A DNA stretch of 41,602 nt, from NCBI GenBank assembly GCA_007127095.1, contig SKZY01000271.1, forward strand, positions 1 through 41,602, in the 5' to 3' direction. Below are positions 1 through 41,602 of the stretch, in pieces. The stretch comes from Planctomycetaceae bacterium. Lineage in GTDB: Bacteria > Planctomycetota > Planctomycetia > Pirellulales > Pirellulaceae. The notes below the pieces were generated by a model. That model was given only the letters and a program-made list of their open reading frames with translations, was not told the DNA's origin and searched no databases. A program made the position numbers and the translations under genes. Positions within the stretch are counted from its first letter, which is position 1. Every line of letters begins with the position of its first letter.

Positions 1-2969
1 TCACTTCGATGGCACTGGCCGCCGAAGTGGAGACCGATTCGCCGCTGCCTCCGGAATCGGCTGCGGCGACGATGGAGGTACCCGAGGGGTTCCGTGTAAC
101 GTTGTTTGCCGGTGAGCCCGACGTCCGACAGCCGATCGGATTTTGCTTCGACGATCGCGGCCGATTGTGGGTGGCTGAGGCTTACAGCTATCCGCGGCAC
201 CAGACCGAGGGTCGTGACCGGATCGTGATCTTCGAGGACACCGACGGTGATGGCCGGTTTGACAAGCGGACCGTCTTCTACGATCGGCTGAATTACGTCA
301 CCGGAATCGAGGTCGGTTTTGGTGGGGCGTGGGTGATGTCGCCACCTTATTTTTATTTCATCCCCGACGCCGACGGCGACGACGTTCCCGACGGTGAACC
401 GCAGCTGCTGTTGGACGGATTCGGCACTCATGCCAACTCCCATAATCTCGCCAACGCGTTGGCTTGGGGCCCCGATGGGTGGTTGTACGGAACGCATGGC
501 CGGACCAATTGGTCGACGATCGGTAAGCCGGGCGCCGGCGAGTCGGAGCGTGAAGTGTTTGATGGCGGCGTCTATCGCTACCACCCGACGCGTCACGTCT
601 GGGAACCGTTTGCGGACGGGACCACCAATCCGTGGGGAATCGATTGGGACGATTATGGCCAGGCCTTCGTCTGTAATTGCGTCAATCCGCATCTGTTTCA
701 TGTCATTCCGGGGGCGCATTACGAGCCGTGGCGAAACCGTCAGTCGAGTCGTTATGCCTATGAGCGGATCGAGACAATCGCCGACCATCTCCATTTCGTC
801 GGGACCGAAAACGTCCGCGACGGTCTCGGTTCGGACGACGAAGACATCGCCGGAGGGGGGCATGCCCACTGCGGCACGATGATCTATTTGGGCGACAATT
901 GGCCCGATCGGTATCGCAACCAGGTATTCATGCACAACCTTCACGGCAAGCGGATCAACCAAGACCGGCTTCGCCGCAGCGGTTCTGGTTACGTCGCTTC
1001 ACACGCCCCCGACTTAATGCGGTCGGCTGACCCCTGGTTTATGGGTGTGACGCTGGGCTACGGCCCCGACGGCGCAGTCTATTCGAGCGACTGGTCGGAC
1101 ACGGGCGAGTGCCATTCGGTTCGCAACACCAACCGGGAGACCGGTCGTATTTTCAAGATCAGTTATGGAGAACCGTCGGCGGAACCGTTTTTGATCAGCG
1201 ATCTATCCGACGTCGAACTGGCCGAATTGCAGACACACCGCAACGAATGGTACGTGCGACACTCCCGACGCATCCTACAGGAGCGGGCGGCAGCGGGGTC
1301 TGACCTATCTGAGGCCTACGCCGTGCTCAGGCAGATTTTCGAAAATGACGCGGAAGTGCCGCGAAAGCTGCGAGCGATGTGGACGCTGTACGCCAGCGGC
1401 GGCGCCGACACGGCCTTCTTCATCAGGCAATGGGCCCACCCGAGCGAGGACGTCCGTGGCTGGGCGATCCGCTTGGCCCATGAGCGACCCGAGATCGTCA
1501 CAGCAGAGATGCTGAGGGCACTGTCGATGATCGCTCGTCAGGATCGTTCGCCGTTGGTTCGACTATCGATCGCCAGCGTTCTGCAACGGATTTTGCCGGG
1601 GCAAAGGTGGGACGTGGCAGCGGCGTTATTGTCCCATGGCGAGGATGCCTCCGATGCCAACCTACCGTTGATGAACTGGTACGCCATCGAGCCGTTGTTC
1701 GCCGAGAATGTTGAACGATTTGTCTCCTTGGCCCGCAACGCCCAGATCCCGCTGGTCCGCCGTCACATCGCCCGCCGGGTCGCCGAAGCGGGTTCCGCAG
1801 ATGGCCTGCAGGCGGTCGTCCGGATGTTGGACAGCGACAATCCCGCCGCCAATCACGATTTGATCGAAGGCATTTTGGCCGGCTCTCAGGGCCGCCGTAC
1901 GGTCCCGATGCCGACTGCTTGGCCGACGGTCTATCAATCGCTTCGTCGATCGCCCGAAAGCCGTCGGGCGGCGACTCGGCTGGCCTTGTTGTTCGACGAC
2001 CCGGTGGCCGTCGACCTGTTGCGGCAGGAAGCGAGCGACGCGCAGCGGACGCCGGAATCACGGAAAGAGGCGGTACGCACGCTGGTTGCCAAAAAGCCAG
2101 CGGGGCTCGACACCGACCTGCTCAGCTGGCTGGACGATGCGGTGATCCGCGGTGCGGCACTTCGCGGCTTGGCCGAATACGCTCACCCGGATACCGCGGC
2201 AGCGATCCTCGATCGATACCCCGATTTCGATACCGCGACTCGTCAGGATGCACTGCAGACGTTGGCCTCGCGGACGGCTTGGGGCGAGCGGTTGCTCGAC
2301 GCCGTCGAGCGAGGCGAAGTGCCGCGGACCGATCTGTCGGCCTTCACGGCCCGCCAACTTCGGAGTCTTGACGAAGAGACACTCGGCCAACGGGTGACCC
2401 GGTTGTGGGGCCAGGTCCGCACGACACCCGCTGACAAGCGGGCGGCGATCGTTCGCTATCAAAAATTGGCTACGCCGCAACGACTAGCGATCGCCGATCG
2501 CGGGGCGGGACGGGCGATCTTCGCCGCTCGCTGCGCCAGTTGCCACCGGCTGTTCGACGACGGGCCAGAGGTCGAAGTCGGTCCCGACCTGACAGGATCG
2601 CAGCGGACTCACCTCGGCTACCTGCTGGAAAACGTGATCGATCCGAGTGCCACGGTATCGAAAGATTACCAGATGCAGGTCATTCAGACCGATTCGGGTC
2701 GGGTGATCACTGGGCTGCTGATCGCCACCGGCGAGCAGTCGCTGACGTTACAAACGACGACCGACCGAGTGATTGTGCCACTTGATGAGATTGAAAGCCG
2801 GCGGACATCACCCCTGTCGGTGATGCCCGAGGGATTATTGGAACAGCTCAGCGACGCTCAGGTGATCGAATTGCTGGCCTATCTTTCGGGGCCGGGTCAG
2901 GTGCCGCTGCCGGAGTCATTCGAACCGCCACCTGTTGCAGACTCGCCTGAATCGGGCGGCTCTCCTTGA
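1..2969 (+). CDS. PVC-type membrane-bound dehydrogenase with HEAT-like repeats and C-terminal heme-binding domain (5' end outside window)
   Basis: A large exported protein of the Pirellula/Verrucomicrobium type: an N-terminal NHL/beta-propeller-like dehydrogenase domain (about residues 20-390, beginning VPEGFRVTLFAGEPDVRQP), a middle helical stretch resembling HEAT repeats (about 400-800) and a C-terminal cytochrome-like domain with one CxxCH heme site (CASCH near residue 842) followed by the conserved stretch GPDLTGSQRT. These proteins are thought to act as periplasmic electron-transfer dehydrogenases; the substrate is unknown. The first ATG in the window is at position 9, but the frame is open to the left edge and the residues before AAEVE (TSMALAAEVE) look like the end of a signal peptide, so the true start probably lies outside the window. 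Its last 73 bp overlap the 3' end of the opposing exonuclease gene. The domain assignment is confident; the role is family-level only. Confidence 0.85.
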   Translation, partial: TSMALAAEVETDSPLPPESAAATMEVPEGFRVTLFAGEPDVRQPIGFCFDDRGRLWVAEAYSYPRHQTEGRDRIVIFEDTDGDGRFDKRTVFYDRLNYVTGIEVGFGGAWVMSPPYFYFIPDADGDDVPDGEPQLLLDGFGTHANSHNLANALAWGPDGWLYGTHGRTNWSTIGKPGAGESEREVFDGGVYRYHPTRHVWEPFADGTTNPWGIDWDDYGQAFVCNCVNPHLFHVIPGAHYEPWRNRQSSRYAYERIETIADHLHFVGTENVRDGLGSDDEDIAGGGHAHCGTMIYLGDNWPDRYRNQVFMHNLHGKRINQDRLRRSGSGYVASHAPDLMRSADPWFMGVTLGYGPDGAVYSSDWSDTGECHSVRNTNRETGRIFKISYGEPSAEPFLISDLSDVELAELQTHRNEWYVRHSRRILQERAAAGSDLSEAYAVLRQIFENDAEVPRKLRAMWTLYASGGADTAFFIRQWAHPSEDVRGWAIRLAHERPEIVTAEMLRALSMIARQDRSPLVRLSIASVLQRILPGQRWDVAAALLSHGEDASDANLPLMNWYAIEPLFAENVERFVSLARNAQIPLVRRHIARRVAEAGSADGLQAVVRMLDSDNPAANHDLIEGILAGSQGRRTVPMPTAWPTVYQSLRRSPESRRAATRLALLFDDPVAVDLLRQEASDAQRTPESRKEAVRTLVAKKPAGLDTDLLSWLDDAVIRGAALRGLAEYAHPDTAAAILDRYPDFDTATRQDALQTLASRTAWGERLLDAVERGEVPRTDLSAFTARQLRSLDEETLGQRVTRLWGQVRTTPADKRAAIVRYQKLATPQRLAIADRGAGRAIFAARCASCHRLFDDGPEVEVGPDLTGSQRTHLGYLLENVIDPSATVSKDYQMQVIQTDSGRVITGLLIATGEQSLTLQTTTDRVIVPLDEIESRRTSPLSVMPEGLLEQLSDAQVIELLAYLSGPGQVPLPESFEPPPVADSPESGGSP

Positions 2970-3844
2970 CCTTGCGGCGTGCTGTCGTCCTGCGAGACGT
3001 TGCGAGTGAGCGACGAATGCTCGGGCGAGGGCGGCGAAGTCCAGGGATCGACCCAATCGGCCCAGCGGTCGAGGTAGGCGACATAACCCGGGTTGGAATC
3101 GCGGCGTTGCTCGAGCCAGTCGTGGGCTGCGTGGACCAATTCTTGCTCGCGTCGCCGATTGATCCGTCCCATCACCACCATGGAGCGGAGAAAGACGAAG
3201 TAGGTATCGAGCACATCGCAGCGACAGTAGTCACTGATTTGTTGCAATTCGCCGCGGCGGTACATCTCCTGCACCTGATCCCCTTTGATCGCCATCTTGC
3301 CGGGTTTGGCGACCAATTGGGCGGCGAGGTCGAGTCCGCCTCGAAACCAGGTGGCGTTGAAGTTCGTTAGAAACTCGTGGAGATCAAAATGGGCATCGGT
3401 GTTGTATCGGTTACGACACTGCTTGTAGCTCGGCCCGCCGAGGTTGAACCAGACCGGGATGGAGAGGCCATAGCGGAAGGCCGCCAATTCCATCAGCGGC
3501 AGGTCGAAGCCGCGACCATTGAAGGTTACCCATTGTGGTCGCCCGTATAACTCCCAGCCGCGCCAAAAGTTCTCCGTAATCACGTGAGGTCGAAAATCGG
3601 GATCGTCAAGTGAAACGATATCGATCAGATCGAGATCACGGCCGACTTTCGCGATCACCACCGCGGTCGGGATTTGAAACGTGTAAGGGATGAAGGTCTT
3701 ACCCGATTGCTCGACCAATTCGGCCTGAAATCGTTCGATCGCCGCTTCCGAGGAGAGCCCTTCTTCCGGATACTTGACGGCCGCGATCAGATCGCCATCG
3801 GCCACGCTCTCGACGTCAAAGATCAGGTGCGAGACGGGGTCCAT
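2897..3844 (-). CDS. Predicted 3'-5' exonuclease, PolB-like (DEDD superfamily)
   Basis: A 315-aa predicted 3'-5' exonuclease related to the proofreading domain of family B DNA polymerases. Exo I is visible as FDVESVADGDL (D10, E12), exo II as VTFNGRGFDLPLMEL (D114), and the C-terminal acidic motif as YCRCDVLDTYFVFLR (D210). The internal segment YNTDAHFDLHEFL is also typical of this family. The ATG at 3844 is chosen over an in-frame GTG at 3862 because GGAGAG sits a few bases before it. The last 45 or so residues are rich in Pro, Ser, Gly and Asp and look disordered. That tail is encoded antisense to the end of the upstream dehydrogenase gene (73-bp convergent overlap). It is divergent from the peptidase T gene. 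Likely a DNA repair or processing nuclease in the cytoplasm; the substrate is not deducible. Confidence 0.85.
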   Translation of the reverse strand: MDPVSHLIFDVESVADGDLIAAVKYPEEGLSSEAAIERFQAELVEQSGKTFIPYTFQIPTAVVIAKVGRDLDLIDIVSLDDPDFRPHVITENFWRGWELYGRPQWVTFNGRGFDLPLMELAAFRYGLSIPVWFNLGGPSYKQCRNRYNTDAHFDLHEFLTNFNATWFRGGLDLAAQLVAKPGKMAIKGDQVQEMYRRGELQQISDYCRCDVLDTYFVFLRSMVVMGRINRRREQELVHAAHDWLEQRRDSNPGYVAYLDRWADWVDPWTSPPSPEHSSLTRNVSQDDSTPQGQGEPPDSGESATGGGSNDSGSGT

Positions 3845-4007
3845 GGTCTCTCCGGAAGTCACGAAAAGGGGTCACTATCGACGGCGTGGGCGACAGTGTA
3901 ACGTGATTCGTCACCCCGATGGTGCCGCACCGACGCCCGTTGAATCTTTCCGCTGCGTCGCTTCGCTTGCCACGAACCGCCGGCTCGGTCATCGGAAGCT
4001 ATCGTCT

Positions 4008-5261
4008 ATGAGGAGTCCCAACGTGATCCAATCGTCCCGTCTGCTCGATCGGTTCCTGCGTTATGTCCGGGTCGGCACCGCTGCCGACCCGACCGCCTCG
4101 AGCTACCCCAGCAGCAGCGGCCAACTCACGCTGGGACGGATTTTAGCGGACGAATTGCGGGCGATCGGTGCCGACGACGTCGACCAGGATGAGTCCGGCT
4201 TGGTGTGGGCGACGATCCCGAGCACGGCGGGCCCCGGTTTGCCGACGGTCGCGTTGATCGCTCATCTCGACACATCGCCCGAGGCGCCGGGAGACGATGT
4301 TACCCCGCAAGTCGTCGAAGCCTACGACGGGGGCGTGGTACGGTTGCCCAACGGCTTGGAATTGAACCGATCGAACTCGCCGACGCTGGGCGGATTGATC
4401 GGCAAAACTCTGATCACGACCGACGGTACAACGCTGCTGGGCGGCGACGACAAAGCGGGTGTGGCGATCATCATGGAGGTCGCTCATCACCTGATCGAAC
4501 GGCCTCACCTGATGCACGGCCCCGTGAAATTAGTATTCACCTGCGACGAGGAGATCGGGCACGGGACCGACAAGATCGATCTGGCCCGACTCGATGCCAC
4601 CGTCGCTTATACGGTCGACGGCGGCGGTGCCGGGATGATCGATGTCGAAACCTTTTCGGCCGACGCGATGCGGATCAGCTTCATCGGCCACAACATCCAT
4701 CCGGCGATCGCCCAAGGCCAGATGATCAACAGCCTGCGAGGGGCGGCCGCCTTTATCGAATCGCTGCCGCGCGACGATCGCACCCCGGAAACGACCGCTG
4801 GCCGTGACGGCTTCATTCATGTCCATGATGTCCACGGTGGGGTAGGGCGGTGCGAGGTCGATCTGATTTTGAGATCGTTCGACGCTGATCAACTTGACGA
4901 GTTCGCCGACTTAGTCCGCGATTTGGCGACAGCCGCCGCGGCTCGCTCACCAGGCCTGAAGGTGAAGCTCGAACGTCGACGGCAGTACCGCAACCTGGCG
5001 GAGGGGCTGCGGAAATTGCCCGAATCGATCGGCTTGGCGGTCGCGGCATTCGAAAATCTCGGTCGGCCGCACCAGCAGACGATCGTTCGCGGCGGCACCG
5101 ACGGATCGCAATTGACCGAGAAGGGGCTCGCCACACCGAACCTTTCCAGCGGCCAACACAATATCCATTCGGTCTTGGAGTTCGCCTGTTTGGACGAAAT
5201 GGTGGCAGCGAGTGAACACCTGATCGAACTGTTGCGGTTATGGGGCGATCGTCGGTCCTGA
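4008..5261 (+). CDS. pepT: Peptidase T (M20B aminotripeptidase)
   Basis: A 417-aa cytoplasmic zinc aminopeptidase that removes the N-terminal residue from tripeptides; the length matches the family (about 410). Metal and catalytic residues are all visible: IAHLDTS (H86, D88), LLGGDDKAGVA (D147), FTCDEEIGHGTDKID (E181, E182), YTVDGGGAGM (D204) and the late histidine in SSGQHNIHSVLEF. The motif IHPAIAQGQMINS is typical of peptidase T. The frame is open further upstream, but the ATG at 4008 is preceded by GGAAG at a spacing of about 9 nt and gives the normal N-terminus, so it is preferred. It stands alone between a divergent exonuclease gene and the cytochrome c gene, with 113 nt before the latter. 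Confidence 0.93.
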   Translation: MRSPNVIQSSRLLDRFLRYVRVGTAADPTASSYPSSSGQLTLGRILADELRAIGADDVDQDESGLVWATIPSTAGPGLPTVALIAHLDTSPEAPGDDVTPQVVEAYDGGVVRLPNGLELNRSNSPTLGGLIGKTLITTDGTTLLGGDDKAGVAIIMEVAHHLIERPHLMHGPVKLVFTCDEEIGHGTDKIDLARLDATVAYTVDGGGAGMIDVETFSADAMRISFIGHNIHPAIAQGQMINSLRGAAAFIESLPRDDRTPETTAGRDGFIHVHDVHGGVGRCEVDLILRSFDADQLDEFADLVRDLATAAAARSPGLKVKLERRRQYRNLAEGLRKLPESIGLAVAAFENLGRPHQQTIVRGGTDGSQLTEKGLATPNLSSGQHNIHSVLEFACLDEMVAASEHLIELLRLWGDRRS

Positions 5262-5374
5262 CGTCCGCTGCCGGCAAAGGCGTTGTGCCGGGCCGTACCC
5301 GACGGTTGACCGAGTGGTCGTCTCCTTATTATTCAGTCATCACAAAAACCCATTTTGATATCGATCGATCTTCC

Positions 5375-6646
5375 ATGATTCCGTTTCGGGCTTTCCGACT
5401 GGCTGGCGCTTCCGCTCGCTCAGTGCGACTGGTCGGCATCCTAGCCATCCTTGGCATCGTCGGCTGCGACGCTGCAACCGATCGCTTTGCTGCCAACGAG
5501 TTGCACGGCCGTGTGGTTTCGTTCCGCGAATCGACCGGGGTGGCGGCGGCGGTGGAGGATTCGGCGGCGGTGGTCGGCGAACTCTTTGGCAATCCTGACG
5601 TGCCGCTGCTGCCCGAGAGCTTTCCCGACGGTTTGATCGATTTGGAGAATTTACAGCGAGCTGCCGGGCCGGTATCGAGCGACCGTGAAGACGTCCACTT
5701 CGGAATCTATCGAGCTCATTGTGTCGTCTGTCATGGCTTGGAAGGCGGCGGAGCGGGTCCCGCGGCGGCTTTACAGAATCCTTATCCGCGAGACTTTCGC
5801 GCCGGCATCTTCAAGTTCAAAAGCAGCCCCCGGGGGGAGAAGCCGCTGCGAGCCGATTTGACCGATCTGCTGGTCCGCGGCGCTCCGGGCACGTCGATGC
5901 CCTCGTTCGCGAGGCTACCCGAGGAAGACATCGAGGCGGTGGTCGACTACGTGATCTATTTGTCGATTCGCGGCGAAACCGAACGTCGATTGCAGCGGTT
6001 CGCCGTCGCCGAACTCGGCTACGGTGACGAGCGTCCCGACTCAACGGCGGACCGATTGTTGACCGACGGGGAGGGGCATTTCCAATCAGCGGAAATCGGG
6101 TCGGCGGTGTCACAGATCATCACCGATGTCGCATCGGCATGGATCGATGCACGACCAGTGGAGGTCCCGGCACCGCCAGTTTACTCCGCGGAGGCCGAAT
6201 TGGACGCGGCGATTGAGCGGGGACGTCAGCGGTTTCATGGACCGGTGGCCAATTGCGCATCGTGTCACGGCAAAGATGGGAACGCCGACGCGGTCACGCT
6301 CGATTATGACGATTGGACCAAGGAGCAGACGACGCGATTGGGTTTGACCCCGAGTGACGCGGATCAGATCGCGCCATTGCGGCGGGCCGGGGCGCTCCGC
6401 CCGCGAGCGATTCAGCCGCGACGCTTGGCTTGGGGAGTCTACCGGGGGACCGCTGACCCCGAATCGCTTTACCGTCGCCTGGTCGTCGGCATCGACGGGA
6501 CGCCGATGCCGGGGCTGTTGGTCCAGGAGGCGACTGGCGCTACCGGAGTCACATCGACCGAAGTTTGGGAGTTGGTCGCCTTCCTGCTGTCGCTCGACGG
6601 CCGCAAGGATCTGCTACTCACCCCCTCATCACGTCAGGAAGGATGA
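5375..6646 (+). CDS. Diheme c-type cytochrome lipoprotein at head of oxidase-maturation run
   Basis: A 423-aa exported cytochrome c with two heme attachment sites, CVVCH (residues 116-120) and CASCH (294-298), so two cytochrome c domains. The N-terminus has basic residues, a hydrophobic stretch and a lipobox (LGIVGC, Cys31), which predicts a membrane-anchored lipoprotein. Possible axial methionines follow each heme (for example GTSMPSF after the first and GTPMPGL after the second). The frame is open upstream, but the ATG at 5375 gives the lipoprotein signal. The stop overlaps the ribosome-binding site of the next gene (GGAAGG), and the rest of the run is for heme A and copper delivery, so an electron-donor role toward a terminal oxidase is a reasonable inference. 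Which oxidase it serves is not shown here. Confidence 0.85.
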   Translation: MIPFRAFRLAGASARSVRLVGILAILGIVGCDAATDRFAANELHGRVVSFRESTGVAAAVEDSAAVVGELFGNPDVPLLPESFPDGLIDLENLQRAAGPVSSDREDVHFGIYRAHCVVCHGLEGGGAGPAAALQNPYPRDFRAGIFKFKSSPRGEKPLRADLTDLLVRGAPGTSMPSFARLPEEDIEAVVDYVIYLSIRGETERRLQRFAVAELGYGDERPDSTADRLLTDGEGHFQSAEIGSAVSQIITDVASAWIDARPVEVPAPPVYSAEAELDAAIERGRQRFHGPVANCASCHGKDGNADAVTLDYDDWTKEQTTRLGLTPSDADQIAPLRRAGALRPRAIQPRRLAWGVYRGTADPESLYRRLVVGIDGTPMPGLLVQEATGATGVTSTEVWELVAFLLSLDGRKDLLLTPSSRQEG

Positions 6647-6650
6647 TTCG

Positions 6651-6836
6651 ATGAGGCTGAGTCGAGATGCGGGTCGGTCGGCCGGGGCGATCGCCGGTTT
6701 GGCGGTTGGCGTCGTCGCCATGTGGAGCTTGGGTTATGGTGGTTTGATTCCACTGTTCTGTTTCGGTGCGGGCGGAGCGGTCGCGGGCGGAATGACGGGC
6801 GAGTGGATTTTCCGGGGGTCAAGACTCGATGGTTGA
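6651..6836 (+). CDS. Small glycine-rich membrane protein
   Basis: A 61-aa protein with a short basic N-terminus (MRLSRDAGRSAG) and two hydrophobic Gly/Ala-rich segments (about residues 11-30 and 33-52), so a small two-pass inner-membrane protein. GGAAGG lies 8 nt before the ATG and overlaps the stop of the cytochrome c gene. Its 3' end overlaps the ctaA start by 8 bp, which indicates translational coupling. Not recognised as a named family. Its position suggests a small accessory factor of oxidase assembly, but that is inference from the context only. Confidence 0.7.
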   Translation: MRLSRDAGRSAGAIAGLAVGVVAMWSLGYGGLIPLFCFGAGGAVAGGMTGEWIFRGSRLDG

Positions 6837-7908
6837 ATCGGCGCGGGATCACTCAGCAGCAGAATCTTTACCGCCGGGCCGATGGTTGCATCGCTGGTCG
6901 ATCGTGATCGTCGGATTGGTCTGGCCGCTGATCTGGGTCGGTGGTCAAGTCACGACCTACGACGCCGGGATGGCGGTGCCCGACTGGCCGGGGACCTACG
7001 GCTACAACCTGCTGCTGTATCCCTATCAGACCTGGCTGCTGGGCCCGTTCGACCTGTTCATCGAGCATGGCCATCGGCTGTTGGGGGCATTGGTCGGACT
7101 CGTCTCGATCGTCGCGGTCGGCTTCGCCTTTTTCTCTGAACCGCGGCGTTGGGTTCGCTGGTTGTCGGTGCTGGTCCTGTTGGCGGTAATCGGCCAGGGA
7201 TTGCTCGGGGGAGCCCGCGTGGTACTCGCAGACCGAACGTTGGCGATGCTTCACGGATGCACCGCGGAAATTTTCTTTTCGCTCTGCGTCGGGCTGATGG
7301 TCGTCACCAGCCGTTGGTGGTGGGAACGCGATGGGAGCGAACCCGAGTCATCCGGCCGTCGCGATTTTCGTCCGGGGGCGGGGCTGATGACAGTTTCGCT
7401 GGCGGTCTGTGGCCTGGCCTATCTACAGGTTGTGCTGGGGGCCCAATTGCGGCACGTCCAACCGACCGCTGCTCCGGGCGGGTTCACTCACCTGGTGATG
7501 ACACACATCTCGACCGCCTTCGTCATTTTGGCATTGGCAGCCTGGTTGGCATGGCGGCTGAGCCGAGCGGCGGGTCAGAACGGCGAACGATCCGCCGGGT
7601 GCGGCGATTTGACCCTGTCGCGACCTGCCTCACTGCTGTTAATCTTTGTCTTGTGGCAGATCTTGCTCGGCTCGGTGACATGGGTGGCTCGTTACGGCAT
7701 TCCCTGGTGGGCACAGGTCGGCCCGCGATCGGCCTCCTATCTGGTCAAGAGCCAGGCCTTTGCCGAGTCGCTGATGATCACGGGGCATGTCGCCACCGGG
7801 GCGCTGGTATTGGTCACATCGGTATTCCTAATGCTGCGACTGTGGCGGGTACGTTTCGCCGCGAACCAGGCTATCGAGCGTGCCGGTTCGGCCGCTGTGG
7901 TTCTGTAA
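6829..7908 (+). CDS. ctaA: Heme A synthase (CtaA/COX15)
   Basis: A 359-aa integral membrane protein with about eight hydrophobic segments that oxidises the C8 methyl group of heme O to give heme A for aa3/caa3-type oxidases. Conserved heme-ligand histidines are visible: IEHGHRLLG (H80, H82), MLHGC after the third segment, MTHIST, and MITGHVATG near the C-terminus. Two pseudo-symmetric four-helix halves are evident. The start ATG overlaps the end of the preceding small membrane protein gene by 8 bp. The heme O synthase gene follows after 18 nt, so the heme O and heme A steps are adjacent. Confidence 0.93.
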   Translation: MVESARDHSAAESLPPGRWLHRWSIVIVGLVWPLIWVGGQVTTYDAGMAVPDWPGTYGYNLLLYPYQTWLLGPFDLFIEHGHRLLGALVGLVSIVAVGFAFFSEPRRWVRWLSVLVLLAVIGQGLLGGARVVLADRTLAMLHGCTAEIFFSLCVGLMVVTSRWWWERDGSEPESSGRRDFRPGAGLMTVSLAVCGLAYLQVVLGAQLRHVQPTAAPGGFTHLVMTHISTAFVILALAAWLAWRLSRAAGQNGERSAGCGDLTLSRPASLLLIFVLWQILLGSVTWVARYGIPWWAQVGPRSASYLVKSQAFAESLMITGHVATGALVLVTSVFLMLRLWRVRFAANQAIERAGSAAVVL

Positions 7909-7926
7909 TCGATCGTTTGACTTGAA

Positions 7927-9015
7927 ATGAGTAGTGGTTTGATGAGCGTGAGTGTCATGGTCCCACCATCGCCCGGTTCGCCGTCGACCGAGGTCTCGGC
8001 CCACGTCGTCGGCCAAGCCGGTTGCCGGTTGCCGGCGGTCGAAGATCGCGGGGGGCAAGGGCGAACCGCGTCGCAATCGTCTTCGTTGGCCGAGGAATCG
8101 ATAACGCTGGCGACGGATCGGTCCGGGCTGGGCGATTTGGTCCGTGACCTGGTGGAGCTGACCAAGCCGCGGATCGTGACGATGATCCTGATCACGACGG
8201 TAATCGCGGCGGTGATCGCGGCGGGCAGTTGGATTTCGGCTACTTTGTTGATTCAGCTGGCGATCGGTGTCGGGCTGGTCGCTGGCAGTGCGGGGGCGAT
8301 GAATCAGGCTTGGGAACGCCAACTCGATTCACGGATGGAGCGAACCCGGCGGCGTCCGCTGGCGGCGGCAAGACTCCGGCTGAGCGGTGGTGTCGCATTT
8401 TCGGCCGTGTTGGGGATCGTCGGTACGGCTTACTTAGCGGCGAGCGTCGGATGGATCCCGGCGGCGCTGGCCGTCGCTACCTGGGTGCTCTACGTGCCCT
8501 GTTACACTCCGTTGAAGACCCGTTCGCAGTGGAACACGGCGGTCGGTGCGATTTCGGGGGCTTTGCCGATGATGATCGGGTACACGGCTGGAGGAGGTTC
8601 GTTGACAGACCCCCGCGGCTGGCTGTTGGTCGGCATCTTGGTCGCCTGGCAATACCCGCATTTCATGGCGATCGCTTGGTTGGTCAGAAAGCAGTATGCG
8701 GCAGCGGGGATTCGGATGACGACGACGGTCGATCCATCGGGCCACCGCGCCGGGCGTCAGAGCGTGATCGGAATGCTGGCATTGGCCGCCTGCTTGGTAG
8801 CCTTGGTGTTTCTGCTTTCTCCCGGTTGGAGCCCGATAACCGGGCTGCTGGTCGCTGTGGTATTGGCGTCGACGGTCCCGATGATGGCCGCAGCGTTTCG
8901 GTTTGCCCGCTCGCGAGATGACCTGACGGCCCGCAAGCTGCTCAGGGCGTCGCTGCTTCAATTACCCGCTTCGCTGATGCTGATGACGTTAGCGGCACTC
9001 TACTGGGGACGCTAA
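7927..9015 (+). CDS. ctaB: Protoheme IX farnesyltransferase (heme O synthase)
   Basis: A 362-aa UbiA-superfamily prenyltransferase that adds a farnesyl group to protoheme to give heme O, the substrate of CtaA. The catalytic core starts near residue 76 (LVELTKPRIVTMIL). The first Asp-rich motif is MNQAWERQLDSRMERTRRRP, and the second region is YTPLKTRSQWNTAVGAISG followed by AWQYPHFMAIAW. About eight or nine membrane segments are visible. The first 75 residues are polar and low-complexity and are not part of the usual enzyme (typically about 300 aa), so either this is a real cytoplasmic extension or translation starts later; no strong ribosome-binding site precedes 7927. The ABC ATPase gene starts 2 nt after the stop. 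Confidence 0.92.
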   Translation: MSSGLMSVSVMVPPSPGSPSTEVSAHVVGQAGCRLPAVEDRGGQGRTASQSSSLAEESITLATDRSGLGDLVRDLVELTKPRIVTMILITTVIAAVIAAGSWISATLLIQLAIGVGLVAGSAGAMNQAWERQLDSRMERTRRRPLAAARLRLSGGVAFSAVLGIVGTAYLAASVGWIPAALAVATWVLYVPCYTPLKTRSQWNTAVGAISGALPMMIGYTAGGGSLTDPRGWLLVGILVAWQYPHFMAIAWLVRKQYAAAGIRMTTTVDPSGHRAGRQSVIGMLALAACLVALVFLLSPGWSPITGLLVAVVLASTVPMMAAAFRFARSRDDLTARKLLRASLLQLPASLMLMTLAALYWGR

Positions 9016-9017
9016 CG

Positions 9018-9959
9018 ATGATTTTGCCTGCCGATTCGTCGCGGGATGCGGCCACGATCCGCTGTCGAGATGTGCATCACCGTTATGGCGATCACGAGGC
9101 GTTGCGGGGTGTCGATTTGGAGATCGATCGTGGCGAGATCTTCGCCTTATTGGGCCCCAACGGGAGTGGCAAAACGACGCTCTTTCGGCTGCTCAGCACA
9201 CTCGTACCGGTTCAGCGTGGCAGCATCGAGGTCGCCGGACTGGATGTAGCGACATCGTCGCTGGCGGTCCGCGGTCGAATCGGGATCGTCTTTCAATCGC
9301 CGAGCCTCGACAAAAAATTGTCGGTCGATGAGAATATCGCCTGCCAGGCGGCTTTGTACGGGCTCTCGGGCGGACGGCTCGCGGCACGCCGCGACGAGGT
9401 GCTCGCCCAGATGAAGTTGACCGATCGTCGCGGCGAGATTTGCGAGAAACTTTCCGGTGGACTCAAACGCCGAGTCGAACTCGCCAAAGGCTTACTTCAC
9501 CGTCCCCGCGTGATGCTGTTGGACGAGCCGAGCACCGGGCTGGACCCTGCGGCCAGGATCGACCTCTGGCAGACGCTGCGTACGATGGCCGATCAGGGGA
9601 TCACGGTGGTACTGACGACTCATTTGCTCGAGGAGGCGGAGAAAGCCGATCGGTTGGCGATCATGTTCCGCGGTCGCTTGATCGCCGACGGCACTCCCGG
9701 GTCACTCCGCGGGGAACTCGGCGACGCCCTGATCACGGTTTCAGCGGTCGACCCCGATGAGGCCGAAAAGGTGCTCCGCGACGAATTGGGGCTCGACACC
9801 CAACGAGTCTCGGGTCAACTTCGAGTGCGAGCCGAGAATGCTGCATCGTTGGTCCCCCGAATCGCTGACCGATTAGGTTCCCGGGTCGAGTCGATTACGG
9901 TCGGTCGTCCCGGGCTGGAAGACGTCTTCATCGCCAAGACGGGTTATCGGTTCGATTGA
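9018..9959 (+). CDS. ABC transporter ATP-binding protein in oxidase-maturation cluster
   Basis: A 313-aa ATPase of the ABC-2/DrrA/CcmA type. Walker A is GPNGSGKT (residues 46-53), the Q-loop lies in VFQSPSLDKK, the signature is LSGGLKRR (145 on), Walker B is VMLLDEP and the H-loop is in TTHLLEEAEKADR. The C-terminal 90 residues form the regulatory extension usual for this type. It pairs with the permease gene 105 nt downstream. The location between heme O synthase and Sco1 genes suggests a role in cytochrome oxidase or cytochrome c biogenesis, but the cargo cannot be read from the sequence; drug or lipid export cannot be excluded. Confidence 0.88.
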   Translation: MILPADSSRDAATIRCRDVHHRYGDHEALRGVDLEIDRGEIFALLGPNGSGKTTLFRLLSTLVPVQRGSIEVAGLDVATSSLAVRGRIGIVFQSPSLDKKLSVDENIACQAALYGLSGGRLAARRDEVLAQMKLTDRRGEICEKLSGGLKRRVELAKGLLHRPRVMLLDEPSTGLDPAARIDLWQTLRTMADQGITVVLTTHLLEEAEKADRLAIMFRGRLIADGTPGSLRGELGDALITVSAVDPDEAEKVLRDELGLDTQRVSGQLRVRAENAASLVPRIADRLGSRVESITVGRPGLEDVFIAKTGYRFD

Positions 9960-10064
9960 TCGCCCGATTCCCGCTGTCGAACTCGATGGCGTTCCCGATC
10001 CCGTGCCCCACGGCCCTCCTGCCCGCACCGCCTGCCCGTCTCCCAACGTGACCCCGCACTGAGC

Positions 10065-10958
10065 ATGTCAACGATCACCCCTCCCCAGCCGAGTCAATCG
10101 CAGCCCGCCAACTCCCATCCCGAGGATAGTTCGGTGGCTGAGTATCGGCCTAGTGGCACTGCGGCGGCCTGGATGTTGGCCAAGCGAGAGTGGATTCGGT
10201 TTTTTCGGCAGCGAAATCGGGTGATTTCTGCTGTCGTCCAACCGTTGTTATTTTGGCTGCTGTTCGGCACCGGCCTGCAAGGTTCGTTCGTGGGGGCGGG
10301 TGACCAGAACTTCATGGAGTACTTTCTGCCGGGGACGATCGCATTGATCGTCTTGTTCACGGCGATCTTCGCGACGATTTCGGTGATCGAGGATCGGCGT
10401 GAAGGGTTCATGCAATCGGTCTTGGTCGCTCCGGTCGGGCGGTGGCCCGTGTTGGCCGGCAAGGTTCTCGGCGGCTCGACAATCGCGTGGGTCCAAGCCG
10501 TGGTGTTCCTCGCCTTGGTCTATCTGTTCGGCGCCGCGTCGCTCTCCACATCAGTGTTCGGCGTTTTGGCACTGTTGGCCGTCGTCGCCATCACGATGTG
10601 CTCGCTGGGAATGATCGTCGCCTGGCCGATGGACAGCACCCAGGGTTTCCATGCGATCATGATGTTGGGGTTGATGCCGATGTGGCTGCTGAGCGGCACT
10701 TTCTTCCCGATCCCGGCATGGGACAGTGGTGCGGGGGGAGGCCAATTGGCTCTCGGCGGGCTGATGCGGGCCAACCCGTTGACCTATCCGGTCGTCGAAT
10801 TGAGGCGTTTGCTCTACCCGGCGGTCGATTTTTCGGCCAGCGGTTTTGCCCCGTCGTCTCCGATCTGCTGGTCGGTTTCGCTGGCTTTCATGGTCATCAC
10901 CACGCTGATCGCCTGGTCGCTGATGCGAGGCCATCGGCGGGCCGACTTAATTTCCTGA
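10065..10958 (+). CDS. ABC-2 type transporter permease
   Basis: A 297-aa inner-membrane permease with six hydrophobic segments in the pattern of the ABC-2 family (DrrB/NodJ-like). Landmarks are a cytoplasmic N-terminus ending KREWIRFFRQRNRV, then VVQPLLFWLLFGTGLQ, the extracytoplasmic FLPGTIALIV, EDRREGFMQSVLVAP before the third helix, and LSGTFFPIP in the fifth region. It is the membrane half of the transporter formed with the ATPase encoded just upstream. The Sco1 gene starts 13 nt after its stop, so it is part of the same run. The cargo is unknown. Confidence 0.85.
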   Translation: MSTITPPQPSQSQPANSHPEDSSVAEYRPSGTAAAWMLAKREWIRFFRQRNRVISAVVQPLLFWLLFGTGLQGSFVGAGDQNFMEYFLPGTIALIVLFTAIFATISVIEDRREGFMQSVLVAPVGRWPVLAGKVLGGSTIAWVQAVVFLALVYLFGAASLSTSVFGVLALLAVVAITMCSLGMIVAWPMDSTQGFHAIMMLGLMPMWLLSGTFFPIPAWDSGAGGGQLALGGLMRANPLTYPVVELRRLLYPAVDFSASGFAPSSPICWSVSLAFMVITTLIAWSLMRGHRRADLIS

Positions 10959-10971
10959 GGTAGATGAAGCG

Positions 10972-11619
10972 ATGCGTATTTTTTTGCATGTGGTCACGAT
11001 CCTGCTGCTAGGTGTCGTGTTGGGACTGACGATCCGCGAGTTTCGTGGTCGCGGCCCGACCGCCGACGCGGAGCGGGTGGTTTTCAGCAATGACGGCCCG
11101 CTCGACCCCGACTCGGTCACGGAAGACGAACCGGCGATGGCACCGGAGGGTTGGATGACCGAATTCGAGCTGACCGAACGAAGTGGCGAGCCGGTCAGCA
11201 GCGACGATTTGTTGGGGCAACCGTATGTGGTCAGCTTTTTCTTCAGCACCTGTCCGAGCATCTGTGTCCAGCAGAACCAAAAGGTGCAACAACTGCAGTC
11301 CGAGTTTGCTGACAGCGGGGTCCGCTTCGTATCGATTTCGGTCGATCCCGAGACCGACACGCCGACTGCGCTGCGGGAATACGCCGCCCGATTTGGGGCC
11401 GATGCCGACCAGTGGCTGTTTTTGACTGGCGATTTGATCTACATTCGCCGGATCGGTGCCGAGATTTTTAAACTTGCCGTCGACGAGAAGTTTCACACCG
11501 AAAAGTTCATCCTGGTCGATCCGGGCGGACAAATCGTCGGATATTACAGTTGGCCCGAAGCGAAGCAGTTCGAAAAGCTAAAGGTCGACATTCGTAACCA
11601 ACTCGAGCGGGCGGCTTAG
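10972..11619 (+). CDS. Sco1/SenC/PrrC copper chaperone for oxidase assembly
   Basis: A 215-aa membrane-anchored thioredoxin-fold protein that delivers copper to the CuA site of cytochrome oxidase subunit II. One N-terminal hydrophobic anchor (residues 4-20) is followed by the domain with copper ligands C94 and C98 in STCPSICVQQN and H175 in FHTEKFILVD. ISVDPETDTP (residues 122-131) is the usual segment after the second strand. The copper-binding CxxxC lacks the common proline right after the second Cys (CV instead of CP). It sits 13 nt after the permease gene and 3 nt before the DUF420 gene. Confidence 0.92.
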   Translation: MRIFLHVVTILLLGVVLGLTIREFRGRGPTADAERVVFSNDGPLDPDSVTEDEPAMAPEGWMTEFELTERSGEPVSSDDLLGQPYVVSFFFSTCPSICVQQNQKVQQLQSEFADSGVRFVSISVDPETDTPTALREYAARFGADADQWLFLTGDLIYIRRIGAEIFKLAVDEKFHTEKFILVDPGGQIVGYYSWPEAKQFEKLKVDIRNQLERAA

Positions 11620-11622
11620 ACG

Positions 11623-12093
11623 ATGTGGCAGTTTTTGGCGGGCAATCTGCCACACGCGACCGCGTCACTCAACGCCGTCGCCACGGTGCTGTTGACGCTC
11701 GGACTGATCAAGATCAAGTCGGGGCAGGCCCGAGCCCACAAAAAGCTGATGGTTTCGGCACTCGCGGTCAGCGTCCTGTTTCTGCTGCTCTATTTGCTGC
11801 ACAAAGTGGCGCTGTACCAGACGATCGGCGAGTTCAACAAGCGGTTTCCGACGGTCGAGCAGGGGGTCCCAGCGGCGGCTCGGGTGACCTATTTCGCGAT
11901 CCTGCTGACCCACTTGCCGCTGGCGATTTTCGTCCCTGTGCTCGCTTTCAGGGCGGTCTATTTGGCGGCTAAGGGACGAATCGTGGCACACAAGCGGTTG
12001 GTTCGCTTTGCGTTCCCGATCTGGATGTACGTCTCGATCACCGGCGTGCTCGTCTACCTGATGCTGTACCAGCTTTACCCGCTGGAACGCTGA
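11623..12093 (+). CDS. DUF420 membrane protein (CtaM-like oxidase assembly factor)
   Basis: A 156-aa membrane protein with four hydrophobic segments and conserved histidines at helix ends: NLPHATASLNA, RAHKKLMVSA, LLHKVALY, LLTHLPLAI and VAHKRLVRF. This His pattern is diagnostic of DUF420. Family members such as CtaM/YozB in Firmicutes are needed for heme-copper oxidase activity, possibly through heme handling. It starts 3 nt after the Sco1 stop and ends the run of co-oriented genes; the tRNA gene on the other strand begins 10 nt further on. The function is inferred from family and context. Confidence 0.85.
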   Translation: MWQFLAGNLPHATASLNAVATVLLTLGLIKIKSGQARAHKKLMVSALAVSVLFLLLYLLHKVALYQTIGEFNKRFPTVEQGVPAAARVTYFAILLTHLPLAIFVPVLAFRAVYLAAKGRIVAHKRLVRFAFPIWMYVSITGVLVYLMLYQLYPLER

Positions 12094-12103
12094 TGCGACG
12101 GAG

Positions 12104-12185
12104 CGGAGGGCACGGGGCTCGAACCCGCAACCCATTTCTGGGCAACTGATTTCGAATCAGCCTGCTAACCATTCGCTTACCCTCC
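12104..12185 (-). tRNA. tRNA-Ser (anticodon CGA)
   Basis: An 82-nt class II tRNA. Read on the minus strand, the acceptor 5' strand GGAGGGT pairs with GCCCTCC (closing U-G wobble) and the discriminator is G, as expected for serine. The anticodon arm is GCTGA-TTCGAAA-TCAGT, giving anticodon CGA (codon UCG). A long variable arm CCCA-GAAA-TGGG is present, and the T arm is GCGGG-TTCGAGC-CCCGT. The 3' CCA is not encoded, so it must be added by a nucleotidyltransferase. Position 8 reads A instead of the usual U, and the D stem is short. The gene lies opposite to, and just past, the oxidase-maturation run. Confidence 0.9.
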
Positions 12186-12259
12186 GGACATCGTCATGAT
12201 CGCTTCGCCGGCCGAATTCGTCAAGCCAGCTAGCGATCGAGCGGGGAAAAAGGGGCGAA

Positions 12260-12586
12260 TCAGTGCTTGTGTTCGGTCTGGAAGTGGTAGGTCTTGAACC
12301 AGCGGACCCATCGACCCGCTTCTTCGTGCGAATCGAGTGAGATCTGACGCCACTGCGGGCAGCGGTATTTGACATCGATATGGCCGTTGTGGTCGGCTTT
12401 CTCCACGTCACAGCCGAGTTTTTTCAAGGTGTCCGCGATCTTATCTGCTTTGGCGGAATCGTGGAGGTGTTTCCGTTTCCAGGATTCCAGCCGATAGCGA
12501 ACGATCTCATCGGCAGCCGCATCGGTGGCGAAAATCATCGGGGAAACGACCCCGATGGCGAACATCAACAGGAGGGTGCGGAACAT
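12260..12586 (-). CDS. Small exported protein of unknown function
   Basis: A 108-aa protein with a clear signal peptide (MFRTLLLMFAIGVVSPM, cleavage likely after ATDAAA). The mature part is about 83 residues, rich in Lys, His and Trp, with two Cys (KKLGCDVEK and KYRCPQW) that could form a disulfide, and ends in a His-rich tail (TYHFQTEHKH). Not recognised as a named family. It lies 74 nt past the 5' end of the tRNA-Ser gene on the same strand. The His-rich tail might bind metal, but there is no direct evidence for this. Confidence 0.6.
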   Translation of the reverse strand: MFRTLLLMFAIGVVSPMIFATDAAADEIVRYRLESWKRKHLHDSAKADKIADTLKKLGCDVEKADHNGHIDVKYRCPQWRQISLDSHEEAGRWVRWFKTYHFQTEHKH

Positions 12587-12902
12587 AGCGATCGGTTATC
12601 CTCTGGGTAGGCTGGTGGGGATGACGTGAAATTGGCGGCGGACCGCGTCGCGAATCGATCGCCGGGATATCATATCGCGCGGCGCTCCGTCCAGACGAGA
12701 ACCGTCGTCGATGGATTGTGAACCGTTGATAGCGATTAGGTCGACGGCGCCGGACGTTTGTTGATCTTGTCGCGAGACGATATTTTATGGATGCCTGATC
12801 GAGTTTGTCTGGCTTGTTGATGAAGTCGCTCGTTCGAGGCCCTTTCGTCGCCGCGTCGGATACGTCGTGGCAGTTCAGTACCGGGTCTGCACAACGGTCG
12901 CC
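12587..12902 (+). promoter_or_regulatory. Intergenic region with weak candidate promoter for the acyl-AMP ligase gene
   Basis: 316 nt between divergent genes. Short open frames here show no recognisable protein. A possible sigma-70-like promoter reading rightward is TTGTTG (12758-12763), 17 nt, then TATTTT (12781-12786). The match is weak (3/6 and 4/6), so this is only a suggestion. No clear hairpin or operator was seen in the rest. Confidence 0.2.
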
Positions 12903-15071
12903 ATGAACCACTTCCCGACATTTCCCGAGATGCTCGACCGACGGGCTTCGCTGCATCCGGACCGTACGGCCATCCTCTTTTTGGATGGCGATGAGACGCC
13001 GCGACAGTTGAGCTACGGCGAGCTATGGCAACGCTGTCTCGATGTCGCCGCCGCGCTCGATGCTCGTCGCGACGGCGGAAAGGGAGCTGAAATCGTTGAT
13101 CCGGGCCGCGCAGCGCCGCGGGCGATGCTGCTATTCCCCCCGGGGCTCGAGTTCATCACGGCATTTGTCGGCTGTCAGATCGCCGGCTGGATCCCGGTCC
13201 CGACCGGTTATCCGAAACCGCACCGGGCGATGCCGCGATTGGATACCAGCGTCGCGGACTGCGACCCCGCATTGATCCTCAGCGATTCGGCGACGCTCGA
13301 TCGTCTCAACCGCGACAAGCTCGGTGCCGCGGCCGCCGTTCCCGTTCTGGCCGTCGATACGATCGCTAGCGGCGGATGTCAGCGGCCGTCGGCAACGACC
13401 GCCGATTCGGTCGCCTTCCTGCAGTACACCTCGGGCAGCACGAGTTCGCCCAAGGGTGTGATCGTTTCGCAGCGAAATCTGATGACCAACCTGGAGGTGA
13501 TCAGGCGGAGCTTCGGGCTCGAGTGGGGTTCCGATTCGCCCGCCGACGCCCCCACAACCGGTGTATTTTGGCTCCCACACTTCCATGACATGGGGCTGAT
13601 CGGCGGCATCCTGACACCGTTGAACCTCGGCTATCGAGCGGTGTTGATGAATCCTCAATCATTCGTCCGCCGACCGATCCTTTGGCTGCAAGCGGTCGAT
13701 CGTTATCGGGCCGTGGTGACGGGCGGCCCCAATTTCGCATTCGAACTGTGTGCCGATCGGATCCCGCCACAGCAAGCCGACCAGCTCGATCTCTCCTGCT
13801 TGAAAGTCACTTTTTGTGGCGCCGAACCGATTCGGCCGGCGGCATTGCGAAGTTTTGCCAGCCGCTTCGCGTCGGTCGGTTTCCGCGAAGAGTCGTTCTA
13901 TCCCTGTTACGGCCTAGCCGAGTCGACCTTGTTGGTCACAGGCGGACGGGGGCCCGGCAAGTTGTCGGTGTTGGACGTGGAACGCGACTCGTTCGCGTCG
14001 GGGCGGGTGAAGCTGCTTTCGCCGGATTCCGGTCGCCCGTCGATATCATTGGTGTCGTGTGGCTTTCCGACGGATGGCCACCGGTTGGTCGTCGTCGATC
14101 CGGAAACCGCCAGGTCGGTCGGTGAACGTCGCATCGGCGAGATCTGGATTTGTGGCGAAAGCGTGTCGCAGGGCTATTGGAATCACGGCGAAGCGGATGC
14201 CGATCGGTTCAGTGCCCGACTCGTCCAGCGTTCGGGTTTGGCATCACGATTACTCGGTGAGCTCAACGACGGGGCGAGCTATTTCCGCACAGGCGATCTC
14301 GGATTTTTGCATCAGGGCAAGTTGTACGTCACCGGGCGCCAGAAGGAATTGATCATCGTCCGCGGCCGCAACCACTTCCCGCAGGACATCGAAACGACCG
14401 TATTGGCCGTCAGCGGTTCCGTGGCCCGGGTTGCTGCCTATTCGGCGGCGACTGCGGTCGGCGAATCGTTAGCGATCATGGCAGAAATCAAGCGGGGGGC
14501 GTCACGACGTGAGTTTCCATCGCTATGCCGTCAGATCCGCCAGCGGGTGATCGAGGAGCATGAGATCGACCCACGTGAGATTTTCGTCGTACCGCCAGCG
14601 ACGATCCCTGTTACGACAAGCGGCAAGATCCGTCGTAACGCGTGTCAGCAACGTCTTAGCGAGGACGGCGCGCAACCGCTGCACCAGTGGCGGAGGTCGA
14701 GCGGAACCGAAGCGCCGCCCTTGCCACTGCCGTCGCTGCCCGAATCGGCGACACCCGAGGACGTTGAGGAAGTAGCCATCACGGTCCGTGATTGGATCGT
14801 TCAGTGGCTTGTCGTGCGAGCGGGGGTGGAACCTGACCAGATCGACACCGGACGGGCTTTCGGAGACTACGGTTTCGACTCGATGATGGCGATCGAACTG
14901 ATCGGCGACCTGGAAGACAGCTGCGGGACCGAATTGACGCCGATGTTGGCCTGGGAGCACCCGACGATCGACTCGATGGCCCGTCTGGTCGCTTCTCGAT
15001 ATTGCGAAGGTGATCGGGACGAGCCGATCCCAGATCGAAGCCTTGCGGAAATCGGTGTCGGCAGGGCATAA
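12903..15071 (+). CDS. Fatty acyl-AMP ligase (FAAL) fused to acyl carrier domain
   Basis: A 722-aa protein: an adenylating domain of the FAAL type (about residues 1-580) followed by a phosphopantetheine carrier domain (about 620-715). The ATP motif is LQYTSGSTSSPKGVIVSQ. Also visible are WLPHFHDMGLIGG, FYPCYGLAESTLL, YFRTGDLGF, VTGRQKELIIVRGRNHFPQD and the C-terminal TTSGKIRRN. The carrier serine is S660 in YGFDSMMAIEL. FAALs activate fatty acids as acyl-adenylates and pass them to a carrier protein rather than to CoA, so the protein probably loads its own carrier. No polyketide synthase or peptide synthetase gene lies nearby in this window. An in-frame alternative start at 12867 would add 12 residues; 12903 begins at the usual HFPTFPEML motif. 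Confidence 0.88.
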   Translation: MNHFPTFPEMLDRRASLHPDRTAILFLDGDETPRQLSYGELWQRCLDVAAALDARRDGGKGAEIVDPGRAAPRAMLLFPPGLEFITAFVGCQIAGWIPVPTGYPKPHRAMPRLDTSVADCDPALILSDSATLDRLNRDKLGAAAAVPVLAVDTIASGGCQRPSATTADSVAFLQYTSGSTSSPKGVIVSQRNLMTNLEVIRRSFGLEWGSDSPADAPTTGVFWLPHFHDMGLIGGILTPLNLGYRAVLMNPQSFVRRPILWLQAVDRYRAVVTGGPNFAFELCADRIPPQQADQLDLSCLKVTFCGAEPIRPAALRSFASRFASVGFREESFYPCYGLAESTLLVTGGRGPGKLSVLDVERDSFASGRVKLLSPDSGRPSISLVSCGFPTDGHRLVVVDPETARSVGERRIGEIWICGESVSQGYWNHGEADADRFSARLVQRSGLASRLLGELNDGASYFRTGDLGFLHQGKLYVTGRQKELIIVRGRNHFPQDIETTVLAVSGSVARVAAYSAATAVGESLAIMAEIKRGASRREFPSLCRQIRQRVIEEHEIDPREIFVVPPATIPVTTSGKIRRNACQQRLSEDGAQPLHQWRRSSGTEAPPLPLPSLPESATPEDVEEVAITVRDWIVQWLVVRAGVEPDQIDTGRAFGDYGFDSMMAIELIGDLEDSCGTELTPMLAWEHPTIDSMARLVASRYCEGDRDEPIPDRSLAEIGVGRA

Positions 15072-15150
15072 TCTGAACCGTTCGTCGCCGCGGTAAAATC
15101 CCGCCGGAAGTTCCCAACCAATCACGAATCAGCCGCAAGGCATCCCGAAT

Positions 15151-15315
15151 ATGGCCAAAAGCAAAAAGAAAGCCGAAACCGTTTTTTTGGTTTGTCAAGA
15201 AACCGGCGATTACAACTACACGATCGTCCGTAAGCCGGGCGGCGAAAAGTTGCAACTGAAGAAGTACAGCCCGCGGCTGCGGCGTCACACGCTGCATCTC
15301 GAAAAGAAGAAATAA
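15151..15315 (+). CDS. rpmG: 50S ribosomal protein bL33
   Basis: A 54-aa protein beginning MAKSKKKAETVFLVCQETG and ending RRHTLHLEKKK, the pattern of bL33, a component of the large ribosomal subunit near the E site. Zinc-type bL33 has two CxxC pairs. Here only one Cys (C15) is left, followed by QETG, and the second pair is replaced (YSPRLRRH), so it is effectively the zinc-free form. It also carries a short KPGGEK insertion in the middle. AAGG lies about 11 nt before the ATG. It lies between the FAAL and recJ genes, with 42 nt before the recJ start. Confidence 0.92.
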   Translation: MAKSKKKAETVFLVCQETGDYNYTIVRKPGGEKLQLKKYSPRLRRHTLHLEKKK

Positions 15316-15357
15316 GCCGCGATTCGCCCTCGTTGCGACCCCTCGCAGGATTCCGGG

Positions 15358-17124
15358 ATGCGGAAGACATGGCGGTTACTGCCGCACGACACGGGCCGAG
15401 TCGAATCGTTGATGCGAGCCGCCGGTGTGCCCGCCGTGGTGGCCCAGTTGTTGGTCAGTCGTGGCATTTACCGTCCCGATGATGCCAAACTGTTTCTCGA
15501 TGCCAAGCTGGTCGGCTTGCGAGATCCGCTCGAATTGCCGGGCGTCAGCGAGGCGGTAGCGATCATCACCGCCGCGATCGCCGAGGCGACACCGATCACG
15601 ATTTATGGCGATTACGACGCCGACGGAATCACGTCCGCGGCGATCTTGGTCAACGGCCTACGGCTGCTCGGCGCTGACGTCAATTACTTCGTCCCCAACC
15701 GGCTCGAAGAGGGCTACGGGCTCAGCATCGAAGGAATCGAAAAGCTCCATCGCCGTGGCCGACGGCTGATCATCACGGTCGACTGTGGGATCACGAGTAT
15801 CGAGCAGGCCGAGGTTTGTCGTCGGCTCGGTATGTCGCTGATCATCACCGATCACCATCAATTAGCCGAATCGCTGCCCGACGCCGACGCGATCGTGCAT
15901 CCACGGTTGCCGGGCAGCTGTTACCCGTTCGGTGAATTGTGCGGAGCGGGGGTCGCATTCAAGCTCGCCTGGGCGCTCTGCCAGCAGGCTTGTGGGTCGC
16001 CGAAGGTCGACCCTCCGATGCGAGAATACCTGATGCAGTCGCTCGCTCTCGCCGCGATCGGGACAGTCGCCGACATGGTCCCGCTGCTGGACGAAAACCG
16101 GATCCTGGTTCATCACGGCCTACGATCGCTCCGCGCCGACCCGCTGCCGGGACTCGCCGAACTGATGAAGCTGACGAAATTACAGGACAAGTCGAATCTG
16201 CTCAGCGAAGACGTCGCTTTTTCGCTCGCGCCGCGACTCAACGCGACCGGTCGTTTGGGTCAGGCTCAACTCGGAATCGAATTGCTGACCTCGCCAGCGG
16301 GCGATCGGGTGATCGCCTTGGCCGAGTACATCGACCAACTCAACGCCAGTCGCGATTCGCTGCAACGATCGGTCCAGCTCGCCGCTGGCAAGTTGGCGAC
16401 TGCCGATTTCGATCCCGAGGGCGACCCGGGGCTGGTCTTGGCCGGTGTCGGTTGGCACCTCGGGGTAATCGGTGTCGTCGCGGGCCGGTTAGCCGACAAG
16501 TACGGCAAACCGGTGATCGTCATCTCGCTCGACCAAGCAGGCGGTAAACCGGGTGTCGGGTCCGGCCGGGCAGGGTCAGCGGGTATCGATCTGCATCAAG
16601 CGCTTAGCGAGTGTAGCGATCGGCTGATCCGTTTCGGGGGACACCGGGCGGCCGCTGGGCTGACGATCGCCGAGGACCAGATCGGGGCGTTCCGGGATGA
16701 GCTTTTCGAGGCGATTTCACGACAGACCGCCGATCTCGACACCGACCCTGAAATCCTGATCGACGCCCAGGCACCGTTGGGGCAATTGAGTCTGCAGACG
16801 GTTACCCAGATCGAACAGTTGTCACCCTTCGGTCAAGGGAACCCTCGTCCGGTCCTTTGCAGCAACCACGTCAGTCTGGCCGAACCGTCGCGTCGAATGG
16901 GAGGTGGCGACCGCCATCTGACGGCTCGATTGTCACAGCAAAACGTCAAGATTCGCGCAGTCGCCTTCGGCCAAGGTGACTGGTGCGACGAACTGAACGC
17001 CTGCGATGGCCCGATCGACATCGCCTATCGGCCGGTGATCAACGAATTCGCCGGACGCCGAAACGTCGAAATCCATCTGGTCGACTGGCGGCCTTCGAGT
17101 CGTGGTACCGCGTCTCAAACCTAA
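15358..17124 (+). CDS. recJ: Single-stranded-DNA-specific exonuclease RecJ
   Basis: A 588-aa 5'-3' single-strand DNA exonuclease of the DHH superfamily, used in recombination and in mismatch and base excision repair. Motif I is YGDYDADGITSA (about residues 83-94), motif II is ITVDCGIT, motif III is the DHH triad in ITDHHQLAES (about 165-174), and the DHHA1 domain shows VGSGRAG and RFGGHRAAAGLTI (about 400-440). A C-terminal OB-like domain follows. The length fits the family (about 560-590). AGGA lies 8 nt before the ATG at 15358. The metallo-hydrolase gene follows after 75 nt on the same strand. Confidence 0.95.
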   Translation: MRKTWRLLPHDTGRVESLMRAAGVPAVVAQLLVSRGIYRPDDAKLFLDAKLVGLRDPLELPGVSEAVAIITAAIAEATPITIYGDYDADGITSAAILVNGLRLLGADVNYFVPNRLEEGYGLSIEGIEKLHRRGRRLIITVDCGITSIEQAEVCRRLGMSLIITDHHQLAESLPDADAIVHPRLPGSCYPFGELCGAGVAFKLAWALCQQACGSPKVDPPMREYLMQSLALAAIGTVADMVPLLDENRILVHHGLRSLRADPLPGLAELMKLTKLQDKSNLLSEDVAFSLAPRLNATGRLGQAQLGIELLTSPAGDRVIALAEYIDQLNASRDSLQRSVQLAAGKLATADFDPEGDPGLVLAGVGWHLGVIGVVAGRLADKYGKPVIVISLDQAGGKPGVGSGRAGSAGIDLHQALSECSDRLIRFGGHRAAAGLTIAEDQIGAFRDELFEAISRQTADLDTDPEILIDAQAPLGQLSLQTVTQIEQLSPFGQGNPRPVLCSNHVSLAEPSRRMGGGDRHLTARLSQQNVKIRAVAFGQGDWCDELNACDGPIDIAYRPVINEFAGRRNVEIHLVDWRPSSRGTASQT

Positions 17125-17199
17125 TTCTCAGCTGTCGATGGCTGGTCGCGACCAGCCGCCGGATTGCCGCGGCCCTCCCGGTTAACCAAACTAGGCTGC

Positions 17200-17958
17200 A
17201 TGAAGATCCATTGTTTGGGCACGACCGGCTATCATCCCAACGACCGGCGACACACTTCCTGCTATTTCTTGCCCGCAGACGGGGTGGTACTCGATGCCGG
17301 CAGCGGGATGTACCGTTTGCCGCCGCTGATCGAAACCGACAGTCTCGACATCCTGCTTAGCCACAGCCACCTCGATCACATCCTCGGGCTAACATTCCTG
17401 CTCGATATCCTGCACCTCCGGCCCGTCGAATCGGTCCGGGTTTGGGGGGAACCCGACAAATTGGCTGCCGTCCGTGAGCATCTCTTTCACGGACTGATTT
17501 TCCCCGCGCCGATCCCGGTTCAGTGGCGACCGATCGAACCGGGTGAAGTCGTCCGGATCGGCGTTTCGGGATCGGTCACGGTCGACTCACGCGAACAGGA
17601 GCATCCCGGTGGCTCACTCGCGTATCGGCTCCGCTGGACCGCCCCTGCGAAAACTCTGATCTATGCCACCGACAGTGTCGGCGATACGTCGGCCGATTGT
17701 TGTCGCTGGATGGCGGGGGCCGACCTGCTGATGCACGAGTGCTACTTTCGCGACTCCGAACAGCAATGGGCGGTCAAGACAGGGCACTGCTGGACATCGC
17801 GGGCGACCGGAATCGCCCAGGCTGCTGAAGTAGCGAGCCTGCTGCTGACCCACATCAACCCGTTGGCCTCGGGCGACGACCCGATCGACATCGCCGCCGC
17901 CCGCGCGATCTTTGCGGAGACCCGCGTCGCGGCCGACGGCGACGTGATCACCTTCTGA
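17200..17958 (+). CDS. Metallo-beta-lactamase-fold hydrolase (RNase Z-like)
   Basis: A 252-aa hydrolase with the two-zinc metallo-beta-lactamase fold. Visible motifs are LDAGSGMYRL after the first strands, the zinc motif SHSHLDH (H55, H57, D59, H60), YATDSV (bridging Asp), MHECYF and the late LLTHINP. The arrangement resembles the RNase Z/phosphodiesterase branch, but the long flexible arm of true tRNase Z is not obvious, so the substrate (tRNA, cyclic nucleotide or other) is not assigned. The frame is open a little upstream; the ATG at 17200 gives the standard MKIHCLGTTG start of the fold. Confidence 0.85.
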   Translation: MKIHCLGTTGYHPNDRRHTSCYFLPADGVVLDAGSGMYRLPPLIETDSLDILLSHSHLDHILGLTFLLDILHLRPVESVRVWGEPDKLAAVREHLFHGLIFPAPIPVQWRPIEPGEVVRIGVSGSVTVDSREQEHPGGSLAYRLRWTAPAKTLIYATDSVGDTSADCCRWMAGADLLMHECYFRDSEQQWAVKTGHCWTSRATGIAQAAEVASLLLTHINPLASGDDPIDIAAARAIFAETRVAADGDVITF

Positions 17959-17998
17959 AATCGATTGAAGCGATGCGGGTGAACTTCACCCTTGCGTT

Positions 17999-18883
17999 TC
18001 ATCGCTTGGCGGTACGGACCGGGCCGGTGACCAATTCTTCGGTCATTCGGGCGCGATACTCCATCAGGCTGTTGGCACCTTGGAACCCGACGACGGTTTC
18101 GTCCCAATCGAGTCGCTTGCTGAGGAGCCGCCCGGCGTCGATGTCGAAGCGTATGGTCCCGTTGCTGAGCTGCTGGACGATTTGGGCTTTGACCGAAGCC
18201 TGTTCGATCGGCGTCAGGATTTCGCTGCGGACCTTGATCGTGGCGACGCCGGTCTGCACCTGATTCAGGGTGAAGGTATCACGAGCCTTGATCACCTTGA
18301 CCTCCCCCGCTTCGCCCCGTGCCTTGATCTCACGAGGGACGCTCCAGGAATAGCCGATGGCGACCGCTTCCTCGGGTAAAGCGATCGTCAATCCACCCAT
18401 CCCGAGCGTGGCCACACTGCCGCCGTGTTGCTCGCGATCGAGTTCTTGCCCGCGCGGATTGATCGTCACAGTCGAGAGCGGTTTGTTGAGTTGTTGCGAA
18501 ACCGATTCGAACAGCAGCGGTGCCGGCTCGCCGGATCGACTGTCCCAGCGGACCTCATCGGCATCACCGGCCTGCTGGGTCATTTGCACGGAATCGACGG
18601 CATGAATGAAGGTCATCGCCCCTTCGTCACTGACGCCGGTAATCTCCCAAACTTTCTCGCTGACGGTATGCACTTGGGCGAGTTCCTCGACACCACCGAT
18701 GCGGGTCTTGGTCTTGGCGACGTGCGTCACCTCGTAATGAATCCGTTCGTCCGGTTTCAATCGATACCGCAACTGGTAGGTTTCGGATTGAGAGGACGTT
18801 GCAGGTTCGGAATCCGCTGCGACCGCTGGCCCGACACCCCACAACAATGAAACGCCGATCAGGGCAGAAAAAGTGAACTTCAC
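17999..18883 (-). CDS. Exported protein of unknown function (DUF6263-like)
   Basis: A 294-aa exported protein. GTG at 18883 is the likely start, because GGAGG lies 5 nt before it and the product then begins MKFTFSALIGVSLLWG, an ideal signal peptide with cleavage after AVAA. The upstream ATG at 18895 contains that ribosome-binding site within its own first codons. The mature protein has many beta-prone segments (YQLRYRLKPDERIHYEVTH; VWEITGVSDEGAMTF) and a regular pattern seen in planctomycetal exported proteins annotated as DUF6263; that family assignment is from memory of the pattern and moderately sure. No catalytic motif is visible. Convergent with the metallo-hydrolase gene, divergent from uppP. 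Confidence 0.65.
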   Translation of the reverse strand: MKFTFSALIGVSLLWGVGPAVAADSEPATSSQSETYQLRYRLKPDERIHYEVTHVAKTKTRIGGVEELAQVHTVSEKVWEITGVSDEGAMTFIHAVDSVQMTQQAGDADEVRWDSRSGEPAPLLFESVSQQLNKPLSTVTINPRGQELDREQHGGSVATLGMGGLTIALPEEAVAIGYSWSVPREIKARGEAGEVKVIKARDTFTLNQVQTGVATIKVRSEILTPIEQASVKAQIVQQLSNGTIRFDIDAGRLLSKRLDWDETVVGFQGANSLMEYRARMTEELVTGPVRTAKR

Positions 18884-19001
18884 GGTAGCCTCCATGCCGG
18901 TGGGAATCCCTATAACAGAACTTCACCATCGCAGAATCGACGTGCCACGACAACCTCGATCGCGGCCGGTCGACACCCCTTTTTGCTGAGGATTTGACCG
19001 G

Positions 19002-19778
19002 ATGCAATTGATCGAAATGATCGTCCTGGCCGTGATCCAGGGGATCGCGGAGTTTTTGCCGATCAGCTCATCGGGGCATCTGGCGATCGTCGGGGCGATG
19101 CTGGGTCAGCCGAAGGAGTCGGCTGCGGTCGAGATCATCCTACACGGCGGGACGCTCGGTTCGATCCTGGTCGTCTATTGGCGTCGAATTCTGGCGCTGT
19201 TGATCAGCGACCGGCGGGTCATTCCGATGCTGGTCATCGGCACGATCCCGGTCGTCCTGGTCGGCCTACCGGTCAAGGCGTTCGCCGAGCCGATCCTGAA
19301 GAACACACTCTTGGCCGGCTGTATGTTGCTGGTCACCTCAAGCGTTCTGGTGATGCTGAAATACGTTCCCGGGGGCGGGCTGCAGTATGCCCGCATGCGG
19401 TGGTGGCAAGCGTTGGTGATCGGCTGCTTTCAAGCGGTGGCGATTTTGCCCGGGATCAGTCGCAGCGGGTCGACCATCTTTGGTGGCCGCCTGATCGGCC
19501 TCCGCGGCCCCGACGCGGTTACGTTCTCATTTTTGCTCGCCATCCCCGCGATCCTCGGCGCGACGGTGTTGGAGGTCAAGGACCTGGTGGAAGAAGGGAT
19601 CAGCGGCGAAGAGGTGACCTTGCTGGCTATCGGCGCCTTGATCTCTTTCGCACTCGGCATCTTCGCGCTCCGCTGGTTGATGTATTGGAGCGACCGCGAC
19701 CGATTGCATTGGTTCGCACTTTGGTGTGGTCCTCTCGGCTTACTGGTCATCGGGCTCCATTTCGCTGGTATGCTGTAA
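19002..19778 (+). CDS. uppP: Undecaprenyl-diphosphatase (UppP/BacA)
   Basis: A 258-aa membrane phosphatase that recycles undecaprenyl pyrophosphate, the lipid carrier for cell-wall and surface polysaccharide precursors. Both signature regions are intact: the N-terminal QGIAEFLPISSSGHL (E17 and the serines) and the second, PGISRSGSTI. About eight hydrophobic segments are seen. The length matches the family (about 265 aa). A GAGG sequence lies about 10 nt before the ATG. The lexA gene follows on the same strand after 104 nt. Confidence 0.95.
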   Translation: MQLIEMIVLAVIQGIAEFLPISSSGHLAIVGAMLGQPKESAAVEIILHGGTLGSILVVYWRRILALLISDRRVIPMLVIGTIPVVLVGLPVKAFAEPILKNTLLAGCMLLVTSSVLVMLKYVPGGGLQYARMRWWQALVIGCFQAVAILPGISRSGSTIFGGRLIGLRGPDAVTFSFLLAIPAILGATVLEVKDLVEEGISGEEVTLLAIGALISFALGIFALRWLMYWSDRDRLHWFALWCGPLGLLVIGLHFAGML

Positions 19779-19882
19779 AGCGACGATGTCGGTGTCGCCA
19801 CCGCGGCGGCCTGATGGTCGGCATCGATCGAATCGTCGACGGCATTGCCCGAGTTCCTCCCCCACTCTCACCACGCAATCCG

Positions 19883-20488
19883 ATGTCAGATTCCCCATCG
19901 CTGACCCCGCGTCAGCAAGAGATCTTTGAACTCATCCGCACACTGATCCTCGACCGCGGCTACGGCCCGACGGTCCGCGAGATCGGCAGTCACTTCGGGA
20001 TTCGCAGTCCCAACGGCGTAATGTGCCATCTCAAGTCGCTCGAAAAGAAGGGACTGATCATCCGCCGCGCCAAACAGAGCCGGGCGATCGCGTTGGCCTC
20101 GACGGCCGACCGCGGGCGGTTTTCGATGCCGCTAGCCGGCGTCGTAGCGGCGGGACCAACCTCGCTAGCCTTCGAGCAAAACGAACGGATCGACCTGGGA
20201 GAATCGGTTTTTCACCCCGATCGATTCGTGCTGCGAGTATCGGGCGATTCGATGATCGATGCCCATATCGTCGACGGCGACTACGTCGTGGTCGAACCGG
20301 CCGACCGGGCCGATCCCGGACAATTGGTGGTCGCGTTAACCCCCACCGGCGAGGCAACCCTCAAATATTGGCACCCCGAGAAGAACCGGATCCGTTTGCA
20401 ACCGGCTAATCAGGAAATGGCGGCGATCTATGTCGCCTCAGCGGACGTGATCGGCATCGCGGTCGCGATCGTCCGAACACACATCTGA
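19883..20488 (+). CDS. lexA: LexA repressor
   Basis: A 201-aa SOS repressor and self-cleaving protease. The N-terminal winged helix starts SLTPRQQEIFELI, with the recognition region PTVREIGSHFGIRSPNGV. The autocleavage site is A90-G91 in GVVAAGP. The catalytic Ser is S123 in VSGDSMID and the Lys is K161 in ATLKYWH. The length matches E. coli LexA (202 aa). The frame is open far upstream through the uppP region, but the ATG at 19883 gives the canonical N-terminus. No clear palindromic LexA box is visible in the 104 nt upstream; LexA boxes in this phylum are not the E. coli type, so autoregulation is neither shown nor excluded. Confidence 0.95.
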   Translation: MSDSPSLTPRQQEIFELIRTLILDRGYGPTVREIGSHFGIRSPNGVMCHLKSLEKKGLIIRRAKQSRAIALASTADRGRFSMPLAGVVAAGPTSLAFEQNERIDLGESVFHPDRFVLRVSGDSMIDAHIVDGDYVVVEPADRADPGQLVVALTPTGEATLKYWHPEKNRIRLQPANQEMAAIYVASADVIGIAVAIVRTHI

Positions 20489-20523
20489 ACGTCGTCGCCC
20501 GATCCCGTGGGGATCGAGTGCGA

Positions 20524-21771
20524 CTACTTTTTCAACGGTTCGATCTGCAAGCTAGCACGGTAACGCTGGCCGTCACGATGGATCACGATCGGCACCTCAC
20601 GATCGATCGGCGCCAACCCGACCCGGGTCACCAGATGATCGTCGTTTTCGACCGTCGCACCGTCGAACTCCAAGATCACGTCACCACGCCGAATCCGGGC
20701 CTGTTGCGCCGGGGAACCGGGGCGGACCTCTTTGACCAACGCGCCGTAAGCGGCACCGGTCAGCCGGAGCGATTCGGCCGAAGTGAACTCGGGGTCGAGT
20801 GTCACCCCGAGATAGCCGCGGCGGAGTTTCCCGAAATGCACCAACTCATCGGCCACCCGCATCGCCATATCGATCGGAATCGCGAAGCCGATCCCTTCGC
20901 TGCCCCCACCGTTGCTGGCGATCGCCGTATTGATCGCGATCACTTCACCCCGCAGATTGAGCAGCGGGCCACCGCTGTTGCCGGGATTGATAGCGGCGTC
21001 GGTCTGGAAAAAATCTTGCAGTTCGATCCGTTCGTTACCCAAGGTCAAGTCGCGTCGTCCGCGGGCGCTGAGAATTCCGAAGGTGACGCTGTGACTGAGC
21101 CCGAACGGGCTGCCGATCGCCATCACGAAGTCACCGATCTCGATCTCGCCGCTGCGACCGATCTTCGCTAGCGGCACGGAGCGGTCGATCTTCAATACCG
21201 CGACATCGGTGCTTTCGTCGGAAATCACCCGGCTCGGCCTCAGCTTGACCCCCTCGCTGGTGCGGAGCACGATCTCGGACGGTTCGGCGCCCAGAATCAC
21301 GTGACGGTTGGTCAGCACCCACGATTCGCCAGCGATTTCGACGACCACGCCGGCACCCGCTTCGTCGAACGCTTCGCTGCGGCCACGAGTCTTCTCAACT
21401 TTGCGGGCTTCGATATGAATCACACTCGGCTTGACCAATTTGGCCACCCGCTTGACCAAACCTGCCAGCCGGTCGATCAAGGCGTAATCCTCATCGAGTT
21501 CGGCATACAACGCCTCCCGTGGATCACTCCGATTCGGGCTTAACGACACCCCGAAATCACCGCCAGCGTTATCGACCGGGTCCGGATTCGTCGCTTCATC
21601 ACCGAGCGGATCGCGAGATCGCTCGAATGCGGCATCACCGACACGTTGGCTACGGTACGGCTCGACGACCTGCCCGAATACCGGGCTCAAAGAGCCGAGT
21701 ACCAGCGTGATCGCCAACCAATGCGATGGGTACGGACCGCGAACCGGCCGACTAAACGATAAATCGGGCAT
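20524..21771 (-). CDS. Trypsin-like serine protease with PDZ domain (HtrA/DegP family)
   Basis: A 415-aa periplasmic protease of the HtrA (S1C) family. An N-terminal signal or anchor segment (about residues 17-33, ending SPVFGQ) is followed by a 70-residue polar linker, the protease domain with H157 (LTNRHVILGA), D189 (STDVAVLK) and S266 (NPGNSGGPLL), and one C-terminal PDZ domain (about 310-405; GYLGVTLDP, GDVILEFDGATV). One PDZ places it nearer DegS/HtrA1 than DegP. It ends 36 nt past the convergent lexA stop. The upstream region holds two inverted repeats (see separate entries). Confidence 0.93.
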   Translation of the reverse strand: MPDLSFSRPVRGPYPSHWLAITLVLGSLSPVFGQVVEPYRSQRVGDAAFERSRDPLGDEATNPDPVDNAGGDFGVSLSPNRSDPREALYAELDEDYALIDRLAGLVKRVAKLVKPSVIHIEARKVEKTRGRSEAFDEAGAGVVVEIAGESWVLTNRHVILGAEPSEIVLRTSEGVKLRPSRVISDESTDVAVLKIDRSVPLAKIGRSGEIEIGDFVMAIGSPFGLSHSVTFGILSARGRRDLTLGNERIELQDFFQTDAAINPGNSGGPLLNLRGEVIAINTAIASNGGGSEGIGFAIPIDMAMRVADELVHFGKLRRGYLGVTLDPEFTSAESLRLTGAAYGALVKEVRPGSPAQQARIRRGDVILEFDGATVENDDHLVTRVGLAPIDREVPIVIHRDGQRYRASLQIEPLKK

Positions 21772-21801
21772 GCAACGTAACTCAACGATGGGAGGGAGGC
21801 T

Positions 21802-21817
21802 TGAAGCCGTGGCTTCA
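21802..21817. repeat. Short perfect inverted repeat upstream of htrA-like gene (REP-like candidate)
   Basis: TGAAGCC-GT-GGCTTCA, a 7-bp stem with a 2-nt centre, 31-46 nt before the protease start codon and so probably inside its 5' leader. Its form resembles short repeated palindromes found in many planctomycete genomes. Whether it is repeated in this genome cannot be told from one window. Confidence 0.35.
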
Positions 21818-21912
21818 TCCTACGCATCGGCGCTTTGCGGGTCCCGAATTTGCGATTCAAAAGACGAGTAGTCCTGGCCCAACCCGTCGGCACATTCAAG
21901 CACCACGGCGCA

Positions 21913-21927
21913 TCAGGACCGTCCTGA
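21913..21927. promoter_or_regulatory. 15-bp palindrome in htrA/dksA intergenic region
   Basis: TCAGGAC-C-GTCCTGA, a perfect 7-1-7 inverted repeat 142 nt before the protease start. Its symmetry and spacing suit a dimeric regulator binding site for the protease gene, but no regulator is identified and a chance palindrome is possible. Confidence 0.3.
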
Positions 21928-21956
21928 CTAATGCCACCGGATGGCGATGCGGAGAC

Positions 21957-21988
21957 GAAAAAAGCGACGGAAATCACTCTCCGTCGCT
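21957..21988 (-). terminator. Rho-independent terminator of the dksA-like gene
   Basis: On the minus strand, the 9-bp stem AGCGACGGA/TCCGTCGCT (21963-21971 and 21980-21988) with an 8-nt loop is followed by six T residues. It lies 49 nt after the stop of the DksA-like gene and is well formed. Confidence 0.85.
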
Positions 21989-22036
21989 TGACAATCCTCG
22001 ATCCCGAAATCGCCTTCCGGCGTGATTCCAGGACGA

Positions 22037-22435
22037 TTAACCGTAATAACCGACGGTGCCGCCCCAACCGGCCGCTCCCGGTTCGCTGCGTTTCTCGGCA
22101 GCACGCCGACAATCGATGCAGTCGACGACGTAGGGAACCGCCTGCAGACGTTTCAGCGGGATCGGTTTGCCACAGTCTTGGCAGACCCCGTAACTGCCGT
22201 CGCGGAATCGCTCCAACGCCGCATCGATCGCCGACAATTCGTCACTTTCCACTTCCAACAAACGACTGTTGATCTCGTCTTGGGCGGAATCGGCCGCAAC
22301 ATCCAAAACATCACCCGAACCGTCGCCGTGGAGTTCACGCAGCAGACGCATGTCTCCCTTGATCGATCGGGCCAGGGCCTCGCGGCGTAACCGCAGTGTC
22401 TGCTTCAGTTTTTCGATCGTTTCGTTTCGTGCCAT
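22037..22435 (-). CDS. DksA/TraR-family C4 zinc-finger protein
   Basis: A 132-aa protein of the DksA/TraR family, whose members bind in the RNA polymerase secondary channel and modulate transcription with or without ppGpp. The N-terminal two-thirds is a long helical hairpin (residues 4-80), followed by the zinc finger with C85, C88 (CQDCGK) and C106, C109 (CIDCRR). The coiled-coil tip segment (GDVLDVAADSAQDE) carries the acidic residues typical of the family. The ATG at 22435 is chosen because AGGGG lies 6 nt before it; an adjacent GTG (22438) is less likely. A terminator follows 49 nt after the stop, so it is probably monocistronic. Confidence 0.88.
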   Translation of the reverse strand: MARNETIEKLKQTLRLRREALARSIKGDMRLLRELHGDGSGDVLDVAADSAQDEINSRLLEVESDELSAIDAALERFRDGSYGVCQDCGKPIPLKRLQAVPYVVDCIDCRRAAEKRSEPGAAGWGGTVGYYG

Positions 22436-22626
22436 CACTGACCCCTTTCAAAAAATGTCGCCCATCGAAGCCACATCGAACCACCTCAATCCGGGTTCCT
22501 CTCACCCGCCATGCGATCCCACGCACATTAGGGCCCGGTTCACGTCGGTGGACGTACCGCGAATGCCCCTGGTACGCACCAAGTCCTCGAAAGGTTCCGT
22601 CAACCCGATCTTCGACACGCCGATGG

Positions 22627-22655
22627 TTGAATGTTGCAAGTCGCGACGCTATGCT
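22627..22655 (+). promoter_or_regulatory. Sigma-70-like promoter before DUF1559 gene
   Basis: TTGAAT (22627-22632), a 17-nt spacer and TATGCT (22650-22655). Both hexamers match the consensus at four positions and the spacing is ideal. The start site would fall near 22662, giving a leader of about 165 nt before the ATG at 22826. The rest of the 390-nt gap 22436-22825 holds no recognisable gene. Confidence 0.5.
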
Positions 22656-22657
22656 AC

Positions 22658-22672
22658 TGAGAACGAGTCTCA
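22658..22672 (+). promoter_or_regulatory. Fur-like operator overlapping the predicted transcription start
   Basis: TGAGAAC-G-AGTCTCA, a 7-1-7 inverted repeat (three of the seven pairs on each side are interrupted, the outer TGAGA/TCTCA is perfect). It closely resembles the well-known Fur box form TGAGAATGATTCTCA and starts 3 nt after the predicted -10 box, an ideal place for repression. A regulator of the Fur family (Fur, Zur or PerR) is inferred. Confidence 0.5.
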
Positions 22673-22825
22673 TTTTCAGGCTCGGCTCAGAAGTCGCCAG
22701 CAAGCCAAGCCGTGGCGGATCGTCTCCACCGAGCGATCGTTATCGTCACCCCGCCTAGCCAGCCACGTTCGGACGAGCGCACACCTCGGTATGCGAAACT
22801 CTGGCTCCCCCACCTCAGGCTTGTT

Positions 22826-23841
<1,016 letters not shown>

Positions 23842-23845
<4 letters not shown>

Positions 23846-24207
23846 GACGTCCGCTGCAAGATGGTTTCGATCTGGCGGACGACCAACGCGAGTGAGCGAT
23901 TGGCCATTTCGAAGTTGGTGTGACTGCTCACCTCGGCCTGGATCTCGTCGAAGAACTCGGCCGCCTTCCTCAGCTTGGAAAACTTTTTCTTCGCCATTTT
24001 TAGAAAGGCTTCGTCATCCTCGGCCAGCTTGGCGGGGGCGACGGCGAGGATGAAGTCGTACAGGTCGCGGGCAATGTCGCGAAGATCCTCATCGTCTTGA
24101 GCTTCATCACTGTGCTTGATGAAGGTGCGGACCATCCAGAGGTGGGCCAACTGATCGTCAATCTCTCGGACCGCCGTGGCGTGAACGTCACTCGATGAGT
24201 CACTCAT
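23842..24207 (-). CDS. Small acidic helical protein of unknown function
   Basis: A 121-aa protein, if started at the ATG at 24207 (MSDSSSDVHATAVREID); an in-frame ATG at 24228 would add seven residues. Its sequence is almost wholly helix-forming, without signal peptide or membrane segment: LWMVRTFIKHSDEAQDDEDL, FILAVAPAKLAEDDEAFLKM, then a basic stretch AKKKFSKLRKAAEFFDEI. Not recognised as a named family. It converges on the DUF1559 gene with a 4-bp overlap of stop codons and is divergent from the sulfatase gene (192 nt between starts). Confidence 0.6.
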
Positions 24208-24399
24208 TTTGGCTTCAGCAATCTCCATGCATCGTGGTTTCTGATCTGCAATCCGCCGGCGGCGGCGAACGCAATTACTCCGGCTGCCGAAGGCCCAGTC
24301 TAGCAACGCGTGGGACGACGGCGGAACTGTCAACCGTTACCATGCATCGCATTCGGCCCGGCGACGGCCGACTCCCCGTTCTCGATCGGAGCCACAACG

Positions 24400-25878
24400 A
24401 TGCCCCATCCAGTTTATCAGTTCACGGTTGATCCGATCGGTCAACGATTCGGTCGCTTTGTGACATTTGTCGTGGCGACTTTCACACTGGTAGTCAGCGG
24501 CCTGGCTGCCGAAGCGAAACCAGCCAACGCACCGCCGAACGTGCTCTTCATCTGCATCGACGACCTTCGCAACGAGGTCGGCTATTTGGGGGCATCGCGA
24601 GCCAGAACCCCCGCTCTCGATCGCTTCGCGGCGACGGGAATCAGTTTTTCGCGGCACTATGTCCAGGTCCCGACCTGTGGAGCATCGCGGGCGGCGTTGA
24701 TGCGAGGGCGCTACCCCGATTCACCGGCCACAGTGAACAACAACGCGATCCTCAAAACTCACACCGAGTGGGCTGACAAGAGCCTGCCTGCCTGGTTCCG
24801 CAGCCACGGTTATCAGACTCATTCTCTCGGCAAAGTGACCCACTATCCGGGCAACCTGGCGGGCGAGAACTGGGCCGCACCCCCCGTCGAATTGCCCGGC
24901 GGCTGGGATCGAGCCGAAATTCCGGCCGGCCCCTGGCCGCATGCCGAGGCGATCATGCACGGCTTTGCCGGCGGTAGGGCACGAGTCCGAGGCCAATCTC
25001 CAGCGATCGAATCGACCGCCGGCCCCGATTCGCTCTACCCAGACGCTTGGGTGGCGGATGAAGCGACGAAGTGGCTGACCGAGCTGATGGCAACCGATTC
25101 TCCCTGGTTTTTGGCGGTCGGCTTTTTCAAGCCGCACCTCCCGTTCGCCGCCCCAAAGGCCTGGTTCGACCGCCACGACCCGGCCGATTTCGATCCCCCG
25201 CCCAACGCCAGCCGTCCGTCCTGGCCATCGGGCTGGCACGGCAGCGGCGAGTTCCGCGGTAACTATGGACATCAAGGACGTGATCCCGAAAACGACGAGG
25301 CTTATGCCCGCCAGTTGCGGCACGCTTACGCCGCCGCCGTCAGTTACATGGATCACCAGCTCGGCCGACTGCTAGAAACACTCGACCGGCTCGACCCGGA
25401 TCGCGAGACCGTGGTCGTGATTTGGGGCGATCACGGTTTCCTACTCGGCGAACACGCGATTTGGGGTAAACACTGCTTGTACGAAGAGGCGCTCCGCAGC
25501 CCGCTGATCATTCGTCAACCTGGCAACACCGGCCCCGGCAGCGTCTCCGCGGCAATCGTCGAAACCGTCGATATCTACCCGACGCTGACCGAACTCTGCG
25601 GCCTGCCGACACCAGCAGAACTCTCCGGACGGAGCCTGCGACCGTGGCTCGATTCGCCGAACGCCCCGAGCGACAAACCGGCGCGCGGTTTCTGGACCGC
25701 CGGCTCGCAGACGATTCGGACACCGCGCTACCGCTTGATCCGCACCGGACGTCGCGGTGACCGCCCACCGGCGATCGAGCTGTTCGATTATGACTCCGAC
25801 CCCGCGGAGACCCGCAATGTCGCCGCGGATCACCCCGCGACGGTCGATGAATTGACGCGGCTGCTCGACGCCGATTAA
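24400..25878 (+). CDS. Sulfatase (iduronate-2-sulfatase-like, type I formylglycine)
   Basis: A 492-aa exported sulfatase. An N-terminal hydrophobic segment (about residues 19-36) with GLAAEA acts as signal peptide. The metal-binding FICIDDLRNEVGYLG (D54, D55) is followed by the modification site CGASRAALMRGRYP, where C93 would become formylglycine. Downstream are FFKPHLPF and the late metal site IWGDHGFLLGEH. The position usually taken by Pro in CxPSR is Ala here (CGASR), a variant that is known among sulfatases. The overall pattern (KPHLPF, EHAIWGKHCLYEEALRSPL) is that of iduronate-2-sulfatase-like enzymes, which act on sulfated polysaccharides; planctomycetes carry many. GGAG precedes the ATG at 24400. 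Confidence 0.92.
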   Translation: MPHPVYQFTVDPIGQRFGRFVTFVVATFTLVVSGLAAEAKPANAPPNVLFICIDDLRNEVGYLGASRARTPALDRFAATGISFSRHYVQVPTCGASRAALMRGRYPDSPATVNNNAILKTHTEWADKSLPAWFRSHGYQTHSLGKVTHYPGNLAGENWAAPPVELPGGWDRAEIPAGPWPHAEAIMHGFAGGRARVRGQSPAIESTAGPDSLYPDAWVADEATKWLTELMATDSPWFLAVGFFKPHLPFAAPKAWFDRHDPADFDPPPNASRPSWPSGWHGSGEFRGNYGHQGRDPENDEAYARQLRHAYAAAVSYMDHQLGRLLETLDRLDPDRETVVVIWGDHGFLLGEHAIWGKHCLYEEALRSPLIIRQPGNTGPGSVSAAIVETVDIYPTLTELCGLPTPAELSGRSLRPWLDSPNAPSDKPARGFWTAGSQTIRTPRYRLIRTGRRGDRPPAIELFDYDSDPAETRNVAADHPATVDELTRLLDAD

Positions 25879-25992
25879 TCCGACGCCTCCCTGTCCGGCT
25901 CGCCGAAAGTCGGGACGTGCGTTAAGTTTTTCGCAAAGTTCAAAAGTCGGTCGGTCGTTGCGAGCCTGACGGCCTACTGACGTGTCTGGGCA

Positions 25993-26009
25993 GGTGTCCG
26001 ACGGACACC
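25993..26009. promoter_or_regulatory. 17-bp perfect palindrome upstream of aminotransferase
   Basis: GGTGTCCG-A-CGGACACC, an 8-1-8 perfect inverted repeat in the 211-nt gap 25879-26089, 80 nt before the aminotransferase start. It could be a dimeric regulator site or a copy of a genomic repeated palindrome. It has no T-run, so it is not a terminator. The rest of the gap shows nothing clear. Confidence 0.4.
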
Positions 26010-26089
26010 GCATCGCCGCCGGTCAGCGAATCGATGCCGCACCGAGCGTCTCCACCCTCTTTTTCCCTCGTCCTCCGTGCCGAGCCGCC

Positions 26090-27505
26090 ATGAACCGATC
26101 GTCCCAGCCGAGTCTCCAGACCGCCGCCGAAGCGTTGCGTGGCGACCCGCGGATCGCTCAGGCCAAACAGCTGATTTTGGACGCGGTCGCGGAACATGCC
26201 GGCTCACTGACCACGGTCCGAGCCGCGAATCCGGCGACCGCGGCCGACTATGAACAACTGTTGTCGGCGGCGGCGGCGACACGTGGAGGCCCGCTGATTT
26301 GGCCCTATCTGTCGGCAGGCCTCGGCAATGGCCCCTATGTCGAATTGGCCGACGGCAGCGTGAAGCTCGATTTCATCGGCGGCATCGGCGTCTACGGCTG
26401 TGGCCACAGCGATCCCGGTACGATCACCGCGGCGATCGACGCTGCGATCGAGGACGTGCCGATGCAGGGCAATCTGCAACAACACCCGCCGAGCATCCGG
26501 ATGGCGGAGCGGTTGATCGAACTGGCTGCGTCGGACGAGGCACCGCTGCGACACTGCATGCTCAGCACCAGCGGGGCGATGGCCAATGAGAACGCCTTGA
26601 AACTGGCGTTTCACAAAGCGGCACCCGCCGACCGGATCCTGGCGTTCGATAATGCCTTCGCGGGTCGCTCGCTCGCCTTGGCGGCGATCACTGACCGGCC
26701 CAACTACCGACAGGGGTTGCCGCTGACACTCTCGGTCGACTATCTGCCGAGTCTCGACGTGAACGCCCCCGAGCGGTCGACCCGCTGGGCAGTCGACGAA
26801 CTGCGACGCCTGCTGGCGCGACACCCCGGCCGTTACGCCGGCTTCTGGGCCGAACTGATCGCTGGCGAAGGAGGCTATTACCCCGGCAGCCACGATTTTT
26901 TTGCCGCCTTGTGCGAACCGATCCGTGCCGCGGGGATCCCGATCATCTTCGACGAGGTGCAATCGTTTTCCCGCACCAGCCGACCGTTCGCGTTCCAACA
27001 TTTCGGCCTGGAGAAATACGCGGACATCGTGACCGTGGGCAAGATCACCCAGGTCTGCGCGACTTTGTATCGTGAATCGTTCAAGCCGACGGCGCCGATC
27101 TTAAGCCAAACCTTCACCGGGGCGAGCAGTTCGATCGCGGTCGGCCTAGCGACGCTCGACGCACTTCGCGACCGCGGCTGTTTCGGTGACGACGGCTGGA
27201 ACATCCGTCGGCATCGCTACTTCGCCGCCGCACTCACCGAACTCGCCGCCAAACACCCAGGTAAAATCGCCGGTCCTTTCGGCGAAGCGATGATGATCGC
27301 GTTCACCCCGGGTGACGGCAGCTATGACCATGCCAAGCGTCTGATGGACCTGATGTTCAACGAGGGCTTGCTCGGGTTCGTCTGTGGCAGCAACCCGACT
27401 CGGCTGCGGTTTTTGCCGCCTCCGGTGATCACGACGGAGGCCCATATCGACGCGGCGATTGAGCTCTTGGACCAGGCCTTGGCCAAGTTCGAACTGCGAC
27501 CGTAG
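26090..27505 (+). CDS. Class III PLP-dependent aminotransferase
   Basis: A 471-aa aminotransferase of the ornithine/4-aminobutyrate/lysine-6 group. Visible are the cofactor phosphate region STSGAMANENALKLAF, AELIAGEGGYYPG, the Asp that contacts the pyridine nitrogen in IIFDEVQSFSRTS, and the Schiff-base lysine in IVTVGKITQVCA. The C-terminus has NEGLLGFVCGSNPTRLRFLPP, as in this group. The usual GGG before the Lys region is less well kept, so the substrate is uncertain. The N-terminal 90 residues are longer than in acetylornithine aminotransferases, nearer to lysine-6-aminotransferase-type proteins. Start 26090 has no strong ribosome-binding site; the frame is open upstream. Converges on the sigma factor gene. 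Confidence 0.85.
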   Translation: MNRSSQPSLQTAAEALRGDPRIAQAKQLILDAVAEHAGSLTTVRAANPATAADYEQLLSAAAATRGGPLIWPYLSAGLGNGPYVELADGSVKLDFIGGIGVYGCGHSDPGTITAAIDAAIEDVPMQGNLQQHPPSIRMAERLIELAASDEAPLRHCMLSTSGAMANENALKLAFHKAAPADRILAFDNAFAGRSLALAAITDRPNYRQGLPLTLSVDYLPSLDVNAPERSTRWAVDELRRLLARHPGRYAGFWAELIAGEGGYYPGSHDFFAALCEPIRAAGIPIIFDEVQSFSRTSRPFAFQHFGLEKYADIVTVGKITQVCATLYRESFKPTAPILSQTFTGASSSIAVGLATLDALRDRGCFGDDGWNIRRHRYFAAALTELAAKHPGKIAGPFGEAMMIAFTPGDGSYDHAKRLMDLMFNEGLLGFVCGSNPTRLRFLPPPVITTEAHIDAAIELLDQALAKFELRP

Positions 27506-27535
27506 CGGACCAGCTGCCGCAGTGGGATCGCGCGT

Positions 27536-28186
27536 TCACTGCAGTTCCGGGAAGACTCCGCTGTCGAGCCCGGCACGAGCCAGCGTGTGCTTCATCCGGA
27601 TCAGGAAATCGCTTTTGTAGTTCGCGACCTGTTGTTCGCTCAAACCGGTCTGCCGGGCGACTTCGCGGTTGGAGGTCCCGGTGACGAACAGCGATTCGAC
27701 GCACCGCAATTTGGTCCAGTCGCCGCGTTGCTTCCAGCGGGCCACCGTCTCCGCGATCGCCGCGGCGATCGCCGTTTCTTCCAACCGTTTTCGCTCGACG
27801 CTGCGAACGATCGAACTGGCCCCACGGCCACCGAGCAGCCCGGCGAACAAATCGTGCGTCCCGCCGCCCTCGGAATCCCCGCCCGCGTGTCCGGTCTTCA
27901 GATTCGGTCGCCGCCCCGCTCGACGCAACTGGTCGGTGATTTTGTAAGCACAGATCGCGAACAGGTAACTTTCGAGCGGTTGGCGGGAATCATAATTCGG
28001 CAGGCTGGTCAAAAACCCGAGGAAGGTTTCTTGAACGATATCCTCGGCGGCCCCGCGTTCGCCGACTCGCGTTTGCGCGAACGCCAACAACCGTCCCTCG
28101 AACCGGTCGATCAACGCTTGCCAAGCCTCGGCATCACCGGTTCGGACGGAGCTGACCAGCGGGTCTTCGGCATGGTCGGGCGGCAT
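27536..28186 (-). CDS. ECF-type RNA polymerase sigma factor
   Basis: A 216-aa sigma-70-family protein. Region 2 spans about residues 10-85 (DRFEGRLLAFAQTRVG, AEDIVQETFLGFL, SYLFAICAYKITDQLRR) and region 4 is at about 160-210 (CVESLFVTGTSNREVARQTG followed by a recognition helix SEQQVANYKSDFLIRMK). The linker between them is long (about 75 residues) and Gly-rich, which is unusual for ECF factors. The ATG at 28186 is chosen because AGGGGG lies about 8 nt before it and the product begins at region 2; the frame itself is open about 300 nt further upstream. No anti-sigma gene is adjacent. It is divergent from the chaperone cluster with 255 nt between them, so it could control that cluster, but this is not shown. 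Confidence 0.85.
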   Translation of the reverse strand: MPPDHAEDPLVSSVRTGDAEAWQALIDRFEGRLLAFAQTRVGERGAAEDIVQETFLGFLTSLPNYDSRQPLESYLFAICAYKITDQLRRAGRRPNLKTGHAGGDSEGGGTHDLFAGLLGGRGASSIVRSVERKRLEETAIAAAIAETVARWKQRGDWTKLRCVESLFVTGTSNREVARQTGLSEQQVANYKSDFLIRMKHTLARAGLDSGVFPELQ

Positions 28187-28441
28187 CGCGGCGCCCCCTG
28201 CAAAGAACTGAGTAGGAAAGAAGTGACTGCCAGCGGATACAGTACCTTTTCGCTGAAAGGACGCAAACGCAATCCGCGTCCACTGTCCGTCTGAGGCCAC
28301 AACGCTCCGCTCGGAGAAACGAGTGCGGAGGAATCCGCGGAGGCTGTCATATACGATCAATGCCGTTATATTGGCCGGGGTTGCCGCGTTTCGTGGGAGA
28401 AATCGGGGCGGATTTACGGATGATCGGAGCACTGCGGGCCC

Positions 28442-30970
28442 ATGGCAGCCAGAAACAAGAAGAATAAGAAAAAGGCTCGATCCCAAAAGCGGAAACCGGG
28501 GATCTTGGACCGCCTAAGGCTTCGCCGAAAACCTGCGACGCCCGCTGACGATCCGAGTTGGTTGGCGGTCGCGACGAAGGATGAACCGCTCGTCGATGCG
28601 GCGATCATTTCTACCAAGATTCGTCGACAAACGCTTGAGGAGCCGTTGCGGCCGGCCGCGGATGCGGTCGTCAAGGCGTTGGGCTTGGTCGGCGAGGGCA
28701 AAGACGCTGCCGCGATTCAGGCGATTGCCGACATCCCGCGGTCCAGCCCCTATGCTTGCTGGAAACTGTTCGTTCGCGGCCTGGTCGCCTACTATGCGGG
28801 CGAACGGTCTGACGCCGAAGCCAATTGGTCCAAGTTGCCGCCCGAGCGACGACCGGCGCGCATCGCAGCGGTGCTGCTCGCCGACGCAGCGACACCGACC
28901 GCTGACGGCGAGACCGCGAAAGCGGTGGAACGTCTTCAGAAACTGCGACAATTGCGTCCCGCGATGGCTGCGGCTCGCAGAATCGTCGCCGCGGTCCGTC
29001 GCCAGGCTGAGCGAGATCGTGAACGCTGCTTTGGCCCTTCGGACGTCTCTTCGTTAATCGCTTTCCGCGACGATTTTGGGAAGACCGAACCAGACTTTGT
29101 GCGTGACTTTTCTCACGCCTGCGTGATGCTCTGTGTCTCGCAACCCTACAGCGACGTCTTCGACATGGTGATCAGTCGCGTCCCCGGTCCGGCCCACGAC
29201 CCCCGCTGGAACCTGACCGCGTCGAACTATTATCTGCGGTTCCAGGACGGTGACGCCGAGGCCACTCGACGGATCGAAAAGTACCTCCACGAGGACCTCC
29301 CGCGACTGCACCTGCCCGAGGACTTCAAGGCCGCGATCGGTAGCGCCGTCTGGTACGGCCGGGCGAACTCCCGATGGGAGCGTTTCCTGTCGGGCAGAAT
29401 GCTGATTACCGAACCGATCGCCGCCTGCGAAGAAGCGATCCATGCCGATCCCGGCAACCGTCGGCCGCACGAACTGCTGGTCAAAATCTTGTCGTTCGCC
29501 GCCGAAGACGACTCGCTGAATGCGGCGAAACGAAAACTGTACGCCGGTCACGCGACCAACGCCCGCGAGGCCTGGGTGGCAGCGATCCCCGACCAGTTCG
29601 ACCAGCGACTGCTGCTGATCGACCATTTTCTCGATAACGATCAACTGGACGATGCCGAAAGGCACCTGCAGGCGATCGCGGGCCGCCGTAGCGACAATCC
29701 GGCCGTGGCTGCGCTGCCCTGGAAGCTTGAGCTGCGGCGGGCGATGCGGCTGAGCAAACAAAAACGCAATCTCGCCGCCGCGGGTGAGGCGTTGCAGCGA
29801 GCCGCCGAACTGTGGCCTAAATGGCTGCCAGACGCATGGCTGCCTTTCCTCCGTGCCGCCTTGGCCGCCCGTGGTGGCGATCAAGCTGCGGCCGCGCAAA
29901 TCTACGATGAACTGCAACGCAGCGGTCGTTTCGCTCCGGTGACTTTCGATGTCCTTCGCTTCGGCGCCGCTCAGCAGATGAATGTGCCGGCCGACCAGGT
30001 CCGTTCGCTCCGCGCCGCGGTGGAAAAGCATGCCGATGCTCCTACGCGGCTCGACCACGATTCGCTGATCGACCTCGGCGCCGCACTCTGGCACCTACAC
30101 CGCGCCGGTATCCTCTACCGTGGCTATAACCGCCATGCCGCCAAGTTCGGCCGAACCTTCTCCCGGCAACTCGGTCGGCCCAAAAACGCTGCTGACCCGC
30201 AAAAGCTGGTCGAGGCGACGTTTTGGGCAGCCGTCAACGGATTCTGGCGTGAGTTCGACGCAGACACCCTGACTCAGTCCGTACGGGCTACCGAAGCATC
30301 GCCTACTCACTCCGCGATCCTATTGGCTGCTTTCCTCCACGATCACCATCGCCGAAGTCTCGATTACGGCCCGGCAGCCGTCAGATTTGATGAGACGGTG
30401 GAGAAGGTTCGCGCATTGATTCAAAACGAAGCCGACCCTTACTACCGCCACCAATTCGCTGAATGGATTCGCCAAGCCGATGAACTGATCGCCGAACGCC
30501 GCCCGCGGCATCCGTTCATGAGCTTCAGCGATGACTTCGATGACGATGACTTCGACGACGATGACGATGACGACTTCGAGGATGACTTCGACGACGACGA
30601 TGACTTCGATGACGATGACGACTTTGAGGATGGCGCCCTATTCCCGGAAATGGACCAGATGGACGACGAGCTTCTCGACATCCTCTGGGAAGGGTTCGTC
30701 GCCAGCGCGCCGCCCCAGATCCAGCGATTGCTCCGCTCATTGTCCCGAGACGGCCGGGCCGAGTGCATGCAGCAAATCGCCCAAGTCGCACAGGACAATC
30801 GATTTGACCCCGCCGCTTTCATCGAGATTCTTCTAAAATCCGGCGTTCCGCCTGACGAGGTGGTGGCAGCCTTCATCGACGAAGGTACCGATGGGCACCC
30901 AGGCAACGGTCCCGCGGCGGCGAAGGCTGGCCGTAAGAAGCGACCGAAGCGTTCGCCTCGCCGACGATAG
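28442..30970 (+). CDS. Helical-repeat (TPR-like) protein with basic ends and Asp-rich tract, first gene of Hsp70 cluster
   Basis: An 842-aa cytoplasmic protein without signal peptide or membrane segment. The N-terminus is very basic (MAARNKKNKKKARSQKRKP). The bulk (about residues 70-680) is Ala/Leu/Arg-rich helical sequence that looks like degenerate tetratricopeptide-type repeats. At 697-733 there is an almost pure Asp/Phe/Glu tract made of repeated DDDFDD units. A helical domain with an Asp/Glu-rich start follows (LLDILWEGFVASAPPQIQRL), and the protein ends in a second basic tail (KAGRKKRPKRSPRRR). Not recognised as a named family. It is the first of five co-oriented genes, 46 nt before the J-domain-like gene, so a client-binding or scaffold role in the Hsp70 system is a reasonable inference. 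Confidence 0.75.
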   Translation: MAARNKKNKKKARSQKRKPGILDRLRLRRKPATPADDPSWLAVATKDEPLVDAAIISTKIRRQTLEEPLRPAADAVVKALGLVGEGKDAAAIQAIADIPRSSPYACWKLFVRGLVAYYAGERSDAEANWSKLPPERRPARIAAVLLADAATPTADGETAKAVERLQKLRQLRPAMAAARRIVAAVRRQAERDRERCFGPSDVSSLIAFRDDFGKTEPDFVRDFSHACVMLCVSQPYSDVFDMVISRVPGPAHDPRWNLTASNYYLRFQDGDAEATRRIEKYLHEDLPRLHLPEDFKAAIGSAVWYGRANSRWERFLSGRMLITEPIAACEEAIHADPGNRRPHELLVKILSFAAEDDSLNAAKRKLYAGHATNAREAWVAAIPDQFDQRLLLIDHFLDNDQLDDAERHLQAIAGRRSDNPAVAALPWKLELRRAMRLSKQKRNLAAAGEALQRAAELWPKWLPDAWLPFLRAALAARGGDQAAAAQIYDELQRSGRFAPVTFDVLRFGAAQQMNVPADQVRSLRAAVEKHADAPTRLDHDSLIDLGAALWHLHRAGILYRGYNRHAAKFGRTFSRQLGRPKNAADPQKLVEATFWAAVNGFWREFDADTLTQSVRATEASPTHSAILLAAFLHDHHRRSLDYGPAAVRFDETVEKVRALIQNEADPYYRHQFAEWIRQADELIAERRPRHPFMSFSDDFDDDDFDDDDDDDFEDDFDDDDDFDDDDDFEDGALFPEMDQMDDELLDILWEGFVASAPPQIQRLLRSLSRDGRAECMQQIAQVAQDNRFDPAAFIEILLKSGVPPDEVVAAFIDEGTDGHPGNGPAAAKAGRKKRPKRSPRRR
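30526..30640 (+). repeat. Asp codon microsatellite in the TPR-like protein gene
   Basis: A run of GAC/GAT codons interrupted by TTC/TTT and GAG, encoding repeated DDDFDD units (protein residues about 697-733). The mix of GAT and GAC shows that it is not a recent pure expansion, but such tracts can vary in length by slippage. Confidence 0.7.
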
Positions 30971-31016
30971 CCACGCTGCCCCCATCCCTATTTCGCTTCG
31001 GCACGAAGGTATTGCC

Positions 31017-31328
31017 ATGTTTCAGACTTTCGATCTCCGGTCGCTCTACCACCAACTTGGCCTGACCGCCGACGCGTCCGAGGAACAGCTTCGCGCGGCC
31101 TACCTCCAGTTGGTGCAAAAGTACACTCCGGATCGACATCCCGAACGCTTCAATGAAATCCACCGCGCCTACCACCTGCTCACCCACCGCCGTGAACATG
31201 CCGAAACGCTGGTCTCAGCGGCCCCCCAGCCGCCGCCGGACATGAACGCCTTGGTGGACGGAGCGGAAAAGAATCCTCCGCGGTTGACTCCTGGTCAACT
31301 GCTTTCGCTGGGCAATATCAAATCATGA
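31017..31328 (+). CDS. J-domain-like protein with TPD in place of HPD
   Basis: A 103-aa protein. Residues 8-62 match a J domain: LYHQLGLTADASEEQLRAAY (helices I-II), then QKYTPDRHPERFNEIHRAYH and LLTHRREHA (helices III-IV). The invariant His-Pro-Asp, needed to stimulate Hsp70 ATPase, reads Thr-Pro-Asp (T37-P38-D39). The remaining 40 residues are Pro-rich and end PRLTPGQLLSLGNIKS. There is no zinc-finger or substrate-binding domain, so it is not a DnaJ of type A or B. GAAGGT lies 7 nt before the ATG. The stop overlaps the start of the GrpE-like gene (ATGA), so the two are translationally coupled. Confidence 0.8.
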   Translation: MFQTFDLRSLYHQLGLTADASEEQLRAAYLQLVQKYTPDRHPERFNEIHRAYHLLTHRREHAETLVSAAPQPPPDMNALVDGAEKNPPRLTPGQLLSLGNIKS

Positions 31329-32179
31329 ACGATCCCTGGCGCCCCGCCGCCGATACGCCGCCCGCCGACAAGCCGCCCGCCGATTCGTCGCCCGCCGATA
31401 TGCCGCAGGCCGATATGGCGGCTGCCAGACCGTCGGTCGAGGCAGCGTCGGCGGAGCATCAACCTCGGTTCGGAGCGATCGATATCGTCAACGCTTTCGT
31501 CGCCCTGCGGCACGAACTGAAGCTCCAGGTCCGCAACGGCCGCGAAATCCGCGACGCGACCACTGAGCGTCTCGGCCGGCTGGAACATTCCTTTCAGGGC
31601 TTGATTCGCGAAGTCGAGCGATTGGCGGGAGCAACGGCCCAGGCTTCCGCCGGTGATGACTCGGCGCGCTCCATCGCCGAGGCGCTTGCCGAAACCGAGG
31701 AGTCGCTCGATCGAGCCGTCACCGCGCTCGAGCGGACACCGACCGCGGAAGCGTCGCTTCCAGGGATCGACCTCGAATCGCTGCTGGAAACGCGTCGCCG
31801 CGCCTTGCCCCGGTTGCTGCGGCGGTTTGCCAAGTCGTGGTGCCACGAGACGCTCGCAGCCGTCCGATCGGCGGTCCAAGAGCAGCAGCAGGTCCAGGCC
31901 GCCGAGCAGGCCCGGCGGCAGGCGGTTCTCGAAGGATTTTCGCTGCTTCGCGACCGTGTCCGCCGCCTGCTCGTCTCGTCGGGTATCCGCCGGATCGACG
32001 TCGCAGGGACGCCGTTCGACCCCGAGCGGATGAAAGCGCTCGAATCGGTCCGTACCGGGGACTGCCCGCCCGGGCATGTCGCCGAGCAACTGCGCCCCGG
32101 CTACTTGTGGAACGACACCATCCTCCGCTGGGCCGAAGTGCGGATCGAATCCGCAGCCGCCGATCGGCCGTCCCCATGA
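31325..32179 (+). CDS. GrpE-like nucleotide exchange factor
   Basis: A 284-aa protein. The C-terminal 120 residues match GrpE: a long helix (EQQQVQAAEQARRQAVLEGF), then RIDVAGTPFDPERMKALE and PPGHVAEQLRPGYLWNDTI followed by LRWAEVRI, which correspond to the beta-wing domain of GrpE. The N-terminal 160 residues are unlike standard GrpE (about 200 aa in total), with a Pro/Ala/Asp-rich start containing four tandem pentapeptides (residues 11-30) and a helical region. It starts within the stop of the J-domain-like gene (4-bp overlap) and precedes the Hsp70 gene by 112 nt. Expected to release ADP from the Hsp70 encoded next to it. Confidence 0.8.
   Translation: MNDPWRPAADTPPADKPPADSSPADMPQADMAAARPSVEAASAEHQPRFGAIDIVNAFVALRHELKLQVRNGREIRDATTERLGRLEHSFQGLIREVERLAGATAQASAGDDSARSIAEALAETEESLDRAVTALERTPTAEASLPGIDLESLLETRRRALPRLLRRFAKSWCHETLAAVRSAVQEQQQVQAAEQARRQAVLEGFSLLRDRVRRLLVSSGIRRIDVAGTPFDPERMKALESVRTGDCPPGHVAEQLRPGYLWNDTILRWAEVRIESAAADRPSP
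31355..31414 (+). repeat. Four tandem 15-bp repeats in the grpE-like gene
   Basis: Four in-frame 15-bp units, each ending in GCCGAC or GCCGAT and encoding pentapeptides TPPAD, KPPAD, SSPAD and MPQAD at residues 11-30 of the GrpE-like protein. The units diverge gradually, as expected for an old slippage-derived tract in a disordered N-terminal tail. Confidence 0.75.
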
Positions 32180-32291
32180 GCTACCGGCAACACCGCGGCG
32201 CAACACCACTGAGGCACACCGATCGGCCTCCTACTATTAGAACACCCCCCAAACCGCAGTCGGTTTCCAACGTTTGATTAGGAATAGTTTC

Positions 32292-34070
32292 ATGTCCGCC
32301 ATTGACGACTCGCCGATCATCGGCATCGATTTAGGAACTACCAACAGCGTCGTCGCTGCGTATATCGACGGGCGAATTCGGGTTTTGGAAGAACAGGGCA
32401 CAGGTCTGCTGCCCTCGGTCGTCGGCGTTTCGGCCGACGGAAAACTGCTGATCGGCCAAGCGGCCAAGAACCAACTCGTCGCGTTTCCCGAACGGACGCT
32501 GGCCTCGGTCAAGCGTCGGATGGGCGAAGCGGTCAATCTGAAAATGGCCGACGAAGAGTACTCGCCACAGGAAATCAGCGCGATGATTCTCCGCCGGCTC
32601 AAAGACCGCGCCGAACAGGTTCTCGGTCGGCCCGCGACCCGGGCGGTGATCACGGTGCCGGCGTTTTTTGACGAAGGTCAGCGGCAGGCGACACGAGAAG
32701 CGGGCGAATTGGCGGGCCTGACCATCGAACGAATCATCAACGAACCGACCGCCGCCGCACTGGTGTATCATGCCGGCCAAACCGGTCGCCGCCACCTCGT
32801 GATCTACGATCTCGGCGGCGGAACCTTCGATGTATCGATCGTGCGGATGGAAGACGGTGTCGTCGAGGTGCTCAGCAGCAAGGGCGATACGAAACTCGGC
32901 GGCGACGACTTCGATACGCTGTTGATGGAAAACGTCGCCGAACGTTTCTCCTCCGAGCACGGTGTCGACCTGACCGAAAACGCCTCGACCCGTTGGCGAC
33001 TGCTGCAGGCCTGCGAACGTGCCAAACGCGAGCTGTCGCAGCACGCGTTTACCCGAGTCAGCGAAGAATTCATCGCCGAGGTCGACGGCAAGCCGCTGAG
33101 CCTCGATGTCCGTATCGATCGCCATGAATACGAAGAGCTGATCAACCCGTTGGTCGAGCGGACTATCCGCTGCGTCGACGAAGCGCTCAACGACGCCTCG
33201 CTGACCACCTCTCAGATTGACGAACTGATCCTCGTCGGCGGTTCTTCCCGAACGCCGCTGGTCCGCCAGCGCCTGCTGCAGGAACTGCATCACGAAGCCC
33301 ATTGGGCGGTCAATCCCGACCTGGCCGTCGCCTTGGGGGCGGCGACCCAGGCCGCGATGCAATCGGGAGCCTCGGTAGGGCCCGTCCTGGTCGACGTCGC
33401 CACCCACACGCTCGGCATCGAGTGCGCCCGCGGAAGCCGGTTCAATCCGACCATCGGTTACGCACCGATCCTGCACCGCAATTCCCCCCTACCGGCCCGT
33501 CACGAAGACACGTTTTCGACGATGTTCTCCGACCAAGAGGAAGCCGAAATCCGCGTTTTCCAGGGGGAAAGCCCGAATCTGCAATACAACAAGGAACTCG
33601 GCAGCTTTCGCCTCAGCGGGCTGAACAAGTCCGCCGAGGCCGACGGCAGTATCGTCGTCCGCTTCGAACTGACCCTCGACGGGACGCTCAGCGTCACTGC
33701 CGTCGAACGGCTGACGGGAATCACCAAGTCGCTCAAGATTCGCAACGCCCTGACCAGCCAAAGCGAAGCGACACACGACTCAGCCGTCGAACGGCTGGGG
33801 ATGATGTTCTCCGATTCAGACGACGTCGTGGCCTCCGAGGTCGGTGTTTCGGACGCGGGAATCGAGACCGGCGAAGGTCGCGTCGATGGCCCCCACAGCA
33901 CGCTGCTGATGCGAGTCGAGAAAGTCCGCAGCGACGCCTCGGATGAAGACGCGGAGGACATCGACCGTCTGCTGCAAGCGATCGAAGAAGCCGAACAGCG
34001 GGGCGACCAGGAACTCGTCGACTCGATCCGCAGCGAACTTGAAGATCTGCTGTTCTACATCGAAGGCTGA
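32292..34070 (+). CDS. Non-canonical Hsp70 (DnaK family) chaperone with shortened lid
   Basis: A 592-aa Hsp70. The nucleotide-binding domain (about residues 1-370) is complete: GIDLGTTNSVVAAY, AVITVPAFFDEGQRQATREA, INEPTAAALVYH, YDLGGGTFDVSIV, LGGDDFD and LVGGSSRTPLV. The substrate-binding beta domain (about 375-495) follows from THTLGIE and includes VFQGESPNLQYNKELGSF. The C-terminal lid is only about 100 residues and lacks the typical NEDEIQKMVRDAE-like helix; instead there is an acidic spacer and a helical end (DRLLQAIEEAEQRGDQELVD). No EEVD-like or DnaK-type acidic tail is present. The ATG at 32292 has AGGA 8 nt before it. It is probably a paralog specialised for the neighbouring J-domain-like and GrpE-like partners, since housekeeping DnaK is longer and more standard; the housekeeping copy is not in this window. 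Confidence 0.88.
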   Translation: MSAIDDSPIIGIDLGTTNSVVAAYIDGRIRVLEEQGTGLLPSVVGVSADGKLLIGQAAKNQLVAFPERTLASVKRRMGEAVNLKMADEEYSPQEISAMILRRLKDRAEQVLGRPATRAVITVPAFFDEGQRQATREAGELAGLTIERIINEPTAAALVYHAGQTGRRHLVIYDLGGGTFDVSIVRMEDGVVEVLSSKGDTKLGGDDFDTLLMENVAERFSSEHGVDLTENASTRWRLLQACERAKRELSQHAFTRVSEEFIAEVDGKPLSLDVRIDRHEYEELINPLVERTIRCVDEALNDASLTTSQIDELILVGGSSRTPLVRQRLLQELHHEAHWAVNPDLAVALGAATQAAMQSGASVGPVLVDVATHTLGIECARGSRFNPTIGYAPILHRNSPLPARHEDTFSTMFSDQEEAEIRVFQGESPNLQYNKELGSFRLSGLNKSAEADGSIVVRFELTLDGTLSVTAVERLTGITKSLKIRNALTSQSEATHDSAVERLGMMFSDSDDVVASEVGVSDAGIETGEGRVDGPHSTLLMRVEKVRSDASDEDAEDIDRLLQAIEEAEQRGDQELVDSIRSELEDLLFYIEG

Positions 34071-34126
34071 TCCGGCCGCCGTGATCCACCCCGTTCCCCA
34101 CCGCCAGCCGCTGCGGCCTGAAACCG

Positions 34127-34357
34127 ATGACGCCCGAGGATTTCCGATGCCCCGTCTGCCGTGCCCGTCAATCACCGCAGACGCAGTGCCGCCGCTGCGG
34201 CGCCGATCTGACAATGCTGCTACACGCACTCGCATCGCTGCACGCGGCACAGCAAGAACTCGAAGAGGCTCGGAGCCTGAACGATCACTCGCGAGAGCAC
34301 CAGCAACAGCGCTACCTGAACTGGCTGACCGGCGTGAAAAAACGGGACGGGGGTTGA
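34127..34357 (+). CDS. Small zinc-ribbon protein at end of Hsp70 cluster
   Basis: A 76-aa protein with an N-terminal zinc ribbon made of C8, C11 (CPVC) and C21, C24 (CRRC), then a helical, Gln/Glu/Arg-rich C-terminal half (LLHALASLHAAQQELEEARS, SREHQQQRYLNWL). It starts 56 nt after the Hsp70 stop in the same orientation and is followed at once by the BBP7 remnant. Not recognised as a named family. By position it may be a cofactor or targeting subunit of the chaperone cluster; this is inference only. Confidence 0.65.
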   Translation: MTPEDFRCPVCRARQSPQTQCRRCGADLTMLLHALASLHAAQQELEEARSLNDHSREHQQQRYLNWLTGVKKRDGG

Positions 34358-34367
34358 TTTAGTGTTC

Positions 34368-34457
34368 CAGGGATGGAGCACCGTTAGGATGAGAGCAAAA
34401 CAGTTCGAGCGGGAGTCGATATCGACTTTCGTCGCCGATCACGGCTCGAAGTCCTAG
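34368..34457 (+). pseudogene. Deletion-scarred remnant of a BBP7-family barrel gene
   Basis: Bases 34368-34401 match 40184-40217 (the leader and first codons of the BBP7 gene) with one mismatch in 34, including the ribosome-binding region and the start ATGAGAGCAAAA. Just after, 34403-34425 matches 40571-40593 inside that gene exactly (23 nt). The piece that lies between them in the intact gene (about 350 nt) is missing here. The joined frame reads 22 codons to a TAG at 34455-34457 and is shifted relative to the barrel frame, so no functional protein is made. The match fades after about 34430. The remainder, up to 34593, holds no recognisable gene. Confidence 0.75.
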
Positions 34458-34593
34458 CCCTTCAGATCCCGGCATTCGGCGATTAAGGTAGAATGGCTCT
34501 TCGCATTGGCGCGTCCTGGTCCCCGGGGATTCAGCCTCGCCTGGCGCCAAATTGCGAAACCGCCCGTCTGCCCCCCATGCGATTGCCGTTGTT

Positions 34594-37500
34594 GTGAAGT
34601 CATTCCAGTCGCCTCACTTCCGCCGGCGTGGTGGACGCACGTACCGTTTTGAAACACTCGAGTCTCGATGCTTGCTTGCCGCCGACGGTTTTGAAACGAC
34701 AGCGGAGCCGTTGTTCGAGGTGTCGCCAGCCGCGACGGAAAACCCACCTACGCTACGGGTGATCTACGTCAACGATTCGAGTGTCAACGACAGCGGCGAC
34801 TGGACTACGGCACCTGGGGACGATGCCAACGATGGCCTGTCGCCCGCTACACCGATGGCCTCGATCGACGCCGTCCTTCGGTCGTATGAGCTCGGTCCCG
34901 GCGATGTGATCTCGGTAGACGCTGGAGTTTACTCGCTGAGCGAGACCATTGTTCTCGATGCGATCCACTCGGGTGTGACGATTCGCGGCTATGCCGACGC
35001 CTCCCATGCCGACCGAACAGCCCTGCTCGATATTGGCAACCCGTCATTGCCCAGTGCGGTGCTCGAGTTGGCCGGAGCCCAGGATGTTACGGTCGAAAAC
35101 CTAACACTCACCGGTGGCAGACATGGAATCTATGCCGGCGCTGGAGCGGGCAGTCACCGGTTGACGGTACGCGGGACCACGCTGGCCGGTAACGGCTTCT
35201 CTGGCTTGCGACTCGAACAGGGCAATGACCACGTCATCGTGGCAGACAACCGTATCGAAGCCACGCTACCCTCCAGCACCGGACTTCAAAATTTCGGGAC
35301 TGTGATCTGGGGACCACATGCGACGGTAACCGGAAACACAGTCCACGGGCACGGCGGGGCAGGCCTTGTCGTCCGTGACGAAAGCGTGGTGGCACACAAC
35401 TGGATCGAAGGCAACCGATGGGGCATTTCCGTCGATGGAGTGAACACAACGATTCACGACAACAAGGTGATCGGCAACGCTAGCGGCATTCGGAGCCCAA
35501 GCTTGGCTTTGATTACTGACAACCTCATTTATAACAACAGCGAATTTGGCATCGACGGTCGCGGGACCATCCGCGGCAATACAATCCATTCCAATGAAGT
35601 CGGAGTCAATGCTTGGGGGCTGATCACCGACAATCAGATCTACAACAACAACATTGGCATTCTGTCCGAATCCATCGCCGGCACCGGCACGACGGTTAGT
35701 GGCAATCAAATCCACTCCAATCGTTTGGGTGTTGAGATCGCAAAGGGCCGACTGGAATCCAATTTGATTTACGCCAATAACCTGGCGAGCGTGCGGCTGA
35801 CCAACCAAACGGTTCACGTGTACAGCAATACGATCTATCAGGACACCGGTAACGGCGTGGAAGTGTTCGGACAAAGCGCACGATTGGCCGATAATATCCT
35901 GTCAGCGCACGATGGGTTTCCGATTGTCGTCGCCCACGGCGCGACCGACTTAACCAGCGATTACAACCTCTTCGATTCCGGAAACTCCGGGCCCATGGCG
36001 CTCTGGGGTGATCGTGAGTTTGCTGACATCGAGACGTGGATCTATGAATTGGGACAGGACCGCCACAGCATCTTTGGCGATCCTCGGTTTATCGATCCTG
36101 CCGGTCCCGATGGCATCCTCGGCTATGACGCGTCCGGAGCGATCGATGGCAGTTCGGACGATGATTTTCGCCTGCTGCCAGACTCACCGGCTATCGACGC
36201 CGGTACCCCGTCGGCTCCCTTTCTGGAAGAACCGCTGCCCAACGGCGGACGTATCAACCTGGGTGTCTATGGCAACACCGCCTTGGCCACTCCCGGACCA
36301 CAGCAAGCGGTACAAGTGCTCGGACCGGTTGGCTTGGAAAAAGTGACAGTGGGCAAGGAAACACAGATCACTTGGCGAACCTTTGGCCTGGCCGCCGAGC
36401 AACCGGTGGCGTTGATTAACGTCGGCGGTTTGACGGTCGCGGAGTGGTCGAGCGACCCGAATTCTGTGGATAACCATTCATCGTCCCCCGTTGCTATCGA
36501 CGATGCCGTTGATCCGGCGCCCGAAGCGGTTTATCAGTCGCACCGATCTGGCGAACGAATTCAATACCACCTGCCCGTCGCGGATGGCCAATATACGCTT
36601 CGTCTCCATCTCCAGGAACCCTCGCTGACCGCGGTCGTGGGCTCCCGCGTCTCCGATATCGTACTGCAAGGAGAAACGGTTGGTGAAGATTATGACATCC
36701 TTGAGCAAGCCGGTGAGCGACAAACGGCGGTCATCGCAGAGTTTTCGGTCTCCGCCACCGACGGTCAAGGAATCGATCTGGAACTTCAAAGCAAAACCGA
36801 TTGGTTAGCGGTGCTGTCGGGGATCGAATTGCTGCAAGGCAATCCTCAGGGCACCCCATCGCCAACGGTTGACGTGGAATTGTCGGTCGATAACGGTACA
36901 TCCTGGACGACATTGGCCAGCGACGTCCCGCTGGATAACCACGCCCGCGGCAGCTACACCTGGACGCCGGAGGTTTCGACCGAGGGAAACGACGCACTGA
37001 TTCGAATCCGAGCTAACAGCGGTAGCCACCCGGCGGGAACTTCGCGGCGCGCCTTTCAAATCGCCCCCCAAGGCAGTCTCTATTATGTCAATGATGGGAA
37101 TACCAGCGGCGATCAATTCACCACCGCTGGCGGTGACCATCGCAACAGTGGCAAGAGCCCCGACAAGCCGATGGCGAACCTCGCGGCGTTGCTGCGTGCC
37201 TATTCGTTCGATTACGGCGATACGATCTATGTCGACGCTGGCGATTATACACTCTACAGTGATGCGGTCCTGCAGCCCCAGCATAGCGGAGTGCAGATCA
37301 TCGGCGCCGAATCTGCGGTATTGACTCGAGACCAAGTCGCTGTGTCCCATGTGATCCTGCTGCGCAATGCCCACGACGTGACGATCGAAGGCTTAACTCT
37401 CCAAGGCGGTTACATCGGCATTGAGATCGACGGCAGCGAGCGGGCAACGATTCGCGACAATACGATCCTAGAGAGTGATTACGCCGGGATCCACCTGTGG

Positions 37501-39987
37501 CGAGGCAGTCCGCATGCGATCATTCAGGACAATAAGGTTTACGGGCGATCGGATTCCAGCAGTACGGTGATACGGTACGGGATCCGCCTGTGGTCCGCCG
37601 ATGCGACGGTGCTTGGTAATACCGTTTGGGGATTTGACACCGCGGGTGAAGTCGGAATTAGCGTGATCGGTGGTGCGGTCGCTGTCATCAAAAACAACCT
37701 GATCTATGAAAATCATGTCGGCATTGGCGGGGAAGCCGGCACGGATAACGTGGTGCGAGCCAACGATGTACACAGCAACACTATCGGGATCCAATTAATC
37801 AGGCCGACGCAGATCATTGGCAATCACGTTTACAGCAACCATGAGGTTGGAATCGATGCGACCGGTGAGATCCGCGGTAACACCGTCTATGCCAACCCGC
37901 TTGGCATAGACGGCGACGGCTACATTGTTGACAACCGTGTCTTTCATAACGACATCGGAATCATTGCTGGCGAATACCGCCTTTTTACGCAAGCCCTTGG
38001 CAACCGCGTCTACTCCAATCGGATCGGCATCGAGGCTCGCGTGGGAACGTTGGCGAACAACGTGTTGTTTGCCAACACCGAGACCGCCGTCAATGTGTCA
38101 GGCTACGACCTGCGGATACTCAATAACACGATCTACCAAGCCACCGGCAATGCGGTCTCGGTGACCCAGCGCGGTACGCAACTTTATAACAATATCCTCT
38201 CGGTCGGCGATGGCATCGCCTTGGCTATCAGCGATGCTGGCGCGGAGGATTTACAGAGCGATTTTAATTTAATTCATTTGGGCCTTCACTCCAACGCTCG
38301 GGCCGCATTTTGGGACGGTCGAGCGAGGAAAACGCTCGCCGACTGGGTATCAGCCAGCGGCCACGATACGCACAGCCTGCAGGCCGACCCCGCGTTCGTC
38401 GACCCTGTGGGGGCCGACGGCGTGCTGGGCTACGATGCGGCAAGCGACTTCGATGGTGGACGCGATGGCGATTTTTCGCTGCAGCCCCATTCACCGGCCA
38501 TTGACCGCGGGCACAGTTGGTATGGCTGGGGTGTCGACCGGGACGGCAACCCGAGACGGGCCGACACGGGAGTCACGCCTGCCGGATCGCTCGACTACAT
38601 CGCCCAGCCGGTGGACGTGTCGGTGTTTGACCAAGAACCGGTTGGGATAGCCCAGGGATGGCAGGCGGCGGATCAACGCTGGTCGCTGCAATTGCCATTC
38701 GCCTTTCCGCTCTATGACGAGGTTCATACCCACGTCAATGTCAGCAGTAACGGCTTTCTCCAGTTTTGGCCCTTACCGCGTCCGGACGCGCCCCAAAACC
38801 GTGAGGAAAGGCTACCGGTCGCAATCAGCATCGCACCGCTGTGGGCGAACCTACGCACCGATGGCCCAGGGAATGATATTTTTATCGACCAGTCAGTCGC
38901 CGATGGCTATTTCACCGTCCGCTGGCAGGCGACTCATCACGCCGACGGCTCGGAAGTGAATGTTGCAGTCACCCTGTTCCGCGATGGTCGCATGCGGTTT
39001 GACTACGGCAGCGGCAACCAAGTTCTCGCTCCCCTTGTCGGTGTCTCACGTGGCGACGGCAGCAACCATTATCTGGCCCCCTACAGCGGTGCCACAGATC
39101 TTGCCGACGCCCCGTCGCTACTCGTCTCACTTGCTCCGGGCGTCGTCGATATCGGTGCCCATGAGTTCCAAGGCAACAGCTCAATTCCGACACCACCGCG
39201 AGCGGTTTTCGACGCGATCGATACCGCCCGCAATACGGCGGTCGTCGTAGACGTGATGGCCAATGATCTCTTCGAGACAGAACTCGACCGAGAACAACTC
39301 CAGCTGCTGGCGCTCAGCAGCGAAGATGTTTCGATCACAGTAGAGGAGGATGGCCGGTTGCTGATCGAGCCCAATGAGGGCTTCACCGGGACGGTCATGT
39401 TTCAGTACGAGATCACCGACGTCAACGGTCGGACCAGCCATCCGGTTACGTCGCTGATACACGTACGTGAGAATTTGGGACAGAACCGGCATGATCCGGC
39501 CGATGTGCTCAATAACGGCATGGTGACACCGCTCGATGCGCTCTCGATCATCAATACACTCCGCCGTTATCGCAGCGATGGGCCTGGAGGAATCGACGTC
39601 GAATTGCTTCACCAGGCCGGAGCCATGGATGCGGGAAATGGGCCCTTTTATGACGTCAATGGCGACGGGGTGGTCACGCCATTGGATGCGCTGCTGGTCT
39701 TGGTGGCCATCCGCCACGAGCGAAGCGGTACCCCAGCGGGCCTGGGCGGAGCCGTCACTTCGGCCGCCGGGGGCACAGATACTTTCTGGCGCTCCGCCGC
39801 CGTTCCCCCCCGCGACCGGTTGTCGCCGATCAAGCGAGATACCGACATCGAGCAAGCCGAAGAACCGCTGCTCCGGGCGAGGATTTGCCGCCCCCTTTTC
39901 CGTCCGCCTCTCGCCAGTCGGACGGTGCAATCGGCTGCATTTCCGCAACATTCGTCACTTCCCGCACCACTCCTACCAGCCTATTGA
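34594..39987 (+). CDS. Giant exported surface protein: two beta-helix modules, malectin-like, Ig-like and dockerin domains
   Basis: About 1797 aa from a GTG at 34594; a TTG at 34552 would add 14 residues and no ATG is available. The N-terminus carries the planctomycetal export leader, with RRRGGRTYRFETLESRCLLAAD. Counted from 34552, domains in order are: beta-helix module 1 (about 70-580, with YVNDSSVN start and many IYNNxxGI/GNxIHSN coils); malectin-like domain (660-763); Ig-like linker; beta-helix module 2 (about 843-1343), which begins YYVNDGNTSGDQF and repeats the plan of module 1; a nidogen-like beta domain (1349-1533); a bacterial Ig/cadherin-like domain (1551-1640, VVVDVMANDLFETE); and a type I dockerin (about 1643-1726, with GDGVVTPLDALLVL and a degenerate first repeat NNGMVTPLDAL). 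Probably secreted and bound to a cohesin or the cell surface; an adhesin or polysaccharide-active role is inferred. Standing between a BBP7 gene and its remnant. Confidence 0.85.
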   Translation: MKSFQSPHFRRRGGRTYRFETLESRCLLAADGFETTAEPLFEVSPAATENPPTLRVIYVNDSSVNDSGDWTTAPGDDANDGLSPATPMASIDAVLRSYELGPGDVISVDAGVYSLSETIVLDAIHSGVTIRGYADASHADRTALLDIGNPSLPSAVLELAGAQDVTVENLTLTGGRHGIYAGAGAGSHRLTVRGTTLAGNGFSGLRLEQGNDHVIVADNRIEATLPSSTGLQNFGTVIWGPHATVTGNTVHGHGGAGLVVRDESVVAHNWIEGNRWGISVDGVNTTIHDNKVIGNASGIRSPSLALITDNLIYNNSEFGIDGRGTIRGNTIHSNEVGVNAWGLITDNQIYNNNIGILSESIAGTGTTVSGNQIHSNRLGVEIAKGRLESNLIYANNLASVRLTNQTVHVYSNTIYQDTGNGVEVFGQSARLADNILSAHDGFPIVVAHGATDLTSDYNLFDSGNSGPMALWGDREFADIETWIYELGQDRHSIFGDPRFIDPAGPDGILGYDASGAIDGSSDDDFRLLPDSPAIDAGTPSAPFLEEPLPNGGRINLGVYGNTALATPGPQQAVQVLGPVGLEKVTVGKETQITWRTFGLAAEQPVALINVGGLTVAEWSSDPNSVDNHSSSPVAIDDAVDPAPEAVYQSHRSGERIQYHLPVADGQYTLRLHLQEPSLTAVVGSRVSDIVLQGETVGEDYDILEQAGERQTAVIAEFSVSATDGQGIDLELQSKTDWLAVLSGIELLQGNPQGTPSPTVDVELSVDNGTSWTTLASDVPLDNHARGSYTWTPEVSTEGNDALIRIRANSGSHPAGTSRRAFQIAPQGSLYYVNDGNTSGDQFTTAGGDHRNSGKSPDKPMANLAALLRAYSFDYGDTIYVDAGDYTLYSDAVLQPQHSGVQIIGAESAVLTRDQVAVSHVILLRNAHDVTIEGLTLQGGYIGIEIDGSERATIRDNTILESDYAGIHLWRGSPHAIIQDNKVYGRSDSSSTVIRYGIRLWSADATVLGNTVWGFDTAGEVGISVIGGAVAVIKNNLIYENHVGIGGEAGTDNVVRANDVHSNTIGIQLIRPTQIIGNHVYSNHEVGIDATGEIRGNTVYANPLGIDGDGYIVDNRVFHNDIGIIAGEYRLFTQALGNRVYSNRIGIEARVGTLANNVLFANTETAVNVSGYDLRILNNTIYQATGNAVSVTQRGTQLYNNILSVGDGIALAISDAGAEDLQSDFNLIHLGLHSNARAAFWDGRARKTLADWVSASGHDTHSLQADPAFVDPVGADGVLGYDAASDFDGGRDGDFSLQPHSPAIDRGHSWYGWGVDRDGNPRRADTGVTPAGSLDYIAQPVDVSVFDQEPVGIAQGWQAADQRWSLQLPFAFPLYDEVHTHVNVSSNGFLQFWPLPRPDAPQNREERLPVAISIAPLWANLRTDGPGNDIFIDQSVADGYFTVRWQATHHADGSEVNVAVTLFRDGRMRFDYGSGNQVLAPLVGVSRGDGSNHYLAPYSGATDLADAPSLLVSLAPGVVDIGAHEFQGNSSIPTPPRAVFDAIDTARNTAVVVDVMANDLFETELDREQLQLLALSSEDVSITVEEDGRLLIEPNEGFTGTVMFQYEITDVNGRTSHPVTSLIHVRENLGQNRHDPADVLNNGMVTPLDALSIINTLRRYRSDGPGGIDVELLHQAGAMDAGNGPFYDVNGDGVVTPLDALLVLVAIRHERSGTPAGLGGAVTSAAGGTDTFWRSAAVPPRDRLSPIKRDTDIEQAEEPLLRARICRPLFRPPLASRTVQSAAFPQHSSLPAPLLPAY

Positions 39988-40204
39988 GCATGCCGCCATT
40001 TTCGCGACAAGCGGTTCTTGCCTCAACCGGTCCTACCTGATCCGCCGATCGAATGAACACGGGCAATCGAGCCCGGAATGCATCGCGGCATCAGTTGATT
40101 CGTCAAACAGCGCAATACCGCTTCTATCTGCACAATCTCCGTTTGGGGCGAGCTCGGATAGATCCGTCGGAATTGACACTAAACAGGGATGGAGAACCGT
40201 TAGG

Positions 40205-41299
40205 ATGAGAGCAAAACTGTTATCAATGGGCGTGCTGGTGGCCGTCTCTTCCGCGATAATCTCCAATCAATGCACGGGGCAAGGGGGCGTACGACTAATT
40301 TCATCCGAAATGTCGTACGATCAAAATGGACCTCATCAGCCACCGTTCAGCGATTTGTCTTCGCCCAGCGATTTACAAGTCGCAACCGATATAAGTGGCG
40401 ATTTCCCAGACGAGGTTTTGTCGCCAGGCCGTGTAGCTGGGCCGGTTGGTGGCCGTTACGGTGGCGCCGAACCATTGTGGGAAGTGTATGCAGGCACCGT
40501 CTTCCTTCGCCGAGACCGTCCGGACGTGGCCGGGCCGCTGGGATTCGACACCTTGGACTTCGACGTGGGTGTTCGAGCGGGAGTCGATATCGATATTCGA
40601 CGAAGACTGGGCGAGCGACATGAACTACAACTTCGCTATTTTGGCGTCGATGGCTGGTCGGATCAGTTTACCGATTCGGGAACGATCCTGGCGACCGACT
40701 GGGAAGCCTTCGCCGGCTTTGCGACTCGGCTACACAGCTCCGAGGTGAATCTCCGTTCCCAATGGACCGATTGGATGACCGTGCTGGGTGGGTTCCGTTG
40801 GGTTGAATTGAACGAGCAAGTTGCCTATGAAATCGATACGGTCACCACATTCCCTGGTTTTCCTCCGTTCATCCCACCCTTTTCGATTGCAAACGATTTC
40901 GCACAGCGCGCCAGGACACACAATCACCTCTACGGGTTTCAATTCGGCACCGATGTGCTGCTTTGGGACCGCGGTGGCCCACTGACCATCAATACGGACC
41001 TGAAAGCCGGCATCTATTCCAATTTGGCCAAAAACGCAGGGTTGCTGGAAAGTCCGGTTGGCAATATCGTCGGTGAAGGCAGGAAGCATCACACCGCGTT
41101 CCTGGGTGAGTTGGGGATCAACGCGAAATACCAGCTGACTCGCCATTTGGCCCTGCGTGCTGGCTACCAACTGCTCTGGATCGAAGGCGTCGCGTTGGTG
41201 AACGACAACCAATTTGATGCCCTAGCGGCCGGTGACGTGAACACCAGCGGCAGCCCGTTTTATCACGGAGCCATGGTGGGAGCCGAACTCAATTGGTAA
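40205..41299 (+). CDS. BBP7-family outer-membrane beta-barrel protein
   Basis: A 364-aa exported protein with a signal peptide (MRAKLLSMGVLVAVSSAII, cleavage likely after QCTGQG). A 70-residue polar linker precedes the barrel, which is marked by WEVYAGTVFLRRDRPDV, FDVGVRAGVDIDIRRRLGE, ELQLRYFGVDGW, MTVLGGFRWVELNEQVAYEI, HNHLYGFQFGTDVLL and the C-terminal HLALRAGYQLLWIEGVAL. The alternating-residue strands and the GYQLLWIEGVAL motif are typical of the planctomycetal BBP7 family (porin-like outer-membrane proteins). The ATG at 40205 is preceded by GGAG at a spacing of about 10 nt. A TTGACA at 40173 might be a -35 element but no good -10 box follows at 17 nt. The gene start and an internal stretch are duplicated at 34368-34425. 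Confidence 0.85.
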   Translation: MRAKLLSMGVLVAVSSAIISNQCTGQGGVRLISSEMSYDQNGPHQPPFSDLSSPSDLQVATDISGDFPDEVLSPGRVAGPVGGRYGGAEPLWEVYAGTVFLRRDRPDVAGPLGFDTLDFDVGVRAGVDIDIRRRLGERHELQLRYFGVDGWSDQFTDSGTILATDWEAFAGFATRLHSSEVNLRSQWTDWMTVLGGFRWVELNEQVAYEIDTVTTFPGFPPFIPPFSIANDFAQRARTHNHLYGFQFGTDVLLWDRGGPLTINTDLKAGIYSNLAKNAGLLESPVGNIVGEGRKHHTAFLGELGINAKYQLTRHLALRAGYQLLWIEGVALVNDNQFDALAAGDVNTSGSPFYHGAMVGAELNW

Positions 41300-41602
41300 T
41301 CGGGCGATTACGTGGACGGCCCGCAGGACGCAGCGTACGCCAAAGCCCGTAACGCTCGGCAATCTCTTCGGTCCACTGCTTACTTCCATACGGCCGGGAA
41401 CGATCAACGCACGTTCGCACGGCCTTTAATTCACTGGCAGATAAGGCGGCATCAACTCGCTCGTTCCATCCGGGTAGCCGCCGGATCGGCCAGCGTGAGA
41501 GAATTTTTGGGTCGGGTTCTTTTGACTGGTTCCAGCGATAAAGCGACCCATCTGCCCGTCCTTGACCGGACGAAGGACCAGATGCCAATGATTGGGCATC
41601 AA
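41289..41602 (-). pseudogene. Decayed RAYT (REP-associated tyrosine transposase), truncated by window edge
   Basis: On the minus strand two parts of a RAYT/Y1-transposase-like protein are found in different frames. From 41602 the frame reads LMPNHWHLVLRPVKDGQMGR, which holds the HUH metal-binding motif (HWH). From about 41548 the other frame reads GSLYRWNQ then LSRWPIRRLPGWNERVDAAL and ends TLRPAGRPRNRPITN, the C-terminal part of the same family. The stretch between, which carries the catalytic Tyr (family pattern YVERNALRAN), about 80 residues, is absent. The element is therefore internally deleted, frameshifted and inactive. Its 3' end overlaps the BBP7 stop region by 11 bp. Its 5' part continues beyond the window. 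Confidence 0.75.

Follow-up and report, generated by a model that had tools for sequence, protein, structure and literature searches.

A J-like protein without the HPD histidine, encoded beside GrpE and a diverged Hsp70 in a conserved bacterial cassette

The HPD motif is taught as an indispensable part of J-domain proteins. A 2026 review regards HPE as its only tolerated change and finds other deviations, whether accidental or selected, enigmatic (PMC13254874). Here we analyze a J-like protein that has TPD at this place. It is encoded in a window of 41,602 nucleotides (the whole stretch of DNA studied, contig SKZY01000271.1 of a Planctomycetaceae bacterium assembly, GCA_007127095.1) by the second gene of a five-gene cassette, whose products are, in order, an acidic-tailed TPR protein, the J-like protein, GrpE, Hsp70, and a zinc-ribbon protein.

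The closest known system to this J/Hsp70 pair is DjlB/DjlC with HscC in E. coli, where specialised J proteins likewise go with a diverged Hsp70 of their own; HscC is stimulated by DjlC, which carries HPE, and not by DnaJ (PMC8215388). DjlB and DjlC (L234:1416-1640 and L234:4213-4440) resemble the cassette J proteins in their short loop between helices II and III (theirs reads HPETDPQGF), in Leu at DnaJ position K26, and in Glu at D35, as in 65 of 113 cassette J domains. At R27 they have Ala, where the cassette family has Glu, Ala, or Gln and the window copy Gln. They differ in keeping the His (HPE), in being tail-anchored, and in being about 480 aa long, compared with about 100 aa for the cassette J proteins. 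HscC lacks a GrpE signature, whereas the cassette has its own GrpE and an Hsp70 of a different clade from HscC. As far as sequence can tell, the likeness suggests that short-loop J domains serving diverged Hsp70s form a broader class.

Other described systems share single features with the cassette. The Fe-S pair HscA/HscB is also a dedicated Hsp70-J pair, and HscA has Arg at position 206; unlike the cassette, HscB keeps HPD, there is no GrpE partner, and HscA groups with DnaK in trees, on a long branch. In Myxococcus xanthus a second DnaK, DnaK2, is encoded in one operon with its own GrpE, MXAN_6672, but without a neighbouring J-domain gene (PMC11019930). AtcJ of Shewanella (atcJABC) is, like the cassette J protein, very short and has a C-terminal extension, which in AtcJ binds an operon-encoded partner (PMC6715715); however, AtcJ has a functional J domain with the general DnaK as partner, and its operon encodes AtcA, AtcB, and AtcC but no Hsp70 or GrpE.

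Type IV or pseudo-J proteins, such as Pam16, DnaJB13, and exported JDPs of Plasmodium, have a clear J domain in which HPD is non-conservatively replaced, and by definition 'may not' promote Hsp70 activity (PMC13254874). The cassette J protein fits the sequence part of this definition. These examples are eukaryotic, whereas the cassette J protein is bacterial and, unlike them, co-encoded with a dedicated Hsp70 and GrpE. In Pam16 all of the motif is lost (yeast has DKE), and the protein is paired with an active J protein; in the cassette family, Pro and the acid are invariant. We found no description of the cassette in the open-access literature searched, and an earlier mention elsewhere is possible.

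The J-like protein and its motif

The J-like gene lies at 31017..31328 on the forward strand (ATG at 31017, TGA at 31326-31328) and encodes 103 aa. It was assigned by its match to Pfam DnaJ (39.2 bits, E = 7e-10; curated cut-off 27.8), by alignment with the DnaJ J domain, and by ortholog alignment. A first-pass annotation had reported HPD changed to TPD, and this is confirmed: in the ORF, 31125..31133 (+) reads ACT CCG GAT, giving T37-P38-D39 in a helix II-III loop of Y-T-P-D-R-H-P-E-R-F. The best solved structure for the ortholog profile is the E. coli DnaJ J domain, and the family profile places TPD exactly on its HPD, including in the DnaJ chain of the DnaK complex 5NRO. The same annotation had named an HPD placed elsewhere by alignment as a refuting case, and the 103 aa contain none.

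Its further statement that the J domain otherwise looks intact stands only in part. The J fold and R22 are retained. The loop, however, is 6 residues shorter than that of DnaJ, appearing as a six-residue gap in the profile alignment, and helix II (YLQL, 31101..31112, +) has, by the family alignment, Leu and Gln at K26 and R27, two Hsp70 contacts of DnaJ. An AlphaFold2 model (20 sequences, mean pLDDT 74) contains J-domain helices I, II, and III and two extra helices. The best PDB matches of this model in Foldseek are J domains (probability 1.00, with E-values of 0.016 or weaker, the protein being very small). The helical hairpin and the Pfam match together place the protein in the J-domain fold; with His in none of 113 relatives, it lacks the HPD (HPE tolerated) that marks J-domain proteins of the functional classes A/B/C. 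The C-terminal extension (31212..31325, +), recognized from the ortholog alignment and the model, consists of two predicted helices and has a conserved LLSLGN-type end (31299-31316, +) in the ortholog alignment. In line with the coupling to grpE that had been described, J stop and grpE start overlap by 4 bases (ATGA, 31325..31328, +), and this −4 spacing recurs in many orthologs.

Across the cassette family we compared 113 J domains. Their cores are of 92 distinct kinds and fall into 71 clusters that share less than 80% identity. At position 33 in DnaJ numbering, that of the His, there are 71 Pro, 26 Ser, 14 Thr, one Arg, one Gly, and no His. Position 34 is Pro in 113 of 113 and position 35 is acidic in all (65 Glu and 48 Asp), with Asp in the window copy. 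R22 is likewise kept in every domain and F47 is almost invariant, while K26 has become Leu in 110 of 113, R27 has become Glu, Ala, or Gln, and A29 has become Val. Judged by this alignment, the HPD place in the family begins with a residue other than His, most often Pro, and continues with Pro and an acid (Asp or Glu). Thr as the fixed residue, an outcome the first-pass annotation had raised, is thus not what the family has, and the combination of Thr with Asp occurs in the window copy alone.

The pattern used in our GTDB genome scan was degenerate but admitted only Pro, Thr, or Ser at the His place; since it could not test the frequency of His, the count was redone on motif-independent sets. 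Two sets consisted of J domains encoded next to the TPR protein, one from 13 loci of other planctomycete classes and one from six further Desulfobacterota genomes; a third consisted of J matches found by plain protein similarity in a class-level, protein-anchored search. None of these sets contains a His at the HPD place. With His in 0 of 113 cassette relatives, the orthologs are not mostly HPD proteins, the case that would have marked TPD as a local change. The canonical DnaJs of cassette-bearing genomes do have HPD. We also considered a shifted motif and rejected it: just 24 of 113 domains have His as the fifth loop residue, as TPDRH does, and in eight a His stands one residue before the usual place (HPPD).

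Among related J genes, most of the pairs that are informative have dN/dS of ∼0.04 to 0.2 (for example, dN 0.010 vs. dS 0.253 and dN 0.069 vs. dS 0.939), and the relatives of the J gene are under purifying selection. Together with conservation and gene order, these low ratios bear out the earlier view that the gene is not a pseudogene. On the alignments, the loss of the His in the cassette family is ancient and fixed, and the remaining motif is intact.

Cassette layout and distribution

The first cassette gene (28442..30970, +) encodes an 842-aa TPR solenoid protein with an Asp-rich tract and stands in the same place in orthologs. Its relatives have TPR matches above the cut-off, and AlphaFold2 models it as an all-helical solenoid (mean pLDDT 78). 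A stretch rich in Asp codons (30531-30640) encodes an extended acidic tract close to the protein's end, and many relatives have acidic stretches at the same place. Downstream of the J gene, a GrpE-like nucleotide exchange factor of 284 aa (31325..32179, +) matches Pfam GrpE with 62 bits (cut-off 25.8), and a 592-aa Hsp70 (32292..34070, +; ATG at 32292) matches Pfam HSP70 with 470 bits. The last gene (34127..34357, +) encodes a small zinc-ribbon-like protein of 76 aa (CPVC...CRRC), and almost every complete cassette has it at this position.

The five-gene order is kept in the class-level loci and in nearly all of the 80 GTDB loci whose contig is long enough; the profile does not recognise the TPR gene in a few loci of the Gemmataceae type. 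No second J gene occurs inside the cassette in loci from the GTDB scan. Carriers include Singulisphaera, Zavarzinella, Rhodopirellula, and others in Planctomycetota, Desulfonema, Desulfamplus, and others in Desulfobacterota, and a few MAGs labelled Acetobacteraceae and Acidobacteria. The distribution is patchy: The cassette is absent from a congener of the window genome, and among sampled Desulfobacterota it is present in seven of 297 genomes. PADLOC matched none of the five proteins, and identity as a defence system was rejected.

The window genome has two J-domain genes above the Pfam cut-off, and it encodes one canonical DnaJ, with HPD. Its one main DnaK lies away from the cassette, apparently split across two contigs. 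Sampled cassette genomes have a separate canonical GrpE besides the cassette copy; in the window MAG (∼96% completeness) the cassette GrpE is the sole GrpE seen, and the missing canonical gene is probably a gap. In three genomes (G007, G135, and G076, with loci L060, L062, and L053) the canonical and cassette copies are joined by a third GrpE-like gene.

In Clostridiales bacterium clean1781 (L140:3254-7173, L220, and L225), a J-TPR-like fusion that has PPE where HPD would stand comes after GrpE-Hsp70, and the genome has three such fusion genes; the arrangement resembles the cassette in fused form, here in a different lineage. In the window itself, read by eye, an ORF resembling an ECF-type RNA polymerase sigma factor (27536-28486, −) is divergent from the cassette, and an 1811-aa ORF with parallel-beta-helix-like repeats and a dockerin-like end (34552-39987, +) directly follows it.

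The J-facing surface of the cassette Hsp70

In quick trees the cassette Hsp70s form a single clade (SH-aLRT 98-99) that is distinct from DnaK and HscA and from ten HscCs, which form a separate clade (SH-aLRT 100). The cassette Hsp70 neither groups with DnaK nor has the DVLLLD-type linker of a canonical DnaK. We compared 98 cassette Hsp70s with 30 planctomycete DnaKs in E. coli DnaK numbering. In the DnaK-DnaJ complex, the His of HPD forms a bond with the backbone of L391, the Pro contacts P419, and the Asp forms bonds with R167 and Q378 (PMC8215388). The cassette Hsp70s keep R167, N170, T173, E217, Q378 (91 of 98), L391, D393, and P419. In the linker, D388 is mostly Gly, V389 is Pro, Ala, or Ser, and L392 is Val. 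E206 is replaced by Gln, Arg, Lys, or another residue, with Glu in one of 98; the planctomycete DnaKs have Glu in 24 and Asp in five of 30. Set on the DnaK-DnaJ contact map, the cassette Hsp70 retains the sites for the Pro and the acid, while the linker near the missing His contact is changed. In the window, alignment identifies Arg147 (32730..32732, +) as the conserved R167, partner of the HPD aspartate; Arg185 (32844..32846, +) as E206, a J-contact acid reversed to Arg; and GPVLVDV (33378..33398, +) as the interdomain linker, where DnaK has DVLLLDV.

The suggestion that the partner Hsp70 had co-adapted finds broad support in the linker and in E206, both changed relative to planctomycete DnaKs, while a tie to the His itself is unproven: HscA has Arg at 206 although its partner HscB keeps HPD, so the change at E206 is not specific to loss of the His. 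A published coevolution analysis found moderately strong coupling between J A29 and Hsp70 L392 (PMC5519331); both residues are Val in 80 of 98 cassettes. Two more specific couplings were rejected. A charge swap between J R27 (to Glu) and Hsp70 E206 (to Arg or Gln) meets the same HscA objection, and the pairs track poorly within the family, so the pattern counts as supporting evidence only. Covariation between J position 33 and linker position 389 (P = 1.7e-5, Fisher's test) is confounded by ancestry, and Singulisphaera-type SPD members retain GPVLVD. Since switches among Pro, Ser, and Thr at the His position have no consistent matching linker changes within the family, residue-level coupling of J protein and Hsp70 is unproven.

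Possible roles of the cassette J protein

We give about an even chance to the reading that the J-like protein is the dedicated J cochaperone of a specialised Hsp70 machine, stimulating or gating its ATPase through a re-tuned interface. The fuller proposal, to which we attach slightly less than even weight as a whole, is a natural J/Hsp70 pair in which the ATPase is coupled without the HPD His via a re-written linker, within a new bacterial Hsp70 system besides DnaK, HscA, and HscC that has its own GrpE, TPR, and zinc-ribbon proteins, is widespread in Planctomycetota, and is present in Desulfobacterota. Docking of the J domain on its own Hsp70's linker would involve R22, Pro38, and an Asp39-R167 contact, and ATP hydrolysis would be stimulated or gated without a His bond to the linker backbone. 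With the K26 and R27 contacts also gone, binding to any ordinary Hsp70 would weaken; by analogy with AtcJ, the short C-terminal extension probably ties the J protein to the TPR protein or GrpE, and the high local concentration so gained could make up for the affinity that disappeared together with His, K26, and R27. The cassette GrpE would then reset the cycle, and the TPR protein may supply the client or determine where the machine acts. As a precedent, a J analogue designed without HPD is cited as stimulating Hsc70 (in PMC13254874).

The main rival is a pseudo-J (type IV) recruiter that holds the cassette Hsp70 at the TPR protein or client without stimulating it, hydrolysis being triggered by another J protein such as DnaJ, or by the client. 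We consider this less likely than an active cochaperone but quite possible. None of the Hsp70 systems tested to date was still stimulated once the HPD His had been changed to Gln (PMC8215388), which speaks for a recruiter and against an active J protein, as does the joint loss of His, K26, and R27; the existence of Pam16 and other non-HPD J-like proteins (PMC13254874) also favors a recruiter. Yet a pure tether would have no need of the Pro and acid that are perfectly kept, and a second J protein to trigger hydrolysis is hard to place: The cassette has none, the window genome has a single other one, and the surface of the cassette Hsp70, with E206 lost and the linker changed, no longer suits DnaJ.

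Loss of the catalytic His would also be expected of a negative regulator. Such a protein would sit at the J site of either the cassette Hsp70 or the main DnaK and keep DnaJ from stimulating it, much as Pam16 inhibits Pam18-driven stimulation (PMC13254874). Pam16 works by pairing with an active J protein, however, a partner the cassette lacks, and the presence of GrpE and Hsp70 genes alongside the J gene suggests a productive cycle, so we think this role improbable. Re-use of the J fold away from Hsp70 binding, for instance as a scaffold for the TPR protein, would account for the lost His, K26, and R27 contacts but sits poorly with the strict retention of R22, P34, and D/E35 and the constant linkage to Hsp70 and GrpE; it seems very unlikely. 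A local mutation or decaying gene, which the uniqueness of TPD among the 113 might suggest, is hardly credible given the family-wide absence of His, the intact frame, the grpE overlap, and purifying selection in relatives, and at the family level the ortholog alignment rules it out.

The cassette J protein, which we favor as an active cochaperone, is a natural test of whether the HPD His is truly indispensable. Because the loss is ancient and fixed, the rest of the motif is kept, and the gene lies beside a dedicated Hsp70 whose J-facing parts are altered, the question is directly testable, and the analysis also points to a conserved chaperone cassette beyond the single J protein. Cultured carriers include Singulisphaera acidiphila (L104) and Desulfonema magnum (L074); the latter has seven GrpE-like matches.
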